39,525 bases of DNA, from NCBI GenBank assembly GCA_016871535.1, contig VHCZ01000027.1:1-39525 (forward strand), in the 5' to 3' direction. Of the stretch, positions 1-39,525 are shown piece by piece (within the stretch, counting starts at the first letter, position 1; the number at the start of each line of letters is the position of its first letter). The position numbers and the translations under genes are program-made. The notes beneath the pieces were generated by a model, which saw only the letters and a program-made list of their open reading frames with translations, searched no databases and was not told where the DNA came from. This stretch comes from Verrucomicrobiota bacterium (GTDB lineage Bacteria > Verrucomicrobiota > Verrucomicrobiia > Limisphaerales > SIBE01).

Positions 1-422
1 ATTTGCAGGTGCCTTACGTTCCGGGGGCGGGGGAACTGGCGGTCTTTTGCGGGGCGATGATTGGAGCCGGTCTGGGATTCTTGTGGTTCAACTGCCACCC
101 CGCGCAGATGTTCATGGGCGATACCGGTTCGCTGGCCCTCGGCGGTGCCTTGGGCATTCTTGCCGTGTTGATTCATCAACCGTTTGTGCTGTTGATCGCC
201 GGCGGAGTCTTTGTCCTCGAAGCGGCCTCCGTCGTTTGCCAGACGGGTTATTTCAAATACACGAAGCGGAAGTATGGCGCCGGCCGCCGCATTTTTTTGA
301 TGGCGCCGCTGCATCACCATTTCGAGAAGAAAGGCTGGTACGAATCGCAAGTCGTGACCCGATTCTACATCCTCTGCGTGCTCTGTGCCGTGGTCGCGTT
401 GAGCACCTTGAAACTCCGTTAA
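1..422 (+). CDS. mraY: MraY, phospho-MurNAc-pentapeptide transferase (3' end, partial)
   Basis: C-terminal ~139 residues of the integral membrane enzyme that transfers phospho-MurNAc-pentapeptide from UDP to undecaprenyl phosphate, giving lipid I. The reading frame is already open at the window edge, so the start lies upstream. Seen: the cytoplasmic-loop motif [19 protein letters not shown], which carries one of the conserved catalytic Asp residues (MGDTGS), hydrophobic segments on both sides, and the family hallmark [13 protein letters not shown] followed by a last membrane segment. The stop is 11 nt before the proposed GTG start of murD, as expected in a dcw operon. Confidence 0.96.
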
Positions 423-433
423 CCCTAAGTACT

Positions 434-1948
434 GTGCTTGCTCTGAACGATAAACGCGTCCTGGTCGTTGGCCTGGGCATCAGCGGACGCGCCGCGGCGC
501 GATTGTTGCGCCAGGGCGGCGCGCAGGTGGCGGCGCTGGATGGGGTGGATTCCGGCGCGTTGCGGACCGAGGCGGAAGCGTTGCAGCGCCTGGGCGTGGA
601 GGTTTTCCTGGGATGCAAACGAGTTCCGTCCGGAATGTTCGATCTGGCCGTAACCAGTCCGGGTGTTCCTGCGGAATCGAACCTGATGCGCGAGATTCGG
701 CAGCGGAACATCCCGGTGATTGGCGAGTTGGAACTGGGCTGCCAGCACGCGCTTTGTCTGAACATCGCGATCACCGGCACGAACGGCAAAACCACCACGA
801 CCGAACTGGTCGAGCGTCTCCTGACGCATTGCCACCGCAAGACGCTCGCGGCGGGCAACATTGGCCGGCCCGTTTGCGAGGTGATCGAGCAAACTCGCGA
901 TCTGGATTTTCTGACATTGGAAGTCAGCTCCTTTCAACTGGAGACGATTCAGTATTTCCGCCCGGCGGTGGCCGTGCTCTTGAACATTACTCCGGACCAT
1001 CTGGATCGATACGCTTCCCTGGCAGACTATGCGCGCGCGAAAGCTCGGTTGTTCCAGAATCAACAGGCGTTTGACTGGGCCATCATCCAGACCGAAGCCC
1101 TGGCTTACATTCGATCCCTCGGAATGACGGTCCCATCCAAAATCGTCACCTTCAGCGCGAACAACCGGCGCGCGGACCTTTACCTGGACCGGGGGTTGTT
1201 GATCAGCCGATTGCCCGACTGGGCGGGTCCGTTGCTGGACATGGAGGAATGCCGGATTCGCGGCCCTCACAACGCGGAAAACTTGATGGCGGCCCTGGCG
1301 GTGGGCCGGGTGTTGCGGCTGCCGCTGGAACAAATGAAGGAAGCCCTGCGGAATTACGCGCCCGCTCCGCACCGGTGCGAGATCGTGGCCGAGATCAACC
1401 AGGTGCGGTTTGTCAACGACTCGAAGGCCACCAATCTGGACGCGCTCCAGAAAGCGCTGCTGGCGATGCCAGGCCCGCGTTCCGGCGACGCGAACGTGCT
1501 TCTGATTGCCGGCGGCAAAGACAAAGGGCTGGCTTACCACGACATCGGACCACTGCTGGCCCAGCGCGTGAAACACGCGTTTTTGCTGGGAGAAACCCGG
1601 GAAAAAATTCGCGCGGCGTGGAGTCTTTTTACTCCTTGCACCCTGGTGGAATCGTTGTTAGAAGCAGTTTCCAGAGCATTTGAGTGTGCACAATCAGGCG
1701 ACGTCGTACTGCTCTCACCCGCCTGTTCGAGCTTCGATATGTTTCAGAGCTACGCACATCGGGGGGAAGTGTTTCGCCAGGCGGTGGAGCAGGTCGCCCG
1801 ATCCTTGAATCAAAATGCCGTCAGTGGCAATACTACTGCTGGTAGCACCGTTGCGAACAGCGGTTCAGTCGCAAACGAGAACGACGCCCAAACCATTTCG
1901 CCACGAAGTTTCTCGAAGGAAAACTTCGCTGCGAATCATTCTTCGTGA
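434..1948 (+). CDS. murD: MurD, UDP-MurNAc-L-alanine:D-glutamate ligase
   Basis: Cytoplasmic Mur ligase adding D-Glu to UDP-MurNAc-L-Ala with ATP. No ATG is available near the N-terminus. GTG at 434 gives MLALNDKRVLVVGLGISG, a normal MurD beginning with its Rossmann-like UDP-binding domain. The frame is open further upstream, but that part overlaps mraY and is not MurD-like. Motifs seen: ATP P-loop GTNGKTTTT (~residues 115-123), LEVSSFQLE, LNITPDHLDRY, the C-terminal-domain motif NDSKATNLDA, LLIAGGKDKG and LSPACSSFDMFQSYAHRG. Recognisable MurD ends near nt 1812. About 45 further residues form a Ser/Asn/Thr-rich low-complexity tail, making 504 aa against ~450 usual. Confidence 0.96.
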   Translation: MLALNDKRVLVVGLGISGRAAARLLRQGGAQVAALDGVDSGALRTEAEALQRLGVEVFLGCKRVPSGMFDLAVTSPGVPAESNLMREIRQRNIPVIGELELGCQHALCLNIAITGTNGKTTTTELVERLLTHCHRKTLAAGNIGRPVCEVIEQTRDLDFLTLEVSSFQLETIQYFRPAVAVLLNITPDHLDRYASLADYARAKARLFQNQQAFDWAIIQTEALAYIRSLGMTVPSKIVTFSANNRRADLYLDRGLLISRLPDWAGPLLDMEECRIRGPHNAENLMAALAVGRVLRLPLEQMKEALRNYAPAPHRCEIVAEINQVRFVNDSKATNLDALQKALLAMPGPRSGDANVLLIAGGKDKGLAYHDIGPLLAQRVKHAFLLGETREKIRAAWSLFTPCTLVESLLEAVSRAFECAQSGDVVLLSPACSSFDMFQSYAHRGEVFRQAVEQVARSLNQNAVSGNTTAGSTVANSGSVANENDAQTISPRSFSKENFAANHSS

Positions 1949-1984
1949 AATCCTCATTCAACCCACGATAATCGCCATAAGTCC

Positions 1985-2812
1985 ATGAATACTCCCAGCC
2001 CGTTAATCCCCCAGGGATCGTTGCAGCAGCACAAGTCTCAGGGCAAATCCACGGTCCGCATTGCCGTCTTCACCATCATCGCTCTGCACGCCTTTATCTT
2101 CACCGGCCTGCTCATGCAATCCGGCTGCCGACCGGACGCGGATAAGACCGCGGGCGCCAAGCCGCCCGGAACGCTCACCGCTACGAATGACGAAGTGCCA
2201 AAGCTCGATTCCGGCTTTTACACCAGCTCGCGCGACCTTCCTTCCACGAATCTTCCCCCGCAGACGAACGTCTTCGTTCCGACTGATCTCGCTCACGCCA
2301 CGTCGGCGCCGCCTCCGGCTTTGACGACGACGGCCCCGCCTCTGGTTGCCGAGACTCAGGCTCAGGCGAAGGAATACACGATCGTGAAGGGCGACACGCT
2401 TGGCAAGATCGCCACGGCGCACGGCGTCACCGTCGCCGCTATCAACAAAGCGAACGAAGGGCTGGAACCGACGCGGCTTCGCATCGGCCAGAAGATCATG
2501 ATCCCGGCACCGGCCGCTCCGGCGGCAAGCACGACGGGTGGTTTAGGCGTCGCCGAACCGGCGGATGGCACCTCGACGGTTTACGTGGTCAAAGCGGGTG
2601 ACACATTGGCCAAAATCGCGAAGGAGTATAAGACCACCATCAAAGCGATCAAGGCGGCCAACAACATGAAGACGGACCGTTTGTTGGTGGGAAAGAAACT
2701 CAAACTGCCTGCGCCGCAAAAGGCCGGTGGCGCTTCGGCCGGAGCCACCAATCCCAGTTCCACTCTGATGGCCTCTCCGACCAGCGCGCCCTTGTCGAAG
2801 CCGAGACAGTAG
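1985..2812 (+). CDS. LysM-domain cell-wall-binding protein
   Basis: 275-aa envelope protein. Residues ~24-46 form one hydrophobic segment ending in QSGC. This could be an uncleaved anchor or an atypical lipobox, since the residue at -3 is Gln rather than Leu. A Pro/Thr/Ala-rich linker leads to two LysM repeats (about 128-175 and 198-245), each with the YTIVKGDTLGKIA / YVVKAGDTLAKIA start and a final IGQKIMIPAP / VGKKLKLPAP. LysM modules bind GlcNAc-containing glycan, so binding to septal or sacculus peptidoglycan is likely; no catalytic domain is visible. It sits between murD and ftsW, 5 nt before the ftsW ATG, which suggests co-expression and a role in wall synthesis or division. Confidence 0.88.
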   Translation: MNTPSPLIPQGSLQQHKSQGKSTVRIAVFTIIALHAFIFTGLLMQSGCRPDADKTAGAKPPGTLTATNDEVPKLDSGFYTSSRDLPSTNLPPQTNVFVPTDLAHATSAPPPALTTTAPPLVAETQAQAKEYTIVKGDTLGKIATAHGVTVAAINKANEGLEPTRLRIGQKIMIPAPAAPAASTTGGLGVAEPADGTSTVYVVKAGDTLAKIAKEYKTTIKAIKAANNMKTDRLLVGKKLKLPAPQKAGGASAGATNPSSTLMASPTSAPLSKPRQ

Positions 2813-2817
2813 CCGGG

Positions 2818-3948
2818 ATGAAAACCGCGGCGACCTTATTCGTGGTTTGTGTGGGCGCGCTCTTGTCGCTGGGTCTCGTCATCCTCTACAGCGCCGGCAT
2901 GAATCACGGCGGCGCGCGCTATTTGCTCATGCAACTGGTCTGGTGCGGCATCGGGTTGATGGCCTGCGCGGTCGCGGCCTGGATGGACTATCGCCGGCTC
3001 AAGAAGATTGCCTGGCTGTTGCTGGCGGCGGCCATCGTGATCCTCGGTCTGGTTTTGGTTCCCGGCATCGGCGTGCAAATCAAAGGCGCCCGGCGCTGGT
3101 TCGATTTGGGTTTCGCGAAATTCCAGCCTTCCGAAGCCGCCAAACTCGCGCTCATTATCGCGATCGCTCATTACGCGGACCGCAACCAGCACCTCATGGG
3201 GACGTTCAAACGCGGGTTGCTCCTGCCGGGGCTGCTCATCAGCGTCGTGCTGGCGCTTGTCTTTGTCGAACCCGACCGCGGCACGACCGTGCTTCTGGCC
3301 GCGACCACCGGCGTGATGTTGCTGATTGCGGGGGTTCGCTGGATGTATTTGGTTCCGCCAGTCGGCGCGGCGGTTTGCGGGCTGGCTTATTCACTCTGGC
3401 ACGATCCGGTCCGACTCGGCCGAATCTTAAGCTGGCTTCATCCGGAAGCGCACAAGGAAGGCGTCGGTTTCCAGGCCTGGCAAGCGCGGCTGGCGCTGGG
3501 CACCGGAGGATGGACTGGGTTGGGTTTAGGAAATGGACGACAGAAGCTCGGATTCGTTCCCGAACATGAAACGGACTTCATTCTGTCTGTCATTGGCGAA
3601 GAACTCGGCGCCGTGGCGACGCTGAGCATTGTCGTACTTTTCATCGTGCTCGTCCTTTGCGGGGTGTACATCGCCTGGAATTCGCGGGACTCCTTCGGAA
3701 TGCTGCTCGGCTCCGGGATTGTTTTTCTGATCGGATTCCAGGCGTTGATCAACATCGGCGTGGTGACCGGAGTTTTTCCGAACAAAGGGCTGCCCCTGCC
3801 GTTCATCAGTTACGGCGGGTCGAATCTGTTGCTCATGCTCACTTGCGTGGGCCTGATCATGAGCATCGCACGCCACGTGCGAGACCCGGTCGCCGTCGAA
3901 TCGGAACGTTACTCGTCGAAAGAAATCTTCGCCCCTCAGACGCCTTGA
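2818..3948 (+). CDS. ftsW: FtsW, SEDS-family septal peptidoglycan polymerase
   Basis: 376-aa polytopic membrane protein of the SEDS family (FtsW/RodA/SpoVE), the glycosyltransferase that polymerises lipid II at the septum with a partner class B PBP. Hallmarks seen: RRWFDLGFAKFQPSEAAKLA, FVEPDRGTTVLLAATTG (conserved Asp in the E-P-D-x-G motif), LGLGNGRQKLGFVPEHETDF, FSVIGEELG-like IGEELG, and the C-terminal VFPNKGLPLPFISYGGSN. About ten membrane segments can be drawn. The position within dcw favours FtsW over RodA. The ATG follows the LysM-protein stop by 5 nt, and the TGA overlaps the ATG of murG. Confidence 0.95.
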   Translation: MKTAATLFVVCVGALLSLGLVILYSAGMNHGGARYLLMQLVWCGIGLMACAVAAWMDYRRLKKIAWLLLAAAIVILGLVLVPGIGVQIKGARRWFDLGFAKFQPSEAAKLALIIAIAHYADRNQHLMGTFKRGLLLPGLLISVVLALVFVEPDRGTTVLLAATTGVMLLIAGVRWMYLVPPVGAAVCGLAYSLWHDPVRLGRILSWLHPEAHKEGVGFQAWQARLALGTGGWTGLGLGNGRQKLGFVPEHETDFILSVIGEELGAVATLSIVVLFIVLVLCGVYIAWNSRDSFGMLLGSGIVFLIGFQALINIGVVTGVFPNKGLPLPFISYGGSNLLLMLTCVGLIMSIARHVRDPVAVESERYSSKEIFAPQTP

Positions 3949-5156
3949 TGCGAATGCCAGAGCCAATCCCGTCCGTTGTCATCGCGTGTGGCGGAACAGG
4001 AGGACATTTGTTCCCGGGAATGGCCGTCGCCGAGGCGCTGCACCAGCGGTCGTGTCCCGTGACCTTGCTGGTTTCCGCCAAAGAGGTGGATCAACTGGCC
4101 GTCCAGGCCGCGCCCGAATTCGCCATCGAAACGTTGCCTGCCGTGGCGCTGCAAAATGGCGCGGGGCTCGCGTTTGTCCGCGGGTTCTGGAAGTCCTTTC
4201 GCCTGTGCTCGAAGCTTTTCGCGCGGCGACGCCCGCAAGCGGTGCTGGCCATGGGTGGTTTCACCAGCGCGCCGCCTATTCTGGCGGGCCGGTTCCGAGG
4301 CGCGGCGACGTTCCTGCACGAATCCAATGCCGTTCCCGGCCGGGCCAACCGCTGGCTCTCTTTTGTCGTGGACGAAGCATTCGTCGGGTTTTCGTCTTCG
4401 GCGCGGAGACTTTTCACGCAAGCCGTCCGAATCACGGGAACGCCCGTCCGCCCACAATTCAAACCCGCCGATGCCGGCGCGTGCCGCGTCGCGCTCGGCC
4501 TGGATCCGAACCGGCCCGTCCTGCTAATCATGGGCGGCAGCCAGGGTGCGCGCCGCATCAACGAGTTGGTGACGCAGTCGCTGGCGCAGATCGGGACTCG
4601 GGCGCCGCAACTGCAGTTCATTCATCTCACGGGCAGTTCCGACCAGGCGAGAGTGGCGGCGGCCTACCGGGCCAGCGGCCGGCGCGCTCTGGTGCGCGCG
4701 TTCTTGACCGAAATGGAACTGGCCTTGGGGGCCGCGACGCTGGCGATTGGACGCGCCGGCGCCTCTTCGTTGTCCGAACTGGCCGCGATGCGGTTGCCCA
4801 CGATCTTGATCCCTTACCCCTCCGCGGCGGACGACCATCAATTTCATAATGCGCGGGCTTACGTTGAGACGGGCGCAGCCGTGCATCTCGCCGAATCGAC
4901 GGTCAATCCCGAAATCCTGAGCCGCCACGTTCTGGAGTTGGTTGAGAACACTTCCGCGCGAGGCGAGATGAGCCGCGCGCTCGAACGATGGTTTTACCCT
5001 CACGCCGCGGAAGAAATCGCCGGGCGCATTTTGGAAATGATCAACTTTCCCGGAATCAGCGAGCGGGAAACGCAACCTTTGCCCGAAGCGATCGGTAAGA
5101 GTTCGGCCGCTCTCGACCGGAATGACGAAAACAGACTCGCATTCGCAGTGAAATGA
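3948..5156 (+). CDS. murG: MurG, lipid II synthase (GlcNAc transferase)
   Basis: Peripheral membrane GT28 glycosyltransferase adding GlcNAc to lipid I. ATG 3948 overlaps the ftsW TGA in a TGATG junction; ATG 3954, two codons on, is an alternative. Seen: N-terminal glycine-rich loop GGTGGHLFPGMAVAE (~residues 15-28), MGGFTSAPP, HESNAVPGRANRWLS, second glycine-rich loop MGGSQGARRIN (~194-204), GRAGASSLSELAAMRLP and the donor-binding IPYPSAADDHQFHNA. At 402 aa it is longer than the usual ~355; the last ~35 residues form a poorly conserved polar tail. Its TGA overlaps the murC ATG by 4 nt. Confidence 0.96.
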   Translation: MRMPEPIPSVVIACGGTGGHLFPGMAVAEALHQRSCPVTLLVSAKEVDQLAVQAAPEFAIETLPAVALQNGAGLAFVRGFWKSFRLCSKLFARRRPQAVLAMGGFTSAPPILAGRFRGAATFLHESNAVPGRANRWLSFVVDEAFVGFSSSARRLFTQAVRITGTPVRPQFKPADAGACRVALGLDPNRPVLLIMGGSQGARRINELVTQSLAQIGTRAPQLQFIHLTGSSDQARVAAAYRASGRRALVRAFLTEMELALGAATLAIGRAGASSLSELAAMRLPTILIPYPSAADDHQFHNARAYVETGAAVHLAESTVNPEILSRHVLELVENTSARGEMSRALERWFYPHAAEEIAGRILEMINFPGISERETQPLPEAIGKSSAALDRNDENRLAFAVK

Positions 5157-7735
5157 AATCCCTGACGCCAGCCGAAGTGGACGCGCTTCTGAAGACGCAG
5201 GCCTCCGGCGCGACGGTTTATCTGGTGGGCGCCGCGGGTTGCGGCATGAGCGGCCTGGGGCACCTTTTCCTGGACCTGGGCTGCAAGGTGGCCGGATCGG
5301 ATCTCGTCGAAAACGAGGCGACTCGCCAATTGCAGAAGCGCGGCGCCGCAGTTCAGAGCACTCACTCCGCGGACTGCCTCAAGGCGGCGTGCCCTTTCCT
5401 GGTTGTCCATTCTTCGGCCATTCCGGACGACAATCCGGAATTGCTGTCTGCGCGAGATCTCCGGGTTCCGGTGGCGCGGCGTGGCGCGGTCCTTGCGGCG
5501 CTGCTGCGCAGGCAGCGCGGGATTTGCATTGCGGGCATGCACGGCAAGACGACGACTTCGGCGCTGGCGGCGCATGCGTTGGAGCAACTGGGAGCCGCAC
5601 CGAGTTATGCGATTGGAGCGGAAGTTCCTCAACTGGCGCCGCACGCGCGATTCGTGAACGCAACGCTTCAGGAAGAGGGCCAAGGTTTTCGAACCGTGCG
5701 TACGGCCCATGAACCGGTAAGGACGCGTTCCACCGCGTCCCAGAAATTGTCTTTCCGATCGCAGAGTAAAGTCAGGGACGGAGTGGAATCCGTCCCTACC
5801 AGATTCAGGGGAAGTCCGGACTCTGCGCCGTTTTTTGTCGTGGAAGCGGACGAAAGCGACGGCACGCTGGCTGATTTTCAACCCGAGCATGCCATTCTTC
5901 TCAACCTCGACGCCGAGCACCTGGATCACTTCGCGGATCTCGATGGCGTGTGCGCCGCGTTTCAACAATTCGGCGCTCAGGTCTCCGGCCGATTGATCTA
6001 TTGCGCCGACGACGAACGCCTGGCGCGGTTATTCGCCGGGAAATCAAACGCCCTCTCGTACGGCTTTCATGCCAGGGCGCAATATCGAGTTGAATGCCTG
6101 ACCGACGCGTCACGCCTCACGCCTCACGCCTCACGTCTTACCCCTTTCAAAGTCTTCCACGGCGACGCCCGCCTGGGCGAATTCACGACCGCGTTGCTGG
6201 GCCGGCAAAACGTCTCCAACGCCGTTGCCGTCGTCGCGTTGCTGCACCAACTTCAGTTTCCACCCGACGCCATCGCTCGGGCGATTCGGTCGTTTCGCGG
6301 CGCCACTCGCCGCCAACAGGAGTTGTATCGCGACGAAGGCTGCCGCGTTTTCGACGACTACGGACATCATCCGACCGAGATTCGCGCCACTCTTCGGGCG
6401 CTGAAGGAACTCGCGCCGGCGCGGCTGCTGGTCGCATTCCAGCCGCACCGGTTCAGCCGCACCCAACAGTTGATGGCCGAGTTCGCCGCCTGTTTCGAAG
6501 AGGCAGACCGGCTCTGGCTGACGGAGATCTATCCCGCCAGCGAACCGCCGATTCCCGGCATCGACAGCACGGCGCTGGCCGGGGCGATCCGGCGGCAGGG
6601 ACAGGACGTGGAGCTCGTTCCGACACTCGGCCAACTTCCGGATCAAGTCCGAAACGACATCGCTTTCGGCGATTTGGTGCTTTTTCTCGGCGCCGGTGAC
6701 ATCACCGAGGCGGCGCACGCGCTGGCCGATCAGTTGGAGCAGGCGGCGGCCGGGAGGAGGCAATCGCTGGCATCCGATCTGGCCCGCCGATTGTCGCCGG
6801 CTTCGGTCGTGCGCCACGACGAACCTTTGGCCAAACGCACCACGTTGCGCGTCGGAGGCCGGGCGGATCTCTACGTGGAGCCGGCTTCAGAAGCGGATCT
6901 GGCCGCGGTTCTGCATTTTTGCGCCGAACACGAGCTGTCGTTTTTGATGCTTGGGCGTGGCTCGAACCTGTTGATTCAAGACCGCGGCATTCGCGGCGTG
7001 GTGATTTCCCTGGCGCATCCGCAGTTCTGCCGCATCGAAGTTTGCGGAACCGAATTGGTGTGCGGTGCGGGCGCGAAGCTGAAGGCTGTGGCCGTCGAAG
7101 CCAAACGGCACGGCTTGAGCGGACTGGAATTTCTCGAAGGCATTCCCGGCAGCGTGGGCGGCGCGCTACGCATGAACGCCGGCGCGATGGGCGGGGCGAC
7201 GTTCGAGATGGTGGCATCCGTGCGGTTCATGGATTTCGCGGGCCGCGTTCAGGAACGGAGCGCTGAGGAAATCGAGGTCGAATACCGCGGTTGCCCGCAC
7301 TTCCGGCACCACATCGCCTTGAGCGCGGTGCTGAAAGCCCGGCCCGAAGCTCCGGAAGCGATCGCGGCCAAAATGAATGCCTGCAGCCAGAAACGCTGGA
7401 AATCCCAACCGGCCGCGCCCAGCGCCGGCTGCATGTTCAAGAATCCCGTGTCCATCCCGGCTGGCCGATTGATCGAGGAGCTCGGTTTGAAAGGCACGCG
7501 CGTCGGCGGCGCGGTGATCTCCGGCGTGCATGGAAATTTTATTGTCAACGACGGCGGCGCCACGGCCGAGGACGTGCTCGAGTTGATCGATTTTGTGAAA
7601 CAGAAGGCCCGTTCTGCGCGAAGCATCGAGCTGGAGACCGAAGTGGAAATCATCGGCGAAATCGCGCCGTGCAAAGCAGGGCTTCCGGCGTCCACACCGC
7701 TTGAACGGAACTCCGCGGTCCCGGCGAAGCTATGA
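5153..7735 (+). CDS. murC/murB: MurC-MurB fusion: UDP-MurNAc:L-alanine ligase / UDP-GlcNAc-enolpyruvate reductase
   Basis: 860-aa bifunctional protein. Residues 1-~530 are MurC: VGAAGCGMSGLG, P-loop GMHGKTTTS (~127-135), EADESDG (~229-235), LNLDAEHLDHF, DDYGHHPTEI (~400). Residues ~545-860 are MurB: FAD-binding RVGGRADLYVEP, GRGSNLLIQD, GIPGSVGGALRMNAGAMG, catalytic-loop SAGCMFKNP (Cys where E. coli MurB has Ser229) and ETEVEIIGE. The reaction order is reversed relative to the domain order (MurB makes the MurC substrate). A MurB/MurC fusion is, to my knowledge, described from Verrucomicrobium spinosum. Odd: two in-frame insertions of repeat DNA in MurC, at ~residues 182-219 (REPIN-like element H1) and ~320-328 (heptamer tandem). 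It overlaps murG and ddl by 4 nt each. Confidence 0.95.
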   Translation: MKSLTPAEVDALLKTQASGATVYLVGAAGCGMSGLGHLFLDLGCKVAGSDLVENEATRQLQKRGAAVQSTHSADCLKAACPFLVVHSSAIPDDNPELLSARDLRVPVARRGAVLAALLRRQRGICIAGMHGKTTTSALAAHALEQLGAAPSYAIGAEVPQLAPHARFVNATLQEEGQGFRTVRTAHEPVRTRSTASQKLSFRSQSKVRDGVESVPTRFRGSPDSAPFFVVEADESDGTLADFQPEHAILLNLDAEHLDHFADLDGVCAAFQQFGAQVSGRLIYCADDERLARLFAGKSNALSYGFHARAQYRVECLTDASRLTPHASRLTPFKVFHGDARLGEFTTALLGRQNVSNAVAVVALLHQLQFPPDAIARAIRSFRGATRRQQELYRDEGCRVFDDYGHHPTEIRATLRALKELAPARLLVAFQPHRFSRTQQLMAEFAACFEEADRLWLTEIYPASEPPIPGIDSTALAGAIRRQGQDVELVPTLGQLPDQVRNDIAFGDLVLFLGAGDITEAAHALADQLEQAAAGRRQSLASDLARRLSPASVVRHDEPLAKRTTLRVGGRADLYVEPASEADLAAVLHFCAEHELSFLMLGRGSNLLIQDRGIRGVVISLAHPQFCRIEVCGTELVCGAGAKLKAVAVEAKRHGLSGLEFLEGIPGSVGGALRMNAGAMGGATFEMVASVRFMDFAGRVQERSAEEIEVEYRGCPHFRHHIALSAVLKARPEAPEAIAAKMNACSQKRWKSQPAAPSAGCMFKNPVSIPAGRLIEELGLKGTRVGGAVISGVHGNFIVNDGGATAEDVLELIDFVKQKARSARSIELETEVEIIGEIAPCKAGLPASTPLERNSAVPAKL
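5696..5810 (+). repeat. REPIN-like palindromic repeat H1, inside murC
   Basis: 115 bp almost identical (roughly 8 differences by eye) to the reverse complement of 26976-27090. It consists of two opposed small hairpins: GGACGCG-ttccac-CGCGTCC near 5720-5740 and GGACGGA-gtggaa-TCCGTCC near 5777-5796, bounded by GGTAAGGAC and GTCCCTACC. Weaker outer arms read cccatgaacc / attcaggg. The hexamer loops are reverse complements of each other, while the stem bases differ and still pair. It is read in frame as part of MurC and encodes a peptide ending RDGVESVPT; the same peptide appears wherever this repeat is translated in this window. Confidence 0.88.
6110..6135 (+). repeat. Heptamer tandem repeat (TCACGCC) inside murC
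   Basis: Three and a half consecutive copies of TCACGCC, the last diverging into tcacgtc. Read in frame they give SRLTPHASRLTP, in the loop between the central and C-terminal parts of MurC, where other MurC proteins have a short variable stretch before the N-A-V-A helix region. The 7-bp unit is not a codon multiple; three units (21 bp) add seven residues without a shift. Confidence 0.7.
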
Positions 7736-8649
7736 CATGTCGCCTGCACATCACCGTGATGCTGGGCGGCCCTTCGGCCGAACGCGACGTGTCGTTGCGC
7801 AGCGGCCAGGCTGTGGCATCCGCGCTTCGTTCGCTCGGCCATGCGGTTGCGGAGTTGGATCCGGTCGATCCGCATTGGAAACTTCCCGAAAAAACCGACG
7901 TCGTGTTCCTGGCTTTGCACGGAACGTACGGCGAAGACGGCGCCGTTCAACAGCGGCTCGAGGACTTGGGCGTGCCTTACACGGGCTGCGGCCCCGAAGC
8001 CAGTCGCGTCGCGTTTGACAAAGTCCTGACCAAACAGAGGCTCGTGCAGCTTGGCGTGCCCACGGCGCGTTTTGCCGTGGTCAAGTCGCCGTCGGCCCCC
8101 TGGCCTGGCGCCTGGAAGCCGCCGGTGGTGCTGAAGCCGGTGCGGCAGGGATCCAGCGTGGGGCTTCAGTTCGTCGATCGCACCGACCAATGGCCGGCCG
8201 CGCTGGCCGAGTCGCTGCGCTTCGACTCCGAAGTGCTGCTGGAAGAGCGCATCGACGCGCGCGAGACCACGGTGGGCATCCTGAACGGCCGCGCGCTGCC
8301 GGTCGTCGAAGTCCGGCCCAAACGCGGCGCTTACGATTACCAAAACAAATACACGTCCGGCGCGACGGAATACTTTTGCCCGGCGCCGTTCGACAAGGCC
8401 ACGACCGAAGGGATTCAATCCGCCGGGCTGCGCGCGTTCGATGCCGTCGAAGGCCGGGACTACGGGCGCGTGGATATCATGGTGCGTCCGGACGGCCAGC
8501 CGGTGGTTTTGGAAGTCAATACGCTCCCCGGCATGACGGAAACGAGCTTGTTGCCCAAGGCCGCGGCGGCAGCCGGGATTGGTTACGCGGAGCTATGCCA
8601 GCGGATGATTGATCTAGCCCTGCGGCGCAGCCGCAGTCGCAGTCCTTAA
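7732..8649 (+). CDS. ddl: Ddl, D-alanine--D-alanine ligase
   Basis: 305-aa ATP-grasp ligase making D-Ala-D-Ala for the pentapeptide stem; cytoplasmic. Seen: N-terminal LGGPSAERDVSLRSG with the conserved Glu-Ser/Arg region, LHGTYGEDGAVQ, YTGCGPEASRVAFDKVLTK, the ATP-binding LKPVRQGSSVGL, EVRPKRGAYDYQNKYTSG, GRVDIMV and the metal-binding EVNTLPGMTETSLLP. ATG 7732 overlaps the MurB stop by 4 nt, so it is probably translationally coupled to the fusion. The last residues are an Arg/Ser-rich tail. Confidence 0.96.
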   Translation: MTCRLHITVMLGGPSAERDVSLRSGQAVASALRSLGHAVAELDPVDPHWKLPEKTDVVFLALHGTYGEDGAVQQRLEDLGVPYTGCGPEASRVAFDKVLTKQRLVQLGVPTARFAVVKSPSAPWPGAWKPPVVLKPVRQGSSVGLQFVDRTDQWPAALAESLRFDSEVLLEERIDARETTVGILNGRALPVVEVRPKRGAYDYQNKYTSGATEYFCPAPFDKATTEGIQSAGLRAFDAVEGRDYGRVDIMVRPDGQPVVLEVNTLPGMTETSLLPKAAAAAGIGYAELCQRMIDLALRRSRSRSP

Positions 8650-8777
8650 AGCGTTACAACGTTGCAGCTCTTTGCGCTCTCTGTGGCTAAGCAACGGCTG
8701 TTTTAAGGTTTAAGAGTTGCCTTAGCCTGCCAACAATTTCGGCGATTGTAGCGCAGAGTTGCACTCTCAGACACGTT
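8650..8777 (+). other. ddl-ftsQ gap with a fragment of repeat I
   Basis: The only sizeable gap inside the dcw cluster. Positions 8748-8767 carry the outer hairpin end of repeat family I (GTAGCGCAGAGTTGCACTCT; full copies at 29217 and 38882), so the gap is at least partly repeat-derived. I see no convincing terminator. A promoter for ftsQAZ could lie here, but I cannot point to clear -35/-10 boxes. Confidence 0.5.
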
Positions 8778-9740
8778 ATGTGGTTCAAATCCAAATCGGC
8801 CAATCGGCGAATCGAACGGGATCATGTTCTTGACGTGAAGATGCGCGCGCGCCAGATCCGGGCCGGGCGCGTCCGCTTTATCACCAAACTGGGCGCCATC
8901 GTTTTCGGCACGGCGCTGACGCTGGGCCTGTTTTGGTACGGGAGCGATTGGGCGCTGAAGGAGTGGCTCTACAAGAACCCCGCTTTCAGCATCAAACGCC
9001 TCGACGTCGCGACCGACGGGGATCTTTCCACCGAACAGATTCTGGCCTGGGCCGCGGTGAAGCCTGGCGACAGTTTGCTCGCCGTGGATCTGCTTCGGAT
9101 CGAGCGCGATCTCCAGCTTCAGCCCGTGATTCAGGACGCGTCGGTCGTGCGCGTCCTCCCGGACACGCTGAAAATCCGCGTGACGGAACGGGAGGCCATC
9201 GCGCAGGTCACCGGTTTTCAAGCGCCGTCCGCGGGCGAGCCACCCAAACCCACCACGTTCTATGTCGATCCGGCCGGCTATGTCATGTTCCCGCTTGGGT
9301 CGCCCGCCGGCTTACGCGCAAACTCTTCCAACCCGGAGGCTCTGCCGATGTTGACGGGTGTTCTCGGCACGGAGTTGCGCCCTGGCAAGCGGGCCGAGTC
9401 CCAGGAAATTCAGGCCGCGTTGCGGCTCATCACTTTCTTCGAACGCTCGCCGATGGTGGGGGTGGTCGATCTCAAAACGATTGATCTTTCGGCGCCGCCG
9501 GTCTTGCAGGTGACGACCCGCCAAGGGAACGAAGTGCTTCTCGCGCCCGAAGATCTTGAGCGGCAACTGCGCCGCTGGCGGGTCGTCCATGACTTCGCCG
9601 CGCAAGAGACCAAACAGATCGCCTTGCTGGATCTTTCCGTGTCCAACAACGTCCCCGTTCGCTGGCATGAGGCCGGCACCCCCTCGCCGCCTCCTGCCAA
9701 ACCTCCCAAAACCCAACGTTCGATGAAAAAACATGTTTAA
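8778..9740 (+). CDS. ftsQ: FtsQ-like cell division protein
   Basis: 320-aa bitopic protein: a basic cytoplasmic N-terminus (~1-32), one membrane segment (about residues 33-54, LGAIVFGTALTLGLFWYG), then a POTRA-like domain (FSIKRLDVATDGDLSTEQIL ... LPDTLKIRVTEREAIAQV, ~72-150) and the FtsQ beta domain. FtsQ/DivIB links early and late divisome proteins through FtsB/FtsL. The C-terminus is Pro-rich and ends in KKHV. The 3' end overlaps ftsA by 8 nt. Sequence conservation is modest, as is usual for FtsQ; position between ddl and ftsA makes the call firm. Confidence 0.9.
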   Translation: MWFKSKSANRRIERDHVLDVKMRARQIRAGRVRFITKLGAIVFGTALTLGLFWYGSDWALKEWLYKNPAFSIKRLDVATDGDLSTEQILAWAAVKPGDSLLAVDLLRIERDLQLQPVIQDASVVRVLPDTLKIRVTEREAIAQVTGFQAPSAGEPPKPTTFYVDPAGYVMFPLGSPAGLRANSSNPEALPMLTGVLGTELRPGKRAESQEIQAALRLITFFERSPMVGVVDLKTIDLSAPPVLQVTTRQGNEVLLAPEDLERQLRRWRVVHDFAAQETKQIALLDLSVSNNVPVRWHEAGTPSPPPAKPPKTQRSMKKHV

Positions 9741-10959
9741 GTCTCATCCTATCATTGTCGGACTGGATCTCGGCACGTCGAAAGTCTGCGCCGTCGTCGC
9801 CGAACCAAACGAGACGGGCGCGATCAATGTCATTGGCGTGGGACAGGCCAAGTCGCGCGGCGTGCGGAAGGGCGAGGTGGTTGATGCCGCGGCCTGCGGC
9901 GAGGACATTCGCAATGCCATTGTGGAAGCCGAACAGATGGCGGACGTCGAGATCCGCAGTGTTTTCCTGGGCGTCACCGGCGCGCACCTGCGGGGGTTCA
10001 ACAATCGCGGTTTTCATCCGATCGTTTCCCACGACCGGGAAATCATGGAGGCCGACGTTCAGGACGTCGTGAAGAACGCCAAGGCGATCAATTTGCCGGC
10101 GGACAACCACGTCGTCCACGTGATCCGGCAGCATTTCCTGGTGGATGGCCAGGACGGCATTGTCAATCCGGTGGGCATGTTCGGTTCGAAAGTCGAAGTC
10201 GATGTCCACGTCATGCACGGAAATTTCAACCGCCTGCAAAATCCGATTCGCATCGTCAAGGGCCTCCAAATCGAAGTGGAGTGCATCGTCTTCAACGGAT
10301 TGGCCTCCGCGCTGACCTGCCTGGACAACCAACAAAAAGAGCTCGGCGCACTCGTGATCGATTTGGGCGGCGGGACGACGGATTACGTCGTCTATGCCGA
10401 CGGCGTGATCAAACACACCGGCGTGCTGGCCGTGGGGGGCGACCATGTTTCCAACGACCTCGCCTACGGGTTGAAACTGCCGATGGGCCGCGCGGAACAG
10501 CTCAAGATCGAGCATGGTTCGGCCCTCCTGGATCGTTCCGTGCGCGGCAAGAGTCTCCAACTGACGAACTCCCTTGGCACGCCGGAAAAAACCGTGAATC
10601 TTGAACACCTGCACCGAATCATGTCCGTTCGTGTCGAAGAGATTTTTCAACTCATTGCCGAGGATTTGGAATCGACCGGGCTGCTGGATTATCTCCGGTG
10701 CGGCGTCGTGGTCTGCGGTGGCGGCGCCCGAACTCCGGAGATTCAACGGCTCGGCGAACAGGTGTTCGGCCTGCCGACTTCGGTTGGCAAAGCGACGGCC
10801 ATCAGCGGTCTTCGCTCCACACTGGATCAACCCGAATTCGCCACGGCCATCGGATTGGTGAAGTTCGGATCGTTCGAGAGCAAGAAACGCGGCGAAGCGC
10901 ACTCGCTCTTGCCGCGCGGACTCCGAAGCACCCTGGGCCAACTGTTCCGCCGCGGGTAA
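9733..10959 (+). CDS. ftsA: FtsA, actin-like Z-ring membrane tether
   Basis: 408-aa actin-fold ATPase that anchors FtsZ filaments to the membrane and recruits later divisome proteins. Seen: phosphate-1 loop GLDLGTSKVCAVV (~residues 9-21), the SHS2/1C-type region (IRSVFLGVTGAHLRGFNNRG), phosphate-2 loop LVIDLGGGTTDYVVY, adenosine loop VVVCGGGARTPEIQ, and a C-terminal basic/hydrophobic segment (LRSTLGQLFRRG) fitting the amphipathic membrane-targeting helix. It starts 8 nt inside ftsQ, and ftsZ follows 7 nt after its stop. Confidence 0.95.
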   Translation: MFKSHPIIVGLDLGTSKVCAVVAEPNETGAINVIGVGQAKSRGVRKGEVVDAAACGEDIRNAIVEAEQMADVEIRSVFLGVTGAHLRGFNNRGFHPIVSHDREIMEADVQDVVKNAKAINLPADNHVVHVIRQHFLVDGQDGIVNPVGMFGSKVEVDVHVMHGNFNRLQNPIRIVKGLQIEVECIVFNGLASALTCLDNQQKELGALVIDLGGGTTDYVVYADGVIKHTGVLAVGGDHVSNDLAYGLKLPMGRAEQLKIEHGSALLDRSVRGKSLQLTNSLGTPEKTVNLEHLHRIMSVRVEEIFQLIAEDLESTGLLDYLRCGVVVCGGGARTPEIQRLGEQVFGLPTSVGKATAISGLRSTLDQPEFATAIGLVKFGSFESKKRGEAHSLLPRGLRSTLGQLFRRG

Positions 10960-10966
10960 CGAGATT

Positions 10967-12283
10967 ATGACAACTGAAAGCAACCTTCCTCCGCCGCCCA
11001 GCCCGAAGCCCCTTTCGGGAAAAGTCATCGGCCTGGGCACCGCCGGGATTCAAGCGGCCGATTACATGGCGCAAACGGACTTGCGCGAACTCGCCTTCGC
11101 CGCCCTTCACACCGAGGCGCGCGCGCTGGAGAACGCGGCTGCGCCCGACAAACTGTTGCTCGGCGCCGGGTTGATGCGCGGGCTGGGCGCGGGCGGCGAT
11201 TCCGATCTCGGCCGAGCCGCGGCGGAAGAGGACTTCGCCCGGTTGAAGACCCTTTGTGCCGGCGCGGACCTGGTGTTCATCCTGGCCGGGCTGGGTGGAG
11301 GCACGGCTACGGGCGCGGCGCCAGTATTGGCGCGGGCCGCCCGGGAGACTGGAGCGCTCGTGCTCCCGATGGTCACGCTGCCTTTCGAGTTCGAAGGCCA
11401 TCGGCGGCAGCAGCAAGCCCGTCTGGGTTTGCAGCAACTCAAAGCGTCGGCGGACGGCGTGCTGAGTCTGCCCAATCAGAAGCTGGTGAAACTTCTGGAC
11501 GAAGGCGCGCGCGCGCTCGAAGTGTTGAGGCTCACGCAAGAACTGCTGGCGCAGGGTGTGCGCGGCCTCTGGCAAATGCTGACGCGGTACGGCTTGCTGA
11601 ATGTCGAATTCGCGGACCTCGCTTCAGTGCTCCGGGGCCGCCACTGGGAAAGCTCCTTTGCCTGCGCTCAAGCCATGGGAGAAGACCGGGCGCAGGTTGT
11701 CTTTGAAAAACTGCTTTCGAGCCCGCTCCTGGATGAGGGGAAACTCGTCCCGGATGCGGAAGCCATCCTGATCAGTGTGATGGGGGGAGCGGACCTGACG
11801 ATGTCCGACGTCAACGGCGTTTTGCAGCGCATTCATCAACAGGCGGAGCAGGCGCAACTCATCGCCGGCGCGGCGATCGACGATCAGCTTCAAGGCCAGT
11901 TGGCGGTGACGATGGTCGTTTCGCGACGCGGCCAGACTGTTCATGAAGACTCCGCGGCCCTGTCCAGACTCGCGCGCGGATCCAACTCGTCCGATGAACC
12001 CGCGGGCCCGGAGATCGAGAATCAATTCTTTGGCGCGCCGGCCCGCCAGCGGCCCGCGTTCCGTTTTGTCCCCCCGCCGCCGGAACTGACGCCCGAACAA
12101 ACGAAACGTCTCCTGTCACAGCCGTCGGCTCGCCGGCGCAAATCGGTCTCGAACTGGCTGCAAGGCCAGTTGCCGCTGGAAATCATCTCCAAAGGCCGGT
12201 TCGACAAAAGCGAGCCGACCCTCCACGACGGTGAAGATCTCGATGTTCCGACTTACATCCGCCGCGGCGTGTCATTGAATTAG
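10967..12283 (+). CDS. ftsZ: FtsZ, tubulin-like division GTPase (divergent)
   Basis: 438-aa cytoplasmic Z-ring protein. Conserved: RGLGAGGDSDLGRAAAEED, TLPFEFEGHRR, PNQKLVKLLDEG, AMGEDRA, and a C-terminal conserved peptide (VPTYIRRG, ~428-435) that should bind FtsA. Divergent: the first nucleotide loop reads GLGTAGIQAA instead of the usual GVGGAGGNAV; the tubulin signature is GGGTATGAAP (~110-119), with Ala for the fourth Gly of GGGTGTG; the T7 catalytic loop is NVEFAD (~212-217) instead of NVDFAD; and NTDAQAL is replaced by LHTEARAL. A Pro-rich linker precedes the C-terminal peptide. It is the last gene of the cluster. Identity is certain from context and fold motifs; normal GTPase kinetics are not. 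Confidence 0.93.
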   Translation: MTTESNLPPPPSPKPLSGKVIGLGTAGIQAADYMAQTDLRELAFAALHTEARALENAAAPDKLLLGAGLMRGLGAGGDSDLGRAAAEEDFARLKTLCAGADLVFILAGLGGGTATGAAPVLARAARETGALVLPMVTLPFEFEGHRRQQQARLGLQQLKASADGVLSLPNQKLVKLLDEGARALEVLRLTQELLAQGVRGLWQMLTRYGLLNVEFADLASVLRGRHWESSFACAQAMGEDRAQVVFEKLLSSPLLDEGKLVPDAEAILISVMGGADLTMSDVNGVLQRIHQQAEQAQLIAGAAIDDQLQGQLAVTMVVSRRGQTVHEDSAALSRLARGSNSSDEPAGPEIENQFFGAPARQRPAFRFVPPPPELTPEQTKRLLSQPSARRRKSVSNWLQGQLPLEIISKGRFDKSEPTLHDGEDLDVPTYIRRGVSLN

Positions 12284-12327
12284 CCGATTCCGTGAGGGAC
12301 GCGGCGAGCCATGTCCGCGCGAAGTAG

Positions 12328-12372
12328 CGCAGGCTTTCCAGCCTGCGGGTTCACGGAGCTTTCCAGCTCCGT
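12328..12372 (+). terminator. Paired hairpins after ftsZ
   Basis: Two adjacent perfect hairpins: CGCAGGC-tttcca-GCCTGCG (12328-12347) and ACGGAGC-tttcca-GCTCCGT (12353-12372), with the same hexamer loop. A short TTTGTT follows the second. They could end dcw transcription, but the shared loop and a related copy at 29649-29669 show that they also belong to a dispersed palindromic repeat. Confidence 0.5.
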
Positions 12373-12418
12373 TTGTTGGCTTCTGGGCTTTGGCTGGAGA
12401 TGGTAGTTTTCCCGAGCA

Positions 12419-14455
12419 ATGCACGGAGTCACTTTTCTGCAAGATCTGGCCGTCGTGATGATCGTGGCCGCGTTGGTCACGGTGCTGTTCCATCGTCTCA
12501 AGCAACCGGTGGTGCTCGGCTACATCCTGGCCGGCGTGATCATCGGCCCGCACACGCCGCCCTTTCCGTTGATCAAGGAAGAGGACGCCATCAAAACGCT
12601 GGCCGAGCTGGGCGTGGTGTTTCTCATGTTCTCGCTCGGCCTGGAGTTCAGCTTGCGCAAACTGAAGAAGGTGGGCGCCACCGCGCTCATTGCCGCGGCG
12701 CTCGAAATCGTCCTGATGGTCGGAGTGGGCTACCACATCGGCCGCGCGTTTGGGTGGAAGACGATGGACTGCATCTTTCTGGGGGCGATCCTTTCCATTT
12801 CATCCACCACGATCATCGTGAAGGCGCTGAGTGAACTGGGACGCTCCAAGGAGCGGTTTGCCGAACTCATTTTCGGCATTCTGATTGTCGAAGACATGCT
12901 GGCGATTGTCATGATTGCGTTGTTATCCGGCATTGCCATGACCGGCAGCCTGGCCGTGGGCGAGGTGCTGACCACGACGGCCCGGCTGGGCATCTTCCTC
13001 GTGGTTGCGCTCGTGATCGGATTGCTGGCCGTGCCACGCCTGCTGAGCTACGTGGCGCGGTTCAAGAGCGATGAAATGTTGCTCATCACGGTATTGGGTT
13101 TGTGCTTTGGAGTTTCGCTTTTGGCGGTGAAACTGGATTACAGCGTCGCCCTGGGCGCCTTCGTAATTGGCGCGGTCATCGCAGAAGCCCGCGAGATTTA
13201 TCGCGTGGAAGCCCTCACCGAATCCCTTCGCGACATGTTCAGCGCAGTGTTTTTTGTGGCCATCGGGTTGCTCATCGATCCCGGATTGCTCGCGCAGCAC
13301 TGGCTTCCGGTGCTGGTGATCACGTTGGCAGTGGTGCTCGGCAAGGTGGTGTCCTGCGCGTTTGGCGCGTTCGTGGCCGGCAACGATACCCGCACCTCGT
13401 TGCGCGTCGGGATGGGGCTGGCTCAAATCGGCGAATTCTCTTTCATCATTGCCTCGCTCGGCGTGACTCTCAACGTAACGAGTAACTTCCTCTATCCGAT
13501 TGCCGTGACGGTTTCGGCCATCACCACGCTGTGCACGCCTTACCTCATCAAGTCTTCGGATCGGCTCGTCGCCTCGTTTGACCGGTTTGCGCCCGCAAAA
13601 CTCGTCAATTACCTTGCGCTTTACACGCGCTGGGTCGGCCAATGGGTCCAGAGCCAGCACCGCAGCATAGCCAACCGGCTGGTCCGCAAATGGGCCTGGC
13701 AAATGGCGCTCAACGTCGCGATGGTGGCGGGGATTTTTATCGCACTGGGCTTCGTCGGACGGAGGCTTCCCACCTGGCTGCCGGGTTTTCCGGGAGGCGT
13801 CCAAAGCCTCGCCGCGCTGGCCTGGCTCGCCGCGATGTTGCTGTCGCTGCCCATGCTCATCGCCACTTACCGGAAAATGGAGGCGCTGGGGATGTTGCTG
13901 GGCGAGATGGCGGCGACGCGCCTTGGAACCGGGCCGCGCGCGGCTGCCGTGCAGGCCATCATTGCCAACACCGTCCTCGCGGCCGGGGTGATCGGTTTAG
14001 GCTTATTGATGCTCCTCTTGAGTTCGACGATTCTACCCACGGGCCGAGTGCTGGTTTTGCTGTTGCTGATCGTTGCCGCCATCACGGCCCTGTTGTGGCG
14101 AACCTTTATCCGCGTTTACTCCCGCGCGCAGGTGGCCTTGGAAGAAACCTTCGCCCAACCGCTACCGCCGCGGCACGCCGAAACCCCGCACCCGCTCGCG
14201 GGAATCCTTAAAGAAGCGCTGGTGGAGACCCTCACGCTGACATCGGGTTCGCGCGGCGCCGGAAAGCTCATCCGAGAACTGGCGCTTCGGACAAAAACCG
14301 GCGCCAGCATCGTGGGCCTGGAGCGCAACGGCAACCCGCTGATCAATCCTGGCCCCGACGAGGAACTGCTGGCCGGCGATCAGGTCTTGCTCCTGGGCAA
14401 CCGCAAACAGTTGGACGAAGCACGACGTTATCTGCTCGAAGGAGGAACAACGTAA
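12419..14455 (+). CDS. CPA2-family cation:proton antiporter with C-terminal RCK_C-like domain
   Basis: 678-aa polytopic membrane protein. The N-terminal ~390 residues match Na+/H+ exchangers of the KefB/KefC/GerN type: PVVLGYILAGVIIGPHTPP, GVVFLMFSLGLEFS, SISSTTIIVKAL and LIVEDMLAIVMIALLSG, where Kef proteins have QD and this has ED at the ion-site motif. GMGLAQIGEFSFIIASLG is also typical. About residues 400-560 add further hydrophobic segments, and ~600-672 form a TrkA_C/RCK_C-like regulatory domain (GASIVGLERNG ... LLAGDQVLLLGNRKQL). No Rossmann RCK_N domain is present. It probably exchanges K+ or Na+ for H+ in ion/pH homeostasis. ATG 12419 follows the hairpin-containing gap. Confidence 0.87.
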   Translation: MHGVTFLQDLAVVMIVAALVTVLFHRLKQPVVLGYILAGVIIGPHTPPFPLIKEEDAIKTLAELGVVFLMFSLGLEFSLRKLKKVGATALIAAALEIVLMVGVGYHIGRAFGWKTMDCIFLGAILSISSTTIIVKALSELGRSKERFAELIFGILIVEDMLAIVMIALLSGIAMTGSLAVGEVLTTTARLGIFLVVALVIGLLAVPRLLSYVARFKSDEMLLITVLGLCFGVSLLAVKLDYSVALGAFVIGAVIAEAREIYRVEALTESLRDMFSAVFFVAIGLLIDPGLLAQHWLPVLVITLAVVLGKVVSCAFGAFVAGNDTRTSLRVGMGLAQIGEFSFIIASLGVTLNVTSNFLYPIAVTVSAITTLCTPYLIKSSDRLVASFDRFAPAKLVNYLALYTRWVGQWVQSQHRSIANRLVRKWAWQMALNVAMVAGIFIALGFVGRRLPTWLPGFPGGVQSLAALAWLAAMLLSLPMLIATYRKMEALGMLLGEMAATRLGTGPRAAAVQAIIANTVLAAGVIGLGLLMLLLSSTILPTGRVLVLLLLIVAAITALLWRTFIRVYSRAQVALEETFAQPLPPRHAETPHPLAGILKEALVETLTLTSGSRGAGKLIRELALRTKTGASIVGLERNGNPLINPGPDEELLAGDQVLLLGNRKQLDEARRYLLEGGTT

Positions 14456-14482
14456 ACTACACTGAACCACGGCTGGGCTAGA

Positions 14483-14523
14483 CTCCTGCCGAGCCAATTG
14501 CCATCAAGGAGGCTCGGCAGGAG
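14483..14523 (+). terminator. Hairpin downstream of the antiporter gene
   Basis: Perfect 13-bp inverted repeat CTCCTGCCGAGCC / GGCTCGGCAGGAG separated by 15 nt, 28 nt after the antiporter stop. No T-run follows. The right arm continues into GCCTCGCCCCACC, a phrase similar to one at 22610-22631, so it may be a dispersed repeat rather than a dedicated terminator. Confidence 0.45.
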
Positions 14524-14673
14524 CCTCGCCCCACCGTTAGTATCCGCACTGCTATCCAAAAAAATCTCCGCGGCTTGCGCAAATCTTTTCCATCTCAACC
14601 GATTTAACCCATTTAACGATTTAACGATTTGGTTGCGGCGTCAGCCGCGCCTGGTTCATCTGCGGATTTGGGT

Positions 14674-15903
14674 TCAAAGCGTCTTCCGAAACTCCTCCAT
14701 CAACCGGAGGATCTCCTCCCGAATCTGAAACAGCTCTGTGCGTGTCGAAGACACCAGTTCGGTGGGCAAAAGCTCCTTGGGCGCGACCTTTTCCAGCGCG
14801 CTTTGCGCGCCGTGCAGATGGCTCAACGCGCGCTTCAGACATGCGACGACGAAAGCGCCGTCTTTCAAGTTGCGTCCGTACGCGAGGCTCTCGAGCGCGC
14901 CGGCCAGTTTGGCGCCGGTGATTTGAAATTCGGTCAGGAGCGCGCCCAGATCCTCATCATCCAGTTTGCCGAGACCCAGTTCTTTGCACTTGTGCCAGAG
15001 ATCCAGGCTGCTGTTGAATGCGCGCAGCGAGAGCGGATGGCTGATGTCGCCGTCTTCTTCGCGCACCCAATCCACGCCTTCCGTGGCCGGGTCCGGCTCC
15101 AGGGGCGGCAGGTCGTCCGGCACTTCCAGAGCGAAGCGCTCGTCGTCGGCTTCCGGACCGCGATCGCCCTCTGCCTCCGGGCCTGGATTTTCTTTTTTTT
15201 CGTTCAGCGCTTCCTCGATCCAGGACCACCCCATTTCCTTCGCGATGATGCGGTCGCGGTCGGGATGATCCATGTATTTGTCGAGGAGCTCGGAATACTT
15301 GTCGGTGCGGGCGTCACTTTCGCGCAGGAGCTTCTCGTAGTCGAACTCGTCCCATTCCTTTTCTTCGGGCGGTTCATGTTTGGCGTTTTCGAGCGCATCG
15401 CTGAGCTTCTGCATGAACCCTTGAAATCCGGCTTCAGCATCGGCCCGGCGCTGGGTTTCCTCTTCCGGCGTCAACCGCCAGGCCGGGGGCGAGATCGTAA
15501 GCTGATAATCCGTGCTCTCGACAACGACGCGGCCATTGGCCTCGCTGAACCATTCCAGGTAAAGGCAGTTGGCCATGTGTTCCGGCACGTCCAGGCCTTG
15601 TTTCCTCCGCTCATACGCTTCCTCCACCGGCATCTCGAGCACGCGCACTTTGCGGGACGCCGTCAAATCGCCGACCGTGCCGCGCTGTAGCGCGTTTAAG
15701 ACTGCATCCCTCGGAAGGGGAATCGTCTCGCCCGGATTAGTGAAGGTCAGGAGGCACCCGGCCAGATCCGTCGCCGCGTTGCCGCGCAATTCGAGGACAA
15801 CCGGTTCGCCTTTGCCTTCGAGCCAGATTCTGCCCCGGACGAAACCGCGCTCCCGGTTGTCGATCTCGCCGCGTTTCACGCTGTCATGAATGCGCCAGGC
15901 CAT
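14674..15903 (-). CDS. Acidic conserved-type hypothetical protein
   Basis: 409 aa, start ATG at 15903. I do not recognise a family. The N-terminal ~130 residues alternate beta-like stretches (GFVRGRIWLEGKGEPVVLELRG, NCLYLEWFSEANGRVVVESTDYQLTI). The middle (~150-300) is very acidic and helical with runs such as KEWDEFDYEKLL and EKKENPGPEAEGD. The last ~100 residues form helices (GALLTEFQITGAKLAGALESLAYG). No signal peptide, membrane segment or Cys motif is seen, so it is probably cytoplasmic. The competing plus-strand frame (14629-15690) is Arg/Phe-rich and looks like a shadow. The gene is convergent with the antiporter. Confidence 0.75.
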   Translation of the reverse strand: MAWRIHDSVKRGEIDNRERGFVRGRIWLEGKGEPVVLELRGNAATDLAGCLLTFTNPGETIPLPRDAVLNALQRGTVGDLTASRKVRVLEMPVEEAYERRKQGLDVPEHMANCLYLEWFSEANGRVVVESTDYQLTISPPAWRLTPEEETQRRADAEAGFQGFMQKLSDALENAKHEPPEEKEWDEFDYEKLLRESDARTDKYSELLDKYMDHPDRDRIIAKEMGWSWIEEALNEKKENPGPEAEGDRGPEADDERFALEVPDDLPPLEPDPATEGVDWVREEDGDISHPLSLRAFNSSLDLWHKCKELGLGKLDDEDLGALLTEFQITGAKLAGALESLAYGRNLKDGAFVVACLKRALSHLHGAQSALEKVAPKELLPTELVSSTRTELFQIREEILRLMEEFRKTL

Positions 15904-15974
15904 AGGCTGTTGCGGCGGGATTGACTCTCATAGCGCGATTAATGGCCAAGGCGACTGGGAATCGCAAGGACTAA

Positions 15975-16247
15975 GAGCGTGTCCGAAAATTCCGCGGGGT
16001 CCTGTTTTCGCGCCAAAGGCCGGATGGCGAGGCGCGACGAAGGAGAATATCCTCCCTGGATCTTCGACTGAGGAGCAACGAAGCCAGGCGGCCTTTGGCG
16101 CGAAAACCCTCCGGGCGGCGGGTCTTTTGTCCGTGGCCTGCGTTGGCTCGGTCCTTACAGCCCGCGTTGGGGATGCTCGGACCTCGCCGCCTTGGCCACA
16201 GCCAAAATCCCTCGCCGCAGGACCCCGCGCAATTTTCGGACAGGCTC
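15975..16247 (+). mobile_element. MITE-like element A1 (273 bp)
   Basis: Terminal inverted repeats of 30 bp (GAGCGTGTCCGAAAATT... at the left, the same with two changes at the right), flanked by a direct TAA at 15972-15974 and 16248-16250. Inside is a perfect 17-bp inverted repeat (TTTTCGCGCCAAAGGCC, 16005-16021 and 16090-16106) enclosing core 1 (cgacgaaggag ... cgactgaggag). A second, looser stem encloses core 2 (ggggatgctcgg). No transposase is encoded; one frame is open throughout without resembling a protein. Ends of this type and a TNA target duplication resemble IS5-family (IS1031-type) elements, so a non-autonomous derivative is likely. Confidence 0.85.
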
Positions 16248-16250
16248 TAA

Positions 16251-16444
16251 GTAACCCTGAGTTAACTGAATCAGGCGTACTGCTCCTTTGGTTCTATTGT
16301 GGACTGGATGGGCGTGGCGTAATCCTTCGCGCATGAAAAATTTGCAGAACAGTTCGTCCGCATTGATGAACGCGGACTTTCCCTCAACCTCGCGCTCCGA
16401 GGTTCATGGAAAGTTCTCTTGGTTTCAGAACTATGCACGCGGCC
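16251..16444 (+). other. Gap between element A1 and repeat D1
   Basis: 194 bp with no convincing gene or structured repeat. A short inverted pair around 16375-16410 (gcggactttccctc / gaggttcatggaaagt) is weak. I see nothing firm here. Confidence 0.4.
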
Positions 16445-16837
16445 GATGAACCTGAGACCGTGCGGACCGCAGCCTTCAGGCTACTTCCGCGCACTCTCCG
16501 GAGTTGAGCGTTGAAGCGGCCTAAGGGTCTGTGCAAAAATAAATTCCGGTTTTGCTGGAGGCGATTTCGCTTTCTGGCGAGGCACGACGAAGGAGCATAG
16601 CCAGGGCTCTGCGACTGAGGAGAAACGAAGCCAGAAAGCGAAATCGCCCCAGCCCTCCGGGGCGGGGCGGCGCCTGGCCGGCTGCGGCGTTGCTCGTCGG
16701 TCACAGCCCCAAAACGGGGATGCTCCCTCCTCGCGCCTTGCATCCGGCCAGGCGGCGCTCCCGCCAAAACCGGAAGTTATTTTTACACAGACCCTAAAGG
16801 CGCCTAAAGGCCACGGTCCGATGAGACGGTTCCTGGG
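16445..16837 (-). repeat. Palindromic repeat D1, split by element B1
   Basis: The left part (16445-16524) and right part (16795-16837) together match the reverse complement of D2 (26213-26324): gatgaacctgagaccg, ggaccgcagccttcaggct, cgcactctccggagt, gttgaagcggcct, then after the interruption aaaggccacggtccg and gttcctggg. D is itself palindromic (outer ccatgaac/gttcatgg, inner ggaccg/cggtcc, cagccttcaggctg and ggcctgaaggcc). B1 interrupts it at a TAA, which is present on both sides of B1. Confidence 0.8.
16525..16794 (+). mobile_element. MITE-like element B1 (270 bp)
   Basis: Terminal inverted repeats of ~31 bp beginning GGGTCTGTGCAAAAATAA at the left; the right end is the same inverted with about three changes. 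Direct TAA flanks lie at 16522-16524 and 16795-16797. Lobe 1 is a perfect 19-bp inverted repeat (GGCGATTTCGCTTTCTGGC, 16560-16578 and 16630-16648) around core 1 (cgacgaaggag ... cgactgaggag). Lobe 2 has arms GCCTGGCCGG (16672-16681) and CCGGCCAGGC (16744-16753) around core 2 (ggggatgctcc). Cores are homologous to those of family A while ends and arms differ. No transposase gene. Confidence 0.85.
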
Positions 16838-16840
16838 AAG

Positions 16841-17287
16841 GGCAAACAAGCTGTTCGAGACCCGGACGCGGATGCGCTCGCCATTTACTGGGACTTCGGC
16901 GACGGCACGGTGAGCGCCAATGTTCTCGAAACCGTGAAGGATTGGAGCGAACGTCGGCGCGTTCATTTACGGGTATCGCACCGTGCGAACGAGCGGGGAT
17001 GCTCCTGTCGTCATCGAACGCCGCGATGCCGGCGGCATCGACTTCGTGGCGCAGCCGCTTCCGAGAGTGACGGCTCAGGCCAGCAAGAACGTCTTCACGA
17101 AGGCGAACCCGGCGTTGAAATCATCTTCACGCGAACGGGACCCGTGGACGAACCGTTGCGCGTGCCGTTCCTGGTGAACGGACAAGCTGGACCCAACGAT
17201 TACGCGCCGCTCGAACCGAACGAGGTTTTGATTCCGGCCGGCGCCCACTCCACGAAGTTGTCGTTCGTCGCCATTCGAGATTACTGA
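16841..17287 (+). pseudogene. Remnant of a PKD / Calx-beta domain secreted protein
   Basis: From ~16841 one frame reads a PKD-domain core (DPDADALAIYWDFGDGTVS). It becomes Arg-rich nonsense after ~16945, where another frame continues sensibly (RTSGDAPVVIERRDAGGIDF ... QASKNVFTKANP). The first frame resumes with a Calx-beta-like strand set (EIIFTRTGPVDEPLRVPFLV ... LIPAGAHSTKLSFVAI) and stops at 17287. There is no start, and at least two frameshifts are needed. The intact gene was presumably a large exported modular protein; what is left is not functional. It abuts repeat D1. Confidence 0.7.
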
Positions 17288-17875
17288 TCAGACCGTGGGA
17301 TAGAATACACTTTGCCAGGAGGGATTCTGGCCAGCGGCGAGGAGCGAGCGAGGCGGTGTATCCACCGATTTACAACGAGCGAGCGACGAAGCGGCTGGCC
17401 AAAAGACCCCTGGCCCTGCGGGTTGCGCCGCATTTGGGATCTGGCTTCGTTGCTCCTCAGTCAATCCGTATGCGAGAAGCGTCGCGAACCACGACGATCC
17501 CCGGAGCGCGGACAACCGTGCCCGCGCGATCCGCGGGTTCGACTAAATCCGCCGCTGTTTGGGAGGGAGAGGCTCCCGCCGAACCTGGCATTCCATTGAG
17601 AATGGGTTCGGTATGACCCTTTCCCTCCCATTTTCGGGGTCACGAAATGTCCAAACCCGAGGGGAACGAAAGTCCCATTGCTGAGCGCGCTGGCTCCGCG
17701 CAAATTGACGCACGAACGAAAGACCAATCTCACGGATTATTTGCTGACGGGAGGTCAGGTCTCTGTTCACCAGCCTTTCTACTGGACGGCGCTGGCGCTC
17801 TCACTGTTGGCAGGCTTCCTCGTGCCGCTGCCAAAAGGGTTGAAAACCCGGATTGAGTTCACTAGGTTGGCTCGC
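17288..17875 (+). other. Repeat-derived gap before the binding-protein gene
   Basis: About 17318-17483 resembles a worn member of the A/B class: arms ttctggccagc / gctggccaaaa enclose gcgaggagcgagcga ... aacgagcgagcgacgaag, followed by a half-lobe ending ctggcttcgttgctcctcagtc (core 1 in the A2 orientation). Around 17560-17635 is another inverted pair (gggagggagaggctcc ... ccctttccctccc). The frame of the binding protein is open back to 17678 and holds one hydrophobic stretch (YWTALALSLLAGFLVPLP), perhaps the end of a lost membrane protein. I would not call it a gene. Confidence 0.4.
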
Positions 17876-18865
17876 ATGAAACCTGCGCCTCTTCTCTCAC
17901 TCTTGATCTCTCTTCTGACGCCGTTGGGATTTTCAGCCAGTGCGGCGGAGAAAGCCTACACGCTCGCCGTCATTCCCAAAGGCACCACGCACGAATTTTG
18001 GAAGTCCATCAACGCGGGCGCGTTCAAGGCGCGGCAGGAATTGAATGAAAAGGGTTTGAAGGTCGAGGTCATTTGGAAAGGTCCGTTGAAAGAGGACGAC
18101 CGCGACCAGCAAATCCAGGTGGTCGAGAACTTCATGTCCCGCCGCGTCAACGGCATCGTGCTCGCCCCGCTGGATTCGCAGGCGCTCGTCCGGCCCGTGC
18201 ACAGCGCGATCTCCGCCAAAGTGCCCGTCGTCGTCATGGACTCTGATCTGAATTCGGACCGCTACGTCAGTTTTGTCGCGACGGATAACTTCAAAGGCGG
18301 CGTGATGGCTGGAGAACACCTGGCGAAGCTGCTGGGCGGAAAAGGCAACGTGATTCTGTTGCGCTACCAGGTCGGTTCCGCGAGCACCGAGAATCGCGAG
18401 AAGGGATTCCTGGAAGCCATCCGCAAGTTTCCCGAGATCAAACTGATCTCTTCGGATCAATTCGCCGGTCCCACCCGCGAGACGGGCTATCAAGTCTCCC
18501 AGAATCTCCTCAATCGCTATGGCCGGGAGGTGGACGGCATCTTTTGTCCGTGCGAACCGCCCACGATTGCAATGGCGATGGCGCTCCGCAACATTGGCAA
18601 GGCCGGCGGCAAAGTGAAAATGGTCGGCTTCGACGCCGGGTCCCAGTCCGTGCAGGATTTGAAGAACGGTGACGTGCAAGGGCTGATTGTGCAGAATCCG
18701 GTTTTGATGGGTTACACCGCCGTGATGACGATGATGAAACATCTCCAGGGGCAGCAGGTCGAGAAACGGGTCGATACCGGCGTTTATCTCGTCACCCGGG
18801 AAAACATGGAGCAACCGGAGATCAAAGAATTGCTCTATCCACCGTTGGAGAAGTATCTGAAGTGA
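17876..18865 (+). CDS. Sugar ABC transporter substrate-binding protein (RbsB-like)
   Basis: 329-aa exported periplasmic binding protein of the Peripla_BP_4 type. ATG 17876 gives a clear signal peptide (MKPAPLLSLLISLLTPLGF, cleavage near ASA-AE); the frame upstream is not part of it. Seen: AVIPKGTTHEFWKSINAG (ligand-facing aromatic after the first strand), VNGIVLAPLDSQALVRPV, KVPVVVMDSDL, ATDNFKGGVMAGEHLAKLLGG, STENREKGFLEAI, VDGIFCPCEPPTIAMAMAL and MVGFDAGSQSVQDLKNG. This is the fold used for ribose, galactose, xylitol and related ligands; the exact ligand cannot be read from the sequence. It is followed by MITE A2 and then an RbsA-like ATPase, its likely partner. Confidence 0.9.
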   Translation: MKPAPLLSLLISLLTPLGFSASAAEKAYTLAVIPKGTTHEFWKSINAGAFKARQELNEKGLKVEVIWKGPLKEDDRDQQIQVVENFMSRRVNGIVLAPLDSQALVRPVHSAISAKVPVVVMDSDLNSDRYVSFVATDNFKGGVMAGEHLAKLLGGKGNVILLRYQVGSASTENREKGFLEAIRKFPEIKLISSDQFAGPTRETGYQVSQNLLNRYGREVDGIFCPCEPPTIAMAMALRNIGKAGGKVKMVGFDAGSQSVQDLKNGDVQGLIVQNPVLMGYTAVMTMMKHLQGQQVEKRVDTGVYLVTRENMEQPEIKELLYPPLEKYLK

Positions 18866-18949
18866 CTCTGGAAAGACCGCTGAGCGCAAGTGAACGGGCG
18901 TCCTTCTGCGCGTCGGCGCCTTGGAGTCGGCAGACTTCTCTGCTCCTTA

Positions 18950-19222
18950 GAGCGTGTCCGAAAATTGCGCGGGGTCCTGCGGCGAGGGATTTTGGCTGTG
19001 GCCAAGGCGGCGAGGTCCGAGCATCCCCAACGCGGGCTGTAAGGACCGAGCCAACGCAGGCCACGGACAAAAGACCCGCCGCCCGGAGGGTTTTCGCGCC
19101 AAAGGCCGCCTGGCTTCGTTGCTCCTCAGTCGAAGATCCAGGGAGGATATTCTCCTTCGTTGCGCCTCGCCATCCGGCCTTTGGCGCGAAAACAGGACCC
19201 CGCGGAATTTTCGGACACGCTC
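18950..19222 (-). mobile_element. MITE-like element A2 (273 bp)
   Basis: Same length as A1 and nearly identical to its reverse complement. The 30-bp ends differ from each other at one position and are flanked by TTA at 18947-18949 and 19223-19225. Same lobe 1 palindrome (ggttttcgcgccaaaggcc / ggcctttggcgcgaaaac) and cores. It sits between the binding-protein and ATPase genes; its right end is 24 bp before the ATPase ATG, so it must either be transcribed through or supply the ATPase promoter. Confidence 0.87.
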
Positions 19223-19246
19223 TTAAACTTTGAACTTGGAACTCCA

Positions 19247-20743
19247 ATGGAACCTCGTTTGAGAATGCTCGGTTTGCAGAAAAGCTTCGGCGCGACGCGC
19301 GCGCTGAGGAACGTCGAGCTGGAGGTCGCGCCGGGACAAGTCCACGCCTTGATCGGTGAGAACGGCGCCGGGAAAAGCACGCTGATGAAGATTCTCAGCG
19401 GCGCCTACACGCCGGACGCCGGACGCATCGAGTTGGATGGAGAACCCTTTGTTCCGGAACATCCGTTGCACGCGCGCCGTTGTGGCATCGCCATGATTTA
19501 CCAGGAGCTGAATCTGGCGCCGCACCTCAGCGTCGAGGAAAATATTCTCCTCGGAGAGGAACCGCGGCGGCTGGGCTGGATCAACCGGACGCGCCGCCGG
19601 GAGATGGCTCGCGCCGCGCTGGCGGAACTTCGCCACGAAAATATTCCGCTGAACGCGCCGGTGAGCCGCCGGCCCATCGCGGAACAACAGATTGTCGAGA
19701 TCGCTCGCGCGCTGCTGGGTGAACCGAAAGTCCTGATCATGGATGAACCCACGAGCAGCCTGACCGACGTGGACACGGAAAATCTGTTTGCCGCCATTGC
19801 CCGGCTGCGGCAACGCGGCGTGAGCATCGTTTATATCAGCCATTTCCTGGAAGAGTGTCAGAGAATTTGCGACCGCTACACCGTCTTGCGTGACGGCGAG
19901 ACGGTCGGGGCAGGGGAGATGGCCGGCGGCTCGCTGGATGAGATCATCCGTTTGATGGTGGGGCGCGAGATCAAAGAAATCTATCCTCGCAGCGTGCGGC
20001 AGTTGGGCGAGCCGGTGCTGGAGTTGAAAGCGCTCGCCGGGCGCGGCAAGCCGCGCGCCGTGAATTTGGCGTTGCGCGCCGGCGAAATCCTCGGAGTGGC
20101 GGGCTTGATTGGAGCGGGCCGGACCGAAACCCTTCGCGTTTGTTTCGGCTTGGACCGCTTTGAAAGCGGGGAAGTGTTCGTTTATTCCAGGCGGCAACGC
20201 CGCTGCACGCCTGGCCGCAGTCTGGCGGAAGGCATCGGTTTGCTCAGCGAAAATCGCAAAGAGGAAGGGCTGATGCTGAACCGAACGCTGGCGGACAATC
20301 TCACCATCACGCGCTATGCCCCCATGGCCCGGCTGGGCCTGATCAGCGCCCGGCGGCAACGCCGCGCGGCTCTCGATTGGATGCAGCGCCTCAACGTGCG
20401 CGCCGCCGGCCCCGAACAGGCGATCGGCGAGTTGTCGGGCGGCAATCAGCAAAAAGTGGCGCTGGGCCGGTTGCTTCACCACGACGCCCGAATTCTTCTG
20501 CTCGATGAACCGACGCGCGGCATTGACGTCGGGAGCAAGAGCGAGATTTACCGGCTGATGGGACAACTGGCCGGGCAGGGGAAGGCGATCATTTTTGTCA
20601 GCTCGTATCTGCCGGAGTTGATGGGCGTGTGCGACACCCTCGGCGTGATGTGCCGCGGCGTCCTGTCGGAAGTGCGCCCGGCCTCGGCGTGGACCGAGCA
20701 CAGCATCATCAGCGCCGCGATCGGGCAGAATCAGTCAGTATGA
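19247..20743 (+). CDS. Sugar ABC transporter ATPase, double ABC domain (RbsA/MglA-like)
   Basis: 498-aa cytoplasmic ATPase with two fused ABC domains. Domain 1: Walker A GENGAGKST, Q-loop YQELNLAPHLSVEENI, signature region PIAEQQIVEIARAL (degenerate, as in RbsA), Walker B VLIMDEPTSSL. Domain 2: degenerate Walker A GLIGAGRTETL, canonical signature LSGGNQQKVALGR, Walker B ILLLDEPTRGIDVG. This asymmetry is typical of the RbsA/XylG/MglA group. ATG 19247 fits the usual N-terminus (LRMLGLQKSFGATRALRNV); the open frame upstream lies in element A2. No permease (RbsC-like) gene follows, so the system is incomplete in this window. Confidence 0.92.
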   Translation: MEPRLRMLGLQKSFGATRALRNVELEVAPGQVHALIGENGAGKSTLMKILSGAYTPDAGRIELDGEPFVPEHPLHARRCGIAMIYQELNLAPHLSVEENILLGEEPRRLGWINRTRRREMARAALAELRHENIPLNAPVSRRPIAEQQIVEIARALLGEPKVLIMDEPTSSLTDVDTENLFAAIARLRQRGVSIVYISHFLEECQRICDRYTVLRDGETVGAGEMAGGSLDEIIRLMVGREIKEIYPRSVRQLGEPVLELKALAGRGKPRAVNLALRAGEILGVAGLIGAGRTETLRVCFGLDRFESGEVFVYSRRQRRCTPGRSLAEGIGLLSENRKEEGLMLNRTLADNLTITRYAPMARLGLISARRQRRAALDWMQRLNVRAAGPEQAIGELSGGNQQKVALGRLLHHDARILLLDEPTRGIDVGSKSEIYRLMGQLAGQGKAIIFVSSYLPELMGVCDTLGVMCRGVLSEVRPASAWTEHSIISAAIGQNQSV

Positions 20744-20750
20744 AGTGAGG

Positions 20751-20924
20751 ATCGCCTCACCCCGGCCCCACTGCCGTTGATAAGACCATCGACGGTAGGG
20801 CGAAGCGTCCTCGCTGAGCCGATCATCCATCGTCTGCTCAATGGCATTGCGGCTCGCCGGGACGGGCTCGCCCTACCATCGAAAGCGCTTGATTCACTGG
20901 CAGTGGGGCCAGGGTAAGGACGAT
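20751..20924 (+). repeat. Nested palindromic repeat E
   Basis: Outer arms (20751-20775, atcgcctcaccccggccccactgcc-like, and 20899-20924) are a near-perfect ~25-bp inverted repeat. Inside, GTAGGGCGA...CTGAGCCG and CGGCTCGCC...TCGCCCTAC (about 20795-20821 and 20850-20877) form a second inverted pair. It lies 8 bp after the ATPase stop and fills most of the gap to the aldehyde dehydrogenase. No coding capacity. Confidence 0.75.
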
Positions 20925-21015
20925 TCACCAATTCCATTGAATAGATGCGGCTGAAGGGTGACGCAAAACGACATTTTGACTTTGCATCGCTCGCCCGCTG
21001 GTGGTGAATAGCGCC

Positions 21016-22443
21016 ATGAAATCGTATCCGCTCTATCTGAATGGAGAATGGCTCCGGACCAAGGCGGTGCATCCGGTGATGAATCCGGCCACGGGCCGCG
21101 CGTTCGCGAGCGTTTCCACGGTTGACCGCGCCCGGGTGCGCCAGGCGGTGGCGGAGGCGCATGCGGCGTTCCTTTCCTGGCGGCAACTCACCGGCAAAGC
21201 GCGTGGCGAATTCCTTCAGAAGATCGCCGCGCAGATGGAGCGTCGCCGCGACGAGATCGCGCGGCTGATCACGCTCGAAAATGGCAAGCCGCTCGCGCAG
21301 AGCCATGCGGAAGTCGCAATGTCGATCGATCACTTGCGGTGGTTCGCGGAGGAAGCGCGCCGCGCCTACGGACGCATCGTGCCCAATCAAGTCGAGGGCA
21401 AACGGCATCTCGTCATCAAAAGCCCGATGGGCGTGGCGGGCGCGATCAGCCCGTGGAATTTTCCGATGGTGCTGGGCGTGCGCAAAGCCGCGCCCGCGCT
21501 GGCCGCGGGTTGCACGGTCATGTTGAAACCGGCGCGCCAGACGCCGCTTTCTTCGATCGCCTTCGCCGAATGCGTTCACGCGGCCCAACTCCCAGCGGGC
21601 GTCTTCCAACTCGTTTGCGGCGCGGCTTCCGAGATTGGTCAGGAGCTGCTGGAAAATCCGCTCTGCCGGAAGATCAGTTTCACCGGATCGACCGAAACCG
21701 GGCAGTTATTGATTCGCGGCGCCGCCCTCGGCGTGAAGCCGCTTTCGCTGGAACTCGGCGGCCAGGCGCCGGTGCTGGTTTTCCAGGACGCGGAGATCGA
21801 CAAAGCCGTGGCCGGCGCGATGATCGCGAAGTTCCGCAACACCGGCCAGTCCTGCATCGCTGCGAACCGGATCTACGTCCAGCGCCCCATCTACAAAAAG
21901 TTCCTGGCCTTATTTGTGGCGAAGACGAAGGCGTTGAAAGTGGGCGATGGCCTCGAAGCGGGCGTCGAGATCGGCCCGTTGATTGACAAGGCCGCGTTAG
22001 CCAAGGCGAGCGAGCATGTCGAAGATGCCGTGCAGAAAGGCGCGCGATTGCTGTGCGGCGGACAACCGCTCACGCGCCGGAAAGGCTTCTTCTTCGAGCC
22101 GACCGTTCTCGCCGACGTTCCCGACACCGGGCTTTGCATGCGGGAAGAAACCTTCGCGCCGATTGCGCCCGTGACGGTGTTCGACACGGAAGAGGAAGCG
22201 ATCCGGCGCGCCAATGCTTCGAACTACGGATTGAGCGCGTATGCCTTCACCAACGATCTGCGCCGCGCGTTCCGGCTCATGGAACGCCTTGAGGCCGGGA
22301 TGATCGGCATCAACGATGGCGTGCCGACCACGAGCCAGTGTCCGTTCGGTGGCGTCAAGCAGAGCGGCTGGGGACGGGAACTGGGGATCGAAGGCATGGA
22401 GGCTTTCCTGGAGACGAAACATGTTTCGCTGGGGGTCGGTTGA
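21016..22443 (+). CDS. NAD(P)-dependent aldehyde dehydrogenase, succinate-semialdehyde dehydrogenase-like
   Basis: 475-aa cytoplasmic ALDH-superfamily enzyme. ATG 21016 gives MKSYPLYLNGEW, the normal N-terminus; GTG codons 4-5 codons upstream are possible but unlikely. Seen: GVAGAISPWNFPMVL (cofactor-binding PWNFP), LKPARQTPLSS, SFTGSTETGQLLI, LELGGQAPVLVF (catalytic Glu), FRNTGQSCIAANRIYV (nucleophile Cys), EETFAPIAPV and PFGGVKQSGWGRELG. Overall it resembles GabD-type succinate-semialdehyde dehydrogenases, but glycolaldehyde/lactaldehyde or sugar-derived aldehydes are equally possible given the sugar-transport neighbours. LELGGQ has Gln where many members have Asn or Lys. Confidence 0.92.
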   Translation: MKSYPLYLNGEWLRTKAVHPVMNPATGRAFASVSTVDRARVRQAVAEAHAAFLSWRQLTGKARGEFLQKIAAQMERRRDEIARLITLENGKPLAQSHAEVAMSIDHLRWFAEEARRAYGRIVPNQVEGKRHLVIKSPMGVAGAISPWNFPMVLGVRKAAPALAAGCTVMLKPARQTPLSSIAFAECVHAAQLPAGVFQLVCGAASEIGQELLENPLCRKISFTGSTETGQLLIRGAALGVKPLSLELGGQAPVLVFQDAEIDKAVAGAMIAKFRNTGQSCIAANRIYVQRPIYKKFLALFVAKTKALKVGDGLEAGVEIGPLIDKAALAKASEHVEDAVQKGARLLCGGQPLTRRKGFFFEPTVLADVPDTGLCMREETFAPIAPVTVFDTEEEAIRRANASNYGLSAYAFTNDLRRAFRLMERLEAGMIGINDGVPTTSQCPFGGVKQSGWGRELGIEGMEAFLETKHVSLGVG

Positions 22444-22669
22444 ACGACGAATTACTAATGATGAATGCCGAAAGAATTTCGAATGTCGAAGCCCGAAGGG
22501 CTGGGATTCGTCATTCGGATTTGGATCATTTTTTCGTCATTGGTCATTCGACATTTTGTCATTGTCCGATGGAGCGGGACACGAATTGCGCGATGGCAAG
22601 TTCAAGGCTCCGCAGGAGCGTCGCCCCACCGAACTGCGCTTGCGGGCCTTAAGCTGACAGGATGCCGCG
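22444..22669 (+). other. Repeat-rich gap
   Basis: 22446-22570 is built from degenerate copies of phrases like gaatgacgaa / attcgtcattc / cattggtcattcgacat, which read as imperfect inverted and direct repeats. 22600-22640 (ggctccgcaggagcgtcgccccacc) echoes the phrase after the hairpin at 14511-14534. No gene. Confidence 0.5.
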
Positions 22670-23656
22670 ATGAATAAGCCCACGCTCAACTCCGCAACCT
22701 TGGCCCACGGACGCATCCTTCGAGAGCCAGTCGGTTTCGAGAATGGCTATTGGGTGGGCGCGCCGGGCGCATTCTACGCTGCCGACGAGAAGGCGCTCTA
22801 TCTCACCTACCGGATTCGGCGCCCGCGCGGCGTTGCCCCGGATCGCGGCGGTGAGGCAAGGATTGCTCGTTCGACGGATTTCCAGAATTTTCAAGACGTG
22901 TGGTCCGTGACGAAAGATCAATGCCGGAGCGCTTCCATCGAACGGTGCGCGCTGCGGAAGGGACCGGACGGGCAGTGGCGCTACTTCGCCTGCTTCGTCG
23001 ATCCGGCCGACGGCCGATGGTGCGTCGAAGTGATCGAGGCTCCGGAGATTCGGACGCTGGACCCGGCCTGCTCCCAACGTCTCTTTTCCGCTCAGCCGCT
23101 CGGCCTGGAAGGCGTGAAGGATCCATGGATACTGGAGGAACGCGGCACATTCCACATGTTCCTGAGCGTCGCCATAAAGACTCCCAAGACGCGCGATGGC
23201 TCGCACGCCACACTCGACATCTTCAACACGGGTGAGTGCGTTTCGGCAACCGGCCTGGCGATTTCCACGGATTTGGAAAACTGGGATTGGCAGGGGGTGG
23301 TGTTCGCGCCGGAAGGCAGAGGCTGGGACGCGTATTGCCGGCGGATCAACAGCGTGGTGCCGCACGAAGGAAAGTATTTTGCGTTTTACGACGGCAGCGC
23401 GAGTCATCTGGAGAATTACGAGGAGAAGACCGGATTGGCCGTCTCGACGGATTTGCGGAACTGGCGGTCGCTGACGCCGGAAGGCTCGTGCCTCGCCAGC
23501 CCGGAATCATCGCACTCGCTGCGGTACGTGGACGCGCCAGTGATCGACGGCTGCCTCCGGCTCTTCTACGAATTCGCCCGGGCGGACGGCGCGCATGACT
23601 TGCGTTGTGTTCGAGCGGATCTTGGCCTCGGTAGTTTCGCGAGGAAAGCCGACTGA
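22670..23656 (+). CDS. Beta-propeller glycoside hydrolase-like protein
   Basis: 328 aa, no signal peptide, so probably cytoplasmic. The pattern of blades with GxYxLTY / WRYFACFVD / FHMFLSVA / YFAFYDGSA / LRLFYEFA strands and repeated LAISTDLENW / LAVSTDLRNW phrases is that of five-bladed propeller glycosidases and phosphorylases (GH43/GH32/GH130-like). VGAPGAFYAAD near the N-terminus and GLEGVKDPWILEERGTFHMF in the middle (the D-P region typical of the family) support this. I cannot assign substrate or confirm a full catalytic set. Position between the aldehyde dehydrogenase and the NagB-like gene fits sugar catabolism. Confidence 0.75.
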   Translation: MNKPTLNSATLAHGRILREPVGFENGYWVGAPGAFYAADEKALYLTYRIRRPRGVAPDRGGEARIARSTDFQNFQDVWSVTKDQCRSASIERCALRKGPDGQWRYFACFVDPADGRWCVEVIEAPEIRTLDPACSQRLFSAQPLGLEGVKDPWILEERGTFHMFLSVAIKTPKTRDGSHATLDIFNTGECVSATGLAISTDLENWDWQGVVFAPEGRGWDAYCRRINSVVPHEGKYFAFYDGSASHLENYEEKTGLAVSTDLRNWRSLTPEGSCLASPESSHSLRYVDAPVIDGCLRLFYEFARADGAHDLRCVRADLGLGSFARKAD

Positions 23657-23680
23657 AACCTAAACCCGAACCAGAAGAGA

Positions 23681-23836
23681 ATGGGGAGCACACGCGCCCT
23701 CGCGTGTTCCGACTGGCGCCCTCGCCAGCCGGATCGTCGGCAGAAACCGTCTCGTCAAACATTCACTCTTTCGGACGGAAGACAGTGGTCGGCGGAGGCG
23801 CCGACCACTGCACGCGAGGGCGCGTGCGCTCCCCAT
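23681..23836 (+). repeat. Palindromic repeat G1 (156 bp)
   Basis: Ends are near-perfect inverted repeats of ~26 bp (ATGGGGAGCACACGCGCCCT... and its inverse). Two internal hairpins are seen: ACTGGCG-ccct-CGCCAGC-like (~23709-23724) and AGTGGTCGGCG-gagg-CGCCGACCACT (~23786-23811). A second copy, G2, lies at 39135-39282 with changed but still paired stem bases. No coding capacity. Confidence 0.8.
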
Positions 23837-23957
23837 CTTTTCATGTGCTTTCGGTTAACAAAGATGAGTATTCAGTATGCTCAAGGCTGATACGACATCA
23901 CTGATAACTGAACACTCATCACTGATTACTGATTACTTCGGTTACACTTGCCGCGCT

Positions 23958-24806
23958 ATGGATGCTGTGTTGCCACGTTACCTGAGCATCTCAGCTATGG
24001 AACTCGGCCGCGGCCACCGCGTCCGCATTCAAATCCTCGGCGGCATGGAGTCCGTTGCTCAGCACTTGGCGGAGGCGGTGTTTGGCGAAATCATGGAAGC
24101 TCAGCGGAACGGACGCGGCGCCACGCTGATCGTTCCGGTCGGTCCTGTGGACCAATTCCCGATCCTGGCAAAGATGATCAACGCGCGCAAACTCTCCTGC
24201 CACGAGACCGTCTTCATCAACATGGACGAGTATCTCACGGAGGACGACCGCTGGATTCCGCAAGAGCACCCGTTGAGTTTTCGCGGTTACATGCAGCGAG
24301 CTTTCTACGATCTGATCGATCCGGCGCTCGCTCCGCCGCCGGAGAATCGAGTGTTCCCTAACCCGCAGAATCTGGGGGCCATCCCGCAACTCATTGAAGC
24401 GCACGGCGTCGTCGATGCGTGTTTCGGCGGCATTGGCATCAACGGTCACCTCGCTTTCAACGAACCGACCGAGCCGGGAGAAAGCTGTTCGCTCGAAGAA
24501 TTTGCCGCGCGGCCCACGCGAGTGTTGAATTTGTCGCGGGAGACACGGACGATTAATTCCGTGACGGTGGGCGGAGAAATCTCGATCCTCCCGAAGCGTG
24601 CCGTGACCGTGGGCATGAAAGAAATCCTGGCTTCGCGGCGGTTGCGTTTTTACTGCAATCGCCCCTGGCAAAGCGCGGTCGTGCGGCGGGCCCTGCACGG
24701 ACCGGTCACGCCGGAATGCCCGGCGTCGCTGCTGCGGTTGCACGCGGACGCGGTGCTGACCGTGGCAGAGTATGTCGCCGCGCCGCCGGATATTCGATTG
24801 CGGTAG
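23958..24806 (+). CDS. NagB-like glucosamine-6-phosphate deaminase/isomerase family protein (divergent)
   Basis: 282 aa from ATG 23958. The frame extends to 23877, but that part encodes a repetitive acactgattac-type stretch. NagB enzymes convert glucosamine-6-P to fructose-6-P and ammonia. Seen: FINMDEYLTEDD (E. coli Asp72 equivalent), GGIGINGHLAFNEP (His143 and Glu148 equivalents kept, Asp141 replaced by Asn), and the ISILPKRAVTVGMKEIL lid-type region. The N-terminal phosphate loop of E. coli NagB (PTGGTP) is replaced by IVPVGPVDQFPIL. I recall this VGPV/GINGH combination as a distinct subfamily whose substrate is less certain. It lies 38 nt before a PIG-L deacetylase, suggesting an amino-sugar pathway. 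Confidence 0.82.
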   Translation: MDAVLPRYLSISAMELGRGHRVRIQILGGMESVAQHLAEAVFGEIMEAQRNGRGATLIVPVGPVDQFPILAKMINARKLSCHETVFINMDEYLTEDDRWIPQEHPLSFRGYMQRAFYDLIDPALAPPPENRVFPNPQNLGAIPQLIEAHGVVDACFGGIGINGHLAFNEPTEPGESCSLEEFAARPTRVLNLSRETRTINSVTVGGEISILPKRAVTVGMKEILASRRLRFYCNRPWQSAVVRRALHGPVTPECPASLLRLHADAVLTVAEYVAAPPDIRLR

Positions 24807-24844
24807 AGGTACGGCATGAGCAATCGATTTCTCTGTTTGCTCCT

Positions 24845-25555
24845 GTGAAACTCCATTTTAGTGAAGAACGCGTCCTGGCGGTCGTCGCGCACCCGGACGA
24901 CGCCGAGCTGCTGTGCGCCGGAACGCTGGCCCGCGCGAAGGCCGACGGGGCAACGCTAGGCATCTGCGTGCTGTGCCGTGGAGACAAAGGACAGCCGGCG
25001 AAGTCCGTTATCAACTTAGCCGCGGTCAGGAAAAGGGAAACGGCCGCCGCGGCCAGACTGCTTGGCGCCCAACTTTGCTTCCCGGGCTTCGCGGATGGAA
25101 CGCTTTCGGACCATGCTCAAACCCGTAAAGTTCTCGTCCAGCTCTACCGCGAGTTTCGGCCCACGCTGGTCCTGGCTCATTCCGCCGAAGATTATCATCC
25201 GGACCATCGCGCGGCGTCGCAACTGGCGGAAGCCGGCACCTGGTTCTGTGCGTCGCATGGGCACAAGACCCGTTCGCCCGCCCTGGCCGAACCTCCGGCG
25301 CTCTGGTGGATGGATACGGTGGGGATGAGCCGTTTCGAGCCGGGATTCTACATCAACATCTCCGATTACGTAGGGATCAAGGAACGGATGCTGGCGTGCC
25401 ATCGCAGCCAGTTGGCGCGCGCAAAGGATGCGAACTTCACTCCGTTGGCCGACTTGATGAGTCTTCAATATCATACGCGCGGCGCTCAAGCCGGAGTCGC
25501 GGCGGCCGAAGCATTCCAAATCCACCGCGCCCTCAAACGCGCGCGCGCCTGGTGA
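24845..25555 (+). CDS. PIG-L/LmbE-family de-N-acetylase
   Basis: 236 aa from GTG 24845 (MKLHFSEERVLAVVAHPDD); no ATG fits, and upstream sequence in this frame overlaps the NagB-like gene. These Zn-dependent enzymes remove acetyl from N-acetylated sugars or their conjugates (GlcNAc-PI, GlcNAc-malate, mycothiol precursors, chitobiose-type substrates). Seen: AHPDDAELLCAGTLA (Zn/catalytic His-Asp-Asp), CRGDKGQ, RKRETAAAARLLGA, FADGTL, and the second Zn motif EDYHPDHRAAS. Its pairing with a NagB-like protein suggests deacetylation followed by deamination of an N-acetyl amino sugar; the substrate is not determined. Confidence 0.88.
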   Translation: MKLHFSEERVLAVVAHPDDAELLCAGTLARAKADGATLGICVLCRGDKGQPAKSVINLAAVRKRETAAAARLLGAQLCFPGFADGTLSDHAQTRKVLVQLYREFRPTLVLAHSAEDYHPDHRAASQLAEAGTWFCASHGHKTRSPALAEPPALWWMDTVGMSRFEPGFYINISDYVGIKERMLACHRSQLARAKDANFTPLADLMSLQYHTRGAQAGVAAAEAFQIHRALKRARAW

Positions 25556-25701
25556 ACCTCGTGCCTTCCGCTCAGAGCGTGTTTGGAAGATGCCTCCATC
25601 GTTAACTCAGGGGTGACTCTGGGCCCCAATTTCCTCTTGAATTTTGGCCCGGCGACGCGCAGTTTCGGGCCTCTCGAAAAAGAAAAGCGAAAGGTTACAC
25701 T

Positions 25702-26172
25702 GTGCCCATCAAAGCCAAATCCCCCATTCCGCCCGGTTATCACACCATCACACCCTACCTCGTCATTCGCGACCCGGCGGGCGCGATTGAGTTTTACAAG
25801 AGAGCCTTCGGCGCCGAGGAGATCGTCCGCATGCCCGGCCCCGACGGCCAGAGCGTAATGCACGCGGAACTTAAGCTCGGCAACTCGATGTTGATGCTCT
25901 CGGGCGAATGGCCCGAGAGCGGCGCGGTCTCTCCACAGCATCTGGGTAATACGCCCGTGGCGCTGCACCTTTACGTGGAGAACGCCGACGCCGCGTTTCA
26001 GCGCGCGGTCGCGGCCGGTTGCACGGCGGAGATGCCCCCGGCGGACATGTTCTGGGGAGATCGCTTTGCCAAGGTGCGCGATCCCTACGGCCACAAATGG
26101 TCGCTCGCCTTGCACACCTGGGATATGACGCCGGAGGAAATGGCGGAGGGGATGAGGAAGTTCTGCCAGTAA
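25702..26172 (+). CDS. VOC-family (glyoxalase/bleomycin-resistance-like) protein
   Basis: 156 aa from GTG 25702 (MPIKAKSPIPPGYHTITPYL). The vicinal oxygen chelate fold of the PhnB/YdfO type is visible as two beta-alpha-beta-beta-beta halves: TPYLVIRDPAGAIEFYKRAFGAEE ... HAELKLGNSMLMLSGE, then TPVALHLYVENADAAFQRAVAAG ... WGDRFAKVRDPYGHKWSLA. The DPYGHKW end is a family hallmark. Such proteins range from metalloenzymes to small-molecule binders; function is not predictable. It stands alone between repeats, with 146 bp of unremarkable sequence upstream. Confidence 0.85.
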   Translation: MPIKAKSPIPPGYHTITPYLVIRDPAGAIEFYKRAFGAEEIVRMPGPDGQSVMHAELKLGNSMLMLSGEWPESGAVSPQHLGNTPVALHLYVENADAAFQRAVAAGCTAEMPPADMFWGDRFAKVRDPYGHKWSLALHTWDMTPEEMAEGMRKFCQ

Positions 26173-26212
26173 ACACCTTGTTGTACTCTGTTCCGTGGGC
26201 CTGATTGTTCTT

Positions 26213-26324
26213 CCCATGAACTGTTCCTCCGGACCGTGGCCTTCAGGCCGCTTCAACGCTCGACTCCGGAGAGTGCGCGGAAGCAGCCTGAAGGCTGCGG
26301 TCCGCCCGGTCTCAGGTTCATGGG
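26213..26324 (+). repeat. Palindromic repeat D2 (112 bp)
   Basis: Intact copy of the D family: outer CCCATGAAC / GTTCATGGG, next CGGACCG / CGGTCCG, then hairpins GGCCTTCAGGCC and CAGCCTGAAGGCTG on either side of a unique middle (gctcgactccggagagtgcgcgg). It matches the reverse complement of D1 (16445-16837) once B1 is removed. Confidence 0.8.
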
Positions 26325-26527
26325 CCGAGTGCAGGTCCGTGGATGGTGACATTGGCGCCGTTCGGATCCAGGAAGGTGCCGATGGCGCTGCCGCGCATCC
26401 GCATGCCCGCCGCGCTGGTCGCAGGATCGGCTTCGCCTTCTTTGATGAACGTGACATCCACACCGTCGCCGCCGCCCTCATCCACCAGCGCTTCGATGTA
26501 GTAGCGCTTTCTCTTCTGCCTCAGCAA
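26318..26527 (-). pseudogene. Fragment of a PA14-like/secreted modular protein gene
   Basis: About 65 residues without start or natural end. The phrase KRYYIEALVDEGGGDGVDVTF followed by a GSAIGTFLDPNGANVTI-type stretch is what follows PA14-type domains in large exported verrucomicrobial proteins. The frame runs off into repeat D2 at one side and abuts an oppositely oriented gene fragment at 26526 at the other. Clearly a relic. Confidence 0.55.
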
Positions 26528-26903
26528 ATACGGCCACTTCCCCGTCTATCAACCCAACAGCGATCTGTATGTCATGGGCCTGGCGAGCCGGAAATATCGG
26601 CGGCTGGACATCAACAGCGACCAGGCGGACTCGTGGCATTCGTGGTCGAGCAACAGCCGCTGGATCGTTTTCAGCAGCAAACGCCGTGACGGACTCTTTG
26701 CGCGGCCGTACTTCAGTTACGTGGACGAACGGGGCACATTTCACAAACCGTTTCTGCTCCCGCAAAAGGATCCCGCCTTCTACGACTCGTTCATCAAAAC
26801 TTTCAACCTGCCGGAATTCATCCGCGCACCGATCCGAGTCACACCCGCCGAACTGGCCCGCGCCATCGTCGCGCCGCGCACCGTTCTGAAGCCCAAGCCG
26901 TAG
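26526..26903 (+). pseudogene. 3' fragment of a WD40-like (PD40/TolB-type) propeller protein gene
   Basis: The frame KYGHFPVYQPNSDLYVMGLA ... SWHSWSSNSRWIVFSSKRRDG ... RPYFSYVDERGTFHKPFLLP ... FIKTFNLPEF matches the last blades and tail of PD40-type propeller proteins. No upstream blades are present: the sequence changes abruptly at ~26526 to an unrelated fragment on the other strand. ATG 26574 could start a 109-aa product, but this would be only a C-terminal tail. I read it as a deletion remnant. Confidence 0.6.
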
Positions 26904-26975
26904 GGCCATCCCGGCCAGCCGCTCGACGGACTTGGAGCACGTCCAGATCAACGCGCTGGGATAAGCTCGCCCTTC

Positions 26976-27090
26976 CCATGAACCGGGTAGGGACGGATTC
27001 CACTCCGTCCCTGACTTTACTCTGCGATCGAAAAGACAATTTCAGGGACGCGGTGGAACGCGTCCTTACCAGGTCATGGGCCGTGCGCAC
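26976..27090 (-). repeat. REPIN-like palindromic repeat H2
   Basis: 115 bp, reverse complement of H1 in murC. Two opposed hairpins GGACGGA-ttccac-TCCGTCC and GGACGCG-gtggaa-CGCGTCC are bounded by GGTAGGGAC and GTCCTTACC, with outer CCCATGAACC / GGTCATGGG arms. It lies in a gene-free stretch downstream of the sulfatase stop. The minus strand also reads an open frame identical in character to the inserted MurC peptide. Confidence 0.85.
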
Positions 27091-27172
27091 GGCTGGCTGG
27101 ACGTGGAAGCTTCGCTTGAGGCGCCCAGACGCGATCTGCGTTGTAACGCTGTAACGGCCTCCGCCATCCCAC

Positions 27173-28654
27173 TCATCCCTTGCCCGCAGGCCGAACCTCT
27201 TTGCCAGAACGCCCTGTCAATCCGTCGCCTAACGCCTCACGAACCGGTTCCGCGAGCTTCTCCAGACGCTCAACGATGTCCGGATGTTCGGCCGCCACGT
27301 TTCGGCTCTCGGCGATGTCCTCCTTCAGATTGAAGAGCGATTTTTCAATGCGCGCGATGCGGTAGCCGTGGCGGCTGGCGATGCCTTCCAGCCCGGACAA
27401 CGTGATCGAGTTGGGCTGGAGCTTGCCCCAGTTGGCCGGTTTGCCATCGCGGCCCGGTTCGCCATCAACCGTCAGGTAACGATGCGCGAAGTGCAGTTTC
27501 CATGCGCCAGACCGCACCGCTTGCAGTTCACCTTCGGCATAGAAGAAAAGCGCTTCGTGCGGCGACCGCGCGCCCCGTTCTCCTAACATCGGCCCGCGAA
27601 TGCTTTGGCCATCGAGTTTTTTCTCCGGAAGCCGCGCGCCGATCAACTCCGCAATCGTCGGCAGCACATCGATGGTTCCCACCGGTTCATCGCACACCGC
27701 GCCCGAAGGAATGCGGCCCGGCCAGCGCATGACGCACGGGACACGGACGCCGCCCTCGAACGTGGTCAATTTGCCTTCGCGCAGCGGCTTCGCTGAGCCG
27801 GCGTGCGCGCCGTAGGACAGAAACGGGCCGTTGTCCGAAGCGAAAATGACGAGCGTGTTGTTCGCGACACCGGTTTCGTTCAGGGCGCGGACGATTTCGC
27901 CAACCGACCAATCCAGCTCCTCGATCACGTCGCCGTAAAGTCCGCGTTGGGACTGCCTGCGAAACTGCGGCGAAGCGAAGATCGGCACGTGGGGCATGAC
28001 GTGCGGCACGTAAAGAAAGAAGGGACGTTCCCTGTTCTTCCGGATGAACGCGACCGCCCGTTCCGTGAACCGCCGCGTGAATTGCGCCTGATCGAAATCC
28101 GTTTCGACCACGCGCTCGCCCTCGTAAAGCGGCAAGGGCGGCATGTTGCGCACGCTCGGGTGAAACTTGCTGTTGTCATTCGAGTAGGGGATGCCGAGAT
28201 ACTCGTCGAAGCCGTGGCGGGTGGGGTTGAACTTCGGCAACGTGCCGAGGTGCCATTTGCCAAACACTGCGGTGGCGTAGCCTTGCTGTTTGCAGAGTTC
28301 CGAGAGAAGCGTTTCGTCCTCATGAATGCCCGTGACGCTGGTGTGGTTCAGCGCGCCGAACAAGCCGACGCGGTTCGCGTAGCATCCCGTCAGCAACGCG
28401 GCCCGCGAGGCCGTGCACACCGCCTGGGCGACATAGAAGCTCGTGAACCGCATCCCTTCGCGCGCCAGCCGGTCGATGTTCGGCGTCGCCACGTCGCGCG
28501 CGCCAAAGCAGCCGACGTCGCCGTAGCCCTGGTCGTCCGTGAGGATCAGCACGACATTGGGCGGACGGTTCGCGCCGGCCGGTTTCGTCGCGGGCTGCGC
28601 GGTTCCGAATATCACGCCAGCCAAAGAGAGGGTGAGGCAAAGCAGGCTCTTCAT
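27173..28654 (-). CDS. Exported sulfatase (arylsulfatase family)
   Basis: 493 aa. ATG at 28654 gives a signal peptide (MKSLLCLTLSLAGVIFGTAQ); the frame opens 23 codons earlier, but that part is not signal-like. Seen: metal-binding LILTDDQGYGDVGCFG, the formylglycine motif CTASR inside AVCTASRAALLTG (fits C-x-[P/A]-x-R; needs maturation by a formylglycine-generating enzyme), GKWHLG, HVMPHVPIFAS, ASDNGPFLSYG (metal Asp-Asn), KPLREGKLTTFEGGVRVP (catalytic Lys region). It probably removes sulfate esters from polysaccharides in the periplasm. No linked anaerobic maturase is seen here. Confidence 0.95.
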   Translation of the reverse strand: MKSLLCLTLSLAGVIFGTAQPATKPAGANRPPNVVLILTDDQGYGDVGCFGARDVATPNIDRLAREGMRFTSFYVAQAVCTASRAALLTGCYANRVGLFGALNHTSVTGIHEDETLLSELCKQQGYATAVFGKWHLGTLPKFNPTRHGFDEYLGIPYSNDNSKFHPSVRNMPPLPLYEGERVVETDFDQAQFTRRFTERAVAFIRKNRERPFFLYVPHVMPHVPIFASPQFRRQSQRGLYGDVIEELDWSVGEIVRALNETGVANNTLVIFASDNGPFLSYGAHAGSAKPLREGKLTTFEGGVRVPCVMRWPGRIPSGAVCDEPVGTIDVLPTIAELIGARLPEKKLDGQSIRGPMLGERGARSPHEALFFYAEGELQAVRSGAWKLHFAHRYLTVDGEPGRDGKPANWGKLQPNSITLSGLEGIASRHGYRIARIEKSLFNLKEDIAESRNVAAEHPDIVERLEKLAEPVREALGDGLTGRSGKEVRPAGKG

Positions 28655-28868
28655 AGGCTTCAGAAGAACAAGCTGCGCCGCCGTTTGACAAGGAATTCGT
28701 GAGAAAGGCTGACAGGCTGACATTGGCGATTGCAGGAATCATGGAAGAACCAGCAGAATCATGCCGGTGGGCGGAATCGTTACACATGTCAGAGTAAGGG
28801 AGGTCTTATTCCTGGAGATGCATCCGCGCGATGGCCAGTATGAGCCGCTGGTCGGCTACATAGTTTTA
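28655..28868 (+). other. Sulfatase upstream region
   Basis: This should contain the promoter of the minus-strand sulfatase; I cannot assign boxes with confidence. On the plus strand a frame from 28761 (GGIVTHVRVREVLFLEMHPRDGQY) runs without a stop through element B2 to 29129; the flanking peptide QCQAAVDMLGHRLVHVKKADLK after B2 could be the other half of a broken gene. Not recognised. Confidence 0.35.
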
Positions 28869-29054
28869 GGGGCTGTGACCGACGAGCAACGCCGCAGCCG
28901 GCCAGGCGCCGCCCCGCCCCGGAGGGCTGGGGCGATTTCGCTTTCTGGCTTCGTTTCTCCTCAGTCGCAGAGTCCTGGCTATGCTCCTTCGTCGTGCCTC
29001 GCCAGAAAGCGAAATCGCCTCCAGCAAAACCGGAATTTATTTTTGCACAGACCC
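28869..29054 (-). mobile_element. Short family-B element B2 (186 bp)
   Basis: Matches the reverse complement of B1 from core 2 to the GGGTCTGTGC end, with the perfect lobe 1 palindrome intact (ggcgatttcgctttctggc / gccagaaagcgaaatcgcc). The opposite end is missing: it begins at GGGGCTGTGACC, which in B1 is internal. Both boundaries have TTA (28866-28868 and 29055-29057), so it may be a product of transposition from an internal pseudo-end rather than a simple deletion. Confidence 0.75.
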
Positions 29055-29216
29055 TTAGAGCAGTGCCAAGCGGCGGTCGATATGTTGGGACACCGCCTTG
29101 TGCATGTGAAGAAGGCCGATTTGAAATAGGATGCGAACCAGCGGACGTGCTTGGCGAGCGCTTTAAGCCGAGCTACTGTCCAGACCGTGGGATTGACGAC
29201 AGATCGACCGGAGAAC

Positions 29217-29387
29217 CGTAGCGCAGATTTTCAATCTGCTGTATCGCCGATTTCCAATCGGCAGGGCGCCGGCAAGTCCCAGCGTGCTCGGACTGGGGAG
29301 ACGCCCCGCAGAATACAATTCTGCGATACGGCAGAGTGCAACTCTGCGCTACGAGCTTTGTCGTCCATCCCGCGGACCAAGCAGTAT
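29217..29387 (+). repeat. Four-hairpin repeat I1 (171 bp)
   Basis: Nearly identical to I2 (38882-39051). It contains four short perfect hairpins in series: GCAGATT-ttc-AATCTGC, GCCGATT-tcc-AATCGGC, CAGAAT-aca-ATTCTG and GCAGAGT-gca-ACTCTGC, the outer two bracketed by CGTAGCGC / GCGCTACG. A conserved unstructured tail (gagctttgtcgtccatcccgc) ends at gcagtat, where the ATG of the next small ORF begins. Confidence 0.85.
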
Positions 29388-29574
29388 GAAGAATCCAACC
29401 TTCACTACAATACGGACGGCACGAACGGCCATCGAGGCTGAGGTGATCTTGTCGGCGTTGCGCGCCGCAGGATTGCATCCCGTTGATCTGGCTCTCTCGC
29501 CGCACTTCTCCGTGGCCGGAACTGAGATTTTTCGGTGTGTTTCGTGGGCCCAACTCCGTTTCTGGCTTTTCTAA
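29386..29574 (+). CDS. Truncated DUF2007-like small protein
   Basis: 62 aa from ATG 29386. FTTIRTARTAIEAEVILSALRAAGLHPVDL resembles the beginning of DUF2007 (putative signal-transducing) proteins, whose motif is a TV(R/Y)...EAE...L...GI pattern. After residue ~50 (AGTEIF) the sequence switches to RCVSWAQLRFWLF, encoded by a dispersed ttcgtgg/ctggcttttc repeat, and stops, so the C-terminal half is missing. The ATG overlaps the end of repeat I1. Probably a relic; expression uncertain. Confidence 0.5.
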   Translation: MKNPTFTTIRTARTAIEAEVILSALRAAGLHPVDLALSPHFSVAGTEIFRCVSWAQLRFWLF

Positions 29575-29648
29575 TTCGTGAGAATTCTCGCAATTCGTGT
29601 CCAACTCCGAATCGAGTTCTTCCGCGAGCTTTCATCGAAATTGAAGTC

Positions 29649-29669
29649 GGGCAGGCTGGAAGCCTGCCC
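29649..29669 (-). terminator. Hairpin after the exported hypothetical gene
   Basis: GGGCAGGCT-tcc-AGCCTGCCC as read on the minus strand, ~26 nt past the stop of the gene ending at 29695. No proper T-run follows. The stem matches the dispersed hairpin after ftsZ (12328-12347), so it may be a repeat that doubles as a terminator for the sigma/anti-sigma operon. Confidence 0.45.
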
Positions 29670-29694
29670 TGCGTTTGCTCGCATTTCGATTCGC

Positions 29695-30810
29695 CTAGTA
29701 GGTCGTGATCGAAACCTTCTTTTGGAAGTCATCGAGTTTGAGGTCGCCTTTGGCGAAGGCATCCGCGTCGGCTTTCTTCGCGCGGATCGTCATCACGGTT
29801 TCGCCGGCGCTTCCCGTCAAGGGGCGAACGATGGTCGCGGCTCCTGGACGTGCTCCACCCGCCGCAAAGCCGAAGCTACCACCGCCGTAGCCGCCGCCGG
29901 CTGCCTTTGCGTTTTCTTGCAGAAGAACGTCCAACTCCTTCGGTTCGGCGCCTGCCGGGCTCATTCTGAGTGCGCGCACACGTGGCGTGGTCGTAGTCTC
30001 CGTTCCGACCACGACGAGGGTCACGAACTCCTGAGATTTCAGGTGACGGATGTTGGCCGCGTTTTTGAGCGCCTCCAGCAGAGATTCCTTCAGTCGGGCG
30101 ACTTTGTCGGCGTCGTAGGATTCACGGGTGCTATCCTTTGAGAAAAACCACCTCTGTCCTGGGGCGGGATCTTTCGGTCCGTAGAGTTCGCGCCGTGCTT
30201 CTTCCCAGGTTGAACTGGCGGTTTCCTTGCGGGTCTCTTCCTTCGGAGGTTCGGGAGGGGGCAACAACGGAAAACGGGTGTGCAGGAAAAACAACGCGCC
30301 ATAGCCCTCCAGATATAGATTCTGTGCCGCCGAGGAACCGCCGACCGCCAACGTGCGGATTTTCATGCCCATCGCGGTGAGCGCACCATCTCCGCCCGCC
30401 TTCTCTTTCATCGACTTGGCGAGGATTCGTGACATCACGTTGAGATCCTCCTCCAGCGCCGTCAGGGTCTTTTGATCCGTTTCTGTCGTGCGGATCACGA
30501 GCGTGCGGGGGCGCGATTCGCCGCCCGTGAGATAATCTACCGAGAAGCGCCCGTCGCCCGCGACCCACGCGCTGGCGGGTTGGTTGGCGTCCTGGAGAAA
30601 CAGGGATGCCTCCGTGCCGCCCGTCGCCGCTTGCGCCAGTTGGAGAGGTTCAAGGGCGGCCTGCGGTGGGGGTGGCAATTCGCCCGGCCCAACCAATTGA
30701 ACCGAAACCTGCGGCGGGGCAGGGGCGGGGGCGACTTGGGCGAACGTGGCCGTGCTCAAGCAGGCGCCGAAGCACGTGAGGAGAGTGATGGTTGGATGGA
30801 ATGTTTTCAT
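29695..30810 (-). CDS. Exported hypothetical protein of the sigma/anti-sigma operon
   Basis: 371 aa, ATG at 30810. Signal peptide MKTFHPTITLLTCFGACLST with cleavage near TFA-QV, then a Pro/Ala-rich segment. The body has FSVDYLTGGESRPRTLVIRT, a helix of ~30 residues around LEEDLNVMSRILAKSMKEK, and a short Gly-rich run (GGGYGGGSFGFAAGG, ~315-330). The end is KKADADAFAKGDLKLDDFQKKV. No family is recognised. It follows the anti-sigma gene by ~50 nt on the same strand, so it is likely part of that operon and may be the envelope-side partner or target of the sigma system. Confidence 0.8.
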   Translation of the reverse strand: MKTFHPTITLLTCFGACLSTATFAQVAPAPAPPQVSVQLVGPGELPPPPQAALEPLQLAQAATGGTEASLFLQDANQPASAWVAGDGRFSVDYLTGGESRPRTLVIRTTETDQKTLTALEEDLNVMSRILAKSMKEKAGGDGALTAMGMKIRTLAVGGSSAAQNLYLEGYGALFFLHTRFPLLPPPEPPKEETRKETASSTWEEARRELYGPKDPAPGQRWFFSKDSTRESYDADKVARLKESLLEALKNAANIRHLKSQEFVTLVVVGTETTTTPRVRALRMSPAGAEPKELDVLLQENAKAAGGGYGGGSFGFAAGGARPGAATIVRPLTGSAGETVMTIRAKKADADAFAKGDLKLDDFQKKVSITTY

Positions 30811-30861
30811 CAGAGGTGTCCTTTCGGTTCAGTGATTCAGTGAATTTGGCAAATGATCGTG

Positions 30862-31512
30862 TTATTCCTGCAAAGTAGTGAAGTTGGCGAGCCGCCCCAG
30901 TTGTTGCTCGTTGCGCCGAAAACCGACTTCGGTGAGCAAGGCCATGGTCTCGGTGTCCCGGCGCAACGCGCTGATCTCCGTTCTTTGCTGCACCAGGCGG
31001 GCGTCCAGGTTCTTCAAGGCGTCGTTATACGTCGTGAGCATTCCCTGCATCTGCTCGTCGGAGGCGCTGACGGTTCGGGCGGCCAGCGTGTCCATGCGGT
31101 CGATGAGACGCGCTTCCGCGTTCGCGAGCAGGGCGTTGAATTGCCGCGCGTAATGGTCTTGAAGCCGCGTCTCGATTTCGCTTGCGAGTGAAGCTCGGAG
31201 CGAGTTCTCGATTCCGGCGCGCAGTGTTTCCAAGTTCGCCGCCGGAGCCGAGAACCGCCCGAACCCATAACCCAGACCAACCGCAAAAGCCGCGGCCACA
31301 GGCCATTTCAAAGCCGGCCGAAGAAAAAAGAGCGGGAGCGACCGCGGGGGGAGTTGCCATTGGTCCAGGCTCCGCATAGCGCTTTGCCACTCGTTGACGT
31401 TCTTGCGGCAGGCGGGGCAGGAGTCGAGGTGCCGCACCAACTCGGCTTTGGTGGCGCCGGGCAAATCGTCGTAAAGATACGACATCCATTCTTCTCGGGC
31501 AGGATGATTCAT
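30862..31512 (-). CDS. Anti-sigma factor with zinc-finger-type N-terminus
   Basis: 216 aa. The N-terminal anti-sigma domain carries HLDSCPACRKNVNEW (the H-x3-C-x2-C pattern of ZAS proteins) after the usual MSYLYDDLPG. One membrane segment follows at ~70-87 (WPVAAAFAVGLGYGFGRF), then a long alpha-helical, probably coiled-coil, periplasmic part (ENSLRASLASEIETRLQDHY ... LDARLVQQRTEISALRRD). It should hold the ECF sigma factor inactive at the membrane. ATG overlaps the sigma stop in ATGA, so the two are translationally coupled. Confidence 0.88.
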   Translation of the reverse strand: MNHPAREEWMSYLYDDLPGATKAELVRHLDSCPACRKNVNEWQSAMRSLDQWQLPPRSLPLFFLRPALKWPVAAAFAVGLGYGFGRFSAPAANLETLRAGIENSLRASLASEIETRLQDHYARQFNALLANAEARLIDRMDTLAARTVSASDEQMQGMLTTYNDALKNLDARLVQQRTEISALRRDTETMALLTEVGFRRNEQQLGRLANFTTLQE

Positions 31513-31778
31513 AGGACCAAGCTTTCTTCGATGCGTTTCGGGTGCTTTCTGGCGGAAGGCGGTTCCATCTCCGCGAGGGCGGGCGTCAACAGCCGATGAA
31601 GCTGCGTCAGCGCTTCAGCCATGCGCGACTTGACGGTGCCTTCGGGGATTTCCAGCACGTCCGCGATTTCGGGGAATTTCAAATTCTCATAGTGGCGGAG
31701 GATGACGACCACCCGGTAGGGTTCCGGAAGCCGAAGCAGCGCCCGGCGGACCAGCTCCGCGCGCTCGCCTTCGACCAA
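31509..31778 (-). CDS. ECF sigma factor, region 4 half (after in-frame TGA)
   Basis: 89 codons continuing in the same frame as the region 2 half, directly after a TGA at 31779-31781. It contains sigma-70 region 4 with its helix-turn-helix: RRALLRLPEPYRVVVILRHY ... FPEIADVLEIPEGTVKSRMAEAL, which recognises the -35 element. The first possible start is TTG at 31778, immediately after the stop. If the TGA were CGA the two halves would read as one normal 222-aa ECF sigma factor. The 3' end overlaps the anti-sigma gene by 4 nt. Confidence 0.75.
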   Translation of the reverse strand: MVEGERAELVRRALLRLPEPYRVVVILRHYENLKFPEIADVLEIPEGTVKSRMAEALTQLHRLLTPALAEMEPPSARKHPKRIEESLVL

Positions 31779-32177
31779 TCACGCGTCGGGCGCAGCGTCG
31801 TCCACGGCCAGCGTGTCGAGATCGTCCGGCGGATCTTCATCGTCTCGGTGCAGCGAGATTTCGCTCCGCCGATTGGTCTTCCGCAGTTCGTCGTAGCAAA
31901 GGTTCATGGCGACGCGCCAGAGGAAGGTCGAGAATTTCCCCCGGGTTTGATAAGCCTTGCGGTGCGTGAAGACGCGGGTGAAGGCTTCCTGCGCCAGATC
32001 CTCGCCCCGGTGCGAATCGCCGGTCATCCGCGTGCAAAGCCGTTGAATGGGGCCTTCCCAGCGCCGAACCAGCCGGGCGAACGCCTCCGAGTCGTCGTGC
32101 ATCTGCACGCGCCACATCGCCTGCTCGTCCGTCAGGGAGAACAGCGCGGTGAGCGGGGAGAGGATCGAGCGATTCAT
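31779..32177 (-). CDS. ECF sigma factor, region 2 half (ends at in-frame TGA)
   Basis: 132 aa from ATG 32177. Sigma-70 region 2 is complete: DDSEAFARLVRRWEGPIQRL, HRGEDLAQEAFTRVFTHRKAY (core-binding 2.2) and FSTFLWRVAMNLCYDELRK (-10 recognition 2.3/2.4), followed by an acidic linker (DDEDPPDDLDTLAVDDAAPDA) and TGA exactly where the linker to region 4 continues. Alone it lacks -35 recognition. It is either a recent nonsense mutation, a sequencing error, or a two-polypeptide sigma; see findings. Confidence 0.8.
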   Translation of the reverse strand: MNRSILSPLTALFSLTDEQAMWRVQMHDDSEAFARLVRRWEGPIQRLCTRMTGDSHRGEDLAQEAFTRVFTHRKAYQTRGKFSTFLWRVAMNLCYDELRKTNRRSEISLHRDDEDPPDDLDTLAVDDAAPDA

Positions 32178-32224
32178 GCGTTCATAGGGTTGAACGCCTG
32201 GCCGGCGATTTAGCTCGGAGAAAA

Positions 32225-35200
32225 TTAGAACTGAGGCGGAGTCACCACGCGGTAGAACCGCGCTTTGCCTGGGGAAGGCGCGTCAATCACAGTCGCCCGC
32301 TGCGCACTGTCACTTCCGTTGATTTGTTTCAAGGTTTGCCAGGCGCCGGAATCCAGAGCTTCTCGATATTGAATCGAATAGCCGCGGTTCGCCTGCGCCA
32401 TGAAGGAGAGTTCAACGCCCTCGGCCGAGAGGCGGCCGGCGTCCAACCGCAAGGCGCTTTGACGGTCGCGGGGATTCGTTCCGGCAAGGAATTCTTCCTG
32501 GGTGGTCAGGCCGTCCCCATCGTCATCGAAGCTGCCGTCGCCCGGATTGTTGGCGGAATAGCCGAATTGCACCTCCCATTCATCGCCGACGCGGTCGTGA
32601 TCCGAATCGGCCATCACTTGCAGAGTCGCAGTCTGGCTGGCGACGCCGAGGGGGCCCGAAGCCAGGTTGGTGACGGTCACTCCGTAAATGCCGGAATCGG
32701 TAAGCTGGACATTTTTCAGAGCAAGGACTGAATTTGTTGCCCCGGGGATCGTGGCCGCGGCTTTCCGCCAGCGATAGGTGAACGGCGCCAGCCCGTTGAC
32801 TTCGACGCGGAGTTCGACCGTGTCGCCGACGAGCGCGATGCGGGATTGCGGCTGTGTTGTGAACGTGGGTCGCACCAGAACATTCAATGGCGCCGGCAGG
32901 CTGGTCGCGGATCCAATCGCATCGGTCACGCGCACGGCGTAAGGTCCGGATTCGGTTCCCTGGACATTCTGCAAAGTCAATGACGAGGAAGTGGCTCCCG
33001 CGATGGGCGCGCCGTTGAAGAGCCACTGATAGGACAACTTCCCCGAACCCTCGGCCGCAACCGCGAACGTGACGGCTGATCCAGGCCTGACATTCTGCCC
33101 CTCCGGATGGCGCACAATCGTGGGCGGCGGCAGCACCTTCAAGGTGGCCGCAGCGCTCTCGACGGAGCCATGACTGTTCACGACCACGACCGAGTACTGG
33201 CCGGCGTCGCTGACGTTGGCGGGGTTCAAAACCAGCAGCGCATTCGTGGCTCCCGAAATGTTCGCGCCGTCTCGACGCCATTGGAACTTCAACGCGGAAC
33301 TTGATCCGGCGTTCACCTTCACATTCAGATTGACTCGCGCGCCTCCAACGACGGTTTGGTTTTCGGGTTGAGCGGCAATTGACGGAATGCCGCCGGGTTC
33401 AGGGCTTCGTCCGGGTGAGGGCAGGGCGGCAAGCCAGTTGGCTCCATCCTTTCCAAATAGCAAATCTCCCTTGTGTTCGAGCGAAGCTCCGCCGCCGTCG
33501 GCTGCCGCGGGCCACGGCGCAGTATCGCGATAATGCACACGATCTACGACGACGAATGAAACCTCGCTGCTGTCCCGATCCTCGTCGGCCGGCTTCAACA
33601 AAGTGATTTCCCCCGCCGAATTGTCCATCTTGCCACGAAAGGGTCCGAGGACCGGGATCGAGGCGCTCAATCCCCACTTCTTCCGCCAGCCCGCCAATCG
33701 ATTCGTTTCCTGAAGTGGGTCAAAGCTGACGAGGATCGCGGTGTGGTTGGCTTCCAGGACAAAGTCGTTCGGAAAATCATAATCCACCGTGCCGCGCAAA
33801 CGCCAGGCACGTCCGGGCACAGAGGCGGCAAAAGAGACAGGGGCGTTGCGGATGTTCGCGATTTCGATGAACTCATCTTCGTCGTTGTCCCAAAAGGCGC
33901 CGTTCTCGAACAGGTCGGGCGGATGATACAGGATCTCGCGCAGGACCGCCGGGCCAATTCGCGGCCCGCTATTCGGAGCGCCAAGCGTGGGAGCAGCCTG
34001 CGCGACGAAGTGTTCCGATCCGTCGCCGGCCACATGGCGTCCCCAACTCACGCCGGTTTCGGAAGCGCCGAACTCAAACCCATGCGCGTAGCCGAGCAAC
34101 GCGCCCGAGACGTCCGCAGCGAACAGCCAGATCGCGTCGCCGCGGCTGCTCAGTTGGAAGGCATTCGTTCCCTGAGAAGCCGCGCCAAACGCGGACCCGC
34201 TCACTACCCACCACGCGCCCGGAGCGAGGACGGTTTTGTTCGGGATCCGATATTTCCTCGGTTGCCGCGGATCATCAGTGAGGAACCAGCCGGCGATATC
34301 GACCGACGTGGCGCTCGGGTTGAGCAATTCGACAGCGTCTTGCTGATTCGATGCGGGGTTCGCCAGAATCTCGTTGACGACGACGCGAGGCCAATCAGCC
34401 GCGGGCGAGTTCTCTCGACCGGGAGAGCCCAGCGCAATGCTGCTCGGACCCCAGGCATCCCGAGTGTCCGCGCTTGCGCCGGGCGCAAGCCGAACCAGCG
34501 TGAACCCCAGGCCCGCGGTCGCAGGGTGCCAGGCGGAGTCGTAGGCGAATTCCAGGAGCGGATTCCCGGCCGCGTCTTCGAGCCGGAGCGTTTGACCACG
34601 ATCCGCGAGGCTGCCGCGGTAAGTCCCGGCGATGTTGGAGAGAACTCCGTAGCGCAAGGCAAAAGCGTCCGAATTCTTCACGAGCAGGAGTTGCGCGCCC
34701 GGCGCGAGTTTGTGGATCGCGGAGTTGGTAAAGGTGAAAGTGATTCCCCGAGTGAAACGGCTGCCGAACAGATCAACGGTTCGGGAGTTGACATTCTGAA
34801 TTTCGACAAATTCAAAATCCTGCGCGGTCACTCCGGGCCTCGCTTTGAGTTCCGTCGTGGTGGGAGCCGTCGGCAGATAATTCAGTTCGCTGACGACCAG
34901 ATCGCCTTTCGTCGCCGGCGCCTCCAGGAAATACCGCGCGGTGACAGGTCCGGACCAAGGTCTGCCCAGCGGCGGATGACCGCCTGCGGCGCCCGTGAGA
35001 AAGGGGCGATTGGCATCGCGAGCCCGCGCCAGGAGCCGTGTCTCGCCGGTGATCGTAATGGGGCCGGTGTAAACCCAGGCGTTCGGAGCGACGCTGCCGT
35101 GCAACGCTCTGGGGTCGCTGCCATCCAGCGTATAAAGAATCGTCGCCCCTGCGGGAGCAGTAATTTCCACTTGAGATCCCGAAACCACTTGTCCGCTGCG

Positions 35201-37855
35201 TTGCAGAATGTCTGGCCGCGCCACGAAATTCGTTTCCATAAATCGGATGCGCCGCGCGAGCCAGTCTTTGAAGTAGGCGATGTCGCCTTCCTGAGTGCCG
35301 CCGCGCTTGGGTTGCTTCCACCGGACCTGATCGCGCACGGCAGATTCCTTGACCTGGTCGTTGAGGCGGTCGATGAGCGCCATCAAACCGGGAATGCTGT
35401 AGGGGCCGGCATTCAATTCCTGGAAGCGATCGATGTACGCTTGCCAGAAGTTCGGGTCCAGAAACAGGCGTCCCCACCACGGATAATAGAAAAAGCCTTT
35501 GCCGCCTTCCCACTGCAACGGCGCTTCGTGACGGACCTCCGCCCAACCGAACGCCTTATCGAAGTCCCAGATGGGGCCGAAGGTGATCGGGCCGTTGCGC
35601 GGTTTGTAAAAATACGTGCTCAGCCCCAGGCCGTCCCCGTTGACCGAGATCACCTGCATCAGATGGAAATCAATCCAGGATCCGGCGTCGATATAGGGGG
35701 CGTAACCCGTGACTGGATTCGTCCAGTGCGCGGAATCGAGGACGGCGGTGAACTCGTTCAAGTAATTCGCCAAATACCTGCGCTGGGCTTCGCGTGGCGG
35801 CGAGGTCATGACTTCGTGAGTGGGTTCGGTATAGACAAAGCTTTGGCCCCCGGCGGTGAAGCCCTGCGGACCGTCGATGTTGCGGTCGATGCTCAGCAAG
35901 TAACCGCCCGTGATGGCGGGAGGCGCGACGTCCTGGTCCGTCAGCTTGTCGATCGCGACGCGATTAGGGTGGATGCTGATTCGCTCGAGAATATTGTAAA
36001 CGCCGAAATAATTCGTGGGCGCGATGGTTGCCTGCGGAGTGCCGCTGGGTCGTTCGTTCAGATATAACTCGGCAAAGCGGAAGCGCGCGGCGTAACGCCC
36101 CGCGGCCTGGCTCATGGAACTCGCCAGCGGATCGGCAATCAGCGTGGTGTCGGTGAAATAAGGCGCATGAAAAGTCCACTCTGCGCCCGCCGGCATTCCC
36201 AGGAGCGGAATCTCGCGCTCTCGATCATCCTCGTCCCAGCAATCGAGCGCCCAATTGTATTTGGGATTCCCCGCGCTGCTGGAGCCGCGGATTTTCAGGC
36301 CGGCGCGGAAGATCAGATCCGGCTTGTTCGTGAAAGAAGCCCGGCCGCGCCTGGGCTCGTGGACGAAAAGGATGCAACCTTTCTTGAAATTCTCATTGAA
36401 GCGTCCGGCGCCATAACTGTGCACCAGAATCAGCGGCAGGTCTGACGAAACGTTCCGCATCTCCGGCGCCAGCCGCGCGTAAGCCTCGGTGCGCACGCGG
36501 CCCGGCAGGAAGCCAGGTTGGAACAGCCGGGCGCGGATTTGCGTGCTGTTCGTGATTTGAAGCGGCCCCTGGTAGAGCAATGCAGTGGGTCCGGGAATCG
36601 TGCCATCCAGTGTGTAGCGCACTTCGCCCGATGGCGAAGGTTCCGCCGGCGTGATCTTGAGTTCGAAGCTGTCGATGAAGATGCGGCTCGCGACCGAAAA
36701 ATTCAGGCCGCCCGAAGTCCCCTTCGCGCCGGAGACATTGGCCACACCGGGCGTCGGCGCCGCGAACGAACGCACCGCATTCGTCGCATAGCGCAAGCGG
36801 CGCGAATGAATCTCCGGCGCGATCAGGAGGTCGCCGTCCGCCGGATCGCGGTTGAAGGCATGGATCGCGAGCACATTCGTTCCGGCGCGAAGGCTCTGAT
36901 TCAACGCCAGCGAAGGAAAATCCTCCGGCGTCAGGACCGCGTCGTTGGTGCGGTTGAGCGAGGAAATCGTGCTGAAGGAAGGTGATGCATTTTGAGCGAG
37001 GCCGCGGCGCGCCACTTCCGTCCCGTTCAAATAAGCCACGAACCCGTCGTCGTAGCGCAGCGTCAGGGCGAGGTTGGGCAAGGCTTGAGGATTTGCGACC
37101 GCGAACGCAACGCGAATGAACAACCCGGCGCGTTGCGGCGACGCCCGGTGCAGCAGGTCCTTGACATCGGTCGCGATCAAAGATGAAAGCGCTGAAGGCG
37201 AATTGGTGTCAAAACCAAGACCGGTCTTGCCCGAACTCCACGCGCTGTCATCGAAAGCCGGCAGGGTCCAGAGATTGGACAAGGAATTGTTCGTCGGGAC
37301 GAAATAGCGCGCGGACGCACCCCGCGAAAGAACCGCGCTGGAAGTTTCCACTTCAGCTTCCACGCCCTGCGATTGATCCACGAGCTGCGGCCCGAAATCA
37401 TATTGGTGTACGACCGTGATGTGATCCGGTTTGATCAAGGCCAGCGATTCGCCATCGCTGCTGAGCTTGAAGTTCGTGTGGAGCGGTCGGCCGGGAATCC
37501 GCCGGTCTTGTGCTGATGCCCAAACCAACAGGTGCTGGCCCGCGAGGAGGTTGGTGGCGGGAAACACCCAGCGGGATTTGTTCTCCAGCGAATCCGTCAA
37601 AGCGTAGCCCTCCAGGTTGATCGCTTGGGAAGTGCCGTTGTAGATCTCCACGTAATCGGACGACTCGCCAAAGTCATCGCGGATGGCGCTGGAGTTTGCG
37701 GCCAGGAATTCGGAAATCACCAGTCCTTCCTGGGCGTGAACGAGGCAACAGGAACAGGCAAAGAACACGCAGTGAAAGACAATCCATGGCCGCAGCAAGA
37801 ATCTCCGGGGGGCGTTCACAGGCGTCAGGCTGTCGCGAGACCTTTCGATTTTCAA
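32225..37855 (-). CDS. Giant secreted LTD / CotH / Ig-like modular protein
   Basis: 1876 aa; signal peptide at ~22-41 (WIVFHCVFFACSCCLVHAQ). In order: lamin-tail domain (LVISEFLAANSS ... SDYVEIYNGT, ~46-165); a jelly-roll-like part (~190-360, LRYDDGFVAYLNGTEVARRG); chitobiase/Fn3-like hinge (YTLDGTIPGPTALLYQGPL, ~410); CotH kinase-like domain (~470-860, LKIRGSSSAGNPKYNW, GVYNILERI, ITFGPIWDFDKAFGW); second hinge (LYTLDGSDPRALHG, ~910); three more LTDs (~1005-1480); three Ig-like repeats (FQWRRDGANISGATN, YQWLFNGAPIAGATS, YRWRKAAATIPGATN, ~1500-1750); a Ca-type DSDHDRVGDEWE/DDDGDGLTTQEEF segment; C-terminal domain. Typical of Verrucomicrobiota and Planctomycetota exported proteins; role unknown, perhaps adhesion or secreted protein phosphorylation. 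Confidence 0.92.
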   Translation of the reverse strand: MKIERSRDSLTPVNAPRRFLLRPWIVFHCVFFACSCCLVHAQEGLVISEFLAANSSAIRDDFGESSDYVEIYNGTSQAINLEGYALTDSLENKSRWVFPATNLLAGQHLLVWASAQDRRIPGRPLHTNFKLSSDGESLALIKPDHITVVHQYDFGPQLVDQSQGVEAEVETSSAVLSRGASARYFVPTNNSLSNLWTLPAFDDSAWSSGKTGLGFDTNSPSALSSLIATDVKDLLHRASPQRAGLFIRVAFAVANPQALPNLALTLRYDDGFVAYLNGTEVARRGLAQNASPSFSTISSLNRTNDAVLTPEDFPSLALNQSLRAGTNVLAIHAFNRDPADGDLLIAPEIHSRRLRYATNAVRSFAAPTPGVANVSGAKGTSGGLNFSVASRIFIDSFELKITPAEPSPSGEVRYTLDGTIPGPTALLYQGPLQITNSTQIRARLFQPGFLPGRVRTEAYARLAPEMRNVSSDLPLILVHSYGAGRFNENFKKGCILFVHEPRRGRASFTNKPDLIFRAGLKIRGSSSAGNPKYNWALDCWDEDDREREIPLLGMPAGAEWTFHAPYFTDTTLIADPLASSMSQAAGRYAARFRFAELYLNERPSGTPQATIAPTNYFGVYNILERISIHPNRVAIDKLTDQDVAPPAITGGYLLSIDRNIDGPQGFTAGGQSFVYTEPTHEVMTSPPREAQRRYLANYLNEFTAVLDSAHWTNPVTGYAPYIDAGSWIDFHLMQVISVNGDGLGLSTYFYKPRNGPITFGPIWDFDKAFGWAEVRHEAPLQWEGGKGFFYYPWWGRLFLDPNFWQAYIDRFQELNAGPYSIPGLMALIDRLNDQVKESAVRDQVRWKQPKRGGTQEGDIAYFKDWLARRIRFMETNFVARPDILQRSGQVVSGSQVEITAPAGATILYTLDGSDPRALHGSVAPNAWVYTGPITITGETRLLARARDANRPFLTGAAGGHPPLGRPWSGPVTARYFLEAPATKGDLVVSELNYLPTAPTTTELKARPGVTAQDFEFVEIQNVNSRTVDLFGSRFTRGITFTFTNSAIHKLAPGAQLLLVKNSDAFALRYGVLSNIAGTYRGSLADRGQTLRLEDAAGNPLLEFAYDSAWHPATAGLGFTLVRLAPGASADTRDAWGPSSIALGSPGRENSPAADWPRVVVNEILANPASNQQDAVELLNPSATSVDIAGWFLTDDPRQPRKYRIPNKTVLAPGAWWVVSGSAFGAASQGTNAFQLSSRGDAIWLFAADVSGALLGYAHGFEFGASETGVSWGRHVAGDGSEHFVAQAAPTLGAPNSGPRIGPAVLREILYHPPDLFENGAFWDNDEDEFIEIANIRNAPVSFAASVPGRAWRLRGTVDYDFPNDFVLEANHTAILVSFDPLQETNRLAGWRKKWGLSASIPVLGPFRGKMDNSAGEITLLKPADEDRDSSEVSFVVVDRVHYRDTAPWPAAADGGGASLEHKGDLLFGKDGANWLAALPSPGRSPEPGGIPSIAAQPENQTVVGGARVNLNVKVNAGSSSALKFQWRRDGANISGATNALLVLNPANVSDAGQYSVVVVNSHGSVESAAATLKVLPPPTIVRHPEGQNVRPGSAVTFAVAAEGSGKLSYQWLFNGAPIAGATSSSLTLQNVQGTESGPYAVRVTDAIGSATSLPAPLNVLVRPTFTTQPQSRIALVGDTVELRVEVNGLAPFTYRWRKAAATIPGATNSVLALKNVQLTDSGIYGVTVTNLASGPLGVASQTATLQVMADSDHDRVGDEWEVQFGYSANNPGDGSFDDDGDGLTTQEEFLAGTNPRDRQSALRLDAGRLSAEGVELSFMAQANRGYSIQYREALDSGAWQTLKQINGSDSAQRATVIDAPSPGKARFYRVVTPPQF

Positions 37856-38008
37856 TCGCGAAATGGGCGAAATCCTGTTAGGGGCGCCTTGAGACCGTCG
37901 CCGGCAGGGCGGAGCTGCCGCTCCGCCACAGCTTTCGTGAGATCAGTTCCAGCGAAGACTCTGCGTGCGCCGGGCCAGCAGAAGGCGAGATCGGCAGATC
38001 GGCGTAGG
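37856..38008 (+). other. Upstream region of the giant protein gene
   Basis: Should hold the promoter for the minus-strand 1876-aa gene. A hairpin ggcggagctgccgctccgcc lies at about 37910-37929. No gene is visible. Confidence 0.4.
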
Positions 38009-38194
38009 TGTTTAGCGTGGTAGGGACGGATTCCACTCCGTCCCTGACTAATCCTTGAGGCGTCTGTTGAAGGGAGAGACGGACAAAGGAAAAACCAGGA
38101 AACCTCCGTTGGCACATCGTCTCTTTCTGGGCGGCGGTCTGCCTCAAGGCTTGATTGGGGACGGAGTGGAATCCGTCCCTACCAACGCTAAACA
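38009..38194 (+). repeat. Composite palindromic repeat H3 (~186 bp)
   Basis: The ends form a ~40-bp near-perfect inverted repeat starting TGTTTAGCGTGGTAGGGAC. Each end contains the H-family hairpin GGACGGA-ttccac-TCCGTCC (left 38023-38043; right inverted). The middle (38052-38150) is unrelated to that of H1/H2. It lies between leuD and the giant protein gene. Confidence 0.8.
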
Positions 38195-38232
38195 CGTACA
38201 GACCGGCCGGTCTGCCCGACCGATGGGGCGGC

Positions 38233-38790
38233 TCAGGCTTTCTGTGCCTGAATCATCCCGCTCTGGCGCGCGTAGTTGAAGAGGCCTCCAGCGTCCACCA
38301 CAGGCCGGACATCGCCTAACGGCTTGAATCGATACGCCATGCCTGTCTTCTCCACCGTCACGGTAGCGGCATCCAGATCGACTTTCACCACATCTCCGGT
38401 CTTGAGGATTTCGCACAGGCGATCCAGGCATTCGCAGGGATACAGTTCGCCGGTGGCGACGCAGTTGCGGAAGAAAATCCGGGCAAAACTCTCCGCCAGC
38501 ACGACTTTGGCATTCGCCGAGCCGAGCGCGATCGGGGCGTGTTCTCGCGAACTGCCGCAGCCAAAATTCCGCCCGCCCACGACAATGGGATAACGGCTGT
38601 CCACCTGGCCTTCGTCAACGAAGCGAATCGGATAAAGCGCATCCGGCAGCCCGCACATCGCATAGCTGCCCAGCTTCTCGTATTCGTCCGAAATGGTGGG
38701 CACGAGCGTCAAATACTGCGCCGGGATAATCTGATCCGTGTCGATATTATCCCCGACGACATAAACAGGTCCTGTAAACACTGATTGCAT
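38233..38790 (-). CDS. leuD: LeuD, 3-isopropylmalate dehydratase small subunit
   Basis: 185 aa, ATG at 38790. The small (swivelling) subunit of isopropylmalate isomerase in leucine synthesis, working with the Fe-S subunit LeuC. Seen: VGDNIDTDQIIPAQYLTL (the substrate-specifying loop), GGRNFGCGSSREHAP (substrate-binding Gly-Ser-Arg), ESFARIFFRNCVATGELYP and the closing VVDAGGLFNYAR. The short form with D-N-I-D-T-D resembles the archaeal-type/homoaconitase-like small subunits, so a related (methyl)malate dehydratase or homoaconitase role is an alternative. No leuC is adjacent: upstream are only repeats. Confidence 0.92.
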   Translation of the reverse strand: MQSVFTGPVYVVGDNIDTDQIIPAQYLTLVPTISDEYEKLGSYAMCGLPDALYPIRFVDEGQVDSRYPIVVGGRNFGCGSSREHAPIALGSANAKVVLAESFARIFFRNCVATGELYPCECLDRLCEILKTGDVVKVDLDAATVTVEKTGMAYRFKPLGDVRPVVDAGGLFNYARQSGMIQAQKA

Positions 38791-38881
38791 GGGCGGAGAC
38801 TCTGCGTCTGGCGCGGGAAGTTTTCAAGCGCGCATCTTGGCCACGCCCAATGCAGGGTGCATCCACAAGTTGGCGGTGAAG
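38791..38881 (+). other. leuD upstream gap
   Basis: 91 bp between the leuD start and repeat I2. Should contain the leuD promoter; no boxes are convincingly visible and no other feature is seen. Confidence 0.35.
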
Positions 38882-39051
38882 CGTAGGGCAGATTTTCAAT
38901 CTGCTGTATCGCCGATTTCCAATCGGCAGGGCGCTGGCAAGTCCCAGCGTGCTCGGACTGGGAGACGCCCCGCAGAATACAATTCTGCGATACGGCAGAG
39001 TGCAACTCTGCGCTACGAGCTTTGTCGTCCATCCCGCGGACCAAGCAGTAT
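38882..39051 (+). repeat. Four-hairpin repeat I2 (170 bp)
   Basis: Second full copy of family I, differing from I1 (29217-29387) at only a few bases, including gtagggca for gtagcgca at the left and one fewer G before agacgcc. Same four hairpins and same tail ending gcagtat. The next 83 bp (39052-39134) show nothing recognisable. Confidence 0.85.
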
Positions 39052-39134
39052 CTCAGTCCGCAATGGCGGGTTTATTCCGGTCTGCCTGAAGTGAAATGGA
39101 TCGACACGACGCCCGTCGAACCTCTGAGTCTTTG

Positions 39135-39282
39135 ATGGGGAGCACACGCGCCCTCGCGTGTTCCGGCCGGCGCCCCGCCGGTCGGAAGCGTCGATGAAGC
39201 CCTCTGGTGATCTTTTTTTCCGACTGAAGAAGTAGTCGGCGAGGGCGCCGACTACAGCACGCGGGGCGCGTGCGCTCCCCAT
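39135..39282 (+). repeat. Palindromic repeat G2 (148 bp)
   Basis: Copy of G1 (23681-23836) with the same ATGGGGAGCACACGCGCCCT ends and two internal hairpins whose stems have changed in concert (GTAGTCGGCG/CGCCGACTAC here, GTGGTCGGCG/CGCCGACCAC in G1). The spacer between hairpins differs. Confidence 0.8.
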
Positions 39283-39305
39283 CCGATTTGAATCGCTCGG
39301 TCTAA

Positions 39306-39399
39306 GGGTCTGTGCAAAAATAACTTCCGGTTTTGCTGGAGGCGATTTCGCTTTCTGGCGAGGCACGACGAAGGAGCATAGCCAGGGCTCTGCGACTGA
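39306..39399 (+). mobile_element. Left part of element B3, interrupted by A3
   Basis: Matches B1 from its GGGTCTGTGCAAAAATAA end through lobe 1 arm and core 1 up to cgactga, where A3 begins. Preceded by TAA (39303-39305), as for B1. The rest, if present, would lie beyond A3, outside the window. Confidence 0.8.
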
Positions 39400-39525
39400 G
39401 AGCGTGTCCGAAAATTGCGCGGGGTCCTGCGGCGAGGGATTTTGGCTGTGGCCAAGGCGGCGAGGTCTGAGCATCCCCAACGCGGGCTGTAAGGACCGAG
39501 CCAACGCAGGCCACGGACAAAAGAC
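39400..39525 (-). mobile_element. Element A3, partial at window edge, nested in B3
   Basis: 126 bp identical or nearly so to the left end of A2 (GAGCGTGTCCGAAAATTGC ... ggacaaaagac), running off the window. It starts right after TGA of the B3 core (39397-39399), which would be its TNA-type target duplication. Confidence 0.85.

Follow-up and report, generated by a model that had tools for sequence, protein, structure and literature searches.

Within the window, a 39,525-nt stretch that constitutes contig C27 of the assembly (G000:C27), the essential murC gene contains an in-frame copy of a dispersed palindromic repeat. It is very likely that a REPIN was copied into murC after the split from the nearest sequenced congener, and that the in-frame insertion was tolerated and is probably neutral. 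The membership of the insert in the repeat family, its position in frame, the empty site in the congener, the intact enzyme motifs, and the predicted disorder of the added residues are all direct results of our analysis. Here we set out the evidence for this reading, weigh it against four alternatives, and relate it to a second finding, that RAYT transposase domains lie in frame within essential genes of the same phylum.

The insertion in murC

The host gene is a murC-murB fusion of 860 aa (5153–7735, + strand), identified with Pfam, TIGR01082, and a search of its own genome. It forms part of a division cluster with the order ftsW, murG, murC-murB, ddl, ftsQ, ftsA, ftsZ. Pfam matches Mur_ligase, Mur_ligase_M, Mur_ligase_C, FAD_binding_4, and MurB_C along this frame, which scores 392.8 bits with the murC model TIGR01082 (cut-off 335.1) and also passes the curated MurB cut-off. 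The frame stays open all through the repeat, the MurC and MurB domains are complete, and the GMHGKTTT and EADESDG motifs are intact together with the other invariant Mur-ligase columns. Thus, the preliminary description of MurC and its fused MurB as open and motif-complete is borne out. The nearest named relatives of this MurC place the genome with the Pedosphaera/Limisphaerales-like Verrucomicrobiota. At the protein level, MurC is 78% identical to that of the congener, G001. The two also have in common a tandem TCACGCC-type microrepeat (SRLTPHASRLTP) in a second variable MurC loop (6105–6145).

One could suppose that this murC is non-functional and that activity comes from a second, unassembled copy, since the assembly (6.67 Mb in 460 contigs) is 97% and not 100% complete. 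However, the invariant columns are intact and the MurB domain downstream is still in frame. Moreover, a search of the whole 97%-complete assembly recovered no second murC. The sole other full-length relative, on C56, was rejected as a murC: it is Mpl, which scores 473.6 bits with TIGR01081, above the cut-off, and falls below the cut-off of the murC model. The remark that no other murC was in view, first made for the window, therefore holds for the entire assembly, and we consider a non-functional murC highly improbable.

Split alignment against the empty site kept in G001 defines an in-frame insertion of 138 nt (46 codons, residues ~175–221) at 5676–5813 (±3 nt) on the + strand. The DNA length difference between the two genes is exactly 138 nt, and 50 of 64 flanking positions are identical with no further gap. 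The preliminary description had placed a 115-bp element in frame between the P-loop region and EADESDG; frame and position both stand, and the length of the real insertion is 138 nt. The distance from the P-loop to ESD is 96 residues here and 50 in G001, with a median of 45 over 94 aligned MurC rows, in which some genomes were fetched twice. No comparable insert occurs in any other MurC among these 94 rows. By alignment, then, the insert is unique to this genome's MurC among the MurCs examined. Protein-level conservation of the stretch in relatives was not found, the insertion being absent there, and an ancestral loop held by protein selection was rejected on the same ground.

A comparable event is seen in G009, which belongs to another family of the same order. 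Its MurC carries a palindromic insert (L296:3382-3487, GTGGGACAGGC...GCCTGTCCCAC) that is likewise in frame and lies in the second MurC loop, not in the loop that holds the insert described here. The REPIN family of this insert has 101 matches in G009 and differs from the murC family of the present genome. The first MurC loop of G009 (L296:3010-3087) contains a further palindrome, an 88% inverted repeat. Because different REPIN families lie in different MurC loops, murC has been entered in frame independently, at least twice.

These observations bear on the possibility that assembly misplaced a copy of the repeat in murC. The insertion site was indeed read from a fragmented, 460-contig assembly, some of whose contigs end in repeats. 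However, such a join would have had to exit murC and return to the homologous position without loss of frame, with flanks that are gap-free relative to G001, and the same kind of event would have to be explained in an independent genome. An assembly error is therefore implausible, and we give it very little weight.

Structure prediction locates the insert in a loop of an otherwise well-modeled protein. AlphaFold2, run with 46 relatives, gives MurC a mean pLDDT of 89.9, and only residues 182–213 fall below 50, so that the insert lies in a predicted disordered loop. Foldseek matches the model best to the MurC proteins of E. coli and H. influenzae, and a phmmer comparison with solved MurCs is interrupted at this very position, mapping query residues 167 and 227 onto residues 165 and 170 of E. 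coli MurC. Together with the alignment, these results indicate that MurC carries an extra, probably disordered loop while its enzyme fold remains intact, in line with the initial suggestion of a tolerated loop. Since fold and motifs are kept, the insertion can be regarded as tolerated and probably neutral.

Selection could instead have favored the insert, either for a new MurC function or for mRNA hairpins that regulate murCB-ddl-ftsQAZ expression. Treated as single-stranded DNA, the insert forms a more stable fold than shuffled sequences do (z −2.64), and REPs can serve as RNA elements (PMC3733652), both of which would suit such a role. However, the insert is absent from the congener and from all other MurCs examined, its loop is predicted to be disordered, and other in-frame copies of the family sit in unrelated proteins. 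A selected insert is thus improbable, and we retain the reading of a tolerated, probably neutral insertion.

The repeat family and its movement

Aligned copies of the family contain a core, GGTA(A/G)GGACG...CGTCCCTACC, in which two REPs of opposite orientation flank a conserved spacer. In murC, the 5′ REP (5717–5740, + strand) comprises a GTAA tag at 5717–5720 and the hairpin GGACGCG-TTCCAC-CGCGTCC (pattern match 5721–5740), and the inverted 3′ REP (5776–5799, − strand) comprises the hairpin GGACGGA-TTCCAC-TCCGTCC (pattern match 5776–5795) and a GTAG tag at 5796–5799. The spacer between them (5741–5775, + strand) is conserved in an alignment of 30 copies. A second hairpin (GGTTCATGGG...CCCATGAACC) adjoins many family copies. 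Within the murC insert it is present as a degenerate piece on the left (5676–5716, + strand; aligned consensus GGTTCATGGGAAGC...CCCATGAACC, with CCCATGAA at 5706) and as a stub on the right.

The tags and the pairing of REPs were counted over 134 distinct REPs collected from this genome. GTAG precedes 56 of 74 REPs with GA/TC stems (background 0.13%), and GTAA precedes 34 of 50 with CG/CG stems. Every REP pair is inverted (44/44), with a start-to-start spacing of 55 in 23 pairs and of 132–135 in another 12 of the 44. The family also has the GTAG REP superfamily's trait of a short GC-rich stem-loop that is dispersed in high copy. Given its GTAG/GTAA tags, the inversion of all pairs, and the recurrent spacing, the murC insert is, as judged from its sequence, a REPIN of a GTAG-tagged REP family with adjoining hairpin sequence. 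The REPIN build proposed in the preliminary description is thus upheld.

A genome-wide search for the unit, suggested at the outset, yielded 258 candidates. Forty of these were scored, and all 40 proved to be copies, with 81–100% identity. The REP half-site GGACGNNTTCCACNNCGTCC has 201 matches in the genome versus none for a reversed control pattern, which excludes chance. Within the window, the pair of repeats first noticed at 5696–5810 and 26976–27090 is real and slightly longer, 5694–5814 and 26972–27092. The two copies run in opposite directions and share 93% identity over 121 nt, and the genome search recovers them at E 6.9e-47. The second copy (− strand) is apparently non-coding, as had been supposed, with no coding signal on either side. 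Repeat comparison also identified a related REPIN at 38018–38184 with the same REP arms and another spacer; its pattern matches, at 38024–38043 (+) and 38159–38178 (−), are 135 apart from start to start. Both congeners, G001 and G002, share the REP family, which dwindles across the rest of the taxonomic family and order.

The window holds other repeats as well. Two near-identical arrays of short palindromes (CAGATTTTCAATCTG, CGATTTCCAATCG, CAGAGTGCAACTCTG), at 29209–29387 and 38874–39051, probably represent another REP-type cluster. Inverted repeats of 287 nt and 98% identity (15965–16251 and 18946–19232) enclose a gene for a periplasmic sugar-binding protein (17678–18865), and the contig end falls within another copy of this repeat (39388–39525).

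Where the family's copies lie was assessed at 87 sampled sites, first with a classifier of reading frames that had been trained on genes of the window and then with Pfam. The majority lie outside genes and about five are in frame within a gene, counts of in-gene copies being lower bounds because, at its threshold, the classifier failed to detect the left side of murC. In a class-III aminotransferase (L009:1026-2612), the Pfam domain is matched on both sides of the in-frame insert, and residues 150 and 215 map to residues 138 and 144 of a relative with solved structure, which are nearly adjacent. Another in-frame copy interrupts the PSD1 domain of a DUF1549/DUF1553 protein (L160:1372-3699, − strand), a PMT-like glycosyltransferase (L168:770-2605) also carries the murC repeat family in frame, and an epimerase (L137:1196-2272) probably carries a single REP in frame. 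Other open frames that span a copy (such as L005, L007, and L175) were rejected, with no domain support on both sides. At only one site did the classifier's result suggest a gene that continues in the same frame across an insert containing stops. Copies that are mostly non-genic and rarely stop-bearing form the pattern expected after selection against disruptive insertions.

The genome also encodes the kind of enzyme that could have moved the repeat. A search for RAYTs, likewise suggested beforehand, returned 14 matches to NF047646, and PF01797 was matched too. Over the ~1.5 kb scanned around RAYTs, none in this genome is directly flanked by a murC-type REP. Around relatives' RAYTs, the same scan turned up two cases: in G002, one murC-family REP at a distance of ~160 bp from a RAYT, and in G008, a RAYT remnant that has related REPs next to it. 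As pointers to a cognate RAYT, these two cases are suggestive only.

Alternatively, recombination or slippage during replication between adjoining hairpins, and not a RAYT, might have brought the repeat into murC. An imperfect direct repeat, TTCAGG(GG)AAG, occurs at both ends of the insert and resembles TTCATGGGAAG of the adjoining hairpin, which fits this route, as does the lack of a cognate RAYT among those scanned. However, the REPIN organization, the conserved spacer, the GTAG tag, and the coexisting RAYTs are marks of RAYT-mobilized REPINs. We therefore allow recombination or slippage a minor share of the probability and favor mobilization by a RAYT.

Under such mobilization, a RAYT, that is, a Y1 HUH transposase, would have moved the REPIN in trans into the central ATPase domain, at a loop that varies naturally and lies after the P-loop helix and before the strand that runs to EADESDG. 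The net gain of 138 nt would have been divisible by three by chance, keeping the frame. The REPIN core itself has no stop codons in one of its forward frames and, in most cases, none in two reverse frames. A length that is a multiple of three, together with this stop-free family frame, explains why the murC frame stayed open. The insert would then be translated as ~46 extra, probably disordered residues, and would have survived because neither the reading frame nor the fold was lost.

RAYT domains within essential genes

RAYTs themselves occur inside essential frames. The sole alaS of this genome (L190:809-4999; G000:C141:5808-9998) is one stop-free ORF of ~1398 codons that holds the alanyl-tRNA synthetase domains and two complete RAYT domains in frame, with further repeat-derived stretches also in frame. 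By comparison, the alaS ORFs of relatives without RAYTs span 839–962 codons; the congener G001 has only the C-terminal end of alaS on its contig. The ORF of a YoaA/DinG-type helicase (L188:176-3295; G000:C42) similarly contains a RAYT domain in frame, with flanking GTAGGGCAGGCTTCCAGCCTGCC REPs.

With the alaS-borne RAYT as query, a search of 293 genomes from the order gave matches at E≤1e-30 in 30, every one of them in an open frame 579 codons long or longer. Thirty loci were read (L261–L290), of which 26 are alaS, three PriA (L288–L290), and one ThrRS (L283). A phylum-wide set of 388 genomes added seven matching genomes (L371–L377), five with alaS and two with RecG; the latter, L371 and L373, had been taken as ThrRS, an assignment we rejected. 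In total, about 30 sampled Verrucomicrobiota genomes have a RAYT in frame within alaS, and the RAYTs at these alaS, PriA, ThrRS, and RecG loci belong to one subfamily. These insertions use two recurrent sites, with 24 and 10 cases. The presence of one (L277) in G103, a single-contig genome, indicates that they are not only an effect of fragmented assemblies.

The complete RAYTs retain their catalytic HUH and Tyr motifs, the HUH motif being recognizable in every alaS case except one. As in the AlaRS core, pN between RAYT domains, at ~0.1–0.35, is far lower than pS, at 0.64–0.97 and near saturation, and their amino-acid sequence is thus conserved. RAYT and AlaRS distances are weakly correlated (r 0.36, Mantel p ~0.01), which is compatible with partly vertical inheritance. 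In G009, the N-terminal part of alaS (802–1995) and the RAYT with the rest of the gene (1674–4793) lie in different frames where the insertion begins to join them (L242; G009:C178, reverse strand); this alaS-RAYT may be truly frameshifted and broken, a split gene, or the product of a sequence error. Elsewhere, single open frames join a RAYT domain to a DnaE-like C-terminal part (L247:2-1669; G009:C74), to an ATPase resembling a type I restriction R subunit (L246:3-2984; G002:C686), and to a cyclase-family protein (L250:1569-3284, minus strand; G005:C92). These three may be true fusions or effects of neighboring frames.

We found no description of a RAYT within alanyl-tRNA synthetase in the literature searched, which included only a minority of subscription journals. 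A 2018 survey of these transposases excluded proteins that were longer than expected, treating them as fusions or as errors of annotation (PMC6006769). The in-frame RAYTs of alaS are thus the part of our results that could be new. The evidence leaves evenly balanced the broader proposal that the Verrucomicrobiota RAYT/REP system inhabits essential frames, with RAYTs as internal domains and murC-like REPINs as its non-autonomous side. If this is true, RAYT/REPINs would be frame-compatible parasites of essential genes, and their imprecise removal would tend to harm the host.

Relation to known systems

The murC case is not new in kind, since a 2013 report already described proteins with GTAG REPs in frame (PMC3733652), and in-frame REPs within transposase genes followed in 2018 (PMC6006769). 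The novelty claimed in the preliminary description therefore stands for murC and for this lineage, not for in-frame REPs as such; the main text of the 2013 report makes no mention of MurC. What murC offers is a clear case in which mobile non-coding DNA has joined an essential enzyme and a congener still shows the empty site. In addition, unrelated REPIN families have entered this same enzyme, MurC, twice. Together, the murC and alaS cases make it testable whether selection has favored REP/RAYT elements of Verrucomicrobiota that are compatible with the frame and reside in essential genes, a question that dates from the discovery of REPs in genes for repair and for tRNA synthetases.

Among the systems closest to the murC insert are the intragenic GTAG REPs of the 2013 report (PMC3733652). 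These are palindromes and dimers, often in informational genes, and Opitutus terrae, a member of the Verrucomicrobia, is the species richest in them. Their inserts measure ~20–30 residues, or 43–82 in some species, and were presumed to lie in loops or linkers. Both sets are GTAG-tagged palindromes or dimers in frame within coding sequence. The murC family differs in REP sequence and host lineage, and the murC case adds the congener's empty site and a structure model. Like the REPINs described in 2011 (PMC3116915), the murC family disperses as a unit of two inverted REPs and a spacer in a genome that has RAYTs; it differs by its adjoining second hairpin and by having one copy in an essential gene.

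Two other systems place palindromic repeats within proteins. Rickettsia RPEs are translated as in-frame protein inserts, as we infer for murC. However, RPE-4 and RPE-6 bear CGTC tags, have no transposase association (PMC3733652), and, given the GTAG/GTAA tags of the murC family, do not belong to the same family. In tnpA-REP genes of subclass 2.4, REPs lie in frame and leave the frame unbroken, as here (PMC6006769); the target there is the transposase gene, whereas here it is a cell-wall ligase. Finally, if RAYT/REP elements are indeed frame-compatible parasites of this kind, inteins would be their counterpart, except that RAYT/REP elements have no known splicing.
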